Position numbers and translations under genes: made by a program. Below, in pieces: positions 1 through 64,000 of a stretch of 64,000 nt of DNA. How positions within the stretch are numbered: position 1 is the stretch's first letter; each line of letters starts with the position of its first letter. A model generated the notes under the pieces. It was given only the letters and a program-made list of their open reading frames with translations, did no database searches and was not told where the DNA came from. The DNA comes from Flavobacterium xanthum (GTDB lineage: Bacteria > Bacteroidota > Bacteroidia > Flavobacteriales > Flavobacteriaceae). Location of the stretch: NCBI RefSeq assembly GCF_900142695.1, contig NZ_FRBU01000006.1, positions 62,001 through 126,000 of the forward strand, read 5' to 3'.

Positions 1-3000
1 AAGACCTATTCCTTCCACCTCTACTTGTCTAAATTGCTGGCGGTTGTACTGTCTATTGATATTAGTGTTAAACGAAATATTAGCAGGCAAATAATTAAAG
101 TTAAAGTCACTCAATAACTTCCAGTAATTACTTTTTTTTAAAAACTTAGCTTTCTTGAATGGCTCTACTGGTTTAGGCTGAAAAGTGTATGCATAATCAA
201 CAGAAGAATTTGCCTGCTGGTCTACAAAATCTTCGATTTCAAAATCATGTCGTTCCACTTCGTTAAAAGACTGAGAGAAGGTAAAATTTTCAGGATCGTA
301 AACATGTTGTTTTTGTTCTGGTTGGCGTTCTTTTCTGACACCAATAAAATTGATGCTTTTTCGCTTGGTGTAATCAACCGCTCTGCTAGTTATATTGTCT
401 TTCTTATTTTGATCCGTTGTATTATCTAACAATTGTTTTAATTTGATGTCTTGATTAAAAGGGTCATACTCTGGCGTGATCGTTTCTTCACCAATAGCAT
501 AATTAAAAGGCAGATTGACACCCCATTTTTGAGGTAATAATTTTCCAAGGTTTACATTAGTCACTATCGTATAGTGCTCCGTATCTTCCCGACTTCTCTC
601 ATTAGGACCTTGTTCCAATGATCCAAAACCAATTGTGCTTTTTCTACCTGATGCGGAGACCGTTGCAAAATCAGCTAAATTTGTGTCTACATTCAATACT
701 GCAGCCATTCCGCCTTGGTTGTCCATATCCGCTAAGCGAAGTTCATTAAACCAAACTTCTCCTTTTATATCATTGCGTAGATCACTGTTTTTCACCCCTA
801 CCATAAGTGTACGAACCAGTCCAAAATTTGGATTTCCTTTTATCCCTAACTTCAAGGTATTGGTTCCGTCCCCTTCTGGTTTAGAAGGATCCGCATCTGG
901 ATAATAAATTCCATCTAGTGGCAATGTATTTGGATCCACACTCATTGCTAAAATTTTTAATTTTGTCAACAAAGCCAATGACAAATCCATTTCATTTTCT
1001 TCTGGCCAAACTACTTCGGCGCTCAAAGGACTACAATCAGAATTGGACGCAGAGGAGGGAACAGTTACTTTTAAAGGAATCTCAATCTGGTAGAAATTTT
1101 GTGTAAAATCATTTCCAAAACGAATAAAACCAACCATCTGATTGTCTTGAAGAGGAATTTCACCTGGCAACGATTCAGCGTGCAAAAACATTTTCAATTT
1201 CTTAAATTGACGCATATCGATACTTACATTTTTAAAAACGGCTCTGGAATCTTCCGGCTCTAATCCGTTTCCTGAAACTCTCAATGCTAATGACTGCTCA
1301 TTTTGGTTAATTACGGTATTATTATTAAACAATTGCTCTCTTTGTACTCCAGGAGGCGTAATGTAATTCACCGGACATCTTTGATTATTTTCCTGAACGT
1401 TGACCGCCAAAACATCTAAATTAGTGTTGTCATCAGCACTGTTTGTGTCATTAAAATCAAGCGTATTGGTATATCGTCTCCACTCGCCACGAACTAAATC
1501 TAAGGCTCCAAAACGAACTGTAACTTCTTCACTAAAACCCGTCATAAACATCCTCATGAAACGAATGGATCTAAAATCAGAAATATTCCCTATCGTGTTT
1601 TCAGGCTGAGCAACCGGAATTTTAAATTGCAACCATCGGGCTTCGGTCGTGGAGCCATCCGGCAAAGACACTTGTGTGTTTCTGACATCAGTAATATAAT
1701 TTTGACCCACGTTCATTCCGGGTTGCACATCAATACTATATTCATAATAAGCATTGATTGTATTCATGGTATTGTCTCGGTTGATATCTTCCACGTCAGG
1801 AATGGTTGATGATCCTCTATTGGGGTCATTGATATCTACTGCCGAGTTTCCGTCAGTACCATTGTACATTTTGTATCGGTCTATAATTCCTCCATCTGCA
1901 TTCAGATAGAAAGTATAATCATCAGCAGCTGGATCCAGTTCCGAGGCAAAATTAGTATACACGGCTCCTTCATTGGCATTAGCCAAACCATCCAAACCTA
2001 TGTCTTGATTTCTCCTGTTATCGACATTGGTATCAAAAGCATAAATCAAAGACTGAGAAGCAGGAACATCTCCCCACAAAGGTCTTGGATTGACCAATAT
2101 CTGATCTGGACCCAGTCCATTTTCATACTGCTTTCTTCCATCTTTTAGAACATCTTCCGAAATTTCTCCTAAATTGAAGTATATTTTTCCAGTATTTGAA
2201 ACTGGAGCCTGACCATTTCCTACGTACGGATCTAGCACCCAAAACTGAATGTACTCTACGTTTCCTTGTTCAAAATTTGTTGAATTTAAAGAACGCATAA
2301 TCCCTCCAAAATTTTCAGCTGGATTTGCATTTACATTTGAATTGTTGTTATAAGGCCCTCTTTCAGATGGATAATAACTCAAATCCAAGGTATTTACTAC
2401 TTGCGTCTGCCCTTGCGCAATATCAGTCAGAGGATACAATTCTCTGCTAAAAATTCTTCTGGTTTTATTGAAAGACAAGTCTTCATTTGAGATTCCAACG
2501 GGCTTCTGAGTATAAAAAACGGGATCAATTGAATACCACGCTAATTTAGCTCTTTTGAATCCATAGCTCAAATCATTGGCACTTGCATTAAAATCATAAC
2601 TACTTGTTGTGTTTCGGTCTGGTGTTGATGCTAAACTCCATGAATAAGGGGAACGCATGTCAATTGTAGACTGAGATCCTTCAAAATCATCAACATAAAT
2701 GGTCGATTCACCCTGAAACTGATCTGCTTTTGGCGAGTCTGGTTTCAAAAAAGCTATTTCGCCTCTTACCGATAGATTGGAAGGTACATCCGTATCAATA
2801 TTTGGCAATTTATTTACTAAACGGGTCAAGAAAGGAACTTCTGTTGAGAAATTAGTATTGAAACCAAAAATCGTGTTGTTTACGGATTCCTGTCCGAAAC
2901 TAGATTTTTGTGTAAACGGTCTTTCAGACATTTTCAAGAAGGTTCCTCCTACCACAAAGTTGTCCGAAATTTTATGTTCAATATTTAAACCCATAAACCT

Positions 3001-5259
3001 TCTGGTTTGCTGACCAAAAACAGAGTTATTTTCCAAGGAGACTTCGATGGGTGTATTTGATGCTTGCAAGGACGGATCCAAAATTTGAACACGACCTAAC
3101 TGATAATTCACGCTATAGTCAATACCTTCTACTAAAAGTCTTCCTGCTGCGGTAACTACCACTGAACCTTGAGGAACATTGAACGCACCAATTGGTATGC
3201 CATCGCCAGCACTCGATTTGTATTTTCCTCGTAATAAGAATTTATTTTTTTCACTATCCTGCAATGCTCCTGCCTGTGTATTTCGATACATGCTGCGAAA
3301 CACATATTTCTTTTGATTTTCATTGTAAGAGCTGACATTGTTATAATTTTCTGAGGAACCAGTATTCGACAACTTAGAAAATAGTAGTTCTCCAAAAGGC
3401 TCTTTGGTTGTAAATAGAATCCTTCCGTTTTGCGCATCGATTGTTAAACCTGGCATAAAATCAAAAAAACCGTCCCCTCCAGTTTGAGGATCGTTATTGT
3501 AATTTAACTTATCTAAATTGAATACCTTCAACAAAGGGGTCTCAGCAACTTCGTTATCTCTTGAAGGATTCGCTGGGAAAGGACTTCCTGGAACCTCTGT
3601 AATATAATTTAAAGGAGAAGGATCTGTATAAAGAATATTAAATCTAAAATCTTGTTGTTTCAGTTGGTACCCCCCTTGAATCTGATAGATATTTTTCATC
3701 ATCAAATTCCAAATTGGATTTTTAACATTAGTCAAATTGCTTTTCAACATTTTCAAAACCAAACTCTGCGAAATGATAGCCTGATTGGAAGGACTATTTC
3801 CTGTCACAACCGTTGCGTCTACTCCATCGTTTCCAAATTCTCCCACTTGGTATACTTTATCTCCAATGGTGTATTGATAAGCAACCGCTAAAACCTCATC
3901 ATTAGCCAATCGCTGTTGCAATGAAATAAATCCTAGTTGTGGATTGAAGCTGTATTCGTTTGGATTCAGTTTTCTTGCGTTTTCTAATTTCGAATAATCC
4001 TGACCTTCACTTACCGTTACATTAAAACCAGAATTCGCAGTTACAATTTCGCGAATATTAGGATTCAACAAACCTGTTCCAGCGTTTATTTGTGCTGGAT
4101 TGTAATCATTATTTGAATTGTCAGTAGGAGAATCTATAGGATTGTTGAAAATCCCAGTAGAAGGATCTAAAACGACCACTTCATTATCAGGCAGTCCGGA
4201 TAATTGCCCTTCTCCTAAATCTTGAAGTGCAATGATGTTTCTCAGATTATTATTGTTTGCCAATACCCGATTTTGCTTGTTAGTTACCCAAATTTCAATT
4301 CTAGAGATTTGTACTCTACTATCAATGAATGGATAATTTGCCAGCGATTTATCATATCGATTTCTAAAATATTGGGACAAGAAAAAGTGTCGGTCACTAT
4401 CATAGTCCAAAGCAAACATTTCAAAATCCTCTATCGTGCCTCCTCCTTGCGCTATTAAACTTTTTGTTTGTGATTTTTGCTCTGAAAAAACACCTGTTAT
4501 TGTGGTTTTTCCAAATTGCAGTTGGGTTTTTACTCCAAATAAACTCTGTGCTCCCCGAATTAAAGAACTGTTCAAAGGCATGCTTACATTCCCCACTTCT
4601 ATTTTTTGAATGATATCATCCTCTGTAGGAGCATAATCTAATTTGATTAAATTTTGAAAAGCAAATGTAGACTGTGTATCGTAGTTCGCATTTACATTGA
4701 GTCGCGTTCCTACTTTTCCCATTAAACTCATGCTGATTCTCTGCTCAAAATCAAAGGAAAGATTGGATCGGTTTCTAGGAGAAAAGGATGGATTATCCTG
4801 TTTTGTAAACCGCATTCCCAAATCCATTTCGACAGATCCCGTGGGTTTTACATCAATTGTATTGCTTCCAAAAATAGATTCAAAAAGGCCTGACTTCACA
4901 TAATATCTAGGCAACAAATCTCTCTTAGCGAGTTCGCTTCCTTCTTTCTTGCCATCAATCGCATCCACTTTTTTCTTAAAATAATCACGCATGGATTCTT
5001 TTAAGACTAAATTTTCGTATTCTTTTGGCGTTAAAATAATAGGATAATTAATAGAAAATCCATCGACGGAATTGGTATAAACATAACGATCCGTAACCGG
5101 GTCATACGTGTAAGCAGATAAAATGCTTTGTGGGTTCTTTAGTTGCAGTTTCCCCAAAGAAAAGCCAGTTTTTACAGTGTCCTGAGCCACCTGCTCTACT
5201 TGGGCCTGAGACACAAAACCACAAAATAAAACAAGCAAAAAAATAAAAATTTTATGCAT
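1..5259 (-). CDS. sprA: Type IX secretion outer-membrane translocon SprA (3' part outside window)
   Basis: The frame stays open from the ATG at 5259 to the left edge, giving about 1753 N-terminal residues. The start begins MHKIFIFLLVLFCGFVSQAQ, a signal peptide. It continues with the SprA N-terminal pattern (for example DLLPRYYVKSGLFES, then NLSFDFEQRISMSLMGKVG) and many beta-strand repeats. In Flavobacterium johnsoniae SprA is about 2400 residues and forms the giant barrel of the type IX secretion system, needed for secretion of gliding adhesins and enzymes; this is family knowledge. The C-terminal quarter is missing only because the window ends. ruvA lies 25 bp upstream on the same strand, the usual flavobacterial order maeB-ruvA-sprA. 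Identification is confident; the end coordinate is artificial. Confidence 0.95.
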   Translation of the reverse strand, partial: MHKIFIFLLVLFCGFVSQAQVEQVAQDTVKTGFSLGKLQLKNPQSILSAYTYDPVTDRYVYTNSVDGFSINYPIILTPKEYENLVLKESMRDYFKKKVDAIDGKKEGSELAKRDLLPRYYVKSGLFESIFGSNTIDVKPTGSVEMDLGMRFTKQDNPSFSPRNRSNLSFDFEQRISMSLMGKVGTRLNVNANYDTQSTFAFQNLIKLDYAPTEDDIIQKIEVGNVSMPLNSSLIRGAQSLFGVKTQLQFGKTTITGVFSEQKSQTKSLIAQGGGTIEDFEMFALDYDSDRHFFLSQYFRNRYDKSLANYPFIDSRVQISRIEIWVTNKQNRVLANNNNLRNIIALQDLGEGQLSGLPDNEVVVLDPSTGIFNNPIDSPTDNSNNDYNPAQINAGTGLLNPNIREIVTANSGFNVTVSEGQDYSKLENARKLNPNEYSFNPQLGFISLQQRLANDEVLAVAYQYTIGDKVYQVGEFGNDGVDATVVTGNSPSNQAIISQSLVLKMLKSNLTNVKNPIWNLMMKNIYQIQGGYQLKQQDFRFNILYTDPSPLNYITEVPGSPFPANPSRDNEVAETPLLKVFNLDKLNYNNDPQTGGDGFFDFMPGLTIDAQNGRILFTTKEPFGELLFSKLSNTGSSENYNNVSSYNENQKKYVFRSMYRNTQAGALQDSEKNKFLLRGKYKSSAGDGIPIGAFNVPQGSVVVTAAGRLLVEGIDYSVNYQLGRVQILDPSLQASNTPIEVSLENNSVFGQQTRRFMGLNIEHKISDNFVVGGTFLKMSERPFTQKSSFGQESVNNTIFGFNTNFSTEVPFLTRLVNKLPNIDTDVPSNLSVRGEIAFLKPDSPKADQFQGESTIYVDDFEGSQSTIDMRSPYSWSLASTPDRNTTSSYDFNASANDLSYGFKRAKLAWYSIDPVFYTQKPVGISNEDLSFNKTRRIFSRELYPLTDIAQGQTQVVNTLDLSYYPSERGPYNNNSNVNANPAENFGGIMRSLNSTNFEQGNVEYIQFWVLDPYVGNGQAPVSNTGKIYFNLGEISEDVLKDGRKQYENGLGPDQILVNPRPLWGDVPASQSLIYAFDTNVDNRRNQDIGLDGLANANEGAVYTNFASELDPAADDYTFYLNADGGIIDRYKMYNGTDGNSAVDINDPNRGSSTIPDVEDINRDNTMNTINAYYEYSIDVQPGMNVGQNYITDVRNTQVSLPDGSTTEARWLQFKIPVAQPENTIGNISDFRSIRFMRMFMTGFSEEVTVRFGALDLVRGEWRRYTNTLDFNDTNSADDNTNLDVLAVNVQENNQRCPVNYITPPGVQREQLFNNNTVINQNEQSLALRVSGNGLEPEDSRAVFKNVSIDMRQFKKLKMFLHAESLPGEIPLQDNQMVGFIRFGNDFTQNFYQIEIPLKVTVPSSASNSDCSPLSAEVVWPEENEMDLSLALLTKLKILAMSVDPNTLPLDGIYYPDADPSKPEGDGTNTLKLGIKGNPNFGLVRTLMVGVKNSDLRNDIKGEVWFNELRLADMDNQGGMAAVLNVDTNLADFATVSASGRKSTIGFGSLEQGPNERSREDTEHYTIVTNVNLGKLLPQKWGVNLPFNYAIGEETITPEYDPFNQDIKLKQLLDNTTDQNKKDNITSRAVDYTKRKSINFIGVRKERQPEQKQHVYDPENFTFSQSFNEVERHDFEIEDFVDQQANSSVDYAYTFQPKPVEPFKKAKFLKKSNYWKLLSDFNFNYLPANISFNTNINRQYNRQQFRQVEVEGIGL

Positions 5260-5284
5260 ACAACTCGGGGTTCTTGAATACCTT

Positions 5285-5866
5285 TTAAAGATTTTTTAAA
5301 GCTTTTTTAATGATTGATTCTACAGAAGCATCCGGATCTTCTTTAACAATCTTTTCTATAATTTTTTCTGAAGTTTTTCGTACAAATCCTAAAACTTCCA
5401 AAGCTGATAACGCTTCATCTCGATTTGTATTGCTTTGCGACATAGAAACTTCGTCTAAATCATATAATTTTAAGACTTTTTCTTTTAAATCTAAGATTAC
5501 GCGTTGGGCAGTTTTACTCCCTATCCCTTTAATTGACTGAATGGTAACTACGTCAGCAGATGCTATAGCATTAGTGATTTGTTTTGGGTCAAGTGAAGAA
5601 AGCATAGTTCGCGCGATGCTTGCTCCTATTCCGGAAACGGATAGTAAAAGTCTGAAGATCTCTCGTTCTGACTTTTCTATGAAACCAAAAAGTGTATGCG
5701 CATCTTCCTTAATTTGAAGATGCGTATATACTTTTATAAAATCGGTATTGGGTAATAAAGAATACGTATGTAGGGAAATATTAACATGGTAGCCTACGCC
5801 GCCACAATCTATGATTATATGCGTTGGTGATTTCTCAGCTAATTTTCCTTGTAAATGTGCGATCAT
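5285..5866 (-). CDS. ruvA: Holliday junction branch migration protein RuvA
   Basis: The 193-residue protein matches RuvA in length and order: an N-terminal OB fold (MIAHLQGKLAEKSPTHIIID), then two helix-hairpin-helix motifs (LSVSGIGASIARTMLSSL and IKGIGSKTAQRVILDLK), then the C-terminal domain III that contacts RuvB. RuvA tetramers bind Holliday junctions and load the RuvB motor. RuvB is encoded separately at 40093-41115 in this window, so ruvAB is split, as is common in Bacteroidota. A TATATTTG element 17 bp upstream of the ATG suggests its own promoter, which would also serve sprA downstream. Confidence 0.96.
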   Translation of the reverse strand: MIAHLQGKLAEKSPTHIIIDCGGVGYHVNISLHTYSLLPNTDFIKVYTHLQIKEDAHTLFGFIEKSEREIFRLLLSVSGIGASIARTMLSSLDPKQITNAIASADVVTIQSIKGIGSKTAQRVILDLKEKVLKLYDLDEVSMSQSNTNRDEALSALEVLGFVRKTSEKIIEKIVKEDPDASVESIIKKALKNL

Positions 5867-5883
5867 GATTAATAAAATATTGC

Positions 5884-5891
5884 CAAATATA
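5884..5891 (-). promoter_or_regulatory. Candidate -7 element upstream of ruvA-sprA
   Basis: On the minus strand the sequence reads TATATTTG, a full match to the Bacteroidota -7 consensus TAnnTTTG, in the 88-bp gap between maeB and ruvA. I see no TTG at the expected distance upstream, so the -33 half is weak. Confidence 0.5.
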
Positions 5892-5954
5892 ATGAAATTA
5901 ACATACTTTTATGTTTTACTGACAACTTTAACTATTTACTTTGATCCCATTTAA

Positions 5955-8243
5955 TTAAATCTGCTTGGTTTTCTTTGCCTGTTTTTCCTGAGCATCGATT
6001 ACTGCAATAGCGGCCATGTTTACCATTTCCTCTACGCTAGCACCTAGTTGAAATATATGAACTGGTTTTCCTAGTCCTAACATGATAGGCCCAATAGAAT
6101 CAATCTTATTTAATTCTTTCAGAAGTTTGTACGTGATGTTTGCAGAGTCTAGATTTGGAAAAATTAACGTATTTACTTTTTTACCTGCTAATTTAGAAAA
6201 AGGAAATTTCGCTTTTAGTAATTCTGGATTTAAGGCAAAATCTGCTTGAATCTCCCCGTCAATTATAATATCAGGATGATTTTTATGTAAATAAGAAACT
6301 GCTTCTCTTACTTTGGCTGCATTTTCGTTTGTAGAGGATCCAAAATTAGAAAATGAAATCATTGCAATAACTGGCTCTACCCCAAACATTTTAGCCGTTT
6401 TAGCGGTCATGATTGCTATTTTAGCTAAATCATCAGCAGATGGATTGATGTTTATCGCCGTATCGGACAAAAACATTGGCCCACGAGCCGTCATCATCAT
6501 ATTAGTAGTAGCAACAATAGAAGCTCCCGGTGCTTTTTCGATTAATTGCAGCATGGGTTTAACCACAGCAGGATAGCTTCTGGAATGTCCTGTTACCAGT
6601 GCATCAGCTTCGCCTTCATTAACCATCATTGCGGCAAAATAATTGCGTTCCCGCATTAATTTTTGTGCATCTAAAAAGGAAATGCCACGTCTTTGTCTAG
6701 AAGACCAATACGTTGTAGCAAATTTATTTCTTCTATCTTTTTCCTCATCAATTTTAGGATCTATAATTTGAACATCCGCATCAAAACCAATTTCTGCTTT
6801 TAATTCTAAGATAATTTCCTTATTACCTAATAAAATTGGAAAACCAATTCCTTCTTCCAATACGATTTGAGCAGCTTTTAGCACATCTAAATGGTCTGCT
6901 TCAGCAAAAACGATTTTTTTAGGATCCATTTTAGCTCTGTTTGTAATCAAACGGAGCATTTTGTTGTCATTTCCTAAACGATCTAAAAGTTCTTCTTCGT
7001 ATTTATTCCAATCCGTGATAGGATTCAATGCTACACCAGAATCCATTGCTGCTTTGGCAACAGCCGGAGCAACAATCGTGATTAATCTTGGATCAAAAGG
7101 TTTAGGAATAATATATTCTCTACCAAAATTTAATTTGGTAGCGCCATAAGCAATATTAACTTGTTCAGGAACGGATTGCTTTGTTAATGCCGCTAATGCT
7201 TTTACAGCTGCCATCTTCATCGCCTCGTTTATTTTAGTAGCACGAACATCAAGTGCGCCTCTAAAAATGTACGGAAACCCAAGCACGTTGTTTACCTGAT
7301 TGGGATAATCGGAACGACCGGTAGCCATAATTACGTCTTTCCGAGTTGCAACAGCTAAGTTATAGTCGATTTCTGGATCTGGATTTGCCATTGCAAAAAC
7401 AATTGGATTATCAGCCATTCCCAACAACATTTCCGGCGACATGATATCTCCCGTTGACAATCCTAAGAACACATCGGCATTGACTAATGCTTCTTGTAAG
7501 CTCACGGAAGGAATATCTTTAGCATATTTTAATTGCAATTCAGATAGTTTTGGATTGTCTTTAGTTAACAATCCCTTGCTATTGAACATAAAAATATTTT
7601 CAATTTTCACACCCAGTAAAACGTATAAATTAGCACAAGCAAGTGCAGCGGAACCAGCTCCTGAAACCACTAATTTTACGTCTTCTGCTTTTTTATCTGC
7701 TAATTCTAATGCATTCAACAATGCCGCAGATGAGATGATGGCCGTACCATGCTGATCATCATGCATCACAGGAATATTCAATTCTTCCACCAACCTTCTT
7801 TCGATTTCGAAAGATTCCGGTGCTTTAATATCTTCAAGATTAATTCCACCAAAAGTTGGTGCTATATTTTTAACCGTTTGAATGAATTCTTCAATGTCTT
7901 TTGTTCCAATTTCGATATCGAAAACATCAATATCAGCAAAGATCTTAAACAACAATCCCTTGCCTTCCATTACTGGTTTAGAGGCTTCCGGTCCAATATC
8001 CCCTAACCCTAAAACGGCGGTTCCATTTGTGATTACTGCGACTAAATTTCCTTTAGCGGTATATTTATAAACATTGTTTACATCTTTTGCGATTTCTAAA
8101 CACGGCTCAGCCACACCAGGAGAATAGGCCAAAGACAAATCTCTTTGTGTTGCATATTTCTTAGTGGGAACTACTTGAATTTTACCAGGAGTTGGCTTTG
8201 CGTGGTATAATAATGCTTCTCTTCTTTTACTATTCTTTTCCAT
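5955..8243 (-). CDS. maeB: NADP-dependent malic enzyme with C-terminal phosphotransacetylase-like domain
   Basis: The 762 residues match the MaeB type of malic enzyme, which decarboxylates malate to pyruvate and yields NADPH. The first ~420 residues hold the malic domain ([50 protein letters not shown]) and an NAD(P)-binding region ([16 protein letters not shown]). Residues from about 430 form a phosphotransacetylase-like regulatory domain ([15 protein letters not shown] through [19 protein letters not shown]). In other MaeB proteins that domain binds acetyl-CoA and inhibits the enzyme; it is not expected to be an active acyltransferase. The preferred cofactor cannot be read directly and NADP is assigned from the family. 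It is monocistronic or the first gene before ruvA, with its own -7 element. Confidence 0.93.
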
Positions 8244-8268
8244 TGTTTTTAGATTTTATTCTAGTTTA

Positions 8269-8276
8269 CAAAGATA
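8269..8276 (-). promoter_or_regulatory. Candidate -7 element of maeB
   Basis: The minus strand reads TATCTTTG (TAnnTTTG) 25 bp before the maeB ATG. No clear TTG stands 19 bp upstream. Confidence 0.5.
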
Positions 8277-8349
8277 GAAGACTTGGTTTAAAAAGTCAGC
8301 TTTTATCCTATTCTTTTATAAAAATTACACCATCAATAACAACCACCAA

Positions 8350-8382
8350 TAAAAATAGCCGCAAAAAATGCAGCTATTTTTA
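8350..8382 (-). terminator. Intrinsic terminator downstream of the CBS-domain gene
   Basis: TAAAAATAGC (8350-8359) pairs with GCTATTTTTA (8373-8382) across a 13-nt loop. It lies 20 bp after the stop of the minus-strand CBS gene and upstream of the maeB promoter, so it separates the two units. Confidence 0.6.
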
Positions 8383-8402
8383 GTTTTTCGTTTAGCTCCT
8401 TT

Positions 8403-8828
8403 TTATTGGGTGATATAAGAGTTTAAATGCTGAATCGTATCTTTTTGCATCTCGATAATAGCTTTTACTACATCACTAATAGAAATAATCCCTATTACAA
8501 TTTCATTTTCCAAAACAGGTAAATGTCGTACTCTTTTTGTACTCATTAATTCCATGCAATACTCTAAATTATCCGATGGGCTCACGGTCACCACATTTGT
8601 TTCCATGATTTCATGAACAAAAGCTTTTTTTGAAGATTTTGATTTCAAAACGATTTTTCGAGCATAATCCCTTTCAGATAAAACGCCTTTCAAAACTGTA
8701 CCTTCAATGATAAGAATTGCTCCAATGTTTTTTTCGCTCATCACGGTCAATGCTTCATATACAGTGTTAGTGGAAAGTATGGAATATACTTCCTTTCCTT
8801 TAGTGCTTAAAATTTGATTAACAGTCAT
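8403..8828 (-). CDS. Two-CBS-domain protein
   Basis: This small cytoplasmic protein (141 residues) consists of two CBS motifs and nothing else. The first covers about residues 8-65 (VYEALTVMSEKNIGAILIIE, then GVLSERDYARKIVL) and the second about 75-130 (LEYCMELMSTKRVRHLPVLE, then IGIISISDVVKAI). Stand-alone CBS pairs bind adenine nucleotides and act as energy or redox sensors for partner proteins. No partner is obvious here. It lies between maeB and the trehalase gene, with a terminator on its 3' side and a small hairpin at its start, so it is probably transcribed alone. The specific role is unknown. Confidence 0.88.
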   Translation of the reverse strand: MTVNQILSTKGKEVYSILSTNTVYEALTVMSEKNIGAILIIEGTVLKGVLSERDYARKIVLKSKSSKKAFVHEIMETNVVTVSPSDNLEYCMELMSTKRVRHLPVLENEIVIGIISISDVVKAIIEMQKDTIQHLNSYITQ

Positions 8829-8831
8829 AAT

Positions 8832-8850
8832 TGATTCATTTAGTGAATCA
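8832..8850. repeat. Small inverted repeat in front of the CBS gene
   Basis: TGATTCA (8832-8838) and TGAATCA (8844-8850) form a 7-bp stem with a 5-nt loop, starting 4 bp before the CBS gene ATG. It has no U-tract on the minus strand, so it is more likely a leader hairpin or an operator than a terminator of the trehalase unit. Confidence 0.4.
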
Positions 8851-8898
8851 TAAAGTTAAAAAAAATATGCATTCAAACAACAAAAATATTTTTTAGCA

Positions 8899-10764
8899 TT
8901 AAAATAGATCCTCTGGTGCAATCAATTCTCCTAATTTTATTTTTAATTCCGCGCTTAAAATTTGCAATCCATATTGATAGGACGCATTCATCCAACCAAA
9001 ACCTTCCTTTGCGATGTAATCAAATTCGGTTCCTACATTACCATATTCGGCAAAAACCTTATGTGAACTGATTTCCAAATCGAATTTTTCTGGAATTGTT
9101 CCATTGTATTCTATAGCATTTATGGTAATTAACCACAACCATCGGTACACCATTTCTTGTGCTTTATCTAAATAGTTATACTTAAGCAACCCTTCCCATA
9201 GCAACATTTGATGTGGTGCCCATCCAAAAGGATAATCCCATTGTCGTTGCGGTTCATCCTTGGAGACATTAGCACTACTCGCCTTCGTACTTCCTGTGAT
9301 TCCACCTATTTTTATAAAATGCGGCAGGGCTACTTCCACTAATTTTTTAGCTTGATTTTCAGTACACAATCCTGCCCACAAAGGAAAAAAGGTTGTAGCT
9401 GCCTCAAATGGAAATTGTTCTTGGTTTACAAAATCATAATCAAAATACATTCCTGCAGCTTCATTCCAGCACAATTCATTAATTTTTTCTTTTCTAAATG
9501 CAGCCTTTTGTTCCCATTCATTAGAAGTACACTTTACATCTCCAATTTGAAAGGTGTTCCCAAAATAGGTTGCAATTAAATAAGCAATGTCTTTTTCGTA
9601 TTTATAAAGAAAACTATTTACATCAACGGAATTTAAGTTAGCACACCTATTTATAAGTCGATCCGTTGTGTCATGACCACTTTCACGCAAGCTTCGGTCA
9701 TGAACAAAATACAGATCCAAATCAGCGTCAACCAATTTTCTTTCTAAATATTCTTTCTCAAATGCGCGAATCGGCATATTATATTTTTTAGCATAAGGCG
9801 CTAAAACATCGTCAAAATGACCAGGCTCCACTTCAAAGGGCATTCCAACGCCTTCCGCTTTATATCGGTTCAAACCCGTTTCTGTCAATCGGTTTCCTAA
9901 CTCCATCCAAACCGTATTGTATTCTAAAATAATGGCCTCCAAATGGCTCTTTAACCATTCTTGGTTAGGCACATTTTCTTTTACAATTTCAACAATCAGA
10001 GAAGAATACAATGGCGGTTGTGTTCTTGTCAAGTAATAACTTCGGTTTGCATTCAGAATTTTGCCGTAATGTGTGATTTGGTATTTAAAGTTCTCCGCGA
10101 TAGCCATGGCTTTTTCGAGTTGGTTATCGATTAAAAGACCAATACCAATAAAATAACTATCCCAGCCATACATTTCATTGAATCTTCCGCCAGGGACTAC
10201 AAATGGAACTCCTTGCAAACTATATATTTTTTGTTCTAAAGCCAAAGCTAAAATCCCTGGTTTATTGTTTAAAGTAGCCACATATTCCATGGAATAATTT
10301 ACAGGTAGAATAGCTACTTTGAAATTCTGAAGTTCTTTTTCTAAATCTTGAAAATAAGAAACCCCTTGTTTGTCCGTTGCAGCAACATAAAGTGTTGGAA
10401 CATCACTATTAGTTTTTTCGTCTTCAAGAATCTGAGCCAAGCCTTTCTTGTCTATCGTTCTAGTGAGCTCATTCCAATAATCATACTTGATTTTTCTTGA
10501 AATTCGATCGACAGGATTTTCTTGTATTCGGGCTAAGTCCACTTCACCCATCTCCATTTTACTTTCTTTTAGCACTGCTAATTCTTGAAGTAAATTTGAC
10601 AAATAGTAGGTTCCCGCAATAACCTGTTCTTGCTTTGTCTTTTCGTCAATTAACACAAATCTTTTAGGGCCTTGGTCGTCTTTGGTGATTTTTTTATCTT
10701 GATCAGTATCTTCTTGAAGTAAAAGTTCCCGAAAAGTTTTATCTATGTTCAGTGAGAATTTCAT
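8899..10764 (-). CDS. GH37 trehalase, neutral (fungal-like) type
   Basis: Both trehalase signatures are present: PGGRFNEMYGWDSY at residues 191-204 and QWDYPFGWAPHQ near residue 500. No signal peptide is visible, so the enzyme should split trehalose to two glucoses in the cytoplasm. The N-terminal ~110 residues are unusual for bacteria. They carry DTDQDKKITKDD (residues 19-30), an EF-hand-like loop, followed by GTYYLSNLLQELAV and ARIQENPVDRISR, which closely resemble the calcium-binding region of yeast neutral trehalase Nth1. The start overlaps the upstream transporter stop by 4 bp, so the two are translationally coupled and the transporter probably supplies the sugar. At 621 residues it is longer than E. 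coli TreF/TreA (about 550). Confidence 0.92.
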   Translation of the reverse strand: MKFSLNIDKTFRELLLQEDTDQDKKITKDDQGPKRFVLIDEKTKQEQVIAGTYYLSNLLQELAVLKESKMEMGEVDLARIQENPVDRISRKIKYDYWNELTRTIDKKGLAQILEDEKTNSDVPTLYVAATDKQGVSYFQDLEKELQNFKVAILPVNYSMEYVATLNNKPGILALALEQKIYSLQGVPFVVPGGRFNEMYGWDSYFIGIGLLIDNQLEKAMAIAENFKYQITHYGKILNANRSYYLTRTQPPLYSSLIVEIVKENVPNQEWLKSHLEAIILEYNTVWMELGNRLTETGLNRYKAEGVGMPFEVEPGHFDDVLAPYAKKYNMPIRAFEKEYLERKLVDADLDLYFVHDRSLRESGHDTTDRLINRCANLNSVDVNSFLYKYEKDIAYLIATYFGNTFQIGDVKCTSNEWEQKAAFRKEKINELCWNEAAGMYFDYDFVNQEQFPFEAATTFFPLWAGLCTENQAKKLVEVALPHFIKIGGITGSTKASSANVSKDEPQRQWDYPFGWAPHQMLLWEGLLKYNYLDKAQEMVYRWLWLITINAIEYNGTIPEKFDLEISSHKVFAEYGNVGTEFDYIAKEGFGWMNASYQYGLQILSAELKIKLGELIAPEDLF

Positions 10765-11975
10765 GATTTAGCGGTGAGTTTTTTTAGAATAAAGAAAGAA
10801 ATAAGCAATAACGACATTGGAATTAGAGTATAATAAAAGGCGTTTTCTGGTCCTTCATTTTTAAATAAGTAACCAATAACTCTAGAACCCAAAGTACCCC
10901 CAAGTGCAGAGAAGACGACTATTAAACCCGTCATGGAACTGTGTAATTTTTTTGGCAAAGCACTTAAAACCACCGAATTTAATAGCGGATAAATAGGCGC
11001 AATAAAAAGCCCCACTAATGGAAAAGCAAATCCTATTATTGGAATATCGCCAAGCGAATTGATTTCTTTAACCTCTAAACCAACTGTTTTAGGAAGTACA
11101 AAAATTACAATCAGCATAGCTGCTACAATACAAAAACTAAGTACCCAAATCCAATTGACCCTTTTTGTAATTACTCCTGCCAAAAGTCGTCCTACAGCCA
11201 ATGAAATAGCCAAAATACTCGCCATCATAATACTGATATTCTCTGGTAAATGCAACACTTTACTATTGAAAGTAGGCAACCAAGACATGATTCCCTGCTC
11301 AATCATTACAAACAAGAATGCGCTGATTACAAAAACAATCGTCAATAATTTTGCGAATAATTTGAACATTTCTTTGAAGTCATCGGCTAAATCAACACCC
11401 GGAATTTCGTTTTGATTTTCGAATTTGGTAAAAAATAAAAAACCAAATGACAATAACGAAATCCCAGCTAACAACCAATAAACATTCAACCAAGCATCAG
11501 GATTGGCATCAGAATTAAAAGCGGGAAATAAGAAATAAGCAAGCGCAATTCCAATCATAAATAAACCTTCTATGCTACTCATCAAACTATTATGTTCTTG
11601 TTGATTCTCCGTAATTGTTCCAATAAGCGAATAAACAGACACTTTTATCAACGCAAATGAGACGCCTACAGTGGCAAAAAGCACCTTGGCCATATCAAAT
11701 GAATTTCCAAAATACATACTAATACATGCCACAGAAACCAAGGCCAGACCAATAAGCATGGCTTTTTTATACCCAAGCCTTGGCAAAAACGAAGCAATTA
11801 AAAAGGACACTATAGCGATAGGTAAATCCTTGTAAGCTTCTAGAACGCTTGCCTGCAATTCATCAACGCCATAATTTTTTTGTGCCTTTAATATCACAAT
11901 TCCCACGCTGTTCAGTAGAATTGCAAATACAAAGTAATTGAGATACATGGCAATTTTAACCGTACTTTTTTTCAT
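10761..11975 (-). CDS. MFS transporter, probably for trehalose or glucose
   Basis: The 404 residues show about 12 hydrophobic helices and a major facilitator layout, with RLGYKKAM in the loop after helix 2. The family cannot be settled from motifs alone. It overlaps the trehalase gene by 4 bp, so its substrate is likely trehalose, or glucose released from it; this is inference from position. A 146-bp gap with a 32-bp perfect palindrome separates it from the GH13_18 gene upstream. Confidence 0.8.
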   Translation of the reverse strand: MKKSTVKIAMYLNYFVFAILLNSVGIVILKAQKNYGVDELQASVLEAYKDLPIAIVSFLIASFLPRLGYKKAMLIGLALVSVACISMYFGNSFDMAKVLFATVGVSFALIKVSVYSLIGTITENQQEHNSLMSSIEGLFMIGIALAYFLFPAFNSDANPDAWLNVYWLLAGISLLSFGFLFFTKFENQNEIPGVDLADDFKEMFKLFAKLLTIVFVISAFLFVMIEQGIMSWLPTFNSKVLHLPENISIMMASILAISLAVGRLLAGVITKRVNWIWVLSFCIVAAMLIVIFVLPKTVGLEVKEINSLGDIPIIGFAFPLVGLFIAPIYPLLNSVVLSALPKKLHSSMTGLIVVFSALGGTLGSRVIGYLFKNEGPENAFYYTLIPMSLLLISFFILKKLTAKS

Positions 11976-11995
11976 CTTTTACCTTATGTTTGAGG

Positions 11996-12027
11996 TGAAC
12001 TATAATTTAGTACTAAATTATAGTTCA
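11996..12027. repeat. 32-bp perfect palindrome between the GH13_18 and MFS genes
   Basis: Positions 11996-12011 are the exact reverse complement of 12012-12027, with no loop. The left arm begins TGAACTATAATTTAG. It ends 20 bp before the ATG of the MFS gene at 11975. As RNA it would form a long AU-rich hairpin; as DNA it could bind a dimeric regulator. It differs from the CGAAAACGTTTTCG operators. Confidence 0.75.
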
Positions 12028-12121
12028 GTAATTAAATATTCTTAAATGTGATTTGATTTCTGCAATCTAGATTCATTTTAATATTTTAACAGGTCTGCTT
12101 TTTTAAATTCCAATACAAAAT

Positions 12122-13858
12122 TTAAAAACTCATATTGTTTGTGATTCCGTTTTCTATGTGGTTAATCGTAAAACTATTTGTTAAAAGGTTCACTTTTAAA
12201 TGCGCAAGCGCGTCACCGTTCACCCATTTTATATCTATACCAGTTGCATCAGTATCGTTAATTTCTACTTGACCTGAAAAAGCAGCAGATGTATTACGTA
12301 AACGAATAATTTGCAACTGTTTCTGAACAACGTCAGTTTTCAAACCTTGCTCAATATCCTGCATTGACAATGCAGTACGATTGATTTCTTTATGTCCTGC
12401 ACTACCGCCATTATCTGCCGCTTCGTAATTATTTTTTCCCGCAAAAATATCCAAGTACCATACTTGTGGTATTCCTGGAACAAACATTTGGATAACTCTT
12501 GCTAAAAGCAACTTTTGCTCGTCTTCTCCCAAAGCACTAAAAAAAGTAGCATTGATTTGATAATAAGAAATTTTCTTTCCTGAAGGATCGTATAAGTTTT
12601 TTACACGTCCACCACGTTCCATTATTGTAGTCATTATCCCTTCAATCTCGGCATCCTCTAACAATCCTTTATTATAAAAGCCATTTACCTCTTTGCCTTT
12701 CAAGTCTAAAACAGGAATTCCATCATGGCAACCTAACATGTTTACTGTTTTATATCCTTTAGCAATAATTTCTTTGGCCCAGCTTAACAAAGCACTACTA
12801 GTTTTGTTTTCGATAGTATGTATCGTTAAACCTGGCAAGAAAAAGTCGTAAATATGGTATCCTTCAGTAGCAACCTCATCATGTATATGCAAACCATACT
12901 CTGCATGAATTTCTGGCAGAAGCATCAAATTATTTTTTTGTGCGATTTGATTAATACGTTCTAGATATTCCCAAGTTCCCGGTTTGTTAAAAAAATTGGA
13001 CTCCCCAACTTGTTTGTGCAAATAGGCGAAAGCATCTAAACGGAGAATAGTACATCCGTAACCCTTAACCTTTTTCAGGGTCTCTTCATAGAAATCCCAA
13101 ACCAAAGATGATTTCCCATTGACATCCATTTGCCCTAAATAGGAACGCTTTTGTTCTACAATTTGTAAAATATCGATTTTTAATGGCGTACAATCTTTAA
13201 AATCAATCATTGAAAAATCTTGATTATTTGCTATGGCCTGATTAATGACAGGAACAATATATAAACATTGCGCTTCCGTTAATCCTTTTATGTTTTCCAA
13301 CTCATCTATTGTGATTGAATTGTAGGTGATTTGTTGATAAAAAGTATTCCAATAGGGTTGTTCTGAACCATCTGGAAAACGCACTTTTAGGATTGGCAAT
13401 CCCGACTTTCTCATGAATAACTTGTTGAGAAACTCTGGTTTTGGAATGATAATTCCATCTTCATTTTTAACACCGTTTCCCTGCCAGAATTCATTCCAAT
13501 TGATAAAAAAATCTTTATACTTAGATTTATTTCCATGTTGCAATAGGTCTTTGAACTGAGGAGATGCAACAGAAAGATGGTTTAAAACAATGTCAAATTT
13601 CAATTTAATTTGAAGTTCTTCTAAATCTTTTAAGTCCTTAGAATCTACTAAATCTCTATTAATATCATAATCAATAATAGAAAAACCTCTATCTAAGTCA
13701 CTATTGAAAAAGGTAGGCAAGACATATAACAAAGAAAAAACATCTTTGAATTCGGTCATTTTGAGCATTTCAATCGTATCACTTAATTTTTCACCAATAC
13801 TATCTGGATACACATTAAGCATTACGCCGTTGCTAATTTTTGTACTATTTTGTTGCAT
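12122..13858 (-). CDS. GH13 subfamily 18 phosphorylase (sucrose phosphorylase-like)
   Basis: The fold and catalytic residues of GH13_18 are visible: nucleophile D275 in ILRLDAFAYL, acid/base E316 in LLPEIHAEY and D379 in NMLGCHDGIPVLDLKG. The N-terminal MLNVYPDSIG and the later SPQFKDLL and GKEINRTALS blocks match sucrose phosphorylases. The expected reaction is sucrose plus phosphate to glucose-1-phosphate and fructose, in the cytoplasm; there is no signal peptide. The CHDGIPVLDLKG block is also seen in relatives that use glucosylglycerate or sucrose-6-phosphate, so the acceptor is not certain. The PfkB kinase gene 6 bp upstream and the SUT-like importer favour sucrose. At 578 residues it is somewhat longer than the Bifidobacterium enzyme (about 504). 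Confidence 0.82.
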   Translation of the reverse strand: MQQNSTKISNGVMLNVYPDSIGEKLSDTIEMLKMTEFKDVFSLLYVLPTFFNSDLDRGFSIIDYDINRDLVDSKDLKDLEELQIKLKFDIVLNHLSVASPQFKDLLQHGNKSKYKDFFINWNEFWQGNGVKNEDGIIIPKPEFLNKLFMRKSGLPILKVRFPDGSEQPYWNTFYQQITYNSITIDELENIKGLTEAQCLYIVPVINQAIANNQDFSMIDFKDCTPLKIDILQIVEQKRSYLGQMDVNGKSSLVWDFYEETLKKVKGYGCTILRLDAFAYLHKQVGESNFFNKPGTWEYLERINQIAQKNNLMLLPEIHAEYGLHIHDEVATEGYHIYDFFLPGLTIHTIENKTSSALLSWAKEIIAKGYKTVNMLGCHDGIPVLDLKGKEVNGFYNKGLLEDAEIEGIMTTIMERGGRVKNLYDPSGKKISYYQINATFFSALGEDEQKLLLARVIQMFVPGIPQVWYLDIFAGKNNYEAADNGGSAGHKEINRTALSMQDIEQGLKTDVVQKQLQIIRLRNTSAAFSGQVEINDTDATGIDIKWVNGDALAHLKVNLLTNSFTINHIENGITNNMSF

Positions 13859-13864
13859 GATATT

Positions 13865-14815
13865 TTATAAAAGTTTTGAAAGGATATTGATATTATCCGG
13901 TAATCGACCCACATTTTGCAATTTTAAAGCGGCTAATTTTAAAGCAATATCTAAACATTCTTGGATTGATTTTTCCTTGATATAAGCAAATAAAAATCCG
14001 GACCAAAATGCATCACCAGCGCCTGTAGTATCCATAACCTTATCAATCTTTATCGCTGGCATTTCAATTACTTTTTCTCCTTTTTGAGATAATTTCACCC
14101 CTTTGCTACCTAAAGTCAAACAAACAATGTCCACACCTTGATCATGAAAAAACTGAAAAATTTCATCATGAGGTAGCTCTTTCTCAAAAAGGCGTAGCAT
14201 ATCGTCCTCACTAATTTTTATCAATGGATTGAATTGGCAATAGGTTTTAATTACTTTAAACGCTTTCTTTTGACTTTTCCATAGTTTTCTTGCGTAGTTC
14301 ACATCGATACTCAGCTTACAACCTAAGTTATATGCTTCTTGCGCCTTTTTTAAGATCGTTTTTTGCGCAGGATTTTTACTCAATGCAAAACAGGTAGTAT
14401 GAAATATGGTTGTATTTGCTAGTGTTTCGCTTGAAATTTGCTCTTCATAAATACAACAATCTGCAGAGCGATACGGTATAAAATCTGGAGTACCATCTGA
14501 CCTCGAAACAAAAATCACGCTTGTAGATTTGTCTTCCAAAATGTTCAAATGATCCGTATTCACTCCAACATCACCAAGTCGCTCCGCAATATATGTCCCA
14601 AAACCATCCTTCCCAACCGTTGCAACCATGATAGTATTTAAACCCAATCGGGTGGAATTCATAGCAACGTTAGTAGGGGAACCGCCTAAATACCTGTGAT
14701 AATCTCTTGTTTCGTTTATCAATACTCCTTCTTGATGCCCAATGAAATCAACAAGAACTTCACCTACACAAAGAATGTCTATTTTATCCATCTTGTTGTT
14801 TATTGAATTATTCAC
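13865..14815 (-). CDS. PfkB-family sugar kinase, probable fructokinase
   Basis: The 316-residue protein has the ribokinase-fold signatures: GGSPTNVAMNSTRLG near residue 45 and DTTGAGDAFWSGFL near residue 260, which holds the catalytic Asp and the anion hole. It would phosphorylate fructose released by the phosphorylase encoded 6 bp downstream. Sugar preference is inferred from position only; related PfkB proteins act on ribose, ketodeoxygluconate or adenosine. Its start overlaps the upstream transporter gene by 8 bp, which supports one transcript. A second, distinct PfkB kinase is encoded at 35765-36649 beside GH32. Confidence 0.85.
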   Translation of the reverse strand: MNNSINNKMDKIDILCVGEVLVDFIGHQEGVLINETRDYHRYLGGSPTNVAMNSTRLGLNTIMVATVGKDGFGTYIAERLGDVGVNTDHLNILEDKSTSVIFVSRSDGTPDFIPYRSADCCIYEEQISSETLANTTIFHTTCFALSKNPAQKTILKKAQEAYNLGCKLSIDVNYARKLWKSQKKAFKVIKTYCQFNPLIKISEDDMLRLFEKELPHDEIFQFFHDQGVDIVCLTLGSKGVKLSQKGEKVIEMPAIKIDKVMDTTGAGDAFWSGFLFAYIKEKSIQECLDIALKLAALKLQNVGRLPDNINILSKLL

Positions 14816-16112
14816 TTACTTTTATCTTTTTTATTTTTATCAATAGTGTGCATAGTGCTGCAATCGCTAATAATACACCCGCAAAACTTATTGCTTGACG
14901 TGGATCATTGTCTAGAAAATTCCTTAGTATATAACCAAATGATAGGTTTTGAATAATCATAGGAATCACAATCATCATATTAATAATACCCATATACACG
15001 CCATATCTTTCTTTTGAAATAACAGCAACAACCATCAAATACGGAATTCCCATCATACTTGCCCATGCAATTCCATAACCAATAACCACTGCAAAAAACA
15101 CATACTGATTTTGCACCATTGGAAACCATAAAAAAGAAACGGCCCCAAATAACAGACACACAAAATGAATCATTTTAGCACCATGCTTTTTGGCTAATTT
15201 TGCCAAATAAAAAGCAATTGAAAAGGTAACTATAAAACCAAATGCACCGATTAACCCGTTCCATTCTACCGCTTTTTCATAGCCTGCAGGGTTCTTTGGG
15301 GTTACATCCCAAACGGATAATGCAATACTTTTTGAATTATTTTGCCAATAACACATCATCGCATACCATTGAAACAAGTACACCAAGAAAAGCTGCCACA
15401 TTACTTTTGGCATTTCCAAAACTGCTTTGTAGATATCAATAAAAGGAGAAAAAACATTTAAAGGCTCCGCTTTCAAAACAGCCAATTCTTCCTCAGTAGG
15501 CGGAATTTCCTTGGTTTTACTCATGCTCCACCAAATAGAAGTAACAGAGAGTACAGCACCTAGAAAAAAGGAAGCGTATATCCAAGTGGGCAAAGAACCT
15601 GTGTATCCAACAAAGACAATTGGAAACAGAAAAAGAGAGATATACGCTAAAAACTGCCCAAAACCAGTAAAGAAACTTTGTGCTTGAAAGCCCATTGGCT
15701 GTTGTTCTTCATCTAGTGTATCTGCAATAAAAGCGCGATAAGGCTCCATCGCAGTATTGTTACCCACATCTAGAATCCAAAGTAAACCAGCTGCCATCCA
15801 AAGTGAACTGCTGAATGGAAATAAAAATAAAGCGATACTACAAATTATGGCTCCAATAAAAAAGTACGGTTTGCGCCTTCCCCATCTTGGATGCCATGTT
15901 TTATCACTCATTGCACCTATGATAGGCTGAATCAGTAATCCCGTTAATGGTCCCGCAAGATTCAGAATCGGAATTTGGTCCGGACTGGCGTGCAAAAAAT
16001 CATAAATGGGATTTACAGCACTTTGTTGCAAGCCAAAACTATATTGTATTCCAAAAAAACCAACATTCATATTGATTATCTGCCAGAAGCTTAATTTTAC
16101 CTTTAAATTCAT
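14808..16112 (-). CDS. SUT/SLC45-like disaccharide transporter (MFS)
   Basis: About 12 membrane helices over 434 residues. The loop SDKTWHPRWGRRKPYF near residue 70 matches the RWGRR(R/K)PF motif of plant and bacterial sucrose or maltose transporters in the SUT/GPH group. It should carry a disaccharide with protons across the inner membrane. The downstream PfkB kinase and GH13_18 phosphorylase suggest sucrose. It is the first gene of its operon; paired operators lie 71-105 bp upstream of its ATG. Confidence 0.85.
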   Translation of the reverse strand: MNLKVKLSFWQIINMNVGFFGIQYSFGLQQSAVNPIYDFLHASPDQIPILNLAGPLTGLLIQPIIGAMSDKTWHPRWGRRKPYFFIGAIICSIALFLFPFSSSLWMAAGLLWILDVGNNTAMEPYRAFIADTLDEEQQPMGFQAQSFFTGFGQFLAYISLFLFPIVFVGYTGSLPTWIYASFFLGAVLSVTSIWWSMSKTKEIPPTEEELAVLKAEPLNVFSPFIDIYKAVLEMPKVMWQLFLVYLFQWYAMMCYWQNNSKSIALSVWDVTPKNPAGYEKAVEWNGLIGAFGFIVTFSIAFYLAKLAKKHGAKMIHFVCLLFGAVSFLWFPMVQNQYVFFAVVIGYGIAWASMMGIPYLMVVAVISKERYGVYMGIINMMIVIPMIIQNLSFGYILRNFLDNDPRQAISFAGVLLAIAALCTLLIKIKKIKVSE

Positions 16113-16182
16113 TCTAGATGGTTAATTTGTTAATTTTTTCTAAATTTAATTTTAATATTGCCAATTAAAAACAGAATAAAAA

Positions 16183-16217
16183 CAAAAACGTTTTCGGAAG
16201 ACCCGAAAACGTTTTCG
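16183..16217. promoter_or_regulatory. Paired LacI-type operators upstream of the SUT operon
   Basis: CAAAAACGTTTTCG (16183-16196, one mismatch) and CGAAAACGTTTTCG (16204-16217, a perfect 14-bp palindrome) lie with centres 21 bp apart. A TAAATTTA element, one base off the -7 consensus, sits at 16141-16148, which would put the operators near -54 and -75. They fall between the SRPBCC gene stop and the transporter ATG. Confidence 0.85.
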
Positions 16218-16245
16218 ATAATTTAAATCAATTAAAAAAACCTTT

Positions 16246-17163
16246 CTATTTTGATGCAAAAGGGACAATTATTCGGGTCTCCCATTCCAATTCATTTCCT
16301 CCATTAAAAGGATTTGATAAGAAATTTTCCAACACTTTATTTTCCAATGCAATATTGTGCTTTTTTGCATAATCCAGTAGCGCAAACCAAGCTCTGTCTG
16401 AGGTTCTGAAATTTCCAAAATAAGTCGCTTTCAATCCTTTGACTGCTGTTAAAGTTTTGAACTTTACTACTTCATTTTCAATGATTTTTGTGTTTTTATC
16501 AATTGGAAAACAATAATTGAAATCAATCGTTTCTTGATCTAAATCCCAATTTGTAATTTCAACATAAGGTCTTCCTATAATTTTTATTTTATTTTCAAAC
16601 AAAAAACCGGTAATCATTGCATCGTTTCGAATCATTGTTTGTCCTTTTTCTTGCAAAACACTTTTTAAATTAATGTAGGCTACAAATGTTTCTTCCGAAG
16701 TTCCTTCTCCATCAATTCTTACTTTAAAATTTTTCAAATGTTCGCTCAAACCTTTCTTAAAATCAATTACTTTTTTGATTTGTTCTTGCTTGAAATCTGT
16801 ATTAAAAAATGGCGTTGTTAGTTTATTGTACCAACTATGATTTCTATCTTTTATCCCAACATTCACTTTAGTCACCGAATCGTTTATAGCGGTAATATCC
16901 CACGTATATTCCATTTGGACCGCTCCTTTTTTCATTTCTTGTTTAATAAAATCAAAGTTTCGTTTTTCTACAATCGTATACTTTTCTTTTTCTTTTTCCA
17001 ATTGAACAACAGACCATTCCTGAATTCCTTGAAAAACGGTTCCAGTAGCTGCATTTACTTTAAACGAAATGCAATAATCAGTCTTCTTTACAAATAAATA
17101 CCAAATTAAAAACAAGGATAAAAACGCACTACAAACTATTATAATTTTTTTTCTGACTGTCAT
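16246..17163 (-). CDS. SRPBCC / GyrI-like effector-binding protein, membrane anchored
   Basis: An N-terminal helix (about residues 5-24) anchors the protein and leaves the rest outside the inner membrane. Residues ~30-150 look like a SRPBCC (START-like) ligand pocket. The last ~150 residues match a GyrI/AraC-type effector-binding domain (ATYFGNFRTSDRAWFALLDY, then the end NPFNGGNELEWETRIIVPF). Such domains bind small hydrophobic or sugar-like ligands. There is no DNA-binding part. The ATG overlaps the end of the haloperoxidase-like gene by one base, so it is the last gene of the SusC operon. Its function is unknown; a ligand sensor or carrier is possible. Confidence 0.7.
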   Translation of the reverse strand: MTVRKKIIIVCSAFLSLFLIWYLFVKKTDYCISFKVNAATGTVFQGIQEWSVVQLEKEKEKYTIVEKRNFDFIKQEMKKGAVQMEYTWDITAINDSVTKVNVGIKDRNHSWYNKLTTPFFNTDFKQEQIKKVIDFKKGLSEHLKNFKVRIDGEGTSEETFVAYINLKSVLQEKGQTMIRNDAMITGFLFENKIKIIGRPYVEITNWDLDQETIDFNYCFPIDKNTKIIENEVVKFKTLTAVKGLKATYFGNFRTSDRAWFALLDYAKKHNIALENKVLENFLSNPFNGGNELEWETRIIVPFASK

Positions 17164-18491
17164 TATTCTTTAATCATCTTTAATTTTTCGACAATAAAAT
17201 TTCCTATGGTTTTACCATGATCAATTCCGTTTACAATGGCGGCTCTGTAATGAATTCCTCCATACAAGCGACTCATAGCCGCTTCCTGAGCGGCGGCGTT
17301 AAAGGATCCGAAATTTCTTTTTGGCAACCCAAACTGTAATTCAGTGTCATCTATATACGAAAAATTATCTCCAAAAACTGAGGTTAAAACTATTGCTGAA
17401 CATGTTGAAACCACAGAATGACCGCTAGTATATTCTGGAAAAGGAGGCGTTTGCAATAAGGGTTTCCAATTTTCATCAATATTTTGATTGATTACTGTTT
17501 CCGGACGCACTACATTACTTTTGAATTTTTGATCCCAACAACTGATAAAACCTTCAAAAATACCAATCGAGGTTTTCGTGTAGGCAAAAACTGTTTTAGC
17601 AAAGTCAGCATTTGATTTTTTTGATGCAATTTTTACAATTCCTATCCAATGAGCTCCTGGTGTAATTTTCTTTTTGGCAAACATCATGTGTCCTTGGGAG
17701 ACCGAAACGTAAGGATTACAATCCCAGAATTGAGCAATTTTAATTTCTTCTGAATTATCTCCTTTTTTAACCATCTCTTTGCTAATATCATAGACTTCTT
17801 GAACTTCCTTAAAAAATGGAGATTTTTTATCTAACGAAAATGCAAAAGCAAGAATTGGTTTGAATTGAGCGGCAGAGTCGAGAACCAAAGTCCTTATTTC
17901 TCCCCAATGTGGCTCCACGGCATCCATGTATGCTGGCGGTGTAGGTTGCCATCTTCCTGGTTGATTGGCATAAACCGAAAATTTAGACATGGTTCTAGTT
18001 TCTTTATAATTGTCTTTTGCCATCCATTTCTTGATGCGCTCAGCAACTTTTAGTCCGTATTCTTTAGAAACTATAAACTCTTCTTCATTTTCGTCAGTCC
18101 ATTTCTGATATAAACTATCTCTGAATTTGTCTACTATTTCCTCTGAGAAAACTAATTGCTTACTTAATTCCATGTGTGCTACAAGAGCTGCCAAAGGCTG
18201 ATTCACGCCGCTTTTCAAATCTAACTTTGGTATAGAATCCAGTCCGTTCAATTGATTTTGAAGACTGATATACGTCTTACTGTTTTGAGCCATGATTTCA
18301 TAAGCCGCAATGTTTGGATACACAAAAATCCTACTGGCAACAGGTGGCGAAAAAATATCATGAATCATGATTTGAGTAACATTATCTATTGCAGCATGAT
18401 ATTCATCGGTAGTAACGACAATCGATTTATCCTTTTTACAAGAAATAAAAAGAAGACTAATTATGGCAATACTAAAAATTTTTGCTTTCAT
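17163..18491 (-). CDS. Vanadium-dependent haloperoxidase-like lipoprotein (PAP2 superfamily)
   Basis: A lipobox LFISC (Cys18) makes it an envelope lipoprotein. All vanadate/phosphate ligands of the superfamily are present: K322 and R329 in KFKSNVVRP, S356-G357-H358 in YTSGHSVVS, and R408 with H414 in SRLYGGIHYR. The usual PSGH is TSGH here. Family members oxidise halides with peroxide or act as acid phosphatases; which applies cannot be told from sequence. The gene overlaps the upstream FG-GAP gene by 4 bp. Its place in a SusCD operon with two FG-GAP/ASPIC lipoproteins is found in other Bacteroidota, but its role there is not known to me. Confidence 0.85.
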   Translation of the reverse strand: MKAKIFSIAIISLLFISCKKDKSIVVTTDEYHAAIDNVTQIMIHDIFSPPVASRIFVYPNIAAYEIMAQNSKTYISLQNQLNGLDSIPKLDLKSGVNQPLAALVAHMELSKQLVFSEEIVDKFRDSLYQKWTDENEEEFIVSKEYGLKVAERIKKWMAKDNYKETRTMSKFSVYANQPGRWQPTPPAYMDAVEPHWGEIRTLVLDSAAQFKPILAFAFSLDKKSPFFKEVQEVYDISKEMVKKGDNSEEIKIAQFWDCNPYVSVSQGHMMFAKKKITPGAHWIGIVKIASKKSNADFAKTVFAYTKTSIGIFEGFISCWDQKFKSNVVRPETVINQNIDENWKPLLQTPPFPEYTSGHSVVSTCSAIVLTSVFGDNFSYIDDTELQFGLPKRNFGSFNAAAQEAAMSRLYGGIHYRAAIVNGIDHGKTIGNFIVEKLKMIKE

Positions 18492-21400
18492 TTTTTATTA
18501 ATTTGTAGGTTGCTTTTTTTTTCATTTTTAGCAGAAGGCATTTCGTAAAGTTCTGCTTTTTTATTGTTGATGGTAACCAGCATGTATTTTTTGCCATTTA
18601 AAGTAATAATATCAAGGTGTTTAACTGCTTTTTGAGTTAAATCAATTCCTATTTGATTGCCTAAAAATATAGTTTTTTCATTTTTGATTAAAGCTCCTGA
18701 AAAACCATCAAATCTGCTGTGGTATGGAGAAACTCCAAAATAATTTCCAGCAGCAAAAACTTCTTCTCTGGCATCTGAATCAAAATTAGATTTTACAAAA
18801 CTAGTAATTGGTGCGACTTGCATTTTATTAGAAAAGGGAACAAAAGTAAATTTCCCCTTATCGTTTCTTAAATAACCCGATTTCAAATTATGTACTTCAA
18901 ATAATTTTGCTTTTTCAAGTATTTTTGGATCAAAAACTTCTTCCAGTGTTTTTCCTGCAAAGGATTTATAACTATTGAATTTCTTTTTTAGCATTCCGCT
19001 GAATTGTTCCGCTAACTCATCCAGCCCTAAAGTTGTGTAGTATTTTGCGTTTTTTTCTATTGCCACAATAGTTTCAAAATTTCCATTAGTATCAAAATCA
19101 TCGTAATACATCTTCATTGGAAAATCAGCGGACGCTTTAAATTTTGAATTCAGACCCCAATTCCCAACTAAATAATCTTGATCGCCATCCTGATCGATAT
19201 CAAAAGGAATTATGGACTGCCATAATCCATTGCTTTTTTCTGGAAAAACACTTGCTGTTACATCCGTAAATTTACCGTTTTTATTTGCGAAAAATGTAGG
19301 TTTCATCCATTCTCCAATTACAATTAAGTCCATTTTTCCATCCTTGTTGAAATCAGTAAAAACAGCATCCGTAACCATTCCAATTTTCTCAAAGGTTTTG
19401 TTTTGGACCACCGTAAAAACTCCTTTTGTATTGTTTAACAAGTAGCCATCTGGAAGGCTACCAAATCTATTATTTATGGAATTATTACCCACAAAAAGGT
19501 CTAAGTCTCCATCATTATCATAATCAAAAGCCTTAACAACGGAGCCATTTTGTGCTATTTTAGGCAATGCTGCTTTAAGGAATTGATTGCTTTTATTCAA
19601 ATACAAACGATCCTGTAAGTCAGCTGCATTTTCACCTCCACCGGAAGCAACATACAAATCATTTAATTTATCATTATTGAAATCTCCAATCACCGCGGAG
19701 GCATCTTCAAAAACAGAATCCTTTTCGATTTCAGTAACTTTATTTTTTACAAATCCAGTAGCATTTTGAAAATAGATCATTGCTTTTTTACCTTTGGAAC
19801 CACCAAAGAATATATCCTCTTTTCCATCACCGTTTAAATCCCCTATTGCCGTTGCAGGACCTCGATCTGACCGTTGATACGGGATTAATTTTTGAACTAA
19901 AAAGTCGACATAATCATTTTCCTGATGTGTAAAATCGATTCCTAATCCTGTTTCTACCTTTTTGAAAATGGGTAAAACAGTAGGATGTAACTTTTTGTAA
20001 TCAAAAGCTTTCCTGTCTTTATTTGCTTTTATAGTTAGCGTTTGAGCCGTTTTAACATTTTTCAATGTTTGGTAGGTCTTATCAGGCCAAACCACCACTA
20101 ATGAATCAATTTGTTTTGTTCTACCATAGCCAAAATGGATTATTGGTTCAGATGAAGATTGAAATCCTCGGGTAGTCTGCAGTTCCTTGAATTGTTTTTT
20201 ACCTTTCGAATACGAAATCACTTTGGCTCCAATTCCAAAAGTATTTTTTCCTGTAAACCGAAGTTTCAATTTTAAATAGTTTGCTTTCGCATCCGTTTTA
20301 TTGATGTAAACTGAAGCAATAGCATTCGTATTATTAGTGATTACATCCAAATCCCCATCATTATCGAGATCAGCATAACCACTACCATTTGAGATTATAG
20401 AATCATTTTCTATCCAATCCTTCGAGCGGTTTTTAAATTGTAAATCAGTTGCCCCTTGAAAAACATAATTCGTTACATTCCCCTTTGGCATTCGCTTCAA
20501 AGCCTCTTTATCCAATAACTTTGTGGTGTTAATTTTACTTTTTATTTGATCATTTGAATAATATTTCACATAGTCCAAATCATTTGGACGCTTTGGAATT
20601 CCGTTACTCACAAAGATATCCTGCTCCCCATCTTGATCATAATCTCCAAATAAAGTACTCCAACTCCAATCTGTTGCTGCAATACCACTTAGCAAAGCAG
20701 TTTCGGTAAAGTGGTTTCCAGCTTGATTCAATTGTAGCATGTTTCTCGTGTACTGGTAATGATAGCCCAATTTCTCCGTTCTCATTTTTAGCATTTGTAC
20801 ATTATCATCCCCCAACGACGATTTCAAAACTTTTTCATCCTCGGGCAACATATCTAAACTCAGAATATCAGGAAAACCATCATGATTAACATCGGCAACA
20901 TCGACCCCCATTGAGAATCGGCTAGTATGACCAAAATACTGTTTGAGACTTTCGGTAAAAGTTCCGTCTCCATTGTTTAAATAGTAATAATCATCTTCGT
21001 GAAAATCATTTCCCACATAGATATCTGGATAACCATCTAAATTAAAATCAGAAACTGCCAATCCCAATCCATATCCATTGGCACCGCCAAAAATTCCTGC
21101 CTGTTCACTTACATCGACAAATTTTCCGTTATCATTGCGAAATAATTTATCTCCACACTCATAGCTTCTTTTGTTTCGAACGGAAGCAGTACCAAAAGAG
21201 GATTCAGAGTGTACGGCGTGATTCAATAAATACATGTCTAAATCTCCATCTAAATCATAATCAAAAAATGCTACCGAAGAGCTGTAATTATCTAAATCTA
21301 ATCCGTATTCAGCTGCACTTTCTGTAAAAGTGTTGTCCTTATTATTGATGAATAATTCATTTTGACCTTCGAAACCATTGATTCCTACTACCGCACAAAC

Positions 21401-21781
21401 ATAAATATCGAGATAACCGTCTCCATTTACGTCAGCCATAACGGTACCGGCGTTCCAATCACTTTGACCTTCTACTCCAGCTTTTGCCGAAATTTCTTCA
21501 AACTTATTGTTCCCTTTATTTAAATACAGTTTGTTTTTTCCTTGATTAGATGTAAAATAAATATCAACTAAACCATCGTTATTAATGTCGCCAAGAGCCA
21601 CACCACCACCATTGTAATAGTACAAGTAATCTAAAATGGAAATGTTTTTAGAATCCAAAAGTTGGTTGTTAAATAAAATATTGCTTTCCTCCGAAGGCAA
21701 CATCTCAAATAACTTCCCTTCCTTTTTGGAACAACTACTAAACAGCAATAAAGCCAATCCTATTATAAAATAATTATTCAT
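18488..21781 (-). CDS. FG-GAP/VCBS repeat lipoprotein with ASPIC/UnbV domain (CRTAC1-like), copy 1
   Basis: I place the start at the ATG at 21781 (MNNYFIIGLALLLFSSCSKK), which gives a proper lipobox FSSC and a short overlap with the upstream gene; the longer frame begins at 21817. The ~1097 residues are mostly FG-GAP repeats with calcium-loop motifs such as DINNDGLVDIYF, DVNGDGYLDIYV and DYDNDGDLDLFV, so a beta-propeller is expected. Near residue 560 an ASPIC/UnbV segment appears (TTRGFQSSSEPIIHFGYG, then VVVWPDKTYQTL). Such proteins are thought to bind ligands or glycans at the cell surface. It is a paralogue of the next gene. Confidence 0.88.
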   Translation of the reverse strand: MNNYFIIGLALLLFSSCSKKEGKLFEMLPSEESNILFNNQLLDSKNISILDYLYYYNGGGVALGDINNDGLVDIYFTSNQGKNKLYLNKGNNKFEEISAKAGVEGQSDWNAGTVMADVNGDGYLDIYVCAVVGINGFEGQNELFINNKDNTFTESAAEYGLDLDNYSSSVAFFDYDLDGDLDMYLLNHAVHSESSFGTASVRNKRSYECGDKLFRNDNGKFVDVSEQAGIFGGANGYGLGLAVSDFNLDGYPDIYVGNDFHEDDYYYLNNGDGTFTESLKQYFGHTSRFSMGVDVADVNHDGFPDILSLDMLPEDEKVLKSSLGDDNVQMLKMRTEKLGYHYQYTRNMLQLNQAGNHFTETALLSGIAATDWSWSTLFGDYDQDGEQDIFVSNGIPKRPNDLDYVKYYSNDQIKSKINTTKLLDKEALKRMPKGNVTNYVFQGATDLQFKNRSKDWIENDSIISNGSGYADLDNDGDLDVITNNTNAIASVYINKTDAKANYLKLKLRFTGKNTFGIGAKVISYSKGKKQFKELQTTRGFQSSSEPIIHFGYGRTKQIDSLVVVWPDKTYQTLKNVKTAQTLTIKANKDRKAFDYKKLHPTVLPIFKKVETGLGIDFTHQENDYVDFLVQKLIPYQRSDRGPATAIGDLNGDGKEDIFFGGSKGKKAMIYFQNATGFVKNKVTEIEKDSVFEDASAVIGDFNNDKLNDLYVASGGGENAADLQDRLYLNKSNQFLKAALPKIAQNGSVVKAFDYDNDGDLDLFVGNNSINNRFGSLPDGYLLNNTKGVFTVVQNKTFEKIGMVTDAVFTDFNKDGKMDLIVIGEWMKPTFFANKNGKFTDVTASVFPEKSNGLWQSIIPFDIDQDGDQDYLVGNWGLNSKFKASADFPMKMYYDDFDTNGNFETIVAIEKNAKYYTTLGLDELAEQFSGMLKKKFNSYKSFAGKTLEEVFDPKILEKAKLFEVHNLKSGYLRNDKGKFTFVPFSNKMQVAPITSFVKSNFDSDAREEVFAAGNYFGVSPYHSRFDGFSGALIKNEKTIFLGNQIGIDLTQKAVKHLDIITLNGKKYMLVTINNKKAELYEMPSAKNEKKSNLQINKK

Positions 21782-24700
21782 TGCGTCTAAATATTTTTGG
21801 TGTATTATCATTAACAACCGCTATGATCGATACCGTTTTATTTTTGTCTTTAATTAGCTTCAGGTTTTTCACCTCTCCTCTAATGAAGAAACCAGATTGA
21901 TTATAAGGCAACCAGGAAAAAGTTCCGTTTTTACTACCTAGAAGAACGCTACCGTAATTGGCGTCCAATCTCGAAAACTGTGGTTTAAATTCGTATTGAT
22001 TTCCTCCCAATACCAAATCCAAAATTCCGTCACTATTTACATCCATTACACAAATTGAATTTACAGACGAGAATTGAACTTCTTTTGGGAGTGTTTTAAT
22101 CTCAAATTTACCATTTCCCTTATTTATTGCAACGATACTCTCTTGTATATTGACTGTCTTTTGTATCGAATTACTAACTATTTCCGGGACAAATAATTCT
22201 TGAAAGGTCTTGGTAGCATAATCCTTGTAACTCAAATTTTTCTTTTTAATCGATGGAATCTGTCGCGCTAATTCTTGCTTTAAGTTTATTGGTAAATCTT
22301 TACCTTCAATTGATTGAGTTGCTATTTGTTCAATAGTTCCATTATTATCAAAATCATTGACAAACAATTTCAATGGGTTTGCAGCAGCTGGTTTGTAAGG
22401 AGTATTTGTCCCTTTATTACCCAAAATTAAATCTTTCTTACCATCATTATTTAAGTCCACACAACGCACTGCGTTCCAGAAACCTTTATAATCAATAAGA
22501 TTCGATTTATATTCAGTCAATCTTCGACCGGTATTTTTGAAAATCATTGGAGCGGTCCAATCCCCAACCAAGATTAAATCCTTTTTGGAATCATTGTCAA
22601 TATCTTCCCAAATGGCATCAGTAATCATTCCAACCGTATTAATTTTGAATGCCTTTTTGTCAATTACATTAGTGAAATTCCCTTTGCCGTCATTTTCCAA
22701 TAACAAATGCTTCGGATCAATTCCATACACACCGGGAACGCTTCGACTTCCTATAAATACATCAATGTCACCATCATTATCAAAATCATAAGGAGCAATT
22801 ACAGCTACATTATTATTGGTCGTTGGCATATTAGTTTTGCTTTTTACAAAAACTCCTTTACCGTTATTTAAATACAAACGGTTTATATAGTTGGCCTGAT
22901 CCGCTTTTTCGTTTCCACCTGAACCTACTAACAAATCAAGATCACCATCATTATCTGCATCGAAAAAACTGGCTGCCGTATCTTCAAAATTAAAATCGAC
23001 ATCCAAGTCTTGCTGTGAAGTTATAGTAAAATTACCATTCCCATTATTTAAATATATTTTACCAGCCTGCCCTTTGGCTCCGCCAATAAACACATCTTCA
23101 TTTCCGTCACCATTTATATCCGCAACGGCAAGAGAAGGACCTTCTTGTGAAAGCATTTTCGATATTAATCCTTCATAATCAAAATCAATATAATCATTTT
23201 CTTTATGCGCTACAAACGGTGTTTTCTTTTCTACAAATACTGGTTTTGATACCTTGTTTTTTATAGTATAATCAAATTTAGCATCTAGGATATTTAGATT
23301 TAATGTAGTATTCTTTGTTATTTTTTTTACCGTTTGGAATTTTCCATTTGGCCAAATTACTTGTATGGAATCTATTTTTTTTGTGCCAATTCCAAAAGTC
23401 ATTATATAATCAACAGACGATTGAAAACCTCGCGAAGGAATCAACTCTTGTCTGAGAATTTCTTTTCCTGAAAATAGTTCAACAATACTCCCCACAGCGA
23501 ATTTATTTTGACCTTCTCCTTTTAATTTTACTTTTATGTACTGGTTCTTTTTATTTTTCTCTGAATTATTGCGATAAACAAATGATTCCATATTGACATT
23601 ATTGACAATCAAATCTAAATCGCCGTCATTGTCTAAATCGCCATAAGCTGCACCATTAGAAAAACTTGGCGTATCAAATCCCCATTTCACAGCTTCATTT
23701 GTAAAAGTCAAGTTCTTATTATTTCTAAATGCGTAGTTGGGTATTGGCGTTGTTGGCATTTTACTGATAATGGTTTGAATTTCCTCTTTCTTACCAGTAA
23801 CTACCATATTTTGCATAAATTCATTAGCAAAAAAGTCCACAAAATCTTGATTAGTTAAATCATTATAAATTCCATTGCAAACATAGATGTCTTTGTAACC
23901 ATCATTATCCATATCAAACAACAAAGCGCCCCAACTCCAGTCAGTTTTAGCGACACCAGCATAATTTGCTAATTCAACAAATTGATTCGTACCGTCGTTA
24001 ATTTGCAGCGTGTTCTGCATATATTGATAATAAAAATCAAGATTTATTTTTCTAGTAAATAAATCATAATTTTCAAAATTGGTTGTTGTTTTTAAGCGTT
24101 CATCCGGTTCCGGTAACATATCCGTTACAAAAATATCGGCTTTCCCGTCATTGTTGACATCGGCCATATCAGCTCCCATGGAGGATTGACTGATGTGCGA
24201 TGTCCATCCCTGAATTTGTTCGGTAAAGGTTCCGTTTTTATTATTGATGTATAAATAATCCCGCTCATAAAAATCATTCGAGATATAAATATCCGGATAC
24301 AAATCTCCGTTTACATCTCCTACTGTAACTCCAAGTCCAAAGCCTATCAAACTACCGTAAATACCTGATTTTTCACTTACATCCACAAACTTTCCTTTAT
24401 CATTACGCAATAGTTTATCGCCTCCACCTTTTAATATTTCGGCAACATCCCAATCTTTATCTCTTAAATCTCTTTTATTGGAATAATTAAGACTGCTTAC
24501 GGGAATAAAACTATTGTTTAAAATATAAACATCTAAATCCCCATCTTTATCATAATCAAAAAAAGCAGCATGTGTAGTAATACCGGTGTCCGCTAGATTG
24601 TATTCGGCTGCTTTTTCAGTAAAAGTTGCATTGCCATTATTTATAAAAAGTTCGTTTTTTTGTTGGTTTCCCAAACTATTACCTGCGTTACACACATAAA

Positions 24701-25091
24701 TATCTAGTAATCCATCAGCATTGATATCGACCATAACCACGCCTGTTGACCAGATTTTGGTTCCTTCGACACCTGCTTTTTTAGAAATATCTTCAAATTC
24801 GAAATTTCCTTTATTTAAATATAATTTGTTGGTTCCAAGATTTGAAGTAAAATATACATCCGAAAGACCGTCATTGTTGATATCTCCAATAGCAACACCG
24901 CCACCATTATAAAAGTTTCGGTATTTGAATATATTCATATCCGCACCATTCTTTACTTCATTAACAAAATTAATTCCTGTTTTAGAAGCGTCTAATTTGG
25001 AAAACAAAGCGTCTTTATTTTCTGAATTTTCTTTGGAACAATTGGAAAAAAGTAGAATAATTAAGGGTAATAAGACAAAACGATTTGACAT
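21774..25091 (-). CDS. FG-GAP/VCBS repeat lipoprotein with ASPIC/UnbV domain (CRTAC1-like), copy 2
   Basis: The preferred start is the ATG at 25091 (MSNRFVLLPLIILLFSNCSK), which places a lipobox FSNC after a clean signal; an in-frame ATG at 25106 would add five residues. Architecture matches copy 1: repeated calcium loops (DINNDGLSDVYF, DVNGDLYPDIYI, DADNDGDLDLLV) and a central ASPIC/UnbV block (PSRGFQSSVDYIMTFGIG, then VIWPNGKFQTV). Copy 1 starts 8 bases inside its 3' end. It follows SusD by ~160 bp with a strong hairpin between, so its expression may be lower than SusCD. Calcium binding is predicted from the motifs; the ligand is unknown. Confidence 0.88.
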   Translation of the reverse strand: MSNRFVLLPLIILLFSNCSKENSENKDALFSKLDASKTGINFVNEVKNGADMNIFKYRNFYNGGGVAIGDINNDGLSDVYFTSNLGTNKLYLNKGNFEFEDISKKAGVEGTKIWSTGVVMVDINADGLLDIYVCNAGNSLGNQQKNELFINNGNATFTEKAAEYNLADTGITTHAAFFDYDKDGDLDVYILNNSFIPVSSLNYSNKRDLRDKDWDVAEILKGGGDKLLRNDKGKFVDVSEKSGIYGSLIGFGLGVTVGDVNGDLYPDIYISNDFYERDYLYINNKNGTFTEQIQGWTSHISQSSMGADMADVNNDGKADIFVTDMLPEPDERLKTTTNFENYDLFTRKINLDFYYQYMQNTLQINDGTNQFVELANYAGVAKTDWSWGALLFDMDNDGYKDIYVCNGIYNDLTNQDFVDFFANEFMQNMVVTGKKEEIQTIISKMPTTPIPNYAFRNNKNLTFTNEAVKWGFDTPSFSNGAAYGDLDNDGDLDLIVNNVNMESFVYRNNSEKNKKNQYIKVKLKGEGQNKFAVGSIVELFSGKEILRQELIPSRGFQSSVDYIMTFGIGTKKIDSIQVIWPNGKFQTVKKITKNTTLNLNILDAKFDYTIKNKVSKPVFVEKKTPFVAHKENDYIDFDYEGLISKMLSQEGPSLAVADINGDGNEDVFIGGAKGQAGKIYLNNGNGNFTITSQQDLDVDFNFEDTAASFFDADNDGDLDLLVGSGGNEKADQANYINRLYLNNGKGVFVKSKTNMPTTNNNVAVIAPYDFDNDGDIDVFIGSRSVPGVYGIDPKHLLLENDGKGNFTNVIDKKAFKINTVGMITDAIWEDIDNDSKKDLILVGDWTAPMIFKNTGRRLTEYKSNLIDYKGFWNAVRCVDLNNDGKKDLILGNKGTNTPYKPAAANPLKLFVNDFDNNGTIEQIATQSIEGKDLPINLKQELARQIPSIKKKNLSYKDYATKTFQELFVPEIVSNSIQKTVNIQESIVAINKGNGKFEIKTLPKEVQFSSVNSICVMDVNSDGILDLVLGGNQYEFKPQFSRLDANYGSVLLGSKNGTFSWLPYNQSGFFIRGEVKNLKLIKDKNKTVSIIAVVNDNTPKIFRRNE

Positions 25092-25184
25092 ATTATATTG
25101 TGGCATTTTAGTTAGGGAATTGTATGAATTAGAATTGCCTAATTTATATAATATTGGTATAAAAAAGAATAAAATAGTTATAAA

Positions 25185-25213
25185 ATAAAGAGGGTAATAA
25201 ATACCCTCTTTAT
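25185..25213 (-). terminator. Hairpin between susD and the FG-GAP genes
   Basis: ATAAAGAGGGTA (25185-25196) and TACCCTCTTTAT (25202-25213) form a perfect 12-bp stem with a 5-nt loop, 37 bp after the susD stop. On the minus strand it is followed by TTTATAACTATTTT, a weak U-rich tail. It probably ends part of the transcripts or protects the 3' end of the susCD message. Confidence 0.65.
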
Positions 25214-25249
25214 GACTAACTCAAAAAACAATAAATAGTAAACAAATCT

Positions 25250-26764
25250 TTAGTAACCTGGATTTTGTGTCAAATTCGCATTAAACAATGCATCTGCAGG
25301 AATTGGAAATAAAATATATTTATCCGCAGAAACATAAGGTTTCAATTCTCTAATTGCTAAGAATTTTCCAAAACGAACCATATCATTTCTTCTCCACCCT
25401 TCCAACCACAATTCTTTTCCTCTCTCTAAGTACACTCCATCCAAAGTAGCAGCAGATGCCGCCTGACCTGTTCTAGCAGCAATGTCAGTCATAATAGTTC
25501 CAACACTTCCGGAACCCCCTCTTAAAATTGCCTCCGCTTTCATTAATAAAGCATCAGAATAGCGCATGAATACATAGTCATTATCAGGAGTATTAATGTT
25601 AGCTACATCTGGAATGTATTTTTGCATTCTGATACCAGCCGTCTCCAAAGTAGCTCCGCTTGTAATTAGAGTTACTGCTGGAGTAAAAAATAATGGATTG
25701 CCTTTTCTGTCTTTCAATGCAACAGTTCCTCCTGGTTTAAACATTTGTCCCACTTGGAAACCTACTGGATTACCAAAAGCAGCTATAATTGCAGGATCTG
25801 CATTTTTGATACGTTTATCATTTGGATTAAACTTATTATAGTACTCTGCTACAGTAGAGAAACCATTCCATCCATCCGGAGTCTGGTTGTAGTGCATTGA
25901 CATTCTCCAGTGGTATTGAATTCCTCCACCTGCTCCACCTCTTATGTTCTTAGCCGAGAATAAGATCTCTGGTGAAGTGTTGTTCGCAGGTTTAAAATTA
26001 TCCCAATAATCTGAAGCTAAGCTACTACTAATTGCGTTACTATGTTCTACCACTTTATTCATATCAGCAGGAGCAAATGTGTAAGGACCCGCAGCAGCAG
26101 CAGCGGTAAATACTCCTTTGTTCAAATACAATTTAGCTAATAGAAAATGCGCTGCATCTTTGTTTGCGAAACTGGCGTCATTAACTGTTCTTGCAGGTAG
26201 TTGAGCAACCACAGCTTCTAATTCGCTAATTACGAAATCAGTTGCCTCAGTTCTAGTCCATACTTTTGGATCATCTGTTAACTTAGAACCTGCTTCTCTG
26301 TACGGAACTTGACCAAACAAATCAATTACATTATAATAGTAGAAAGCTCTCAAAAAACGAGCCTGAGGCACTTCAGCAGCTGTACCATTTTCAACTACTA
26401 AACTACAATTGTAAACATTAGACAACAAGGCATTCCACGCATTTCTTACCTCATTATGATCCGGTGCCCAGGTATGTACGTGAATTTGTCTCCAAGTAGC
26501 ATTATCATCCCAGTCACCACCTCGTGTTGGTCCCACTAAGGCATCTGTTGACATTTCATCCAAAGCAAACATCTGCCCTTGAGTTTCAAAGCTTCGCAAT
26601 CCTTCATAAGATGATTGCAATAAAGCCGCAGTATTAATAGCGCCACCCTCTTCAGCACTATTAATATAACCATCTAATACTTCTTCATCTAAATTGGTGC
26701 AACTTACGCCTAACGCGATTGTGCTTACAAAAAAGATGCTTTTTATAATATTTATTCTTTTCAT
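25250..26764 (-). CDS. SusD/RagB family glycan-binding lipoprotein
   Basis: The 504-residue protein starts with a signal and lipobox GVSC (Cys22) and shows SusD hallmarks: an N-terminal region of helical repeats (FLRAFYYYNVIDLFGQVPY; AHFLLAKLYLNKG) and the typical C-terminal end ILFPIPADALFNANLTQNPGY shared by the RagB/SusD family. It would sit as a lid on the SusC barrel and bind an oligosaccharide. It is 11 bp downstream of susC. The substrate is not readable from sequence; the shared operators with GH32, GH65 and the sucrose-type operon suggest a glucose/fructose-containing oligosaccharide. Confidence 0.93.
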   Translation of the reverse strand: MKRINIIKSIFFVSTIALGVSCTNLDEEVLDGYINSAEEGGAINTAALLQSSYEGLRSFETQGQMFALDEMSTDALVGPTRGGDWDDNATWRQIHVHTWAPDHNEVRNAWNALLSNVYNCSLVVENGTAAEVPQARFLRAFYYYNVIDLFGQVPYREAGSKLTDDPKVWTRTEATDFVISELEAVVAQLPARTVNDASFANKDAAHFLLAKLYLNKGVFTAAAAAGPYTFAPADMNKVVEHSNAISSSLASDYWDNFKPANNTSPEILFSAKNIRGGAGGGIQYHWRMSMHYNQTPDGWNGFSTVAEYYNKFNPNDKRIKNADPAIIAAFGNPVGFQVGQMFKPGGTVALKDRKGNPLFFTPAVTLITSGATLETAGIRMQKYIPDVANINTPDNDYVFMRYSDALLMKAEAILRGGSGSVGTIMTDIAARTGQAASAATLDGVYLERGKELWLEGWRRNDMVRFGKFLAIRELKPYVSADKYILFPIPADALFNANLTQNPGY

Positions 26765-26775
26765 TGTTCTATTAA

Positions 26776-29754
26776 TTAAAATGTTACGTTAATACCAACA
26801 GCTACACTTTTTTCTCTTGGATACGATAAGTATTCCATACCTGCCGAAGGCACTCCATTCAAAGATTTATCCGTATCCACCTCTGGATCAGATCCAGAAT
26901 AGCTAGTGATAATAAATAAATTAGACGCATTTACAAAGAAACGAGCTGATTTCATTTTAAATCTCTCTATTACATCTCCTTTGAAAGTATATCCTACAGT
27001 TAAATTACCCATTCTAAAGAAATCCCCTTTTTCTAAATACCTAGTAGATGGTGCAGAAACATCCGCTGTAGATTGAGGCGATGTCGCTACTTCTAGGGTT
27101 ATGTTTTTACCTGGATCACCACTAAATGCACTTTTAGCGAAATTGGCGTTAGTTGTATTATTATAGATGTAGTGACCAAATGCTCCGTAGAAAGAAGCAC
27201 TAGCATCGAAGCCTTTGTATGCTAAAGAAGTATTGAAACCAACATTGATTTTAGGTAAAGGTTGTTTGTCTAATAATTTTTTATCTGCAGTACCTAAACC
27301 CGTATCGTTACCGGCTGCATCTGCATAAATAGACATCCCATCAGCATCATACCCTCTCCACTCATAGAGATAATAAGTATAGGCAGGATAATTAGTTGTA
27401 ACTACTTGAGCATAAGCTCCAGACAAACCTTGACCGTTTAACGCTCCTGTAGCAATAAATCCTGGAAAGTTTTTTACTTCATTTGATAAGAAGGAAGCAT
27501 TCCCTGAAATATCCCATGTGAAATCTTGCGTATTAATTACGCTATAATTCAACGAAACTTCTACCCCTTTATTGATTAAGTTACCGGCTAAGTTCACAAA
27601 ACGCGGCGCTGGTGGGCCTGGTTGAGAAGAAGCGGCTGGAACTGGAAAAATTAAATCTTTGGTATCCCTTTGGAAATAATCTACAGATCCTGTCAACCTA
27701 TTGTTGAACAATTCAAAATCAGCACCTATACCATACGATTTAGTAGTTTCCCATTTTAAATTTTCATTTGCGTTAATTTGCTCACCAAGACCTCCATCGA
27801 GTGAATAAGAAGCTCTCGCAATAGCAGAGTTAGGTGCAAACTCTTGGTTTCCTGTGATACCATAATTCCCTCTAACTTTGAAACTATTAAACAACCCTTC
27901 TTGATCTTCAATCACTTTGTAAGCAATACCTACAGAAGGGAAATAATCATATTTGTTATTTTTTCCTAGTTTAGTAGACCCATCGGCACGCAAAGTACCC
28001 GTTACAATTAACTTTTTATACAAGGTTGCATTAACTCTTCCAAAATAGGACTGTAATTCTACTCTATTTCTGAATGAATTAACTCTAAACTCATTTCTCA
28101 AACCACCTTCAATATTGTCAATTAAATTCGTTTGTAAAGGACTATACCCTTTACCCGTAGCTGTACTTCCATCTGCCGTATAATCATAGTATGAATATCC
28201 AACTAATGCATCCAAATTAAAATTATCACTAAAATCATTGTTATAATTCAAGGTATGCTCAAAAGTTCTATTGAATTTATTCAAGTTAGAAATACTAGCC
28301 TGCCCGAATTTCGTGACTAAAGTAGCTGGATCTGTTGCTTGTGCTACACCTGCTATTTGAATCGTTGGCAACAACTGACTTTTTCTAGTAGAATTTGACG
28401 TTTCAATACCAAATAAGAATTGGTATTTTAATTTACTATTAATTTTCCAAGTTGTATTAACACTAGCTAATAATTTATTAGTAAGTGAATTATCCTTGTA
28501 AGCATCTAATAACTGCACTGGATTTAAATAATCAGTACCTATTACATTGTAAGATCCATCTGTATTATAAATAGGTAGAGTTGGATTCCAATATAAAGAA
28601 GAACCAATTAAGTTACCAATAAAACCTGCATTATTGGATAATAACGTCGCTTCATCCTTTAAAGAGGCATAGATAATTCTTTCTTCTATTTTCAAAGCAC
28701 CTCCGAAGAAATCATTTGAATTGTAAATAGTAGCATTGTATTTATCCAATCCTGTATTTTTAACGATACCATCCGTGCTAGAAGCACCTAAGGAAATTCT
28801 AGTATTCGAATTTTCTGTAGTTTTAGCAAAAGATAAATCATGATTAGTAGAAAAACCATTTCTTAAAATGGCGTCTTTCCAATCATAACTTCTAGATCCC
28901 TTATCTATACCCCCTGCAGCAACAAATTCATCACCACTCATCACATCAAACTTACCTGACATTTTACTAAACTGTACAGAAGAGCTGTAATTTATTTGTG
29001 GTACATTAGATTTTCCTTTTTTAGTTGTGATAACGATTACCCCATTAGATCCACGAGAACCATAGATAGCAGTTGAAGAGGCATCTTTCAATACACTTAT
29101 ACTTTCTATATCATTTTGATTCACAAAATTTAATGGATTTTTAGCAGAAGAACTACCTAATAGGTCATCTCCTCCACCTGAAACATTTCCACCATCTAAA
29201 GGAACACCATCAATAACGATTAATGGGCTATTCCCTGAACGAATAGAGGAGTTACCACGTACTCTAATTGCTACACCAGCGCCTGGTTCACCACTAGATT
29301 GTGTAACTTGAACACCCGCTACCTTACCTCTTAATATTTGGGCAGGCGACGGAGAAGAAACATTATCAAAATCTTTTGCACTAATTTGATCCACTGCACC
29401 AGTAGCATCTTTCTTTCTCACTGAACCGTAGCCTATCACTACAACTTCCTTTAATTCAGCGGAGTCTTCATTTAATACCACATTAACTGTGCTTTTTCCT
29501 GCTACATTTAATTCTTGAGTTTTAAGACCAATGTAACTAAAAACTAAAACTGCGTTTGAGCCAACATTCTTGATAGTAAATTTTCCATCGAAATCAGTTT
29601 GTGCTCCATTTGTTGTTCCTTTAACTATGACAGAAGCCCCTGGAAGTGGACCACTGGCATCCGATACTGTACCTGACACATCTTGCGAATAAGTCAAACT
29701 TGTACACAGCATCGTTAGAAACACCATCAAGCCTTTAATTAGACTATTTTTCAT
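26776..29754 (-). CDS. SusC/RagA family TonB-dependent outer-membrane transporter
   Basis: The 992 residues follow the SusC order: signal peptide, carboxypeptidase-like regulatory domain (DVSGTVSDASGPLPGASVIV, residues ~25-100), plug (AGVQVTQSSGEPGAGVAIRV, then SSTAIYGSRGSNGVIVITTK) and a C-terminal beta-barrel ending EKSVAVGINVTF with the terminal aromatic residue. It imports oligosaccharides across the outer membrane with energy from TonB-ExbBD, in complex with the SusD partner downstream. It is the first gene of its operon, with a -7 element 58-65 bp and paired operators 102-135 bp upstream. Confidence 0.95.
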   Translation of the reverse strand: MKNSLIKGLMVFLTMLCTSLTYSQDVSGTVSDASGPLPGASVIVKGTTNGAQTDFDGKFTIKNVGSNAVLVFSYIGLKTQELNVAGKSTVNVVLNEDSAELKEVVVIGYGSVRKKDATGAVDQISAKDFDNVSSPSPAQILRGKVAGVQVTQSSGEPGAGVAIRVRGNSSIRSGNSPLIVIDGVPLDGGNVSGGGDDLLGSSSAKNPLNFVNQNDIESISVLKDASSTAIYGSRGSNGVIVITTKKGKSNVPQINYSSSVQFSKMSGKFDVMSGDEFVAAGGIDKGSRSYDWKDAILRNGFSTNHDLSFAKTTENSNTRISLGASSTDGIVKNTGLDKYNATIYNSNDFFGGALKIEERIIYASLKDEATLLSNNAGFIGNLIGSSLYWNPTLPIYNTDGSYNVIGTDYLNPVQLLDAYKDNSLTNKLLASVNTTWKINSKLKYQFLFGIETSNSTRKSQLLPTIQIAGVAQATDPATLVTKFGQASISNLNKFNRTFEHTLNYNNDFSDNFNLDALVGYSYYDYTADGSTATGKGYSPLQTNLIDNIEGGLRNEFRVNSFRNRVELQSYFGRVNATLYKKLIVTGTLRADGSTKLGKNNKYDYFPSVGIAYKVIEDQEGLFNSFKVRGNYGITGNQEFAPNSAIARASYSLDGGLGEQINANENLKWETTKSYGIGADFELFNNRLTGSVDYFQRDTKDLIFPVPAASSQPGPPAPRFVNLAGNLINKGVEVSLNYSVINTQDFTWDISGNASFLSNEVKNFPGFIATGALNGQGLSGAYAQVVTTNYPAYTYYLYEWRGYDADGMSIYADAAGNDTGLGTADKKLLDKQPLPKINVGFNTSLAYKGFDASASFYGAFGHYIYNNTTNANFAKSAFSGDPGKNITLEVATSPQSTADVSAPSTRYLEKGDFFRMGNLTVGYTFKGDVIERFKMKSARFFVNASNLFIITSYSGSDPEVDTDKSLNGVPSAGMEYLSYPREKSVAVGINVTF

Positions 29755-29811
29755 ACGTAATAAATAAGTTGGTTAATAATTTGTTTAAATGGTTTGTTTA
29801 AATATTGACAT

Positions 29812-29819
29812 CAAACATA
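29812..29819 (-). promoter_or_regulatory. Candidate -7 element of the susC operon
   Basis: The minus strand reads TATGTTTG, a full TAnnTTTG match, 58 bp before the susC ATG. No TTG stands 19 bp upstream, which would fit a promoter that needs an activator. Confidence 0.5.
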
Positions 29820-29855
29820 ATTATAATTTTATGATAAAATTAAGATTTTACCAAA

Positions 29856-29889
29856 CTATAACGTTTTCGTTGTGCCGAAAACGTTTTCG
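29856..29889. promoter_or_regulatory. Paired LacI-type operators upstream of susC
   Basis: A half-conserved site (TATAACGTTTTCG, centre 29862/29863) and a perfect CGAAAACGTTTTCG (29876-29889, centre 29882/29883) lie 20 bp apart. Measured from the -7 element they would be near -57 and -77, upstream of the core promoter. Confidence 0.8.
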
Positions 29890-30513
29890 ATTTTAAAATT
29901 AATACCTTAAAAATTTAATACTAAAAATATATTAAACACAAAAATAAGAGCTCAAAAAACACATTACTTCACTTTATTAGCAATTATATTACAAATCAAT
30001 TACAGATTAATCAATAAAAAGCCTTTTAACAAAAAATCATTGCGAATTATTCATCATTATTAAGTTAAATACAACAAATTGACAATCTGTACCCAAGACT
30101 TTTAATTATTAAAAAAATAGTAGTTAAAATTAGCGATTCCTTTTTTTACCCCCCAATTTAAAGGCTTAAAATAGCATAATAACAAAACGTGTTTTAGTAA
30201 AAAAAAATCGCTTTAAAATTTTTATATTGGCAAGTATAAACCTATAAAAATAAAAGTAATCCCTTTTGAGATTTAAAAATAAAAAACTCGACATAAGAGA
30301 AATCGAATCGATAATGCTCCTTTCTGACTTTAACTGTTTTTTAAACCAACTATATTCTTCTTTTAGCTTGACGCTTTCTATCATCTCAATAAGGAATGAA
30401 AGCAACCTAGTTTTGTTTTTATAAATTAAGGAAGACCTATTCTTTTAATAACAAAATTTTGAAAAGTAGGTGCCAAAAGAGAAGAAAAGACCAATCGATT
30501 AAAAAATAGCAAA
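29890..30513. other. Gene-free AT-rich stretch between susC and GH65
   Basis: About 620 bp with long A and T runs. The only frame of note (30166-30405, minus) is rich in Phe, Lys, Ile and Leu, as expected from translated AT-rich spacer, and I do not call it a gene. I found no further operators or RNA motifs here. Confidence 0.6.
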
Positions 30514-30575
30514 CAAAAAAAGCCACGAACACCAATTTAAATCCTTTCAAAATGGATCAATTTAGTATTCGTGGC
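30514..30575 (-). terminator. Terminator of the GH65 gene
   Basis: GCCACGAA (30522-30529) pairs with TTCGTGGC (30568-30575); the 38-nt interior can pair further (ATCC with GGAT). On the minus strand the hairpin is followed by a U7 run (30515-30521). It lies 19 bp after the GH65 stop. Confidence 0.75.
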
Positions 30576-30593
30576 AGATAAAATATTGGAAAA

Positions 30594-32600
30594 TTACTTA
30601 ATTTCTATCGTTTTATTATCCACTCCAAGACCAATAATCTTAAGCGATTTCCATTGTTTTGGTAACAATCCTTTATTGTATTTTAGTCCCATATCAGTTT
30701 GTTCCACTCCACCAAAACCATAAATAACCGCCTGAAGCATGGCTCCCGCTCCCGTAGCAAAATACGGATTATTACTATTGGCTGATTCCGAGAATACTCC
30801 AAAAGGAGGACGGCTGTTTGGCAAATACGATTTCACAAAATAATTATATGCTTTTTCTTTATCGCCCAAGCGCGCATACAAAACAGACAATACGCCGGAA
30901 GCCATTGCTGGACCGTCCTTTTTATCAATTTTTTCAGCGTAATATTCTAAATCTCTTTTTATCTGTTCTTTATCTGTGATTACGTGTAAAGGATATGCTA
31001 GTAAGTTTACATCCGCTTGTTTGATCATTTGCCCTTGATATCCTTTGTAATTTTGTGTTATTCCTTTTTCGGTATGTATGGCTAATTTCTCCGATACTGC
31101 TGCCCATTTTGGATTTTTTGGTTCGCCCAAAATTGTTGCTGCTTTGATCGTATTTTTCAAAGACTCAATAGCGGAGGCATTTGTAAAGGCATTATCATCT
31201 ACATGTTGCGCATATTCATCAGCACCGACAACATTTAAAATAGAAAAACTTCCATCCTGATTTTGCACGACGCGACTTACCCAGAAATCAGCTGTTTCTT
31301 TTAGAACTGCCCATTCTTTTTTCAACCACGATTTATCTTGCGTATAGGCATAATAATTCCAAAATGCAATCGAAACATCGGCCGTAATGTGTTGCTCAAA
31401 AATCCCAGTCAGAGCCCACGTTGGTGTTGCTTCTTCTCCCGTATCATCTGATTCCCAAGGGTACATTGCTCCTTTATATCCATAAATAAACGCTTTTTGC
31501 TTAGCCTTTTGCAAACGATCGGAACGATAATCCAAACATGATTTCGCCATATCAGGCTGCAGTGCCAAAAGCGTTGGATACATCCAAAGTTCGGTATCCC
31601 AGAAAATGTGTCCGTTATATCCTTGCGACGACAATCCCATTGGTGCAATACTCTGTCTGGTATCAGGTCTGATGTATGAATATAAATTATACAACGCAAA
31701 ACGAACGCGTTGTTGTGCATCTAAATCCCCTTCAATTTGAATATCACCTGTTTTCCATAGTTCAGCCCAAGCTTGCTTGTGACGGTTCAATAATTTATTA
31801 ATTCCTTCTTGTAATGCATAAATAGGCTGCCTTTCGGATTCATTTAATGGATCTGTAACATCCTTTGACGTGCAAATTCCTCCTGCAATAGCAAAACGGT
31901 ATTTTTTACCCTTTAGTAATTTTTTAGTAAAACCTACTTCATTTCCAGTTTGTTTCAACGTTTCTACTTGGCCGTCAAAAAGAAAGGTTGTTGAAGCCGC
32001 TACGGTATATTTCCCAGTTAATGTTTTTGCCACTGTTCCAAAAACGGGCATCAAATATTGATTGTCTTTCAAAACCCGAAACTGACTTTTCGCTTCTTTC
32101 AATTCATCCGGAACAACCATATAATTGTTAGCGGTAATTTCAATATCCTTGCTAGGAATAATTTCGACAATTGCCATTGCTGAAAAGGGAATCGCTCTGT
32201 TGGCCAAAATCGTGTAATTGATATTTGCTAAATCTTTAAATGAAAATGAAGTAGTACTTGTTCCCTCTTTCATCGAAACGACTTGACTCCAATTATCAAT
32301 ATTATCAGACTTGATTTCCTGATTATTGATGTTCAAATGCAAATTCAGAAATTCTATTCCGCGCACAATTCTGCTTATTCCATTTTCGGGACTTCCGTCG
32401 TAAACGCCATTCAGAATAATTTCTTTTGTTTTTAAAGGCGTATCATCGGTAACAATTCCTATTTGACCATTTGCCATCGCTACACCAAAATAATTTTCTC
32501 TGGAATTTGCCTGTAAATGCCATTCATCTGATTTAGTTTGACCAAAAACAATTGGACCCGCTAAAAGCAAAAAGACCAGACTCTTAAATGTTGAAATCAT
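30594..32600 (-). CDS. Secreted GH65 alpha-glucosidase-type hydrolase
   Basis: A signal peptide without a lipobox (cleavage near VFGQ, residue 20) places the 668-residue enzyme in the periplasm. The (alpha/alpha)6 core is recognisable by HIFWDTELWMYPTLL and EQHITADVSIAFWNYY. The general acid should be E462 in VGADEYAQHVDDNAFTN. The segment GVFSESANSNNPYFATGAG has E605 where GH65 phosphorylases carry the phosphate-binding loop. By comparison with the characterised F. johnsoniae GH65 kojibiose hydrolase (from memory), this supports hydrolysis rather than phosphorolysis. The sugar linkage is unknown. It is transcribed divergently from the GH32 operon with shared operators between them and ends at its own terminator. 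Confidence 0.87.
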   Translation of the reverse strand: MISTFKSLVFLLLAGPIVFGQTKSDEWHLQANSRENYFGVAMANGQIGIVTDDTPLKTKEIILNGVYDGSPENGISRIVRGIEFLNLHLNINNQEIKSDNIDNWSQVVSMKEGTSTTSFSFKDLANINYTILANRAIPFSAMAIVEIIPSKDIEITANNYMVVPDELKEAKSQFRVLKDNQYLMPVFGTVAKTLTGKYTVAASTTFLFDGQVETLKQTGNEVGFTKKLLKGKKYRFAIAGGICTSKDVTDPLNESERQPIYALQEGINKLLNRHKQAWAELWKTGDIQIEGDLDAQQRVRFALYNLYSYIRPDTRQSIAPMGLSSQGYNGHIFWDTELWMYPTLLALQPDMAKSCLDYRSDRLQKAKQKAFIYGYKGAMYPWESDDTGEEATPTWALTGIFEQHITADVSIAFWNYYAYTQDKSWLKKEWAVLKETADFWVSRVVQNQDGSFSILNVVGADEYAQHVDDNAFTNASAIESLKNTIKAATILGEPKNPKWAAVSEKLAIHTEKGITQNYKGYQGQMIKQADVNLLAYPLHVITDKEQIKRDLEYYAEKIDKKDGPAMASGVLSVLYARLGDKEKAYNYFVKSYLPNSRPPFGVFSESANSNNPYFATGAGAMLQAVIYGFGGVEQTDMGLKYNKGLLPKQWKSLKIIGLGVDNKTIEIK

Positions 32601-32624
32601 AGTTGTATTTTTTTATAATAGTTT

Positions 32625-32632
32625 CAAACTTA
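32625..32632 (-). promoter_or_regulatory. Candidate -7 element of GH65
   Basis: The minus strand reads TAAGTTTG (TAnnTTTG) 25 bp before the GH65 ATG, without a clear -33 TTG. Confidence 0.5.
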
Positions 32633-32687
32633 TATAATTTATTTCTTAAAATAATGAATAGTTACATAATCTACCTTGAATACAAAT

Positions 32688-32721
32688 CGAAAACGTTTTC
32701 GGCAATTCGAAAACGTTTTTA
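32688..32721. promoter_or_regulatory. Paired LacI-type operators in the GH65-GH32 divergent region
   Basis: CGAAAACGTTTTCG (32688-32701) is perfect and CGAAAACGTTTTTA (32708-32721) has an intact left half; centres are 20 bp apart. They lie 88-121 bp from the GH65 ATG and 76-109 bp from the GH32 ATG, so one pair can serve both directions. Confidence 0.85.
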
Positions 32722-32796
32722 CTCCTACTATTTTGAATAATTAAAAAATAGAATTCTATTTTTATACAGATACTATAATAATTAAACCTTTTTTTA

Positions 32797-34386
32797 ATGA
32801 AGTTCACAAATAAAATCCTCCCCTTTTATTTCGTATTCGGAGCCTCTTTACTCTTGTTTTCCTGTAAAAAAGAAGTGCAAAATGAAGTTATTTCCATTGC
32901 CTCATCCGAAAAAATAAAACCTGATTCCACGGTGCAATACAAAGAACCCTTTAGACCACAATTTCATTTTTCTCCAGAAAAAAAATGGATGAATGACCCA
33001 AACGGAATGGTTTTCTACAAAGGTATTTATCATTTGTTTTACCAATATTATCCAGACGATATTGTTTGGGGACCGATGCATTGGGGACACGCAACAAGTA
33101 CGGATTTAATTCATTGGACCAATAAAAAAATCGCTTTGTTTCCTGACAAATTAGGAATGATATTTTCAGGAAGTGCAGTTGTAGATTTAAAAAATACTTC
33201 TGGACTTGGAACCAAAGAAAATCCACCTATGATTGCTATTTTCACCTATCATGATATGGAAGGTGAAAAAGCGGGAAGAACAAATTATCAAACACAAGGA
33301 CTCGCATATAGCTTAGATGAAGGCGAAACTTGGATGAAATATAATGGAAATCCAATTGTTAAAAATTCAGGTTTAAAAGATTTTAGAGACCCTAAAGTTT
33401 TCTGGAATCCCGATACCAATCTTTGGAATATGGTTTTGGTTGCCGGAGATCATGCCAAATTTTATACTTCTAAAAACCTAATCAGCTGGACTCTTGAAAG
33501 TGAATTTGGTAAAAATATAGGAGCGCACGGCGGTGTTTGGGAATGTCCTGATATTTTCAAATTAAAAGTTGCTGGCTCCAATGAGGAAAAATGGGTTTTA
33601 TTAATAAGCATCAATCCTGGCGCACCACTTGGCGGTTCAGGAACACAATATTTCGTAGGGGACTATGATGGGAAAAGTTTTAAAACTAACCAAAAAGATA
33701 TCAAATGGATTGACAATGGCGCTGATAATTACGCAGGTGTGACGTACAATAATACTCCTGATAATAAACGAATATTTATAGGCTGGATGAGTAACTGGTC
33801 CTACGCAAGAGACACGCCTACAAAAAATTGGAGAAGTGCGATGACACTTCCTCGAGAACTTTTGCTTGCAAAAATAAATGGCGATTATGTCCTGAAAAAC
33901 ACTCCTGTAGAACAATTCAAAAAACAAGAAATTGTAGCATTTACAAAAGATGAAATCATCCTAAAACCGAATCAAAAAACGACAATTGAATATCCCTATT
34001 TGAACCAGTCAGCAGTACAATTGAATGCTAAAAATGAAAATTTAAAATTAGTTTTTTCCAATGAAGTAAAGGATTCTTTGGTTATTAATTATGATGCGAA
34101 ACTAAAGACTTTTTCCGTAGACCGAAGCCATTCCGGAATAGTAAATTTCGAAAAAAGTTTTGGAGAAAAAATTCACAAAACCAAAACTCCAAATATAACC
34201 ACCGAAACAATTGATTATCAAATCATAGTAGATTGGTCCTCAATTGAAATTTTTCTAAACGGTGGCGTATACAGTTTTACGGAACAAATTTTCCCTAACA
34301 AACCATACACCAAACTCAGCATTCAATCGGATAGGAATCAGGAAATTAAAAACCTTACCATTTCTAAAATCAAGGGAATCTGGTAG
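32797..34386 (+). CDS. GH32 fructan/sucrose hydrolase lipoprotein
   Basis: The lipobox LLFSC (Cys23) makes it an envelope lipoprotein. The three GH32 catalytic blocks are intact: nucleophile D67 in WMNDPNG, transition-state stabiliser D198 in FRDPK and acid/base E249 in WECPDIF. A C-terminal beta-sandwich follows from about residue 370. It releases fructose from sucrose, levan or inulin; exo-acting invertase, inulinase or levanase cannot be told apart by eye. It leads an operon with a sugar porter (47 bp downstream) and a fructokinase (2 bp after that), which matches uptake and phosphorylation of the fructose released. Confidence 0.93.
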   Translation: MKFTNKILPFYFVFGASLLLFSCKKEVQNEVISIASSEKIKPDSTVQYKEPFRPQFHFSPEKKWMNDPNGMVFYKGIYHLFYQYYPDDIVWGPMHWGHATSTDLIHWTNKKIALFPDKLGMIFSGSAVVDLKNTSGLGTKENPPMIAIFTYHDMEGEKAGRTNYQTQGLAYSLDEGETWMKYNGNPIVKNSGLKDFRDPKVFWNPDTNLWNMVLVAGDHAKFYTSKNLISWTLESEFGKNIGAHGGVWECPDIFKLKVAGSNEEKWVLLISINPGAPLGGSGTQYFVGDYDGKSFKTNQKDIKWIDNGADNYAGVTYNNTPDNKRIFIGWMSNWSYARDTPTKNWRSAMTLPRELLLAKINGDYVLKNTPVEQFKKQEIVAFTKDEIILKPNQKTTIEYPYLNQSAVQLNAKNENLKLVFSNEVKDSLVINYDAKLKTFSVDRSHSGIVNFEKSFGEKIHKTKTPNITTETIDYQIIVDWSSIEIFLNGGVYSFTEQIFPNKPYTKLSIQSDRNQEIKNLTISKIKGIW

Positions 34387-34433
34387 AATAATTCTATTAT
34401 AACAACCAAAATAATTAACCAAAAAACAGAATA

Positions 34434-35762
34434 ATGAACAACAAAAAAATACTTTATTGGTCCATAGTCGTAGCATTTGCAGGATTTTTATTTGGATTTG
34501 ACACTGTAGTAATTTCCGGAGCGGATAAACAATTGCAACAATTATGGGGTTCTTCTAATTTGTTTCATGGATTAGTAGTGATGTCATCCGCATTATGGGG
34601 AACGGTTATTGGCGCTATTTTTGGCGCTTTTCCAACGAATATTTTAGGTCGAAAAAAGACTTTAATAATTATAGGATTGCTATTTTTTGTTTCTTCCATT
34701 GGAACTGCTTTCGCAAATGACCCGATATTCTTTTCCATTTTCAGATTTCTTGGTGGAATTGGAATTGGAGCCTCCACTATTGCGGCTCCAACCTATGTCT
34801 CTGAAATTGCTCCAGCAAAAGACCGCGGAAAACTGGTCGCTTTATACCAATTCAATATCGTTTTTGGAATTTTAATTGCCTTTACCTCTAACTATTATTT
34901 ACAAGATATTGGAGAAAATGCCTGGCGTTGGATGTTAGGAATACAGGCTTTTCCATCCTTTTTATACACACTTCTAGTATTTGGAATCCCGGAAAGTCCG
35001 CGCTGGATTTTAGAATACAAAAAAGACAGAGAAAAAGCAGTTGCAATTTTGAAACAAATTAATAGTGACGCCGCAGTAGAAGCAGAAATTGCCGCTATCG
35101 AAAAAGAAACTACTCACGAAGGAAAAAACGAATCTATCTTCATGGTAAAATACAGAAAACCATTACTGTTGGCGTTTTTTATTGCCTTTTTCAATCAACT
35201 CTCCGGTATCAATGCTTTTTTATATTACGCACCTCGAATTTTTGAACTGGCAGGATTAGAAAAATCAGCTTCTTTCTTGAGTAGCATCGGAATTGGAATT
35301 ATTAATTTGATCTTTACGATGATTGGAATCTCGCTAATTGATAAGTACGGGAGAAAAACATTGATGTATTTGGGTTCTGTAGGATACATCATTTCTTTGG
35401 GATTAGTGACTACGGCTTTTTATTTTGAGTGGAAAGGAATGGCTGTTCCATTATTTTTCTTCTTGTTTATAGCCTCACACGCGATAGGACAAGGAGCCGT
35501 GATTTGGGTATTTATCTCAGAATTATTCCCCAACAAACTAAGAGCCGCTGGGACTTCTTTTGGAACATCTGTCCACTGGATTTTAGCAGCTTTAATTCCG
35601 TCATTTATCCCGTTTTTATTTAAAGAAATTGGAACAACTACTGTTTTTGCCATCTTTTGTATCATGATGGTTTTCCAATTGCTTTGGGTATTTACAAAAA
35701 TGCCGGAAACCAAAGGAAGAACATTAGAAGAACTATCTGAAAGTCTATCAAAAAACGAATAA
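34434..35762 (+). CDS. Sugar porter family (MFS) hexose transporter
   Basis: The 442-residue protein has the sugar-porter signatures: GFLFGFDTVVISGA in helix 1, GRKKTL after helix 2, PESPRWI at the end of helix 6, QLSGINAFLYYAPRIF in helix 7 and PETKGRTLEEL at the C-terminus. These are shared with bacterial glucose, xylose and fructose proton symporters. Its place between GH32 and fructokinase points to fructose (or glucose plus fructose). The stop is 2 bp before the kinase ATG, so translation is coupled. Confidence 0.9.
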   Translation: MNNKKILYWSIVVAFAGFLFGFDTVVISGADKQLQQLWGSSNLFHGLVVMSSALWGTVIGAIFGAFPTNILGRKKTLIIIGLLFFVSSIGTAFANDPIFFSIFRFLGGIGIGASTIAAPTYVSEIAPAKDRGKLVALYQFNIVFGILIAFTSNYYLQDIGENAWRWMLGIQAFPSFLYTLLVFGIPESPRWILEYKKDREKAVAILKQINSDAAVEAEIAAIEKETTHEGKNESIFMVKYRKPLLLAFFIAFFNQLSGINAFLYYAPRIFELAGLEKSASFLSSIGIGIINLIFTMIGISLIDKYGRKTLMYLGSVGYIISLGLVTTAFYFEWKGMAVPLFFFLFIASHAIGQGAVIWVFISELFPNKLRAAGTSFGTSVHWILAALIPSFIPFLFKEIGTTTVFAIFCIMMVFQLLWVFTKMPETKGRTLEELSESLSKNE

Positions 35763-35764
35763 TC

Positions 35765-36649
35765 ATGACAAAAAAAATAATTTGTTTCGGAGAAGTTTTG
35801 TTTGACGAGTTCCCAACGCATAAAAAAATTGGAGGAGCACCATTGAACGTAGCATTACGCTTGGCCTCACTTGGTATCGATGCACAAATAATAAGTCGTG
35901 TAGGAAATGATGAAATTGGAAAAGAGCTTCTAGATTTCATTAAAAAAAACGGAGTTGCTACCGATACAATTCAAATAGACGAAAACTTATCCACTGGTCA
36001 AGTCATTGTCCAATTAAACGAGAAAGGTTCTGCTTCCTACACCATCAATTACCCTGTTGCTTGGGACAAAATTATATGTATTCCGGAAGACGAAATTATG
36101 GTTAAAAAAGCCGACGCACTTGTTTTTGGCAGCCTTGTATGTAGAGATCCTATTTCACAAAATTCACTTTTAGAAATCATAAACTATGCAAAATACGCTG
36201 TTTTTGATGTGAACTTACGTGCTCCTTTTTACACTAAGGAAATACTGATTAATCTGATGATGCAGTCTGATTTTATAAAATTCAATGATGATGAATTATA
36301 TGAAATAAGTGCTTTCCTGAATTCTCCTTATCATTCATTAGAACAAAACATACTTTTTATTGCAGAGAAGACAAACACAAAACACATCTGTGTCACCAAA
36401 GGAAGCCATGGTGCAGTATTATTTTACAATGAAAAAATGTACTACAATAGCGGTTATAAAATTGATGTTGTAGACACTGTAGGTTCTGGGGATTCCTTTT
36501 TGGCTGGTTTACTTTCTAAACTATTGTACGAAGAAAATCCGCAAAAAGCGATTGATTTTGCTTGTGCTTTAGGAGCGATTGTTGCTAAGAATGAAGGTGC
36601 AAATCCCAAAATTTCCAGTAAAGAAATCAATGATTTTATGAATCCTTAA
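35765..36649 (+). CDS. Fructokinase (PfkB family)
   Basis: The 294 residues carry the PfkB motifs KIGGAPLNVALRLASLG near residue 20 and DTVGSGDSFLAGLL near residue 240, with the catalytic Asp in GDSF. The context of GH32 plus hexose porter makes fructose the likely substrate, giving fructose-6-phosphate. It is shorter than and clearly different from the other PfkB kinase at 13865-14815, so the region has two kinases, one per branch of the pathway. Confidence 0.9.
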   Translation: MTKKIICFGEVLFDEFPTHKKIGGAPLNVALRLASLGIDAQIISRVGNDEIGKELLDFIKKNGVATDTIQIDENLSTGQVIVQLNEKGSASYTINYPVAWDKIICIPEDEIMVKKADALVFGSLVCRDPISQNSLLEIINYAKYAVFDVNLRAPFYTKEILINLMMQSDFIKFNDDELYEISAFLNSPYHSLEQNILFIAEKTNTKHICVTKGSHGAVLFYNEKMYYNSGYKIDVVDTVGSGDSFLAGLLSKLLYEENPQKAIDFACALGAIVAKNEGANPKISSKEINDFMNP

Positions 36650-36752
36650 AAGAAATTTGAAGAGCTAAAAGAACTAAAATCATATTATTTGGTAATGAAT
36701 TGGTCATAACTTAGCTTTCTGTTTTAAATATCGCAAAAGTAAATTAAACTGT

Positions 36753-36802
36753 TTCTTGAAAATTGATTTACAGTAAATAAATTGTAAATTCGTTTTCAAG
36801 AA
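36753..36802. repeat. Long imperfect inverted repeat ahead of the first LacI gene
   Basis: Arms 36753-36772 and 36783-36802 match at 17 of 20 positions around a 10-nt loop (left arm begins TTCTTGAAAA and ends TTTACA). It ends 35 bp before the LacI ATG; GCGGTTTTTT follows. It could be an autoregulatory operator, a terminator of the fructokinase operon, or both. Confidence 0.65.
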
Positions 36803-36837
36803 GCGGTTTTTTGCTTTCACTACCAGAGAATTAAACC

Positions 36838-37857
36838 ATGAACAACACCACTCTCAAAGAGATAGCCTCACAATTAGGAATTTCGATTACCACCGCTTCA
36901 AAAGCTTTGAAAGGGTACTCTGATGTCAGTGAAAAAACAAAAAATGCAGTAATTGAACTTGCTCAAAAACTTAATTACACTCCTAATAGCTTTGCTGTAA
37001 ATCTAAGAACGAAAGAATCAAAAACCATAGGCTTGATAATTCCCACTCTAGTTCATGATTTTTTTTCATACGTAATTAAAGGAATTCTTGAAGAAGCAGA
37101 AAAAAGAGATTATTTGGTCATTATTTTACAATCCAATGAGAAATTAGAGTTTGAAAAAAAACAAATTGATCTCCTTTTAAATAAAAGAGTAGATGGAATT
37201 CTAATGTCATTGTCTAATGAAACCGGTGATTTTGATCATTTAAAATCCATTATTTCTCATAATACTCCGTTAGTCCTTTTTGATAAAATTGCTAAACTTG
37301 TCCATTGTTCCAAAGTAACTATTAATGACAAACAAGCGGCGTATGATGCCGTTTGCTATCTTATAAAAAAGGGATACAAAAAAATTGCTCATTTTAGAGG
37401 TTCTTATTTACCTCAAAATGCAATTGATCGATTTTTAGGATACAAAAAAGCACTTGAAGATAACGGTATTATTTATGATTCTTCGCTAGTTTTTGTATGT
37501 GAAAACAATGCAGATTTCCAAGACGGTTATGAAAATGCTAAAAAAGTGATGGATGAACATCCAGAAATTGATGCGATATTTGCAGTTACCGATTTAGTGG
37601 CCATTGGAATCATTAAATACTTTAATGAAATAGGGATTTCCATTCCGCAACAAATAGCAGTTTTAGGTTTCAGCAATTGGTTTATGTCAAGCGTAATATC
37701 CCCAAAACTTTCTACGATTGACCAACCCGGTTTTGAAATTGGAAGAAGGTCAGCCGCTATTCTATTTGATGAAATCAATCTAAAAAAGAATAACTTACCA
37801 ATCGTTTTCCAATCTATTGAATTGGAAACAAGCATAATTGAAAGGGAATCAACATAA
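36838..37857 (+). CDS. LacI-family transcription regulator, copy 1
   Basis: The 339 residues show an N-terminal LacI helix-turn-helix (TLKEIASQLGISITTASKAL), a hinge with the Leu that intercalates a central CpG (SFAVNLRT) and a periplasmic-binding-protein-like sensor domain (KTIGLIIPTLVHDFFSYVI to the C-terminus). The central ACGT of the CGAAAACGTTTTCG operators fits this hinge type. It should sense a sugar or sugar phosphate from the pathway. It lies downstream of the fructokinase but is probably transcribed from its own promoter, given 188 bp with a long inverted repeat. The contact residues of the recognition helix (SITT.SKAL) are the same as in copy 2. Confidence 0.93.
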   Translation: MNNTTLKEIASQLGISITTASKALKGYSDVSEKTKNAVIELAQKLNYTPNSFAVNLRTKESKTIGLIIPTLVHDFFSYVIKGILEEAEKRDYLVIILQSNEKLEFEKKQIDLLLNKRVDGILMSLSNETGDFDHLKSIISHNTPLVLFDKIAKLVHCSKVTINDKQAAYDAVCYLIKKGYKKIAHFRGSYLPQNAIDRFLGYKKALEDNGIIYDSSLVFVCENNADFQDGYENAKKVMDEHPEIDAIFAVTDLVAIGIIKYFNEIGISIPQQIAVLGFSNWFMSSVISPKLSTIDQPGFEIGRRSAAILFDEINLKKNNLPIVFQSIELETSIIEREST

Positions 37858-38089
37858 AAAATTTGAATCTTTCAACAAAAGACCCATACTTCTTTACTAG
37901 TTTTAACGAATCAATATTTATTTGTTTATTCTGATGAAAAATGAAGATATACGATAAAAATTAATACCTTGGCTTAGAATATTTAAAGGTAAAGTCGTTT
38001 TTTACGTACATAAATTAAATAACGAAAAACGTAAGAGATCATTATTTCTAAAATATTTTCCTAAAATTAAATCTGTAGAAATTCGCTTC
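37858..38089. promoter_or_regulatory. Intergenic region between the two LacI genes with candidate operator halves
   Basis: CGTTTTTTACG (37996-38006) and AACGAAAAACG (38021-38031) are inverted half-sites sharing CGTTTTT, similar to the operators elsewhere, 60-95 bp before the second LacI ATG. This may be autoregulation; the match is weaker than in the other three regions. No gene lies here. Confidence 0.35.
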
Positions 38090-39121
38090 ATGAAAGATAT
38101 CACTCTTAAGGAAATTGCAACAAAATTGGGGATTTCGATAACTACTGTTTCGAAAGCACTCAAGAATTATCCTGATGTTAGTGAGAAAACTAAAAAGTCA
38201 GTAATTGAGCTTGCACAACATTTACATTATACCCCAAATAGTTTCGCTGTTAATTTAAGAACAAAAGAATCAAAAACTATCGGTTTAATCATTCCTGAGG
38301 TAGTCCATCATTTTTTCTCTAATGTAGTAAATGCTATTATTGATGAGGCGGAGAAAAATGGTTATTTAGTAATCATTTTACAATCTAATGAAACACTGGC
38401 TCTAGAAAAAAAGCAAGTCGAATTATTAATAAATAAGAGAGTAGACGGCATCATCATGTCCTTATCTAATGAATCTAATAATGATGATCACATAAAGGAG
38501 ATTATGAATCGGAAGATTCCTTTTGTAATGTTTGACAAAATAGCCAAGCTTTCAAAATGTTCCAAAGTAATCATTGACGACCAAAAAGCAGCTTTCAATG
38601 CCGTTCAACATTTAATTGACAATGGTTGCAAAAAAATAGTTCATATTCGCGGACCTTTAAATCCTCAAAATTCAATAGACCGATACATCGGCTATAAAAA
38701 AGCGTTGGAGAAAAACAACATTCCTTTTGACGCAAAATTAGTTTATACTTGCGAAAATGTTACGTTTGAAGAAGGGAGAGCATTTGCCAAACAAATCATT
38801 GAAGAGCATGCAGATGTTGACGGGATCTTTGCGATAACAGATTTAGTTGCAGTAGGTGTTTTGGCTTATTTCAATGAAAATAAAATTAATGTTCCAGAAC
38901 AAGTAGCTATAATTGGCTTTAGCAATTGGTTTATGTCGCAAGTGTTAACTCCAAAATTAAGTACCGTTAACCAGCCGGGCCACGAAATGGGAATTGCATC
39001 TTTCAACCTACTGCTAGAAGAAATGAATTGTCACAAAGAAGGAGTTCCTTTCGACCACAAAACGATTGAATTAGACACAGAAATCATCATCAGAGAATCT
39101 TCAATTCGACCAAAAAATTAG
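38090..39121 (+). CDS. LacI-family transcription regulator, copy 2
   Basis: The 343-residue protein is a close paralogue of the previous gene along its whole length. It shares NSFAVNLRTKESKTIGLIIP, LVIILQSNE, KRVDGI.MSLSNE and GFSNWFMS. The helix-turn-helix (TLKEIATKLGISITTVSKAL) differs by few residues, so both probably read the same or very similar operators. Differences lie mainly in the sensor domain, for example PQNSIDRYIGYKKALEKNNI against PQNAIDRFLGYKKALEDNGI, so different effectors are possible. Its gene ends 11 bp before the convergent queG stop. Confidence 0.93.
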   Translation: MKDITLKEIATKLGISITTVSKALKNYPDVSEKTKKSVIELAQHLHYTPNSFAVNLRTKESKTIGLIIPEVVHHFFSNVVNAIIDEAEKNGYLVIILQSNETLALEKKQVELLINKRVDGIIMSLSNESNNDDHIKEIMNRKIPFVMFDKIAKLSKCSKVIIDDQKAAFNAVQHLIDNGCKKIVHIRGPLNPQNSIDRYIGYKKALEKNNIPFDAKLVYTCENVTFEEGRAFAKQIIEEHADVDGIFAITDLVAVGVLAYFNENKINVPEQVAIIGFSNWFMSQVLTPKLSTVNQPGHEMGIASFNLLLEEMNCHKEGVPFDHKTIELDTEIIIRESSIRPKN

Positions 39122-39132
39122 AATCTAACTCG

Positions 39133-40056
39133 TTATTTAAGAAAATTAATATTTCTTTTTACACCTTCAAACTTCGCTCTTTTGAGAGGTGAATTTTTGA
39201 ATATAGTCTTAAATGTCTCCTCAGTTATTTCTATCCAATCCTTCTTGGACATAGACATTATTTCAGGATTTACAGTAAATAATGGTTCGTTATGGGGTTT
39301 CGAAAACTTATTCCAAGGACAAACATCTTGGCAAACATCACAACCAAAAGCCCAATCGTCAAATTTACCTTTCATCTCTTGCGGTATATTCTCTTTCAAC
39401 TCAATCGTGAAATAAGAAATACATTTACTCCCATCTACAACGTAAGGAGAAACTATGGATTCTGTTGGACAAGAATCGATACAAGCAGTACAAGTTCCGC
39501 AATGATCTGTTGTAGGATTATCGTAGTCTAAATCTAAATCGATAATAAGTTCCGCGATAAAGTAAAAAGAACCCACTTTTTGTGTCAATAAATTACTGTT
39601 TTTTCCAATCCAGCCTAACCCACTTTTGGCTGCCCAAGCTTTGTCTAATACAGGTGCAGAATCTACAAAAGCACGTCCAGAAACTTCGCCTATTGCAGAT
39701 TGAATTGAAAATAAAAATTCTTTTAGCTTCTCTTTGATTACGAAATGATAATCTTCACCATAAGCGTACTTAGAAATTTTATACGAATCAGGATTTTGAA
39801 ATTGTTCTGGGTAATAATTTAACAAAAGTGAAACAACACTTTTAGCATCATCCACGAGCAACGTTGGATTTAATCGTTTGTCAAAATGATTTTCCATATA
39901 CGACATTTGCCCATTTCTATTCCTTTTTAGCCAGTCCTCCAACCTTGGAGCCTCTTCTTCAAGAAAGCCAGCTTTGGCTATCCCGCAGGACAAAAAACCA
40001 AGACGTTTGGCCTCGGATTTAATGAATTGGGTATGTGTAGTTTTTAAATTTATAAT
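39133..40056 (-). CDS. queG: Epoxyqueuosine reductase QueG (start codon uncertain)
   Basis: QueG makes the last step to queuosine in tRNA. The N-terminal cobalamin domain ([15 protein letters not shown]) and two [4Fe-4S] clusters ([22 protein letters not shown]) are present. The protein is short, without the C-terminal HEAT repeats of E. coli QueG, as in other Bacteroidota. Codons upstream of the first NTG-type start (TTG at 39993) still encode family residues ([15 protein letters not shown]). No ATG, GTG or TTG exists between there and the in-frame stop at 40090-40092. Initiation at ATT (40056) or ATA (40053) would fit the family N-terminus. It lies about 36 bp after ruvB, probably in the same operon. 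Confidence 0.85.
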
Positions 40057-40092
40057 GCTAAAGATAACGAAGGGAATTCTCTTCCTAATTTA

Positions 40093-41115
40093 TTAAAACA
40101 ATCCACCTTGCACATTAATTTTTACTTTTCCTAAATGGGAATACGCTTTCTCAGTTACTTCCCTACCTCTTGGTGTTCTCATAATAAATCCTTCTTGAAT
40201 TAAAAAGGGCTCGTACACTTCTTCGATAGTTTCGCTACTTTCAGAAACGGCCGTAGCCAAAGTTGACAAACCAACCGGACCTCCCTTAAATTTATCAATA
40301 ATAGTATTTAATATTTTATTATCCATCTCATCCAGTCCATGAGCATCAACATTGAGGGCTTTTAAAGCGTAACGAGCAATTTCTATATCAATGGTACCAT
40401 TGCCTTTTATTTGGGCAAAATCACGCACGCGACGCAACAAAGCATTAGCAATTCTTGGAGTTCCTCGGCTTCTACCTGCAATTTCTATAGCTGCTTCCAT
40501 CGAAATAGGCATTTTAAAAATCGCGGCGCTTCTTTCAACAATTGTAGTTAGTAATTCCGTTGTATAATACTGCAGGCGAGATGATATTCCAAAACGAGCT
40601 CTCATGGGAGCAGTCAAAAGACCAGAACGAGTCGTTGCTCCAATTAAAGTAAAAGGATTTAGATTAATTTGTACAGTACGAGCATTTGGCCCAGATTCAA
40701 TCATGATATCAATCTTAAAATCTTCCATTGCTGAATACAAATACTCCTCCACTATGGGGCTCAACCGATGAATTTCATCAATAAATAAAACATCTCTTTC
40801 TTCAAGATTAGTTAACAAACCAGCCAAATCACCTGGCTTATCCAAAACAGGACCAGAGGTGATTTTAATTCCAACTTGTAACTCATTAGCCAAAATATTA
40901 GCTAAAGTTGTTTTTCCAAGTCCCGGAGGTCCATGAAACAGCGTATGGTCAAGAGCTTCATTTCGTTGATTTGCAGCTTGAACAAAAACTTTTAAATTTT
41001 CCAATATTTGATCTTGACCGGCAAAATCATCAAAAGAAAGTGGTCTTAATTTTTTTTCAAGATCAAGTTCTTCTGCATTATAACCGTTTGACGTTGGGTC
41101 TAAATTTTCATTCAT
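40093..41115 (-). CDS. ruvB: Holliday junction helicase RuvB
   Basis: The 340-residue AAA+ ATPase matches RuvB in length and motifs: Walker [17 protein letters not shown], Walker [12 protein letters not shown], sensor [21 protein letters not shown] and the C-terminal winged helix ending [17 protein letters not shown]. It drives branch migration of Holliday junctions with RuvA, encoded at 5285-5866. The opening [12 protein letters not shown] is typical. queG follows on the same strand. Confidence 0.97.
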
Positions 41116-41240
41116 TAAACAAAGATAAAGAAAGAAATGAGTTAACTAGAATTCAAATTGAACCTTTTCGAAAATTGCTTTGAAAAAGCAATAAAATATT
41201 AACAAGAGGAAAAAATTCCAAGTCATACACTAAAAGACAC

Positions 41241-41271
41241 AAAAAAAGCCTTTACTTTCGTAAAGGCTTTT
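41241..41271 (-). terminator. Terminator of the act-cox operon
   Basis: GCCTTTAC (41248-41255) pairs with GTAAAGGC (41260-41267) around TTTC. On the minus strand it is followed by U7 (41241-41247), 10 bp after the coxA stop. T-runs on the plus side allow some bidirectional function. Confidence 0.85.
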
Positions 41272-41280
41272 CCTGTTATT

Positions 41281-43077
41281 TTAGTGATGTAAAACTTCTT
41301 CACCTTCTTTCATTGGTACATTTTGCGGTACAAAATCCACATCGTGTGCTGGATTACTGTAATCGTAAGGCCAACGATATACCTCAGGGAGTGCCCCTGG
41401 CCAGTTACCATGAATATGTTCTACAGGAGCAGTCCATTCTAAAGTATTTGATTTCCATGGGTTCATTACTGATTTTTTCCCGTAGAAAATACTAACAAAG
41501 AAATTATATAAAAAGACCAATTGAAAAGCACCTCCAATTAATGCAAAAGTTGTAATCAATACATTAACATTTTGTAAATCATCAAATAATGGAAAGTTAG
41601 TATTTGTATAATAACGTCTAGGCAAACCCGCTAATCCAATAAAGTGCATTGGAAAGAAAACACCATAAGCACAGATCGCAGTTACCCAAAAGTGTACATA
41701 TCCTAAGTTCTTGTTTAACATTCTTCCGAACATTCTAGGGAACCAGTGATAAATACCAGCAAACATTCCATAAAGAGCAGAAATACCCATTACCAAGTGA
41801 AAGTGAGCTACTACAAAATAAGTATCGTGGACATTAATATCAAGTGTACTATCTCCAAGAATGATTCCTGTTAAACCACCTGTTATAAATGTAGAAACTA
41901 AACCAATTGAAAACAACATAGCTGGATTTAACTGCAAGTTACCTTTCCAAAGTGTTGTAATGTAGTTAAATGCTTTCACAGCCGATGGGATAGCAATTAA
42001 CAATGTTGTAAAGGTAAACACGGAACCCAAAAATGGATTCATTCCAGATACAAACATGTGGTGACCCCAAACAATAGTTGATAAAAACGCAATAGCCAAA
42101 ATTGACATAATCATCGCTCGGTAACCAAAAATTGGTTTACGAGAATTTGTTGCTATAACCTCAGAAGTAATTCCCAATGCAGGCAGTAAAACAATATAAA
42201 CTTCAGGATGTCCTAAGAACCAAAACAAGTGCTCAAACAAAACAGGTGATCCACCTTGATAATGTAAAACTTCTCCAGCAATATAAATATCGGATAGGAA
42301 GAAAGAAGTACCAAAACTTCTATCAAAAATCAAAAGTAAAGCTGCAGATAAAAGAACTGGAAAAGAAACAATACCGATAATAGCAGTAACAAAGAAAGCC
42401 CAAATTGTAAGAGGCAATCTTGTCATTGACATTCCTTTAGTTCTTAAATTAATAACGGTAACCACATAATTTAAAGATCCCATCAAGGAAGAAGCAATAA
42501 ATATAGCCATGGAAACCAACCATAAGGTCATCCCCATACCTGATCCAGGAATCGCTTGTGGTAAAGCACTAAGCGGAGGATAAATAGTCCAACCAGAAGA
42601 TGCTGGACCAGCTTCTACAAAAAGAGATCCAATCATGATTACACTAGATATAAAAAACAGCCAGTAGGAAATCATATTCATAAACCCAGATGCCATATCC
42701 CGAGCCCCAATTTGAAGCGGTATCAATAAATTACTAAAGGTACCACTCAGCGCCGCGGTTAATACAAAGAAAACCATTATCGTCCCGTGTATCGTGACCA
42801 ACGCTAAATAAATATCGTTAGCCATTACTCCATTAGGAGCAAACTTATCCCCAAGTAAAATGTTGAAAATTCTAAATGATTCTTCAGGCCATGCTAATTG
42901 CATTCTAAAAAGCATAGACATTCCAACTCCAATAATTCCCATGAATATACCTGTAATCAGGTATTGCTTGGCAATCATCTTATGATCAATACTAAAAATA
43001 TATTTAGTAATAAAAGTGTCTTTATGGTGGTGTTCGTGTTCGTGATCTATTGCGTGATCGTGACCTTCTGCTGACAT
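41281..43077 (-). CDS. coxA: Cytochrome c oxidase subunit I (heme-copper oxidase)
   Basis: The 598-residue protein spans the membrane about 12-13 times and holds the ligands of the oxygen-reducing centre: CuB histidines and crosslinked tyrosine in WFLGHPEVYIVLLP and WGHHMFVSG, and heme histidines in HDTYFVVAHFHLVMG. An N-terminal His-rich stretch (HDHAIDHEHEHHHKD) precedes helix 1. It is the last gene of the act-cox operon, 28 bp after subunit II. Subunits III and IV are not in this operon and must lie elsewhere. It would take electrons from alternative complex III. Confidence 0.95.
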   Translation of the reverse strand: MSAEGHDHAIDHEHEHHHKDTFITKYIFSIDHKMIAKQYLITGIFMGIIGVGMSMLFRMQLAWPEESFRIFNILLGDKFAPNGVMANDIYLALVTIHGTIMVFFVLTAALSGTFSNLLIPLQIGARDMASGFMNMISYWLFFISSVIMIGSLFVEAGPASSGWTIYPPLSALPQAIPGSGMGMTLWLVSMAIFIASSLMGSLNYVVTVINLRTKGMSMTRLPLTIWAFFVTAIIGIVSFPVLLSAALLLIFDRSFGTSFFLSDIYIAGEVLHYQGGSPVLFEHLFWFLGHPEVYIVLLPALGITSEVIATNSRKPIFGYRAMIMSILAIAFLSTIVWGHHMFVSGMNPFLGSVFTFTTLLIAIPSAVKAFNYITTLWKGNLQLNPAMLFSIGLVSTFITGGLTGIILGDSTLDINVHDTYFVVAHFHLVMGISALYGMFAGIYHWFPRMFGRMLNKNLGYVHFWVTAICAYGVFFPMHFIGLAGLPRRYYTNTNFPLFDDLQNVNVLITTFALIGGAFQLVFLYNFFVSIFYGKKSVMNPWKSNTLEWTAPVEHIHGNWPGALPEVYRWPYDYSNPAHDVDFVPQNVPMKEGEEVLHH

Positions 43078-43105
43078 ATATGTTTACTTTAAATTTTCTT
43101 ATTAA

Positions 43106-44269
43106 TTATTTAACGGTCATTACTGCAACAACTTTTGCAGAATCACTTGCCTTTGTAGAATCAACTCCAGCTGCACCGTCTGTTGTAGCTGTTTCACTCG
43201 CTAAAGCGGCTTTGACTTCATTCACCACAGTAGCTTTATCTTTCAACCAAGCCTTGTAATCTTCGGGAGTGTCTACAATAATCTTCATTTGCATGTTGTA
43301 ATGAGAGGCACCACAAATTTTGTTACAAAGAAGCAAGTAATCAAAAGTATAAGGATCCAAAGCAGTTTCACCCTTGGCAACAAGAGCAGCACTCTTTTTA
43401 GTTCTAATAGCATTGATATTAGCTACTTTTTCAACCATGTACGGCAATTCTCTGTACTCAGCAGTAGTATATAGTGGTTCAAAAGCAAATTGAGTCACCA
43501 TTCCTGGAACACAATTCATTTGCGCTCTAAAATGCGGCATATAAGCGGAATGTAAAACATCCTGAGAACGCATTTTAAAGAGAATTTTTTTACCCTTTGG
43601 AATATGAAGTTCCGTTACAACAATATCATCTTGAGCGTAAGGATCTGCTAAATCCACACCAACAGCGTTGGCACCTTCAATATACCTAACATTTGCTTTA
43701 CCCAAAACATTATCATCCCCTGAATATCTTGCTTTCCAGTTAAATTGTTGTGCATACAATTCAATAACAACAGTATCTTCATCTTCATCAACAAACATAA
43801 TATTTGTCCAAGCATATAAACCGTATAATATCAAACCTGCCAAAACAACAGCTGGGATAACACTCCAGATTGCTTCTAACTTATTATTATCTGCAAAGTA
43901 TAATGCTTTCTGATCTTTCTTTCCTCTGTATTTAAAGGCAAAGTAATGCAGCAAGACCTGAGTAATTGCTTGAACAATAAAAATAAGAACCCAGGTAATG
44001 TTCATCAGATTGTCTACTTCACCACCATGGGCTGAAGCAGGCGTATGAAGAACAAGCGGACCCCATTTAAACAATCCGTAAATTGAAAAAATATAAATAA
44101 AAGCTAAAAAACCAAACATTAAATAACCTTGAACGTTATTATCAGCATCTGTAGCTACTTCCGAACTATCTGAATTAGAACCAACTTGCGTCAGGTCGAA
44201 TATTTTAGTCAATTGCCATAAAGCAACAGCTAATAAAACTAAAACTATAATTACCAACAAACTTGTCAT
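43106..44269 (-). CDS. coxB: Cytochrome c oxidase subunit II
   Basis: The CuA site is complete: the first ligand His in VLHSAYMPHFRAQ and CNKICGASHYNM (Cx3Cx3Hx2M). Three N-terminal helices are predicted (residues ~3-20, ~55-75, ~88-112) against the usual two, a form seen in the alternative-complex-III oxidases of Bacteroidota. There is no C-terminal cytochrome c domain, so the oxidase is aa3-like and should receive electrons from ActE/ActA hemes. The C-terminal 35 residues are a low-complexity Ala/Thr/Ser/Val tail. Confidence 0.93.
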   Translation of the reverse strand: MTSLLVIIVLVLLAVALWQLTKIFDLTQVGSNSDSSEVATDADNNVQGYLMFGFLAFIYIFSIYGLFKWGPLVLHTPASAHGGEVDNLMNITWVLIFIVQAITQVLLHYFAFKYRGKKDQKALYFADNNKLEAIWSVIPAVVLAGLILYGLYAWTNIMFVDEDEDTVVIELYAQQFNWKARYSGDDNVLGKANVRYIEGANAVGVDLADPYAQDDIVVTELHIPKGKKILFKMRSQDVLHSAYMPHFRAQMNCVPGMVTQFAFEPLYTTAEYRELPYMVEKVANINAIRTKKSAALVAKGETALDPYTFDYLLLCNKICGASHYNMQMKIIVDTPEDYKAWLKDKATVVNEVKAALASETATTDGAAGVDSTKASDSAKVVAVMTVK

Positions 44270-44288
44270 CTGTTTTTTACTTTAAATA

Positions 44289-45764
44289 TTAATAATGAAA
44301 ATGTTTACTTTCTTCAATGAAAGGATTTCTTTTTGGCAACAAAGGTACTTTAGTTAATGCTGTAAAAACAACATAAATAAACAATCCAAGAAAGAAAAGT
44401 ACAGAAGCAATTTCTGAAATTCCAATAAACCAACGGTCACCCACGGTTCCAGGCATAATCATATTAAAGAAATCAATATAATGACCTGCCAATATTACAA
44501 CACCAGCCATAACTATAACCCATGTAATTCTTTTGAAATCAGTATTAATTAATATTAATAAAGGAAAAACAAAGTTCATGACCACAGCACCAAAAAACGG
44601 AAGGTTATACAATTCTATTCTAGTTATAAAATAAGTAACTTCTTCAGGAATGTTCGCATACCAGATCAACATGTATTGCGAAAACCATAAATAAGTCCAG
44701 AAAACACTGAAACCAAACATAAATTTTGCTAAATCATGAATATGACTTGTATTCACATGCTCCAAAACGCCTTTTGATTTCAAATATAAAGTAACTAAGG
44801 CTATCGTTGTAATTGCACTTACAAAGAAACTTGAAAATACATACCAACCAAACAAAGTACTAAACCAGTGTGGATCAATAGACATAATCCAATCCCAAGA
44901 CATTATAGATTCGGTTACGATAAAAAATACAAGAAACATAGCTGAAAGCTTAAAATTCTTTTTGTAATTAAGGTCATCATTTGCATCATCTTGTGCCAAA
45001 CAATTCTTTCTAGAATAATAACGGTATAAATTCCACCCAATCAAAAAGATTGCAGCTCTTATAATCCAGAAAGGAAAATTCAAATACCCTGATTTATTAG
45101 CAATCAACTTATCTGTAGCCACTACTTCAGGATCCAACCATATAAAAAGGTGATTTAGATGAAAACCGCATAGTAGTAAGAAAATGAAGAAGATAACAGA
45201 TCCTACAGGCAAATAAGCCGTGATACCTTGCATAATTCTAAATAAAACCGGAGACCAACCTGCCTGCGCAACTTGTTGGATAGCATAAAATGCCAAGACA
45301 CCAAGTGAAACTAACATAAAAAAGATACAAGCAACGTAAAAAGCAGCCCAAGGCTTATTTTGTAGTTGATGTAATACATGATTAAGGTGTTCTAAATGTT
45401 CCGCCTCTTCACTAACAACATGACCTTCTTTTTTGACGTTTGTCTCGGCATGAGCCACCTCAGAATGAGCCTCTTTAGCTACAACAGTGGTGTCATCAGT
45501 AGCTGGCATTGCAGCAGCTGTATCCTCCACTTTTGTTTCAGTATTTACCTCATGATTAGCACTGGGTGCATCATGTTTAGCCTCAGACGAACTTGAGGCT
45601 TCATGTTTTGCTTCACCATGACCACCATGACTTTCGGCAGCAAGAAGTTTTTCAACATCTTGAATATCTTTTGGTGCAGTTAAAAAACCATATCCAATCC
45701 CTAATATACCTACGGCCATTAGAATGAAAGAAAGAGTTTTTAATTTCCTTGAAAATGTATACAT
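44289..45764 (-). CDS. actF: Alternative complex III subunit ActF
   Basis: ActF is a ten-helix quinol:cytochrome c oxidoreductase subunit, homologous to ActC. The start at 45764 (MYTFSRKLKTLSFILMAVGI) is preferred over the longer frame from 45791. Helix 1 is followed by an unusual ~100-residue stretch of His, Glu, Ala and Lys (residues ~35-130; for example HGGHGEAKHEAS and EEAEHLEHLNHV) before helix 2, which would face the periplasm. Later segments match the family (GWYVFSSFFVSAITTIALV; FSVFWTYLWFSQYMLIWYAN). coxB follows 19 bp downstream. Confidence 0.9.
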   Translation of the reverse strand: MYTFSRKLKTLSFILMAVGILGIGYGFLTAPKDIQDVEKLLAAESHGGHGEAKHEASSSSEAKHDAPSANHEVNTETKVEDTAAAMPATDDTTVVAKEAHSEVAHAETNVKKEGHVVSEEAEHLEHLNHVLHQLQNKPWAAFYVACIFFMLVSLGVLAFYAIQQVAQAGWSPVLFRIMQGITAYLPVGSVIFFIFLLLCGFHLNHLFIWLDPEVVATDKLIANKSGYLNFPFWIIRAAIFLIGWNLYRYYSRKNCLAQDDANDDLNYKKNFKLSAMFLVFFIVTESIMSWDWIMSIDPHWFSTLFGWYVFSSFFVSAITTIALVTLYLKSKGVLEHVNTSHIHDLAKFMFGFSVFWTYLWFSQYMLIWYANIPEEVTYFITRIELYNLPFFGAVVMNFVFPLLILINTDFKRITWVIVMAGVVILAGHYIDFFNMIMPGTVGDRWFIGISEIASVLFFLGLFIYVVFTALTKVPLLPKRNPFIEESKHFHY

Positions 45765-45791
45765 ATCTATAACGATCAGTTTGTTCAACAA

Positions 45792-46340
45792 TTATAATTT
45801 TGCTCTTAATTCAACAACATAAGAAGCTACCAACCAACGTTCATGCTGGTCTAATTGATTGGAGTAAGCACCCATAGAATTTAACCCATAAGTCATAACA
45901 TGATAAATGCTACCTTCATTAATATCCCTATCTTTATAATTAGGAATACCCAATAATTTCCCTTGCGTGACTAATTTACCTTTACCATTTCCCTCATTAC
46001 CATGACAAATTGCACAATATATTTCGTAAAGCTCTTTAGATTTCACGTGATCTTTTTCTGATATTGAATCTAGAGGAGATGTCGAATTTAGCTTGGCTAA
46101 ATCATAACCTTCGGTAGAATTATCAAAACCATAAGGAACGAAGCCTCTTTTAATAGTTCCATCAACAGGTAATTGACCCTCTTTACCATTTTTAAAAGCA
46201 GTCGATTCAGCATAAGTGTCGTATCCTATATGCTCATACATATTTGGGAAATACTGATAGTTAGGTGCCGTTGTATTATGGCACGACGAAACTAAAATAG
46301 TTATCCCAAAAAGAAGTGTTATTTTATAAATACTTTTCAT
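45792..46340 (-). CDS. actE: Alternative complex III subunit ActE (monoheme cytochrome c lipoprotein)
   Basis: The 182-residue lipoprotein (lipobox VSSC, Cys20) has one heme site, CAICH, in ELYEIYCAICHGNEGNGKGK, and a distal Met candidate in SIYHVMTYGLNSMGAYS. In alternative complex III, ActE relays electrons from ActA to the oxidase. It lies between actD (8 bp) and actF on the same strand, the standard order. Confidence 0.92.
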   Translation of the reverse strand: MKSIYKITLLFGITILVSSCHNTTAPNYQYFPNMYEHIGYDTYAESTAFKNGKEGQLPVDGTIKRGFVPYGFDNSTEGYDLAKLNSTSPLDSISEKDHVKSKELYEIYCAICHGNEGNGKGKLVTQGKLLGIPNYKDRDINEGSIYHVMTYGLNSMGAYSNQLDQHERWLVASYVVELRAKL

Positions 46341-46348
46341 ATCTCTAA

Positions 46349-46873
46349 TTAATGCTTATCTATTACTTTAACTTCTACAGCTCCGGTACCTTGGAAAAAA
46401 GAAATTAATTCTTCTTCATTATCATTTACCGCAACTTCCATTAAGAAATGGTCATCAGTAGTTCTTACATCAGGATTTTCAGCTTGTTTGAATGGCCATA
46501 ATTTACTTCTCATGTAGAACGTTATTACCATCAAATGCGCTGCAAAAAACACGGTCAACTCAAACATAATTGGAACAAAAGCTGGCATGTTTTCTATATA
46601 ACTAAAACTTGGCTTTCCACCAATATCTTGTGGCCAATCTTGGATCATGATATAATTCATCATTGCCGTTGCCACCGAAATTCCAACACAACCATAAAGA
46701 AAAGCACAAATGGCTAATCTTGTTGGTGCAATTCCCATAGCTTTATCCAAACCGTGAACCGGAAATGGAGTAAAAACTTCCTCAATATGATGATGAGCTG
46801 CTCTGGTTTTTTTTACCGCATCCATCAAAATATCATCGTCATTATAAATGGCGTATATTACTTTATTACTCAT
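46349..46873 (-). CDS. actD: Alternative complex III subunit ActD (DUF3341)
   Basis: The 174-residue protein has an N-terminal cytoplasmic domain (VIYAIYNDDDILMDAVKKTR), two membrane helices (about residues 57-78 and 98-120) and a short C-terminal tail. This is the DUF3341 layout of ActD. It has no cofactor motifs and helps assemble the ActC/ActF core. Its ATG overlaps the end of actC by 8 bp. Confidence 0.92.
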   Translation of the reverse strand: MSNKVIYAIYNDDDILMDAVKKTRAAHHHIEEVFTPFPVHGLDKAMGIAPTRLAICAFLYGCVGISVATAMMNYIMIQDWPQDIGGKPSFSYIENMPAFVPIMFELTVFFAAHLMVITFYMRSKLWPFKQAENPDVRTTDDHFLMEVAVNDNEEELISFFQGTGAVEVKVIDKH

Positions 46874-48269
46874 GGTGTGAATCTTTATTTGCTTCTCTTT
46901 CTCTTTTGTAATTATCTCCAGTTCCTTTCAAAATTGTTTTTACCTCCGCTTGTGCGATAACTGGGAATGTTCTTGAATACAATAAGAACAGCACAAAGAA
47001 GAAACCGATTGTTCCTATAAAAATACCAATATCAACAAATGTTGGTGAAAACATAGTCCAAGAAGATGGTAAATAATCTCTATGTAAAGAAGTTACGATA
47101 ATTACAAATCTCTCAAACCACATTCCAATATTTACAACAATCGAAATTATAAACGAAAACATGATACTTGTTCTTAACTTTTTAAACCACATGAATTGCG
47201 GTGAGAAAACATTACATGTCATCATTGACCAATAAGCCCACCAGTAAGGTCCAGTAGCTCTATTAAGAAAAGCATATTGCTCATATTCTACTCCAGAATA
47301 CCAAGCAACAAACAATTCCGTAATGTAAGCAACACCTACTATAGAACCGGTAATCATGATTACAATGTTCATCAATTCTATGTGTTGAACAGTGATGTAA
47401 GCCTCAAGATTAGAAACTTTTCTCATGATAATCAACAAGGTGTTTACCATTGCAAAACCAGAGAAAACCGCTCCAGCAACAAAATAAGGAGGAAAAATTG
47501 TTGTATGCCATCCCGGTATTACAGAAGTAGCAAAATCCATCGATACGATCGTATGTACAGAAAGTACAAGAGGAGTAGCTAAACCAGCCAATACAAGAGA
47601 AACTTCTTCAAAACGTTGCCAATCTTTTGCTCTACCGCTCCATCCAAAACTTAGTATTGAATATACCCTTTTATTGAAAGGAGTTACCGCTCTATCGCGC
47701 AACATAGCAAAATCAGGTAACAAACCAGTCCACCAGAAAACTAATGATACTGAAAGGTACGTAGAAATTGCAAATACATCCCAAAGTAACGGAGAGTTAA
47801 AGTTAACCCACAATGATCCAAACTGATTCGGGATAGGTAAAACCCAATACGCTAACCAAGGACGACCCATGTGTATGATTGGAAACAGACCTGCTTGAAT
47901 AACAGAGAAAATTGTCATTGCTTCTGCAGAACGGTTAATCGCCATTCTCCAACGTTGACGGAAAAGTAATAGTACTGCAGAAATCAAAGTTCCTGCGTGA
48001 CCGATACCAACCCACCAAACGAAGTTCGTGATATCCCAAGCCCATCCAACAGTTTTATTTAATCCCCATGTTCCAATCCCTGTAGATACGGTGTAGATGA
48101 TACAGCCTAATCCCCAGAGGAAGGCTATTAATGCAATTGAAAATACAATCCACCAATGTTTATTTGCTTTCCCTTCAACAGGTGCAGCTACATCTACAGT
48201 TACATCGTGATATAATTTATCACCTATAACTAAGGGTTTTCTAATGGTTGCTTCGTAGTGAGACGACAT
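46866..48269 (-). CDS. actC: Alternative complex III subunit ActC (NrfD-like)
   Basis: The 467-residue NrfD/PsrC-type integral membrane protein has about ten helices and the family segments WDITNFVWWVGIGHAGTLIS, INRSAEAMTIF and GLFPIIHMGRPWLAYWVLPI. It holds the menaquinol site next to the ActB iron-sulfur chain. It is encoded 39 bp after actB and overlaps actD. Confidence 0.95.
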   Translation of the reverse strand: MSSHYEATIRKPLVIGDKLYHDVTVDVAAPVEGKANKHWWIVFSIALIAFLWGLGCIIYTVSTGIGTWGLNKTVGWAWDITNFVWWVGIGHAGTLISAVLLLFRQRWRMAINRSAEAMTIFSVIQAGLFPIIHMGRPWLAYWVLPIPNQFGSLWVNFNSPLLWDVFAISTYLSVSLVFWWTGLLPDFAMLRDRAVTPFNKRVYSILSFGWSGRAKDWQRFEEVSLVLAGLATPLVLSVHTIVSMDFATSVIPGWHTTIFPPYFVAGAVFSGFAMVNTLLIIMRKVSNLEAYITVQHIELMNIVIMITGSIVGVAYITELFVAWYSGVEYEQYAFLNRATGPYWWAYWSMMTCNVFSPQFMWFKKLRTSIMFSFIISIVVNIGMWFERFVIIVTSLHRDYLPSSWTMFSPTFVDIGIFIGTIGFFFVLFLLYSRTFPVIAQAEVKTILKGTGDNYKREREANKDSHHE

Positions 48270-48308
48270 AATCCTTTATATTGATTCTTAATTAATTCTT
48301 TTTTTGTA

Positions 48309-51300
48309 CTAGGTATTTCTAACTTTAACGTGATAAATCACATTTGGTTTTGTTCCAACATGCTCCAATAAGTGATACATTCTTTCATCAGCAGCTAATT
48401 TTGCTATAACTGCTTCTGTATCATTTACATCTCCAAATTTCATTGCTCCATTAGAACAAGCATTTGAACAAGCGGTTTGAAACTCCCCATCAACGACCGG
48501 TCTTCCTTCGTTTTTAGCCTTCAAAATAGTTGCTTGTGTCATTTGAATACACATTGAACATTTCTCCATAACTCCACGAGAACGAACATTGACATCTGGA
48601 TTTAATACCATACGTCCTAAATCGTCATTCATATGATAATCAAATTCACTGTTTTTGTTATACAAGAACCAGTTAAAACGACGTACTTTATATGGACAGT
48701 TGTTAGCACAGTAACGAGTACCAACGCATCTGTTATAAGCCATGTGATTCTGACCTTGGCGAGAGTGTGAAGTTGCAGCAACTGGACAAACTGTTTCACA
48801 AGGTGCGTGATTACAATGTTGACACATTACCGGTTGAAAAGAAACTTGTGGATTATCGCCCGCTTTCTCCATTTCATTAAATGTAGATAAGGAACTAGAC
48901 AAACCTGCAATATTTTCTTTTCTTTCATTATCTCCTTCAAAAGTACTTTCAGAAGAATAATATCTATCAATACGCAACCAATGCATATCACGACTTCTTC
49001 TTACCTCCGATTTTCCAACAACAGGAACGTTGTTCTCCGCATGACAAGCAATCACACAAGCACCACAACCGGTACAAGCATTTAAGTCAATAGAAAGATT
49101 AAAATGGTGACCCGTCGAACGATCAAATGAATCCCATAAATCTACCTTCGTAGCTTCTACTTCTTTATGATCTAAGGATACCATTGGTTGTTCATTCCAA
49201 ACGTGGGCATCTTTTGTATTGAAAATTTCTAACGAAGTTTCTTTGATGATATCTCCTCGTCCCATTAATGTTTTCTGACCTTGAACACAAGCAAACTCAT
49301 GTTCTCCTCCAGCTTTGGCTAATGTTACAGATTGAACAGTATTGAAACCTTTATATAGAGCGTAGGCATTTAAACCTACCATCATTTCTTCCTTCAAAGC
49401 CGCTTTACGACCGTAACCTAGAGCTAAACCAATAGTTCCAACAGCTTGGCCTGGTTGAACAATAACTGGAACATTTTCCAGTTTCAACCCATCTGCAGTG
49501 GTAATAGTAGCATAACTTCCATTTAAACCTCCATTTGCTACAATTTCATTGGAAAGCTCATATTTCTTAGCGTCCGCATTAGAAACAGTAACATAGTTAT
49601 CCCAAGAAACTCTTGTAATTGGATCTGGAAATTCTTGTAACCAAGGGTTATTCGCCTGTTGTCCGTCACCCAAACCGGTTTTAGTATATAAAACCAACTC
49701 TAGTCCTTGTACTGGTTTTGACTGAGCAAGCACGCTTGCGGCAGCACTATAATCAGCAGATCCTGCAGAAACAGCTGGTATAACTCCAACAAAAACTCCA
49801 TCATGCAATACTTTATTCCAGGAGGAACCTGCAATTGTTGTTGCTGCATTACCCTTAATATAATCATAGAATGTTCCTGAAAGACCATTCAAGGACAATA
49901 GAACATCTTGAAATTGTTTTGTATTAAAAAGTGGTCGTATAGTAGGCTGAGTGATTCCGTAAGTACCTTTTGTAAAACTTACATCATTCCATGATTCCAA
50001 ATAATGCGGAACCGCAGCAGCTACAGTACTTAACAAAGCAGTTTCGTCTTCTTTCAAAGAAAATGCAACCGATGTCTTCACCTTTTTTAGACCTTCAACG
50101 AAAGAAGCACTATCCGCGAGAGTATAAACAGGATTGACACCACTCATAATCAAAGTATGAACGCTTCCTGCTTTCATATCAGCTACTAATTGAGCAACTT
50201 TTGCATTCGATCCTTTTCTAATTTGTCTTACTCCTAAAGTACTAAAAGCTTCACTAGCTAATGCTTGGTTGATAGCCAAAACTAATAATTGAGCATTTTT
50301 ATCATTAATACCAGATACTAAAACGCCTTTTGAGCCAGCAGCTTTTAATTGTTGTGCTGCTTTTGTAACTTCTGATTTAAATTTATCTTCTAAACTTACA
50401 GTAACGGCAGAACCCGTTACAATGTTGTATATGTGAACTAATGCTAGTTTTTGATTAGCAGTAGACATTGGCAGTCTTTTATCAGCAGCAGCACCAGACA
50501 AAGTCATGTTTGCTTCTAACTGAAAATGACGTGACATTTTACCTGCCTTAGGAACTCGTCCTTGCGTATAACTCGAGTCATACCCACCGCCTTGCCAATC
50601 CCCAAGAAAATCAGCTCCAACAGAGACAATAAGAGACGCTTTTGCGAAATCGTAATCTACCAAAGCTCTTTCTCCATAAACCGTTTCAAATGCATCCAAT
50701 GCTTCAGATGAGGATACCGCATCATAAATTACATGTTTAGCATTTGGGTTTTTGCCCACAAACTCAGCAATCAGTTTTTCAGTTGATGGACTAGCCAGCG
50801 TATTTGTTAATAGCACAACCTGCCCACCTTTTGCAGCAGCATCAGCTATACTAGATTTAATTTTAGAATCAACAACAGACCATGCAGCGCTTTTACCTTC
50901 AACTTTTGGCTCTTTCAAACGCATACTATCATACAAAGACAATATCGACGCATGAATTCTTGCATTGCCACTAAACTTAGCACCGGCCATGGTGTTATTA
51001 TCTATTTTAATAGGACGCCCTTCACGAGTTTTTATTAAAAGATTAGCAAAATCAAATCCATCAAAAACAGAAGTTGCATAATAATCCGCAACCCCAGGAA
51101 TGATTTGCTCTGGCTGAAGCACGTAAGGTATTGATTTGTTTACAGGACCTTCGCAAGCTGCAAGCGTAGCCGCTGCAGTACTAAAACCAACGTACTTTAA
51201 AAAATCACGACGTGATGTTGATGAAGATGACAAAGCGTCACTATTTCCTAAAAATTCGTCATTAGGAATTTCTTCAACAAATTCGTTATTTTTAAGCGCC

Positions 51301-51365
51301 TCAACAATAGAACTATTTTTGTCTAGTTCTTCAACACTTTTCCAGTATTTTTTGTTTGATGACAT
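48309..51365 (-). CDS. actB: Alternative complex III subunit ActB (iron-sulfur, molybdopterin-fold)
   Basis: The 1018-residue protein joins a molybdopterin-oxidoreductase-like domain (about 80-730), lacking an obvious cofactor site, to a ferredoxin domain with four cysteine clusters: CTGCGACVIACH, CQHCNHAPCETVC, CVGTRYCANNCPY and CSMCIQMTQ with ACSNACSNG. A Tat motif SRRDFLK lies at residues 51-57, unusually far in, followed by TLAAC (Cys71), so Tat export and lipidation on the outer face of the membrane are likely. It passes electrons from quinol toward ActA. Confidence 0.95.
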   Translation of the reverse strand: MSSNKKYWKSVEELDKNSSIVEALKNNEFVEEIPNDEFLGNSDALSSSSTSRRDFLKYVGFSTAAATLAACEGPVNKSIPYVLQPEQIIPGVADYYATSVFDGFDFANLLIKTREGRPIKIDNNTMAGAKFSGNARIHASILSLYDSMRLKEPKVEGKSAAWSVVDSKIKSSIADAAAKGGQVVLLTNTLASPSTEKLIAEFVGKNPNAKHVIYDAVSSSEALDAFETVYGERALVDYDFAKASLIVSVGADFLGDWQGGGYDSSYTQGRVPKAGKMSRHFQLEANMTLSGAAADKRLPMSTANQKLALVHIYNIVTGSAVTVSLEDKFKSEVTKAAQQLKAAGSKGVLVSGINDKNAQLLVLAINQALASEAFSTLGVRQIRKGSNAKVAQLVADMKAGSVHTLIMSGVNPVYTLADSASFVEGLKKVKTSVAFSLKEDETALLSTVAAAVPHYLESWNDVSFTKGTYGITQPTIRPLFNTKQFQDVLLSLNGLSGTFYDYIKGNAATTIAGSSWNKVLHDGVFVGVIPAVSAGSADYSAAASVLAQSKPVQGLELVLYTKTGLGDGQQANNPWLQEFPDPITRVSWDNYVTVSNADAKKYELSNEIVANGGLNGSYATITTADGLKLENVPVIVQPGQAVGTIGLALGYGRKAALKEEMMVGLNAYALYKGFNTVQSVTLAKAGGEHEFACVQGQKTLMGRGDIIKETSLEIFNTKDAHVWNEQPMVSLDHKEVEATKVDLWDSFDRSTGHHFNLSIDLNACTGCGACVIACHAENNVPVVGKSEVRRSRDMHWLRIDRYYSSESTFEGDNERKENIAGLSSSLSTFNEMEKAGDNPQVSFQPVMCQHCNHAPCETVCPVAATSHSRQGQNHMAYNRCVGTRYCANNCPYKVRRFNWFLYNKNSEFDYHMNDDLGRMVLNPDVNVRSRGVMEKCSMCIQMTQATILKAKNEGRPVVDGEFQTACSNACSNGAMKFGDVNDTEAVIAKLAADERMYHLLEHVGTKPNVIYHVKVRNT

Positions 51366-51394
51366 ATATAAATATTAAAATCTTAATAATTTGA

Positions 51395-52729
51395 TTAATA
51401 ATGGCATTTACCACATTCTAAACCTCCCATTTGGGCTGCCGTCAATTTGTCTACGCCGTATTTCTTAGAAAGCTGTTCATGAATTTTAGTGTAGTATTCA
51501 TTCCCTTCCATTTTAACTTCCGTTTTTCTATGGCAGTTGATACACCAACCCATTGTCAAAGGAGCAAATTGTTTTTGAATTTCATACTCTTGTACTGGAC
51601 CATGACAAGTTTGACACTCAATACCAGCTACATTAACGTGTTGTGAGTGATTAAAGTAAACAAACGATGGCAAGTTATGAATACGTATCCATTTTACAGG
51701 TTCTGTTTTTCCAGTATATTTTTGATTAGTTGCATCCCAGCCAACAGCCTTGTACAACTTTTGAATTTCCGCATCATAAAAAGCTTTAGAATATTCTGGC
51801 GTTGCAGTTGTATCTGAAACTTCGCCAATACTTTTATGGCAATTCATACAAACATTCAAGGAAGGAATTCCAGAATGCTTGCTCACTCTAGCAGAAGAGT
51901 GACAGTATTTACAGCTGATTCCATTACTTCCGGCATGTATTCTGTGCGAATAATGTATCGGCTGTATTGGAGCATAATCCTGATCAACTCCTATTTGCAT
52001 TAAAAAACCATAAACAAAATAAGCACTAGCCAGCAATAAAAATACCGCGCTAACTAACACCAAAAATTGATTTCTAGCAAAAGCTTTCCATATAGGCGTT
52101 GTTGGAGTTTTCGGAGCTACCTCAATACCATTCGCTTTAGCAACTTTGGACAAAACTTTGTTTACTAAAAACAACATTACTACCAAAATAAGCATCACAA
52201 GTGACAAGGCACCTAATATAATGTTGTTTGAAACACCACTATCAGAGGTAGCAGTTCCAGGAACAGCTTCCGTTGCAGTTGCAGTCTTAGGAGTTTCAGC
52301 CTTTGGTTCTGAAGTATAAGCAATAATATTGTCTATGTCCCCATCCGTAAGTTGAGGGAAAGCAGACATTACTGCCTTATTGTTTTCCTCATACACCTTT
52401 ACAGCTTGCGCATCCCCAGATTTAATAAGCTCTGAACTATTACGAACCCATTTATGAAGCCATGAAGCGTCATATTTAGCAGCAATACCTCTAAGCATCG
52501 GACCAGTTGCTTTAGCATCTAGTTTGTGACAAGCAGCACAGTTTGCATTAAAAAGCTCTTTACCCTTAACAGGGTCAGCACCTTGTGAAGGAGCTGCAGC
52601 ATCTGGAGCTGCGGGGTCAACCGCAGGAGTAGCTTCTTGAGCAAATGAAGTAAAGGAAATAGATAGCATCAAAGCTATGCTAAAAAATAATTTCCTTGAG
52701 ATCGAATTATGGTTACCCACCTTTTTCAT
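51395..52729 (-). CDS. actA: Alternative complex III subunit ActA (six-heme cytochrome c)
   Basis: Six CXXCH motifs can be counted: CAACH (C64-H68), CKYCH, CMNCH, CQTCH, CINCH and CGKCH at the very C-terminus. The first belongs to a separate class I cytochrome c domain (residues ~50-140). A Pro/Thr/Ala linker and a membrane helix (~168-190) come next, then a second helix (~215-240) and the five-heme ActA domain. A signal peptide (residues 1-30) starts the protein. This is the first gene of the operon, with a strong promoter upstream. Confidence 0.93.
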   Translation of the reverse strand: MKKVGNHNSISRKLFFSIALMLSISFTSFAQEATPAVDPAAPDAAAPSQGADPVKGKELFNANCAACHKLDAKATGPMLRGIAAKYDASWLHKWVRNSSELIKSGDAQAVKVYEENNKAVMSAFPQLTDGDIDNIIAYTSEPKAETPKTATATEAVPGTATSDSGVSNNIILGALSLVMLILVVMLFLVNKVLSKVAKANGIEVAPKTPTTPIWKAFARNQFLVLVSAVFLLLASAYFVYGFLMQIGVDQDYAPIQPIHYSHRIHAGSNGISCKYCHSSARVSKHSGIPSLNVCMNCHKSIGEVSDTTATPEYSKAFYDAEIQKLYKAVGWDATNQKYTGKTEPVKWIRIHNLPSFVYFNHSQHVNVAGIECQTCHGPVQEYEIQKQFAPLTMGWCINCHRKTEVKMEGNEYYTKIHEQLSKKYGVDKLTAAQMGGLECGKCHY

Positions 52730-52813
52730 ATAGTATAATGATTATCTACTAAAAATTGGCACAGTTTTTTCTAAGTGATTTATAAAAACTGATCCTTTAT
52801 TTTAAAACTTGCA

Positions 52814-52842
52814 CAAAAATACGACTTAAGAACTATTCTCAA
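52814..52842 (-). promoter_or_regulatory. Promoter of the act-cox operon
   Basis: On the minus strand TTG (52842-52840), 18 bp, then TATTTTTG (52821-52814). Both halves match the Bacteroidota -33/-7 consensus. It leaves a leader of about 80 nt to the actA ATG at 52729. Confidence 0.8.
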
Positions 52843-52896
52843 AACCTTAAAATAGTCTTAATTTCAATTTATATCTATTCTAAATAACATTTGCTC

Positions 52897-52926
52897 TTGA
52901 GTATCGTTTCTTAAATATTACTTTTG
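52897..52926 (+). promoter_or_regulatory. Promoter of the SPOR-domain gene
   Basis: TTG (52897-52899), 19 bp, TACTTTTG (52919-52926). It shows that the TTG at 52924, which would open a longer reading frame, is part of the promoter; the ATG at 52945 is the better start. Confidence 0.8.
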
Positions 52927-52944
52927 CACAAAAACAATCACATT

Positions 52945-53334
52945 ATGAGAATTTTAGCCCTACGAAAAGCCTTTTTCATCTCACTCACATTCTGCATTTC
53001 CTATCTGAACACCAATGCACAAGATGGAAATATATCTGTAAAACAAGACTCCAAATTTGAACAATTTTTAAATGAAAAGAGAAAAACTAATATTTCGAAT
53101 ACTATAAATGATCGTTATAAAATTCAAATATTCAGTGGAGAAAGTGAAAAAGCAAAAAGCACATTGAATGCTTTTAGACAAGAATTTAGAGAAATCGACG
53201 GTACTATCTTTTTCTTTACACCTAACTATAAAGTCTGGGTAGGAAATTTTAAAACAAGAATTGACGCAGAACGAAATCTTATAGAAATTAGAAAAAGCTA
53301 TCCGAATGTGCATTTGATAAAACCTAATAAGTAA
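52945..53334 (+). CDS. SPOR-domain periplasmic protein
   Basis: Starting at MRILALRK, a signal peptide ends near NTNAQ and the mature protein is about 105 residues. The C-terminal ~75 residues are a SPOR domain (DRYKIQIFSGESEKAKSTLN, then YKVWVGNFKTRIDAERNLIE), which binds denuded septal peptidoglycan in other bacteria. It has no catalytic part. It is monocistronic between its promoter and a very strong terminator. Whether it acts in cell division or only in wall binding cannot be told. Confidence 0.85.
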   Translation: MRILALRKAFFISLTFCISYLNTNAQDGNISVKQDSKFEQFLNEKRKTNISNTINDRYKIQIFSGESEKAKSTLNAFRQEFREIDGTIFFFTPNYKVWVGNFKTRIDAERNLIEIRKSYPNVHLIKPNK

Positions 53335-53350
53335 AAGTAGCCTTCTTTAA

Positions 53351-53395
53351 ATTAAAACAAGAAACCACTCAATTTGAGTGGTTTCTTGTTTTAAT
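53351..53395 (+). terminator. Strong terminator after the SPOR gene
   Basis: A 22-bp perfect stem: the arm 53351-53372 pairs with 53374-53395 around a single unpaired T (effectively a small loop at the centre). The core is CAAGAAACCACTCAA. It is T-rich at the 3' side and works in either direction. Confidence 0.85.
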
Positions 53396-53840
53396 ATACT
53401 TTGTCTTCCTAGTGTTATCGATCACAATTGGGACGTTTAAGACAGCCTTTTGCAGTTAATCACACCATGAGCCAATATGAGATTGAATAACCCAGTAAAC
53501 GTTTAATCTTAATACATTTACAAAACGGGGCAATACCCTGAAAAGCAACCTACTCGATAAAATAAAACCAATTAAAATTGAAACGGTTTCCTGTTTTAAT
53601 TCGTTATATAATGCCGCTGTTTGTGGGTATAGATTGTAAATATGTGGTAGAGTCGCCGAACGATCTAAGCAATCTGGGTTTTACTTCACTGTGTGGGCAC
53701 AGTTTGCAAAACTGCGCTAACAGCTACACGTACTGCATATCAAGGACGTCGGGGCTAAACGACCAAAAAAAATCACTCGTTAAAGAGTTTTTAGATGCTT
53801 TCATTCTAAAAGCAAACTTACAACAGCAACTTTCTTAACA
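53396..53840. other. Gene-poor segment with raised G+C, possible gene relic or structured RNA
   Basis: This 445-bp stretch between two terminators has no convincing gene. By hand count 58 of 120 bases (48%) are G or C at 53641-53760, well above nearby genes. A frame at 53578-53838 ends with a protein-like tail (KEFLDAFILKANLQQQLS) but its first half looks non-coding, so it may be a broken gene. A small hairpin (CAGTTT, GCA, AAACTG) lies at 53700-53714. GGTTTCCTGTTTTAAT at 53585-53600 repeats 15 of 16 bases of the terminator arm at 53380-53395. Confidence 0.4.
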
Positions 53841-53841
53841 T

Positions 53842-53871
53842 AAAAAAAACGAGCAATTGCTCGTTTTTTTT
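53842..53871. terminator. Bidirectional terminator
   Basis: CGAGCAATTGCTCG (53850-53863) is a perfect palindrome flanked by A8 (53842-53849) and T8 (53864-53871). It can stop transcripts from the segment to its left and from the minus-strand gene at 53905. Confidence 0.85.
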
Positions 53872-53904
53872 GTTTATTTATTCTCTAAAATATTACGCCT
53901 TTAA

Positions 53905-54465
53905 TTAATGCAAAATCTGTTTACTTTGATTATGGCTTTCTAAGATTAATCGCTCTAATTCATCGAAAGAGCAATCTAAATCCCCAAAAGTAATTATATA
54001 AGGTGTACCCATAGATTTTTCATTCATTTTAAAAAAAAGTGAGCTAATTCCTTTTTCATTATTTGGAGTTTCTTTTAAAAATATTGCTATGTAATTGTTA
54101 TAGTTGTATTTAATTGTTTCTGTTTTACTGATTTCTTCCCATTTGATAAGTTTCTTGTTATATAAGAAAAAACCATTAAATATACCTTGCTCGTCAATTC
54201 TTAAGAAAACATCTTTTCGGAAAATACTTTTTATGAGTAAAAATATTACCAAAGCACAAGTTATTATACCAACTATAGAAAATATAATTACCGTATTTTT
54301 TGTTGGAAGTAAAAAAAAGGTGTGTTCGGAAGGATAGCGTAAAAAATTTACCAGTCCACATAAGACAAAAATCATCAATAGTATTATTGCAATTCTTTTG
54401 AAATAATTTTTATTTTTCTCTATTATTATTGTTTTCATTTGTATGTTATTCATAAGCTTTCTCAA
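53905..54465 (-). CDS. STM3941-like two-helix membrane protein, candidate immunity protein
   Basis: Two membrane helices (about residues 24-42 and 58-82) precede a soluble domain with LRIDEQGIFNGF, KLIKWEEISKTET and GTPYIITFGDLDCSFDELER, which I recognise as the STM3941 family layout. Members are often small proteins of unknown role near polymorphic toxins. The frame from 54465 overlaps the Rhs fragment end by 20 bp; internal ATGs at 54453 and 54438 are alternatives and MKTIIIEKNKNYF at 54438 resembles the family start. Position right after an Rhs C-terminus suggests immunity to it, but this is inference. Confidence 0.6.
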   Translation of the reverse strand: MRKLMNNIQMKTIIIEKNKNYFKRIAIILLMIFVLCGLVNFLRYPSEHTFFLLPTKNTVIIFSIVGIITCALVIFLLIKSIFRKDVFLRIDEQGIFNGFFLYNKKLIKWEEISKTETIKYNYNNYIAIFLKETPNNEKGISSLFFKMNEKSMGTPYIITFGDLDCSFDELERLILESHNQSKQILH

Positions 54466-55327
54466 CTAAATTTCCTGCTGTTTCACTCGCATAATATCCT
54501 GCAAATCCTCCAGCAATGGCTCCTGCAATTGTTCCAATAAATGGTATTGGAATAAGAGTTCCAACTGCTGCTCCTGTCCCAACTGACACAAGCCAACTAA
54601 CTCCAGCACCAGCCACAACTTTTGCTCCTGCTACCGCCGTATTCTCACCGTTAGTATACCCTGTGTTTTGGTAGTTTTGGTAATCGCCAGTTACTCCTTG
54701 CCCAACTTCTATAGTCCCAAGAATAACGGTGGTAGCAATGGAACCATTTTTTATTAATTTACTTACATCAAACGTCTTGATATTTGCTGCACTTCCTCCA
54801 GTCCAATTAGATGCATAATATTTAAAACTAATGTTTCGTGGGTTATAACTACCATTGTTAGTTAATCTAAAAGAACCTCCTTGATTGCTAGTTGCGCCTA
54901 ACACACTAGCTCCATCGCCAATTCTATCATTAAATAAGTTTGCGTTATCTAGTGTGCTACTTTTTTTAGATTTTCCTTGTACAACAACTTCCTTAAGTTC
55001 TATAACTTTACTAGCAGTTGTTGTTTCAGGGTCATAAACATATGTATTATTGGGGTCATCAATTAGTGGTTTAAAAGCAGGTGTATTTGGACACGTTGGA
55101 CAAAGTGCTAGACCTTGATTATCGTTTTCAAACAGACCAGATGGGTCAGACCAGTAAACAGGATTGTTAAAACCAAACCTGTAAGGATTATGCATAGGAG
55201 CTAACTCGCTTTATGGGTCAATTACATTAAACCTACCAATAGCAGGGTCGTATTGTCGCCAGTCCATCGCTGTAACATTCAGCCCTAGCTCATCTTGGTA
55301 CTCCTTGCCATTGTACTTATACTTATA
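54446..55327 (-). pseudogene. Rhs-family toxin gene fragment (5' truncated, in-frame stop)
   Basis: Reading on the minus strand from 55327, the Rhs core end is recognisable (YKYKYNGKEYQDELGLN, then AIGRFNVIDP). A TAA at 55213-55211 stands where relatives continue with a Leu codon (DPLSELAP); the frame goes on unchanged to NPYRFGFNNPVYWSDPSG. After DPSG follows a variable tip of about 220 residues that ends in a glycine-zipper hydrophobic stretch (for example GTIAGAIAGGFAGYYASE). The rest of the Rhs shell is missing: an in-frame stop and the infB terminator lie just upstream. ATG 55195 could start a 249-residue tip protein, but I see no promoter for it. Confidence 0.8.
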
Positions 55328-55346
55328 ACAACAAAGCTAAAACAAA

Positions 55347-55372
55347 AAAAATCCCGATTGCTCGGGATTTTT
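55347..55372 (-). terminator. Terminator of the rimP-nusA-infB operon
   Basis: AAAAATCCCGA (55347-55357) and TCGGGATTTTT (55362-55372) form an 11-bp stem around TTGC, 18 bp after the infB stop, with a U-tract on the minus strand. Confidence 0.9.
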
Positions 55373-55390
55373 CATAAATATATTAAAATT

Positions 55391-58291
55391 CTATTTCAAT
55401 TTCTTCTTAACAGCTACTTCATGGTACGATTCAATAACATCTCTTTCTTCGATGTCGTTGTAACCTTTTACTTGAATACCACAATCATATCCTTTAGCTA
55501 CTTCTTTTACATCATCTTTGAAACGTTTCAATGCTAACAGTTCTCCTGTAAAGACAACCACACCTTCTCTAATGATTCTCATCTTAGCGCTTCTAACAAT
55601 TTTACCGTCCATTACCATACATCCAGCAATTGAACCAACTTTAGAAATTTTGAAGATCTCTCTAATCTCTGCTGTACCTAAAATCTCTTCCTTCATTTCA
55701 GGAGCTAACATTCCTTCCATTGCATCTTTCAAGTCATCAATAGCCGCATAAATAATAGAGTAGTAACGGATATCAATTTCTTCTTTATCTGCTAATTGTC
55801 TTGCATTTCCAGCAGGACGAACATTAAATCCGATGATAATCGCATCTGATGCAGAAGCCAACATTACGTCAGTTTCAGTAATTGCTCCAACCCCTTTATG
55901 AATAATATTAATTTGAATTTCTTCAGTAGATAATTTAGAGAACGAATCAGACAATGCTTCAACAGAACCATCCACATCTCCTTTAAGGATAATGTTTAAT
56001 TCTTTAAATTGACCCAATGCAATTCTACGTCCAATTTCATCCAAAGTAATATGACGTTGTGTACGTACCGATTGTTCACGCATCAATTGAGAACGTTTAG
56101 ATGCAATTTGTTTCGCTTCTTTTTCGTCTTCAAATATATTGAACTTATCACCCGCAGTCGCTGCTCCATCAAGACCAAGAACTGAAACCGGAGTCGAAGG
56201 ACCCGCCACAGTTACTATGTTCCCTCTTTCATCATGCATGGCTTTAATTTTACCATGATGCTTACCAGCTAACATATAATCTCCAATTTTCAACGTTCCG
56301 TTTTGAACTAATATCGTAGAAACATATCCTTTTCCTTTGTCAAGGAAAGCTTCAACAACAGTTCCAGAAGCCGCTTTATTTGGATTTGCTTTCAAATCTA
56401 AAAGTTCTGCTTCTAATAATACTTTTTCTAATAATTCTTTCACACCTGTTCCCACTTTCGCAGAAATATCATGTGATTGAATTTTTCCACCCCAATCTTC
56501 AACCAATAAATTCATACCTGCTAATCTTTCTTTTACTTTTTCAGGATTAGCATTTGGCTTATCAATTTTATTGATAGCAAATATAATAGGAACTCCAGCT
56601 GCTTGAGCATGGCTAATTGCTTCTTTGGTTTGCGGCATGATGTCATCATCAGCAGCAATCACAATAATAGCAATATCGGTAACTTGAGCACCACGCGCAC
56701 GCATCGCAGTAAACGCTTCGTGACCCGGTGTATCTAAGAATGCAATTTTTTGTCCGTTATCTAAAGTTACTCCGTAGGCACCAATATGTTGTGTTATTCC
56801 TCCAGACTCCCCTGCAATTACGTTTTCTTTACGAATGTAATCCAGTAACGATGTTTTACCGTGATCGACGTGACCCATTACCGTTACAATTGGCGCTCGG
56901 AAAACTAAATCTTCTTCTCTGTCCTCAACAACTTGAATCGCTTCTTCGATGTCAACAGTAATAAACTCCACTTCATAACCAAATTCATCTGCAACGATAG
57001 TCAAGGTTTCTGCGTCAAGACGCTGGTTCATGGTTACCATGATTCCAAGTGACATACACGTACCGATCACTTTCGTAATTGGCACATCCATCATGATGGC
57101 AATTTCACCTACCGTAACAAATTCCGTAACCTTAATGGTTTTACTTCCTTCGTCAATAGCTCTTTGCTCATCATCAGATTTCTGACGGTGCGTATCTCTT
57201 TTATCTCTTCTATATTTAGCCGCTTTAGATTTACCACCTTTACCTTGTAGTTTCTCTAAAGTCTCTCTAATTTGATTTTTAACTTCCTCTTCAGTAGGCT
57301 CCACTTTTGCAACAATAGCAGGTCTGTTACCTTTAACAAATCCAGGTCTTGAACTTCTATTTGCATTGAATCCGCCACCACCTACATTAGGGGTAATCTT
57401 ATTCGGGTTTGGTGCACCAGGAACTCCTGGTATTGCTGGCGGTCTTGGAGCACCTGGTTTAGGAGCAATCCTTTTACGCTTATTTTTATTTGCATTGGCT
57501 GCAGCCGAACCTGGAGCACCCGGTTTATTCGGAGTGATTTTTGGTTCTTCTTTTTTCTTTTTCGGTTTGTTGAACTGAGATAAATCAATTATCTGACCTG
57601 TTAAAGTAGTTCCCGATAGTTTTTGATATTGCGTAGTGATGGTTTCATCAACAGGCGCTTCATCTGCTTTCGCAACCGCTTTTGGTTCAGCAGCAACTTC
57701 TTCTTTTGGAGCCTCTGGTTTAACTTCTTTTATTCCAACAATAGGTTTTACCTCTTTTTTGTCTGAAACAATTTTTTCTTCCAAAGCCTTTTCTTGCAAC
57801 GTTTGTTCTGCAGTTACTTTTTCTGGAGTCACTTCTTTTACAACTGGTTTTACTTCCTGTACCTTAGCAACTGGAGTTTCAACTTTCTCAACTGCTTTTG
57901 TAGGCGAAATAATGGAAGGCTTCTTTGGATTCAGATCAATTTTACCCACTTGAACAGGTCCTGCTATAACTGCTCGCGCTTTTATAACCTCCTGTTGTTT
58001 TAGACGATCCTCCTCAATTTTGCGTTTGTCTTCAATTTCTTTCTCTCGTTCTAAACGCAAAGCCTCTTTTTCTTTCCTTTTCTCTTCTCCTACTTCTTTT
58101 GAAGCTTCTTTATTCCCTTTGTCACCTGCAAACTGACCGCACAAGACCTTGTACACATCATCAGAAATCTTTGTGTTTGGATTTGCCTCAATAGCGATTC
58201 CTTTATCTTTTAGATAATCCACAGCTCTTTCCAAAGAAATATTCAATTCCCTTAAAACTTTGTTTATTCTAATAATTCTCTCTTCAGACAT
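55391..58291 (-). CDS. infB: Translation initiation factor IF-2
   Basis: The 966-residue protein has a short N-terminal IF2 domain ([19 protein letters not shown]), a long charged and Pro/Gly-rich linker (residues ~60-340), then the GTPase: G1 [15 protein letters not shown]3 DTPGHE and G4 NKID, and the C-terminal domains that bind fMet-tRNA. It delivers initiator tRNA to the 30S subunit. It is the last gene of the operon, 112 bp after nusA. The gap holds a small hairpin. Confidence 0.97.
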
Positions 58292-58340
58292 ACAACCTTT
58301 TTATTATTACCTTTTTTGTTATTCCTCACTCTACTCCCGC

Positions 58341-58356
58341 CTCGGTACCTACCGAG
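58341..58356. repeat. Hairpin in the nusA-infB gap
   Basis: CTCGGTA (58341-58347) and TACCGAG (58350-58356) form a palindrome in the 112-bp nusA-infB gap. No U-tract follows. It may be an RNA processing or stability element. Confidence 0.4.
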
Positions 58357-58403
58357 TAAGAATTAATTGTAAAGTGGCATGTTTATCGTTGAAGAAACAT
58401 TGA

Positions 58404-59657
58404 CTAACTGTCAAATTCCTCTTTCAATATTCTCATTACATCTAAAATCGTTTCCTCTTCTAGGTCTGTTCTTCGTACTAAATCTTCAACATCTTGTTTT
58501 AAAATACTTTTTGCAGTATCTAAACCAATTTTTGCAAACTCTTCAATAACCCAGTCTTCAATTTCATCTGAAAACTCTGTTAATTCAACATCATCCTCAT
58601 CAGCAGTTGCACCAGCAACATCGCCTTCGCGAATAACATCTAACTCATAGCCAGTTAATAAACCCGCTAATTTAATATTATGTCCACCACGACCAATTGC
58701 TTTTGAAACTTCTTCAAGCTTCAAGAAAACCTCTGCTCTTTTTGTCTCTTCATTAATTTTAATAGACGATACTTTAGCTGGACTTAATGCTCTAGTAATA
58801 AACAATTGAATGTTACTAGTATAATTAATTACATCGATATTTTCATTCCCTAATTCACGAACAATTCCGTGAATACGAGACCCTTTCATACCTACACAAG
58901 CTCCTACTGGATCAATTCTATCATCGTAAGAATCAACGGCTACTTTTGCTTTTTCACCTGGAATTCTCACTACTTTCTTAACCATAATTAAACCGTCAAA
59001 AACTTCAGGAATTTCTTGTTCAAACAATTTCTCTAAAAACTTCTCCGAAGTTCTAGACATGATGATTTGAGGTTTATTTCCTTTTAATTCAACGCTTTCA
59101 ATTATTCCTCTAACATTATCTCCCTTGCGGAAAAAATCAGAAGGAATTTGTTTTTCTTTTGGCAAAATGATTTCGTTTCCTTCATCATCAACCAAAATTA
59201 CAACTCTAGGACGCACATGGTGTACTTCAGCAGTGTATATATCGCCAATTAAATCTTTAAACTGTTTGTAAAGATTTGTATTGTCATGCTCATGAATTTT
59301 TGAAATTAAATTTTGGCGTAAAGCTAAAATTGCTCTTCTTCCTAAATCAATTAACTTCACTTCTTCAGAAACTTCTTCACCAATTTCAAAATCAGGCTCG
59401 ATTTTTCTAGCTTCAGTTAAAGTAATTTCAAGGTGATCAAAATCCAAATCTTCATCAGAAACAATCACTCTTCTTTGCCATATTTCCATATCTCCCTTAT
59501 CAGGATTTATAATAATATCGAAATTATCATCTGAACCGTATTTTTTTTTCAATGCATTTCTAAATACATCTTCTAAAATTGCCATAAGCGTTACACGATC
59601 AATAAGTTTATCATCTTTAAACTCTGAGAATGAATCGATTAATGCTAAATTTTCCAT
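58404..59657 (-). CDS. nusA: Transcription termination/antitermination factor NusA
   Basis: The 417 residues hold the N-terminal RNA-polymerase-binding domain, an S1 domain (~135-200) and two KH domains (DRIDPVGACVGMKGSRIHGI; KLEEVSKAIGRGGHNIKLA). The acidic repeats of the longer E. coli NusA are absent; only a short acidic C-terminus is present. It modulates pausing, termination and rRNA antitermination. It sits 13 bp after rimP in the conserved rimP-nusA-infB order. Confidence 0.96.
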   Translation of the reverse strand: MENLALIDSFSEFKDDKLIDRVTLMAILEDVFRNALKKKYGSDDNFDIIINPDKGDMEIWQRRVIVSDEDLDFDHLEITLTEARKIEPDFEIGEEVSEEVKLIDLGRRAILALRQNLISKIHEHDNTNLYKQFKDLIGDIYTAEVHHVRPRVVILVDDEGNEIILPKEKQIPSDFFRKGDNVRGIIESVELKGNKPQIIMSRTSEKFLEKLFEQEIPEVFDGLIMVKKVVRIPGEKAKVAVDSYDDRIDPVGACVGMKGSRIHGIVRELGNENIDVINYTSNIQLFITRALSPAKVSSIKINEETKRAEVFLKLEEVSKAIGRGGHNIKLAGLLTGYELDVIREGDVAGATADEDDVELTEFSDEIEDWVIEEFAKIGLDTAKSILKQDVEDLVRRTDLEEETILDVMRILKEEFDS

Positions 59658-59670
59658 GCGAATTCTTTAA

Positions 59671-60135
59671 TTAAAATGTTACTGTAACAATTGCTTCTTT
59701 TATATCTTCATAAGGCAACTTAAGTTCTTTTTGAACTGTTTCTTTACCTTTCCCTACCTTTTTAGGTTCTCTTGCTTCCCAAGACAAAACTACAAAATCA
59801 TCATTAGCTTCTACTAATTCTGCCTCAATTATTTCTGTCCCAGTCTTTACAATCAAAGTTCTCCCGACATTTTTCTTGTATTGCCTTACTAATTTCAATG
59901 GCGACCCAACCCCTACCGAAGCTACTTCTAAGGAATAATCTTGTTCTTCCCGATCCAAATCATTGTCTATAAAACGACTTACATCTATACAATCCTGAAG
60001 CGCTACTCCATTATCACCATCTACAGTCACAATAACCTTAAAAGCATCAGTGATAACAAGGTCTATCAAAAAAATTGATGGCTTTTCTAAAAGGCATTCT
60101 GCCAATAACGTATTTACTTTTTCTTTAAATGTCAT
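59671..60135 (-). CDS. rimP: Ribosome maturation factor RimP
   Basis: The start at 60135 ([15 protein letters not shown]) fits the family; an in-frame ATG at 60171 would add 12 residues but lies inside a hairpin. The 154-residue protein shows the RimP N-terminal domain ([39 protein letters not shown]) and the C-terminal SH3-like domain. It helps assemble the 30S subunit. It is the first gene of the operon with nusA and infB. Confidence 0.93.
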
Positions 60136-60143
60136 ATTTTTAT

Positions 60144-60169
60144 AAAAAGAGGGGACATTTAGTCCCCTC
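60144..60169 (-). terminator. Terminator-like hairpin in the rimP-nusA-infB leader
   Basis: GAGGGGAC (60149-60156) and GTCCCCTC (60162-60169) form a perfect 8-bp stem around ATTTA. On the minus strand a U5 run (60148-60144) follows directly. It ends 8 bp before the rimP ATG at 60135 and begins about 20 nt after the expected transcription start. The shape is that of an attenuator. Confidence 0.7.
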
Positions 60170-60197
60170 ATTATCTAGATTTTAATAAATAACGGTG

Positions 60198-60205
60198 CAA
60201 ATATA
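60198..60205 (-). promoter_or_regulatory. Candidate -7 element of rimP-nusA-infB
   Basis: The minus strand reads TATATTTG, a full match, 63 bp upstream of the rimP start. The expected -33 position carries TTT rather than TTG. Confidence 0.6.
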
Positions 60206-60310
60206 GTGTTTTTTTTATAAACTAAAATAATCACTTGGTGTAAAATAATTTCTTACCTTTAAAAGTCAATTAAAACAACCGTTTTTACCATAATTTAACA
60301 CTTTCTTATT

Positions 60311-61135
60311 ATGAAACGTATTTTAGTTCCCACCGATTTTTCTGAACATGCCGAAAAAGCTTTAAAGGCAGCAGCATTGATTGCAAAAATAACTAAATGC
60401 GAACTATTTATCTTGCATTTATTAGAAATACCGAATCAGATGAACGATGCAATAACAGGAGGCAACGGCATTCCTGAAGAAACACTGTTTTTTAAAAAAG
60501 CCAATGAAAAACTACAAAAAACCAAAGACCAACCCTACTTAGCTGGAATTTCCGTACACGCTTCCGTTCAATACGAAAGAGCTTTTAGTGGCATTTTAGC
60601 CTTTAATAAAAAAAATAAAATTGATCTCATCGTAATGGGATCTCACGGAACCTCTGGCATTGAAGAGCTTTTGCTCGGCTCCAATACTGAAAAAGTGGTG
60701 CGCCTCTCTGAAATACCCGTTTTAGTCATCAAAAAAGAGGTAGGCGAATTAAAATTCAAAAACATGGTTTTCGCTTCTGATTTTTCACCAGAAACGAAAA
60801 AACCTTTTACCAAAATGCGAGATTTTGCCGCAATTTTTGAGGCAAATTTATTTTTAGTTTTTATCTGCACCCCAAACAGCTTTAAGACTACTCTTGACGC
60901 GGAAAAAATAATGAACAAGTTCATCAAGAACTACGACATTCAAAACTACTCTTTACACATTTTTAATGACACTAATATCGAAAACGGAATTGTCAATTTT
61001 TCAAAAACTATCGATGCTGATTTAATAGGACTATGCACCCATGGCAGAACTGGATTGGCTCATTTTTTCACTGGAAGCATCAGCGAAGACTTAGTCAATC
61101 ATGTTACAAAACCCATCATCACCTTCAAAATCTAA
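60311..61135 (+). CDS. Tandem universal stress protein (UspA family)
   Basis: Two Usp folds in 274 residues. The first (residues ~1-150) has the complete nucleotide motif G-x2-G-x9-G-S in GSHGTSGIEELLLGSN. The second (~155-274) has CTHGRTGLAHFFTGS, where the first Gly is Cys, so only the N-terminal domain clearly binds ATP. The start MKRILVPTDFSEHAEKAL is typical. It is monocistronic, divergent from rimP. The stimulus is unknown. Confidence 0.9.
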   Translation: MKRILVPTDFSEHAEKALKAAALIAKITKCELFILHLLEIPNQMNDAITGGNGIPEETLFFKKANEKLQKTKDQPYLAGISVHASVQYERAFSGILAFNKKNKIDLIVMGSHGTSGIEELLLGSNTEKVVRLSEIPVLVIKKEVGELKFKNMVFASDFSPETKKPFTKMRDFAAIFEANLFLVFICTPNSFKTTLDAEKIMNKFIKNYDIQNYSLHIFNDTNIENGIVNFSKTIDADLIGLCTHGRTGLAHFFTGSISEDLVNHVTKPIITFKI

Positions 61136-61223
61136 CTCCTGATTAACTTCCATCTTGTAAATAGCATTTATAATTTAAAGAAAAAAAAATTCAATAGGAA
61201 TTTCTTAAATGTATTCCATAAAA

Positions 61224-61249
61224 AAAGCCCCTCAAGATTGAGGGGCTTT
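61224..61249 (-). terminator. Terminator of tRNA-Gln
   Basis: AAAGCCCCTC (61224-61233) pairs with GAGGGGCTTT (61240-61249) around AAGATT, with further A residues below 61224 giving a U-tract on the minus strand. It starts 3 bp after the tRNA 3' end. Confidence 0.9.
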
Positions 61250-61252
61250 CTG

Positions 61253-61323
61253 TTGGTCTACAAGGACTCGAACCTTGAACGACTGCACCAAAAACAGTTG
61301 TGTTACCATTACACCATAGACCA
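61253..61323 (-). tRNA. tRNA-Gln (anticodon TTG)
   Basis: The 71-nt cloverleaf is complete. The acceptor TGGTCTA pairs with TAGACCA and A is the discriminator. The D-arm is GTG/CAC around TAATGGTAA. The anticodon stem ACTGT/GCAGT encloses TTTTGGT, giving anticodon TTG (reads CAA). The T-arm is CAAGG/CCTTG around TTCGAGT. CCA is not encoded. Confidence 0.95.
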
Positions 61324-61343
61324 GCATTGCTGCTAAGCGAGTG

Positions 61344-61373
61344 CAAATTTAAAATAATATTTAGTTTGTACAA
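61344..61373 (-). promoter_or_regulatory. Promoter of tRNA-Gln
   Basis: On the minus strand TTG (61373-61371), exactly 19 bp, TAAATTTG (61351-61344): a perfect consensus promoter 20 bp before the tRNA 5' end. Confidence 0.85.
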
Positions 61374-61561
61374 ACTTTTTTAGCCTTTTTATAAAAAAAA
61401 ATTTGCCTTAATTTGAATTTAGAACTAGGATATGATGAAAAAACCTCACAATCAACACGTTATTAAATTGCAATACTTTTCCAGAAAATAATGTTAATGC
61501 TACTACGGTTAAACAAAAAAACATTTTCTTTGTAACTTACAATTAAATTAAATTTTAGTAC

Positions 61562-64000
61562 ATGGATAAAGCAGCATTCAATTTCAATAAATGGAATACC
61601 ATCATTGGTTGGCTTACATTTGGAATCGCATTATTAACCTACACTTTGACTGTTGAACCTACCATGAGTTTTTGGGATTGTGGCGAATACATTGCTACTG
61701 CAGCAAAATTAGAAGTTGGACACCCACCAGGAGCTCCATTATATCAAATGATTGGTGCTTTTTTCGCCATGTTTGCTACTGATGACACTAAAATTGCCTT
61801 AATGGTCAATATGATGTCCGTATTCTCCAGTGCCTTTACCATTTTATTTTTGTTTTGGTCCTCATCCATGGTGCTAAAAAAATTAGTTTCTCGCTTTTCA
61901 GACTCAAATTTAAAAGAGGAACCGCTTAAGCAACTAAATAAAAGTAATGAAATTGTAATATTAGGAAGTTCATTTGTTGGCGCTTTAGCTTATACATTCT
62001 CTGATAGTTTTTGGTTTAACGCTGTGGAGGCCGAAGTTTACGCGATGGCTTCTTTATTTATTGCGTTGCTATTTTGGCTGGGTTTACGCTGGGAACAAGA
62101 CATGGATAAACCAAGAGGGAACAAATGGTTATTAATTATTTCTCTTGTTGTTGGACTTTCTTTCGGAGTTCACTTTATGGCGTTATTAACAATTCCTGCT
62201 ATTGGTTTTCTTTATTTTTTCAAAAATTATAAAGTTGTTACTCTTAAAAGTTTTCTTATTGCCAATGTAGTAGTAATAGCTATTTTACTTTTTATTTTCA
62301 AATTACTTCTTCCTATGACCATGGGATTCTTTGGTAAAACCGAAGTCTTTATGGTGAATAGTCTAGGATTACCATTTGATTCAGGAACTCTATTTGTTAC
62401 TGTTTTACTGGTAGCCTTGTTTTATTTTGGATTAAAATACACCAACAACAAAGGTCTTGCAACTGCCAACACCTTAATTCTATGCATCCTTTTTATCCTA
62501 ATTGGTTTTTCTACATGGACGATGTTACCGATTCGTGCCAACGCCAATACTGTGATTAACGAAAACAAACCTTCTGATGCTCGTGAAGTTCTTGCCTACT
62601 ACAATAGAGAACAATACGGAGTAAATCCACTGTTTTACGGCCCTCAATACACCGAAGGATTTGCTGGTTTAGACAAAGACAATCCCTATCTAGACAAAGC
62701 ACCCAACTACGAAAGAGATTATAAGACCAACACCTACGTTATTGTAAATAATTTCAAAAATGCAGATCAAAATACAGATGATAACCACAAAACGATTTTA
62801 CCAAGAATGTGGAGTGGTGACCATATTGAAAATTATATGAATTTTACAAATCCTCCTGAGTTTAGGTTAAACCCTAATTATGCTTATGAGGATGATTTAG
62901 CTAAATACGGCATTGATCCAAGTCAGCTAAGTGAGGAAGATTATAACAAAGCTATTGCACAACTGAAAAACGAAACACAGAAAACCATAAATGAATTCAG
63001 ACAAGCCTACGCACAAAAACAAATTGATAATGAAGGGTATATTAAGTTCCTGAAAAGCTATGGTGATTATCTTATCGTTGAGAAACCTGCAACCTTGGAC
63101 AATCTAGGTTTTATGGTTGAATACCAGTTTGGGTATATGTACTGGAGGTATTTAATGTGGAACTTTGTTGGTCGTCAAAATGATATTCAAGGAAGATACG
63201 ATTATCTCGATGGTAACTGGCTTAGTGGAATATCATTTATAGATGAATTGCATTTAGGAAGCCAAGAGAACCTACCTTCGGATGTGTTGAATAATAAAGG
63301 ACGAAATGTCTATTTCTTCCTGCCATTTATTCTTGGTCTAATTGGTTTAATGTACCATGCGAATAAAGATCTTAAAAGCTTTTATGTACTCCTTGCTTTA
63401 TTTCTATTTACTGGAATAGCATTGAAAATTTACTTAAATGAAAGACCATTTGAGCCTCGAGAAAGAGATTATGCTTTAGTGGGTTCTTTTTATGTATTTG
63501 CAATTTGGATAGGTTTTGGGGTTTACGCCTTATATGAAAGTGCGCAAAAATATTTAGCCCCAAAAATTGCCGGTCCACTTATAATCGCAGCAAGTTTATT
63601 AGCCGCTCCTGTACTTATGGCTTCTCAAAACTGGGATGACCACGATCGTTCTGGAAAATACACTGCTGTAGCGATGGCAAAAGCATACCTTACCTCCTGT
63701 GACCCTAATGCAATTTTGTTTACCATTGGTGATAACGATACTTTTCCGCTTTGGTACGCTCAAGAAATTGAAAAAGTACGAACGGATGTCAAAATCGTAA
63801 ATACAAGTTTGTTTATGACAGATTGGTACATTGACCAAATGAAAACTAAAACGTACGAATCGGATCCATTACCCATTTCTTTTACACACGATCAATATGT
63901 AGGCGACAAACTGGACTATGTAGCCCACATTCCTAAAATTGAAAGCCGTTGGGATATAAAAGATTTTATCGATTTTATTAAAAATCCAAAATCAACTGTT
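61562..64000 (+). CDS. DUF2723 membrane glycosyltransferase-like protein (3' part outside window)
   Basis: The frame opens at the ATG at 61562 (MDKAAFNFNKWNTIIGWL) and is still open at the right edge (813 codons). The first ~330 residues hold about nine membrane helices with the DUF2723 signature EPTMSFWDCGEYIATAAKLE, then VGHPPGAPLYQM and FSDSFWFNAVEAEVYAMASL. This resembles the protein O-mannosyltransferase fold (GT-C), in which an Asp/Glu near the first loop is catalytic (here D or E in DCGE). A soluble region follows (residues ~340-580), then more helices with LNERPFEPRERDYALVGSFY. It is probably an envelope glycosyltransferase; donor and acceptor are unknown. Confidence 0.88.
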   Translation, partial: MDKAAFNFNKWNTIIGWLTFGIALLTYTLTVEPTMSFWDCGEYIATAAKLEVGHPPGAPLYQMIGAFFAMFATDDTKIALMVNMMSVFSSAFTILFLFWSSSMVLKKLVSRFSDSNLKEEPLKQLNKSNEIVILGSSFVGALAYTFSDSFWFNAVEAEVYAMASLFIALLFWLGLRWEQDMDKPRGNKWLLIISLVVGLSFGVHFMALLTIPAIGFLYFFKNYKVVTLKSFLIANVVVIAILLFIFKLLLPMTMGFFGKTEVFMVNSLGLPFDSGTLFVTVLLVALFYFGLKYTNNKGLATANTLILCILFILIGFSTWTMLPIRANANTVINENKPSDAREVLAYYNREQYGVNPLFYGPQYTEGFAGLDKDNPYLDKAPNYERDYKTNTYVIVNNFKNADQNTDDNHKTILPRMWSGDHIENYMNFTNPPEFRLNPNYAYEDDLAKYGIDPSQLSEEDYNKAIAQLKNETQKTINEFRQAYAQKQIDNEGYIKFLKSYGDYLIVEKPATLDNLGFMVEYQFGYMYWRYLMWNFVGRQNDIQGRYDYLDGNWLSGISFIDELHLGSQENLPSDVLNNKGRNVYFFLPFILGLIGLMYHANKDLKSFYVLLALFLFTGIALKIYLNERPFEPRERDYALVGSFYVFAIWIGFGVYALYESAQKYLAPKIAGPLIIAASLLAAPVLMASQNWDDHDRSGKYTAVAMAKAYLTSCDPNAILFTIGDNDTFPLWYAQEIEKVRTDVKIVNTSLFMTDWYIDQMKTKTYESDPLPISFTHDQYVGDKLDYVAHIPKIESRWDIKDFIDFIKNPKSTV

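Follow-up and report, generated by a model that had tools for sequence, protein, structure and literature searches.

The window analysed, a stretch of 64,000 nucleotides from Flavobacterium xanthum, carries on its minus strand the genes rimP, nusA and infB, in this order, behind a short leader (Table 1). Within the leader, the sigmaA-type box TATATTTG is followed by CACC, a predicted start G, 23 A+T-rich nucleotides and a hairpin, hereafter P2, which begins 28 nt after the box. The start was placed by means of the F. psychrophilum sigmaA box TAnnTTTG, which is mapped at -12 to -5 in the main text of the respective study (PMC9723704). The resulting predicted leader of ~58 nt, counted up to the rimP ATG, agrees with the ~57 nt proposed in a first-pass annotation of this DNA. 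P2 is a perfect 8-bp stem (GAGGGGAC/GTCCCCTC) with 6 G-C pairs and the 5-nt loop TAAAT, and the T-stretch TTTTTATA follows directly on its 3' side. The rimP ATG is found 13 nt past the end of the hairpin and 8 nt past the end of U5, so that the hairpin plus U5 annotated between a promoter element and the rimP start was borne out.

Table 1. Positions of the leader features and operon genes within the window.
Feature	Positions	Strand	Basis
sigmaA-type -7 box TATATTTG	60198-60205	-	Read from sequence
Predicted transcription start, G after TTTGCACC	~60193	-	Box position
Possible A+U-rich stem P1, GUUAUUUA (60193-60186) with UAGAUAAU (60177-60170)	60170-60193	-	Fold
Candidate attenuator hairpin P2, GAGGGGAC-UAAAU-GUCCCCUC, ~+25 to +45	60149-60169	-	Sequence, fold, covariation
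U-tract UUUUUAUA (T5 at 60148-60144, then ATA)	60141-60148	-	Sequence
rimP, first operon gene	59671-60135	-	ORF; RimP query matches 293/299 genus genomes
nusA	58404-59657	-	ORF; Pfam NusA_N match at the same place in own genome
infB (IF2)	55391-58291	-	ORF; identity from reading of the translation and operon order

The leader RNA was calculated to fold at -19.6 kcal/mol (z -5.3), a value equalled by none of 200 shuffles. Among eight terminator-like sites detected in 9 kb on both strands (expected 4.8, sd 2.2), P2 has the most G-C pairs, and the pattern GGGGACN{3,9}GTCCCC occurs at a single place in the whole 3.76-Mb genome. The hairpin is thus confirmed as real and far from chance.

As to the neighbourhood, the rimP promoter shares its intergenic region with a divergent gene (60311-61135, plus strand), whose product by eye resembles a tandem universal stress protein, and a tRNA-Gln (ttg) gene is found at 61252-61323 on the minus strand. 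Downstream of infB, a hairpin with a longer U-run (55346-55373, minus strand) is likely the operon-end terminator, in contrast to the U5AUA of the leader. An in-frame ATG at 60171 (ATAATGAGG) overlaps the foot of P2 and would add 12 residues to RimP. The possibility that the hairpin is a coding part of a longer RimP was considered and discarded: among the relatives listed, the frame varies between 155 and 200 aa, so the N-terminus is not conserved, and the 155-aa frame has a stop directly ahead of the ATG.

Conservation and covariation in the genus and family

Leaders were collected from 50 loci of the genus, which comprised the 30 best matches and 20 from the lower part of the RimP matches listed. 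A strict cut-out rule, GAGG...CCTCTTTTTATA, selected 46 of these and yielded 29 distinct sequences (alignment A1), whose invariant columns within GAGG...CCTCTTTTTATA are partly so by construction, as the rule demanded them. With a looser rule for the box and the same demand on the hairpin, GAGG...CCTCTTTTTATA was found between box and ATG in all 50 loci, and the T-run is likewise kept in all of them. Mean column identity over the 50 loci was 0.90 for the leader, 0.70 for the 100 nt upstream of the box and 0.99 for the box, for which the extraction rule itself asked TAnnTTTG or TAnnTTTT (present in 50/50 loci). The corresponding values for rimP, by codon position, were 0.80/0.87/0.67.

The loop and upper stem of P2 vary among the relatives. 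The upper stem is found in three versions across the genus, GGAC/GUCC, GAAGC/GCUUC and CACGC/GCGUG, with both arms swapped whole. Two-sided changes affect five of the nine counted pair positions of P2 in the 29-row alignment, and the cells with such changes number 43, compared with 15.5 (sd 4.5) for the shuffles and 0 to 13 for the slid controls. Two of the five covariation measures, namely pairs with a two-sided change and further pair types, are no higher than in the shuffles. The stem is therefore conserved in close relatives with compensatory changes, the outcome for which the first-pass annotation had proposed to look.

Selection for pairing predicts that both arms are replaced as a whole, which is not expected of a fixed DNA operator. 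An operator for a dimeric repressor, formed by the inverted repeat, would account for a perfect palindrome close to the promoter. We consider it very improbable, given half-sites that are replaced whole in three versions within one genus, a position past the box, on the side that is transcribed, and a strand-specific T-run after the repeat.

A leader covariance model, R1, matched 288 of 299 genus genomes (251/253 of those of good quality), with a second match in ~21 of the 288, and its match ended 5-6 nt ahead of rimP in each of ten genus genomes compared by eye. In the family, R1 had matches, most of them weak, in 206/249 genomes (E up to 1), and the hairpin was found ahead of rimP in all 30 loci of the best family matches, 28 of which derive from other genera. 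From the 43 family genomes without an R1 match, 20 were taken, of which 18 have RimP; the 16 of these with a complete flank presented a perfect hairpin by rule in eight cases and an imperfect one by eye in the other eight. As for the remaining two, the hairpin of L125 was caught in a later family analysis and L124 lies outside the count. Since loci without an R1 match still carry the hairpin, most of the R1 misses reflect the model rather than absence of the element.

The possible stem P1 directly abuts P2. It pairs in 98.3% of the genus cells, where all variation is one-sided with no two-sided changes, and reshuffling on the genus rows is uninformative (2,000/2,000 reach the observed value), so that P1 was not accepted as a proven helix. 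In the family, a 4-bp remnant gives 67 of 92 pairs (mean 55.9; 1/2,000 reshufflings reach 67), a test performed on related rows and with the box chosen too far upstream in L053, L057 and L063. Taken together, P1 is a weakly supported putative upstream helix, for which the family test is suggestive.

The element across Bacteroidia and other classes

The draw of class genomes took no account of the hairpin, and a RimP_N domain search matched 109 of 119. Seventy of the 109 loci were examined, consisting of the 30 best and 40 hand-picked for family spread. A G-rich/C-rich hairpin followed by a U-run was detected in 68/70 loci, versus 64/700 shuffles and 8/70 under a mirror rule; the figures for its strong form were 67/70, 22/700 and 3/70, respectively. 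The two loci that fail the rule were inspected by eye, which revealed a weaker AAGGC/GCCTT hairpin in L166 and none in L158. A stricter rule gave a hit in 67/70 loci, with 0/700 shuffles reaching the locus's own score; it had no hit in L098, L135 and L166 and preferred another hairpin in L097, L131, L156 and L158, and the looser class rule recovered the leader hairpin in L097, L098, L131, L135 and L156. The opposite-strand run returned 48/70 loci for any form and 41 for the strong form; with a palindromic repeat and an A-rich spacer, it does not provide a clean control. GGGGAC...GTCCC is present in 38 of the 68 class hairpins, and nusA was found within the same fetched stretch in all 108 loci checked (L001-L030, L051-L128).

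TAnnTTTG is placed 6-33 nt ahead of the hairpin in 68/68 loci (median 21, quartiles 18-25), and in the control 98/700 random positions lay within 41 nt of a box. The distance from hairpin to rimP start was estimated for 30 loci and spans 27-117 nt. Given these two ranges, the position of the element is fixed more closely relative to the promoter than to the start codon. This bears on a role in translation or mRNA stability, with a 5' structure that would protect the message or gate the rimP start. The short spacing of 13 nt between hairpin and ATG, which is similarly short in the genus loci inspected, would suit such a role, as would P1, in which the extreme 5' end of the transcript would be paired. 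The tighter distance to the box than to the start codon argues against it, and so do the U-run, which would have no obvious use there, and the occurrence of the element ahead of nusA when rimP is gone (next section), so that we deem it improbable.

A draw across the phylum by NusA matched 61/61 genomes and provided 39 loci from other classes, 38 of them readable. A G-rich/C-rich hairpin with a U-run was found ~540-810 nt before nusA in 29 of these loci, a count that is supporting only, as the sequences compared were wider, include coding DNA and were read without a shuffle control. About eight of the 29 hairpins are of the GUGGG...CCCAC type, and several have a mirror-type hairpin nearby. L214 displays a G-rich/C-rich hairpin by eye, and L227 is not clear-cut. 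A C-rich 5' arm was encountered in six loci of family f62 (L225, L226, L228, L230, L233 and L234) and in L231 (family f72); L228 shows the reversed orientation, ATCGCCCC...GGGGCGAT, plus a T-run. Ahead of E. coli rimP, the sequence is ACTGGGCTTTAGGCCCTTTTTTT.

Leaders of nusA in genomes without detectable RimP

A search for NusA in the twelve genomes that had no RimP_N match (ten from the class draw and two from the family set) found it in ten. Two of these ten, L171 and L172, do possess a RimP ORF after all, in divergent form. In seven of the remaining eight, the hairpin precedes nusA without an intervening rimP (by rule in four and by eye in three), and it was not found ahead of nusA in the 0.5-Mb genome G569 (L178). 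NusA was then used to sample two families more deeply, with a nusA locus in 9/11 and 7/7 genomes. In family f17, the hairpin is found ahead of nusA in 7/7 nusA loci, and genus g278 of family f44 comprises five loci with the order hairpin-nusA and four with hairpin-rimP-nusA.

Altogether, no RimP was found in L169, L170, L173-L177, L182 and L186-L190 (families f17, f24 and part of g278/f44), where nusA keeps the rimP-type leader. A RimP profile searched at E up to 0.1 had no match in any of these 13 hairpin-nusA genomes, ten of which are at least 95% complete. The profile does find RimP in four f44 relatives and in the own genome, which supplied its rows, so this merely indicates that the search runs. 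Independently, the Pfam RimP_N search was without RimP in seven of the same 13, the other six lying outside that search. A strongly diverged RimP may remain in these genomes. The absences span three families, which is a count of families and not of independent losses. A pattern scan also returned four f17-type MAG contigs (JAHEYK010000073.1, JAHEYJ010000198.1, SCSP01000122.1 and PLUL01000070.1) with the hairpin ahead of nusA in 4/4, whose leaders look identical to those of L188, L189, L176 and L175; they thus provide names rather than new cases. Between hairpin and nusA, L176 (named copy L193) contains a repeated stretch, GCTCAAAGTYCCTT...GGATTTAGGGC, which is absent from the other f17 loci inspected.

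As the hairpin persists upstream of nusA in all 13 genomes in which no RimP was detected, the element seems not to need RimP. This retention weighs against a hairpin bound by RimP, a reading that extends to IF2 or another protein that would repress the operon on binding. A RimP-rRNA interaction is noted, and RimP feedback mentioned as a hypothesis, in the main text of the study of the rimP-leader (PMC2965389), and infB is downstream in the window. The variable upper stem and loop argue against a sequence-specific contact there, and we judge protein binding of this kind quite improbable. Judged from the gene content of these loci, NusA seems a better candidate sensor than RimP; IF2, also encoded downstream, would be a possible sensor despite rimP loss, if a less likely one than NusA.

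Proposed mechanism and relation to known leaders

Constrained RNA folding was applied to the leader and revealed no stable competing fold or antiterminator. The best fold with the P2 pairs forbidden has -2.9 kcal/mol and that with the 5' arm open -8.2 kcal/mol, compared with -19.5 kcal/mol for the unconstrained one. In the -8.2 fold, the first rimP codons are paired with the loop and a portion of the 3' arm; this structure is weak and the loop is variable among relatives, but it may have a role.

NusA acts on hairpins at the RNA exit of polymerase. Owing to this property, to its being encoded here and to the B. subtilis precedent, it is the natural candidate for a regulator, and we consider it rather probable that the leader is an intrinsic terminator at ~+50 that NusA would stimulate in a negative feedback, both the termination and the NusA effect being what we infer. 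In such a mechanism, polymerase would start ~24 nt ahead of a strong G+C hairpin and meet U5AUA ~50 nt into the transcript, where some polymerases would stop and release an RNA of ~50 nt, and others would continue into rimP-nusA-infB. Polymerase-bound NusA would stabilise both the hairpin and pausing at the imperfect U-tract; more NusA would thus cause more termination and, in turn, less NusA, and one bare terminator would exert the feedback with no need for an alternative RNA fold. Against this reading speaks the U-tract, which consists of no more than U5 followed by AUA and does not reach the length of the run downstream of infB. An attenuator in the rimP-nusA-infB leader, as annotated at first, is well supported by the conservation, the covariation, the arms with their U-run, the tight promoter distance and the lack of a stable competing fold. 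NusA as the sensed product became more likely through the leaders ahead of nusA without detectable RimP, its effect on termination being the conditional part of that claim.

A constitutive partial terminator, which would set operon output or follow the elongation state (NusG, pausing, nucleotide supply) with no NusA feedback, would equally dispense with a competing fold. It would fit the leader, in which no sensor domain was seen, and the other classes, which keep a terminator-like hairpin though its sequence changes. We regard it as unlikely, in view of one terminator so strongly conserved in front of an operon whose products include a termination factor, and of its retention with nusA where RimP was not found, which fits feedback better; both are arguments rather than tests. 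Returning to the NusA-stimulated terminator, the arms differ in other classes and the 5' arm is C-rich in f62, so no fixed sequence recognised by NusA is conserved. As a proposition that we hold to be evenly balanced, the leader would belong to nusA and not to rimP, as a class-wide bare NusA-responsive terminator that was kept, and came to face nusA directly, where several lineages lost rimP. Since hairpin and U-run persist in other classes with other arms, the conserved trait would then be a terminator strength adjusted to NusA, and not a sequence to which it binds.

Rfam RF01770 (rimP) is an RNA family that takes its name from the rimP leader, and the element is not assigned to it. It has no match in the own genome, nor is it among the matches up to E 5 in 59900-60500, where an Rfam scan returned 14 matches up to that value, all below gathering scores. 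Among 14 control genomes, RF01770 matched E. coli alone, which indicates that the model covers a narrower form.

For F. psychrophilum, a structured 5' element upstream of rimP, shared by other Flavobacteriaceae genera and without an Rfam hit, has been reported (PMC9723704), which is very probably the same element as that described here. The consulted sections of that article were not found to contain a mechanism, a link to the rimP-leader or a class-wide survey. Likewise, nothing about nusA autoregulation was found in the consulted part of a study on NusA/NusG-dependent terminators (PMC8060035), and neither rimP nor nusA occurs in the consulted text of PMC7366714. Within the literature searches performed, to which this negative is limited, no earlier description of the class-wide element or of leaders in RimP-less genomes was found. 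What is new is the hairpin ahead of nusA in 13/13 genomes without detectable RimP, across three families.

The closest known system is the rimP-leader attenuator of Naville and Gautheret (2010; PMC2965389), for which NusA was considered the best candidate regulator and RimP a hypothesis, and which is described in the main text with a G-rich 5' arm, a C-rich 3' arm, a T-stretch and a terminator 4-130 nt before the gene. The window element shares with it the operon and the place, including the 4-130 nt range, the G-rich 5' and C-rich 3' arms and the T-stretch, and resembles its general form in having no visible antiterminator. The published signature is GGGc...gCCC (PMC2965389, main text), and the window has GGGGAC...GUCCCC, the genus also GGGAAGC and GGCACGC; the GGG/CCC is thus present in the window stem, the position in lower case is not c/g, and E. 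coli has GGGC...GCCC. In overall form, the element fits a Bacteroidia member of the rimP-leader kind. The separate "Bacteroidota solution" that had been annotated is accordingly to be given up, as the element resembles the rimP-leader published for other phyla (PMC2965389, main text). The strings "Bacteroid", "Flavobacteri" and "Cytophaga" are absent from the main text of that article, whose section on the rimP-leader has no discussion of RimP-less genomes. The present analysis extends a proposed, little-tested attenuator to a whole class with poorly known transcription control, and natural rimP deletions help to separate the two candidate regulators left unsettled in 2010.

In B. subtilis, NusA-stimulated intrinsic termination in the 5' leader controls nusA expression, as is reported as established in the consulted part of PMC12288461, whereas here it is predicted. 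The B. subtilis nusA leader measures ~180 nt (PMC2965389, main text) versus ~58 nt predicted here. Should NusA be the sensor, this would be a case of a termination factor regulating itself through one tuned terminator, the simplest device, in very distant phyla.
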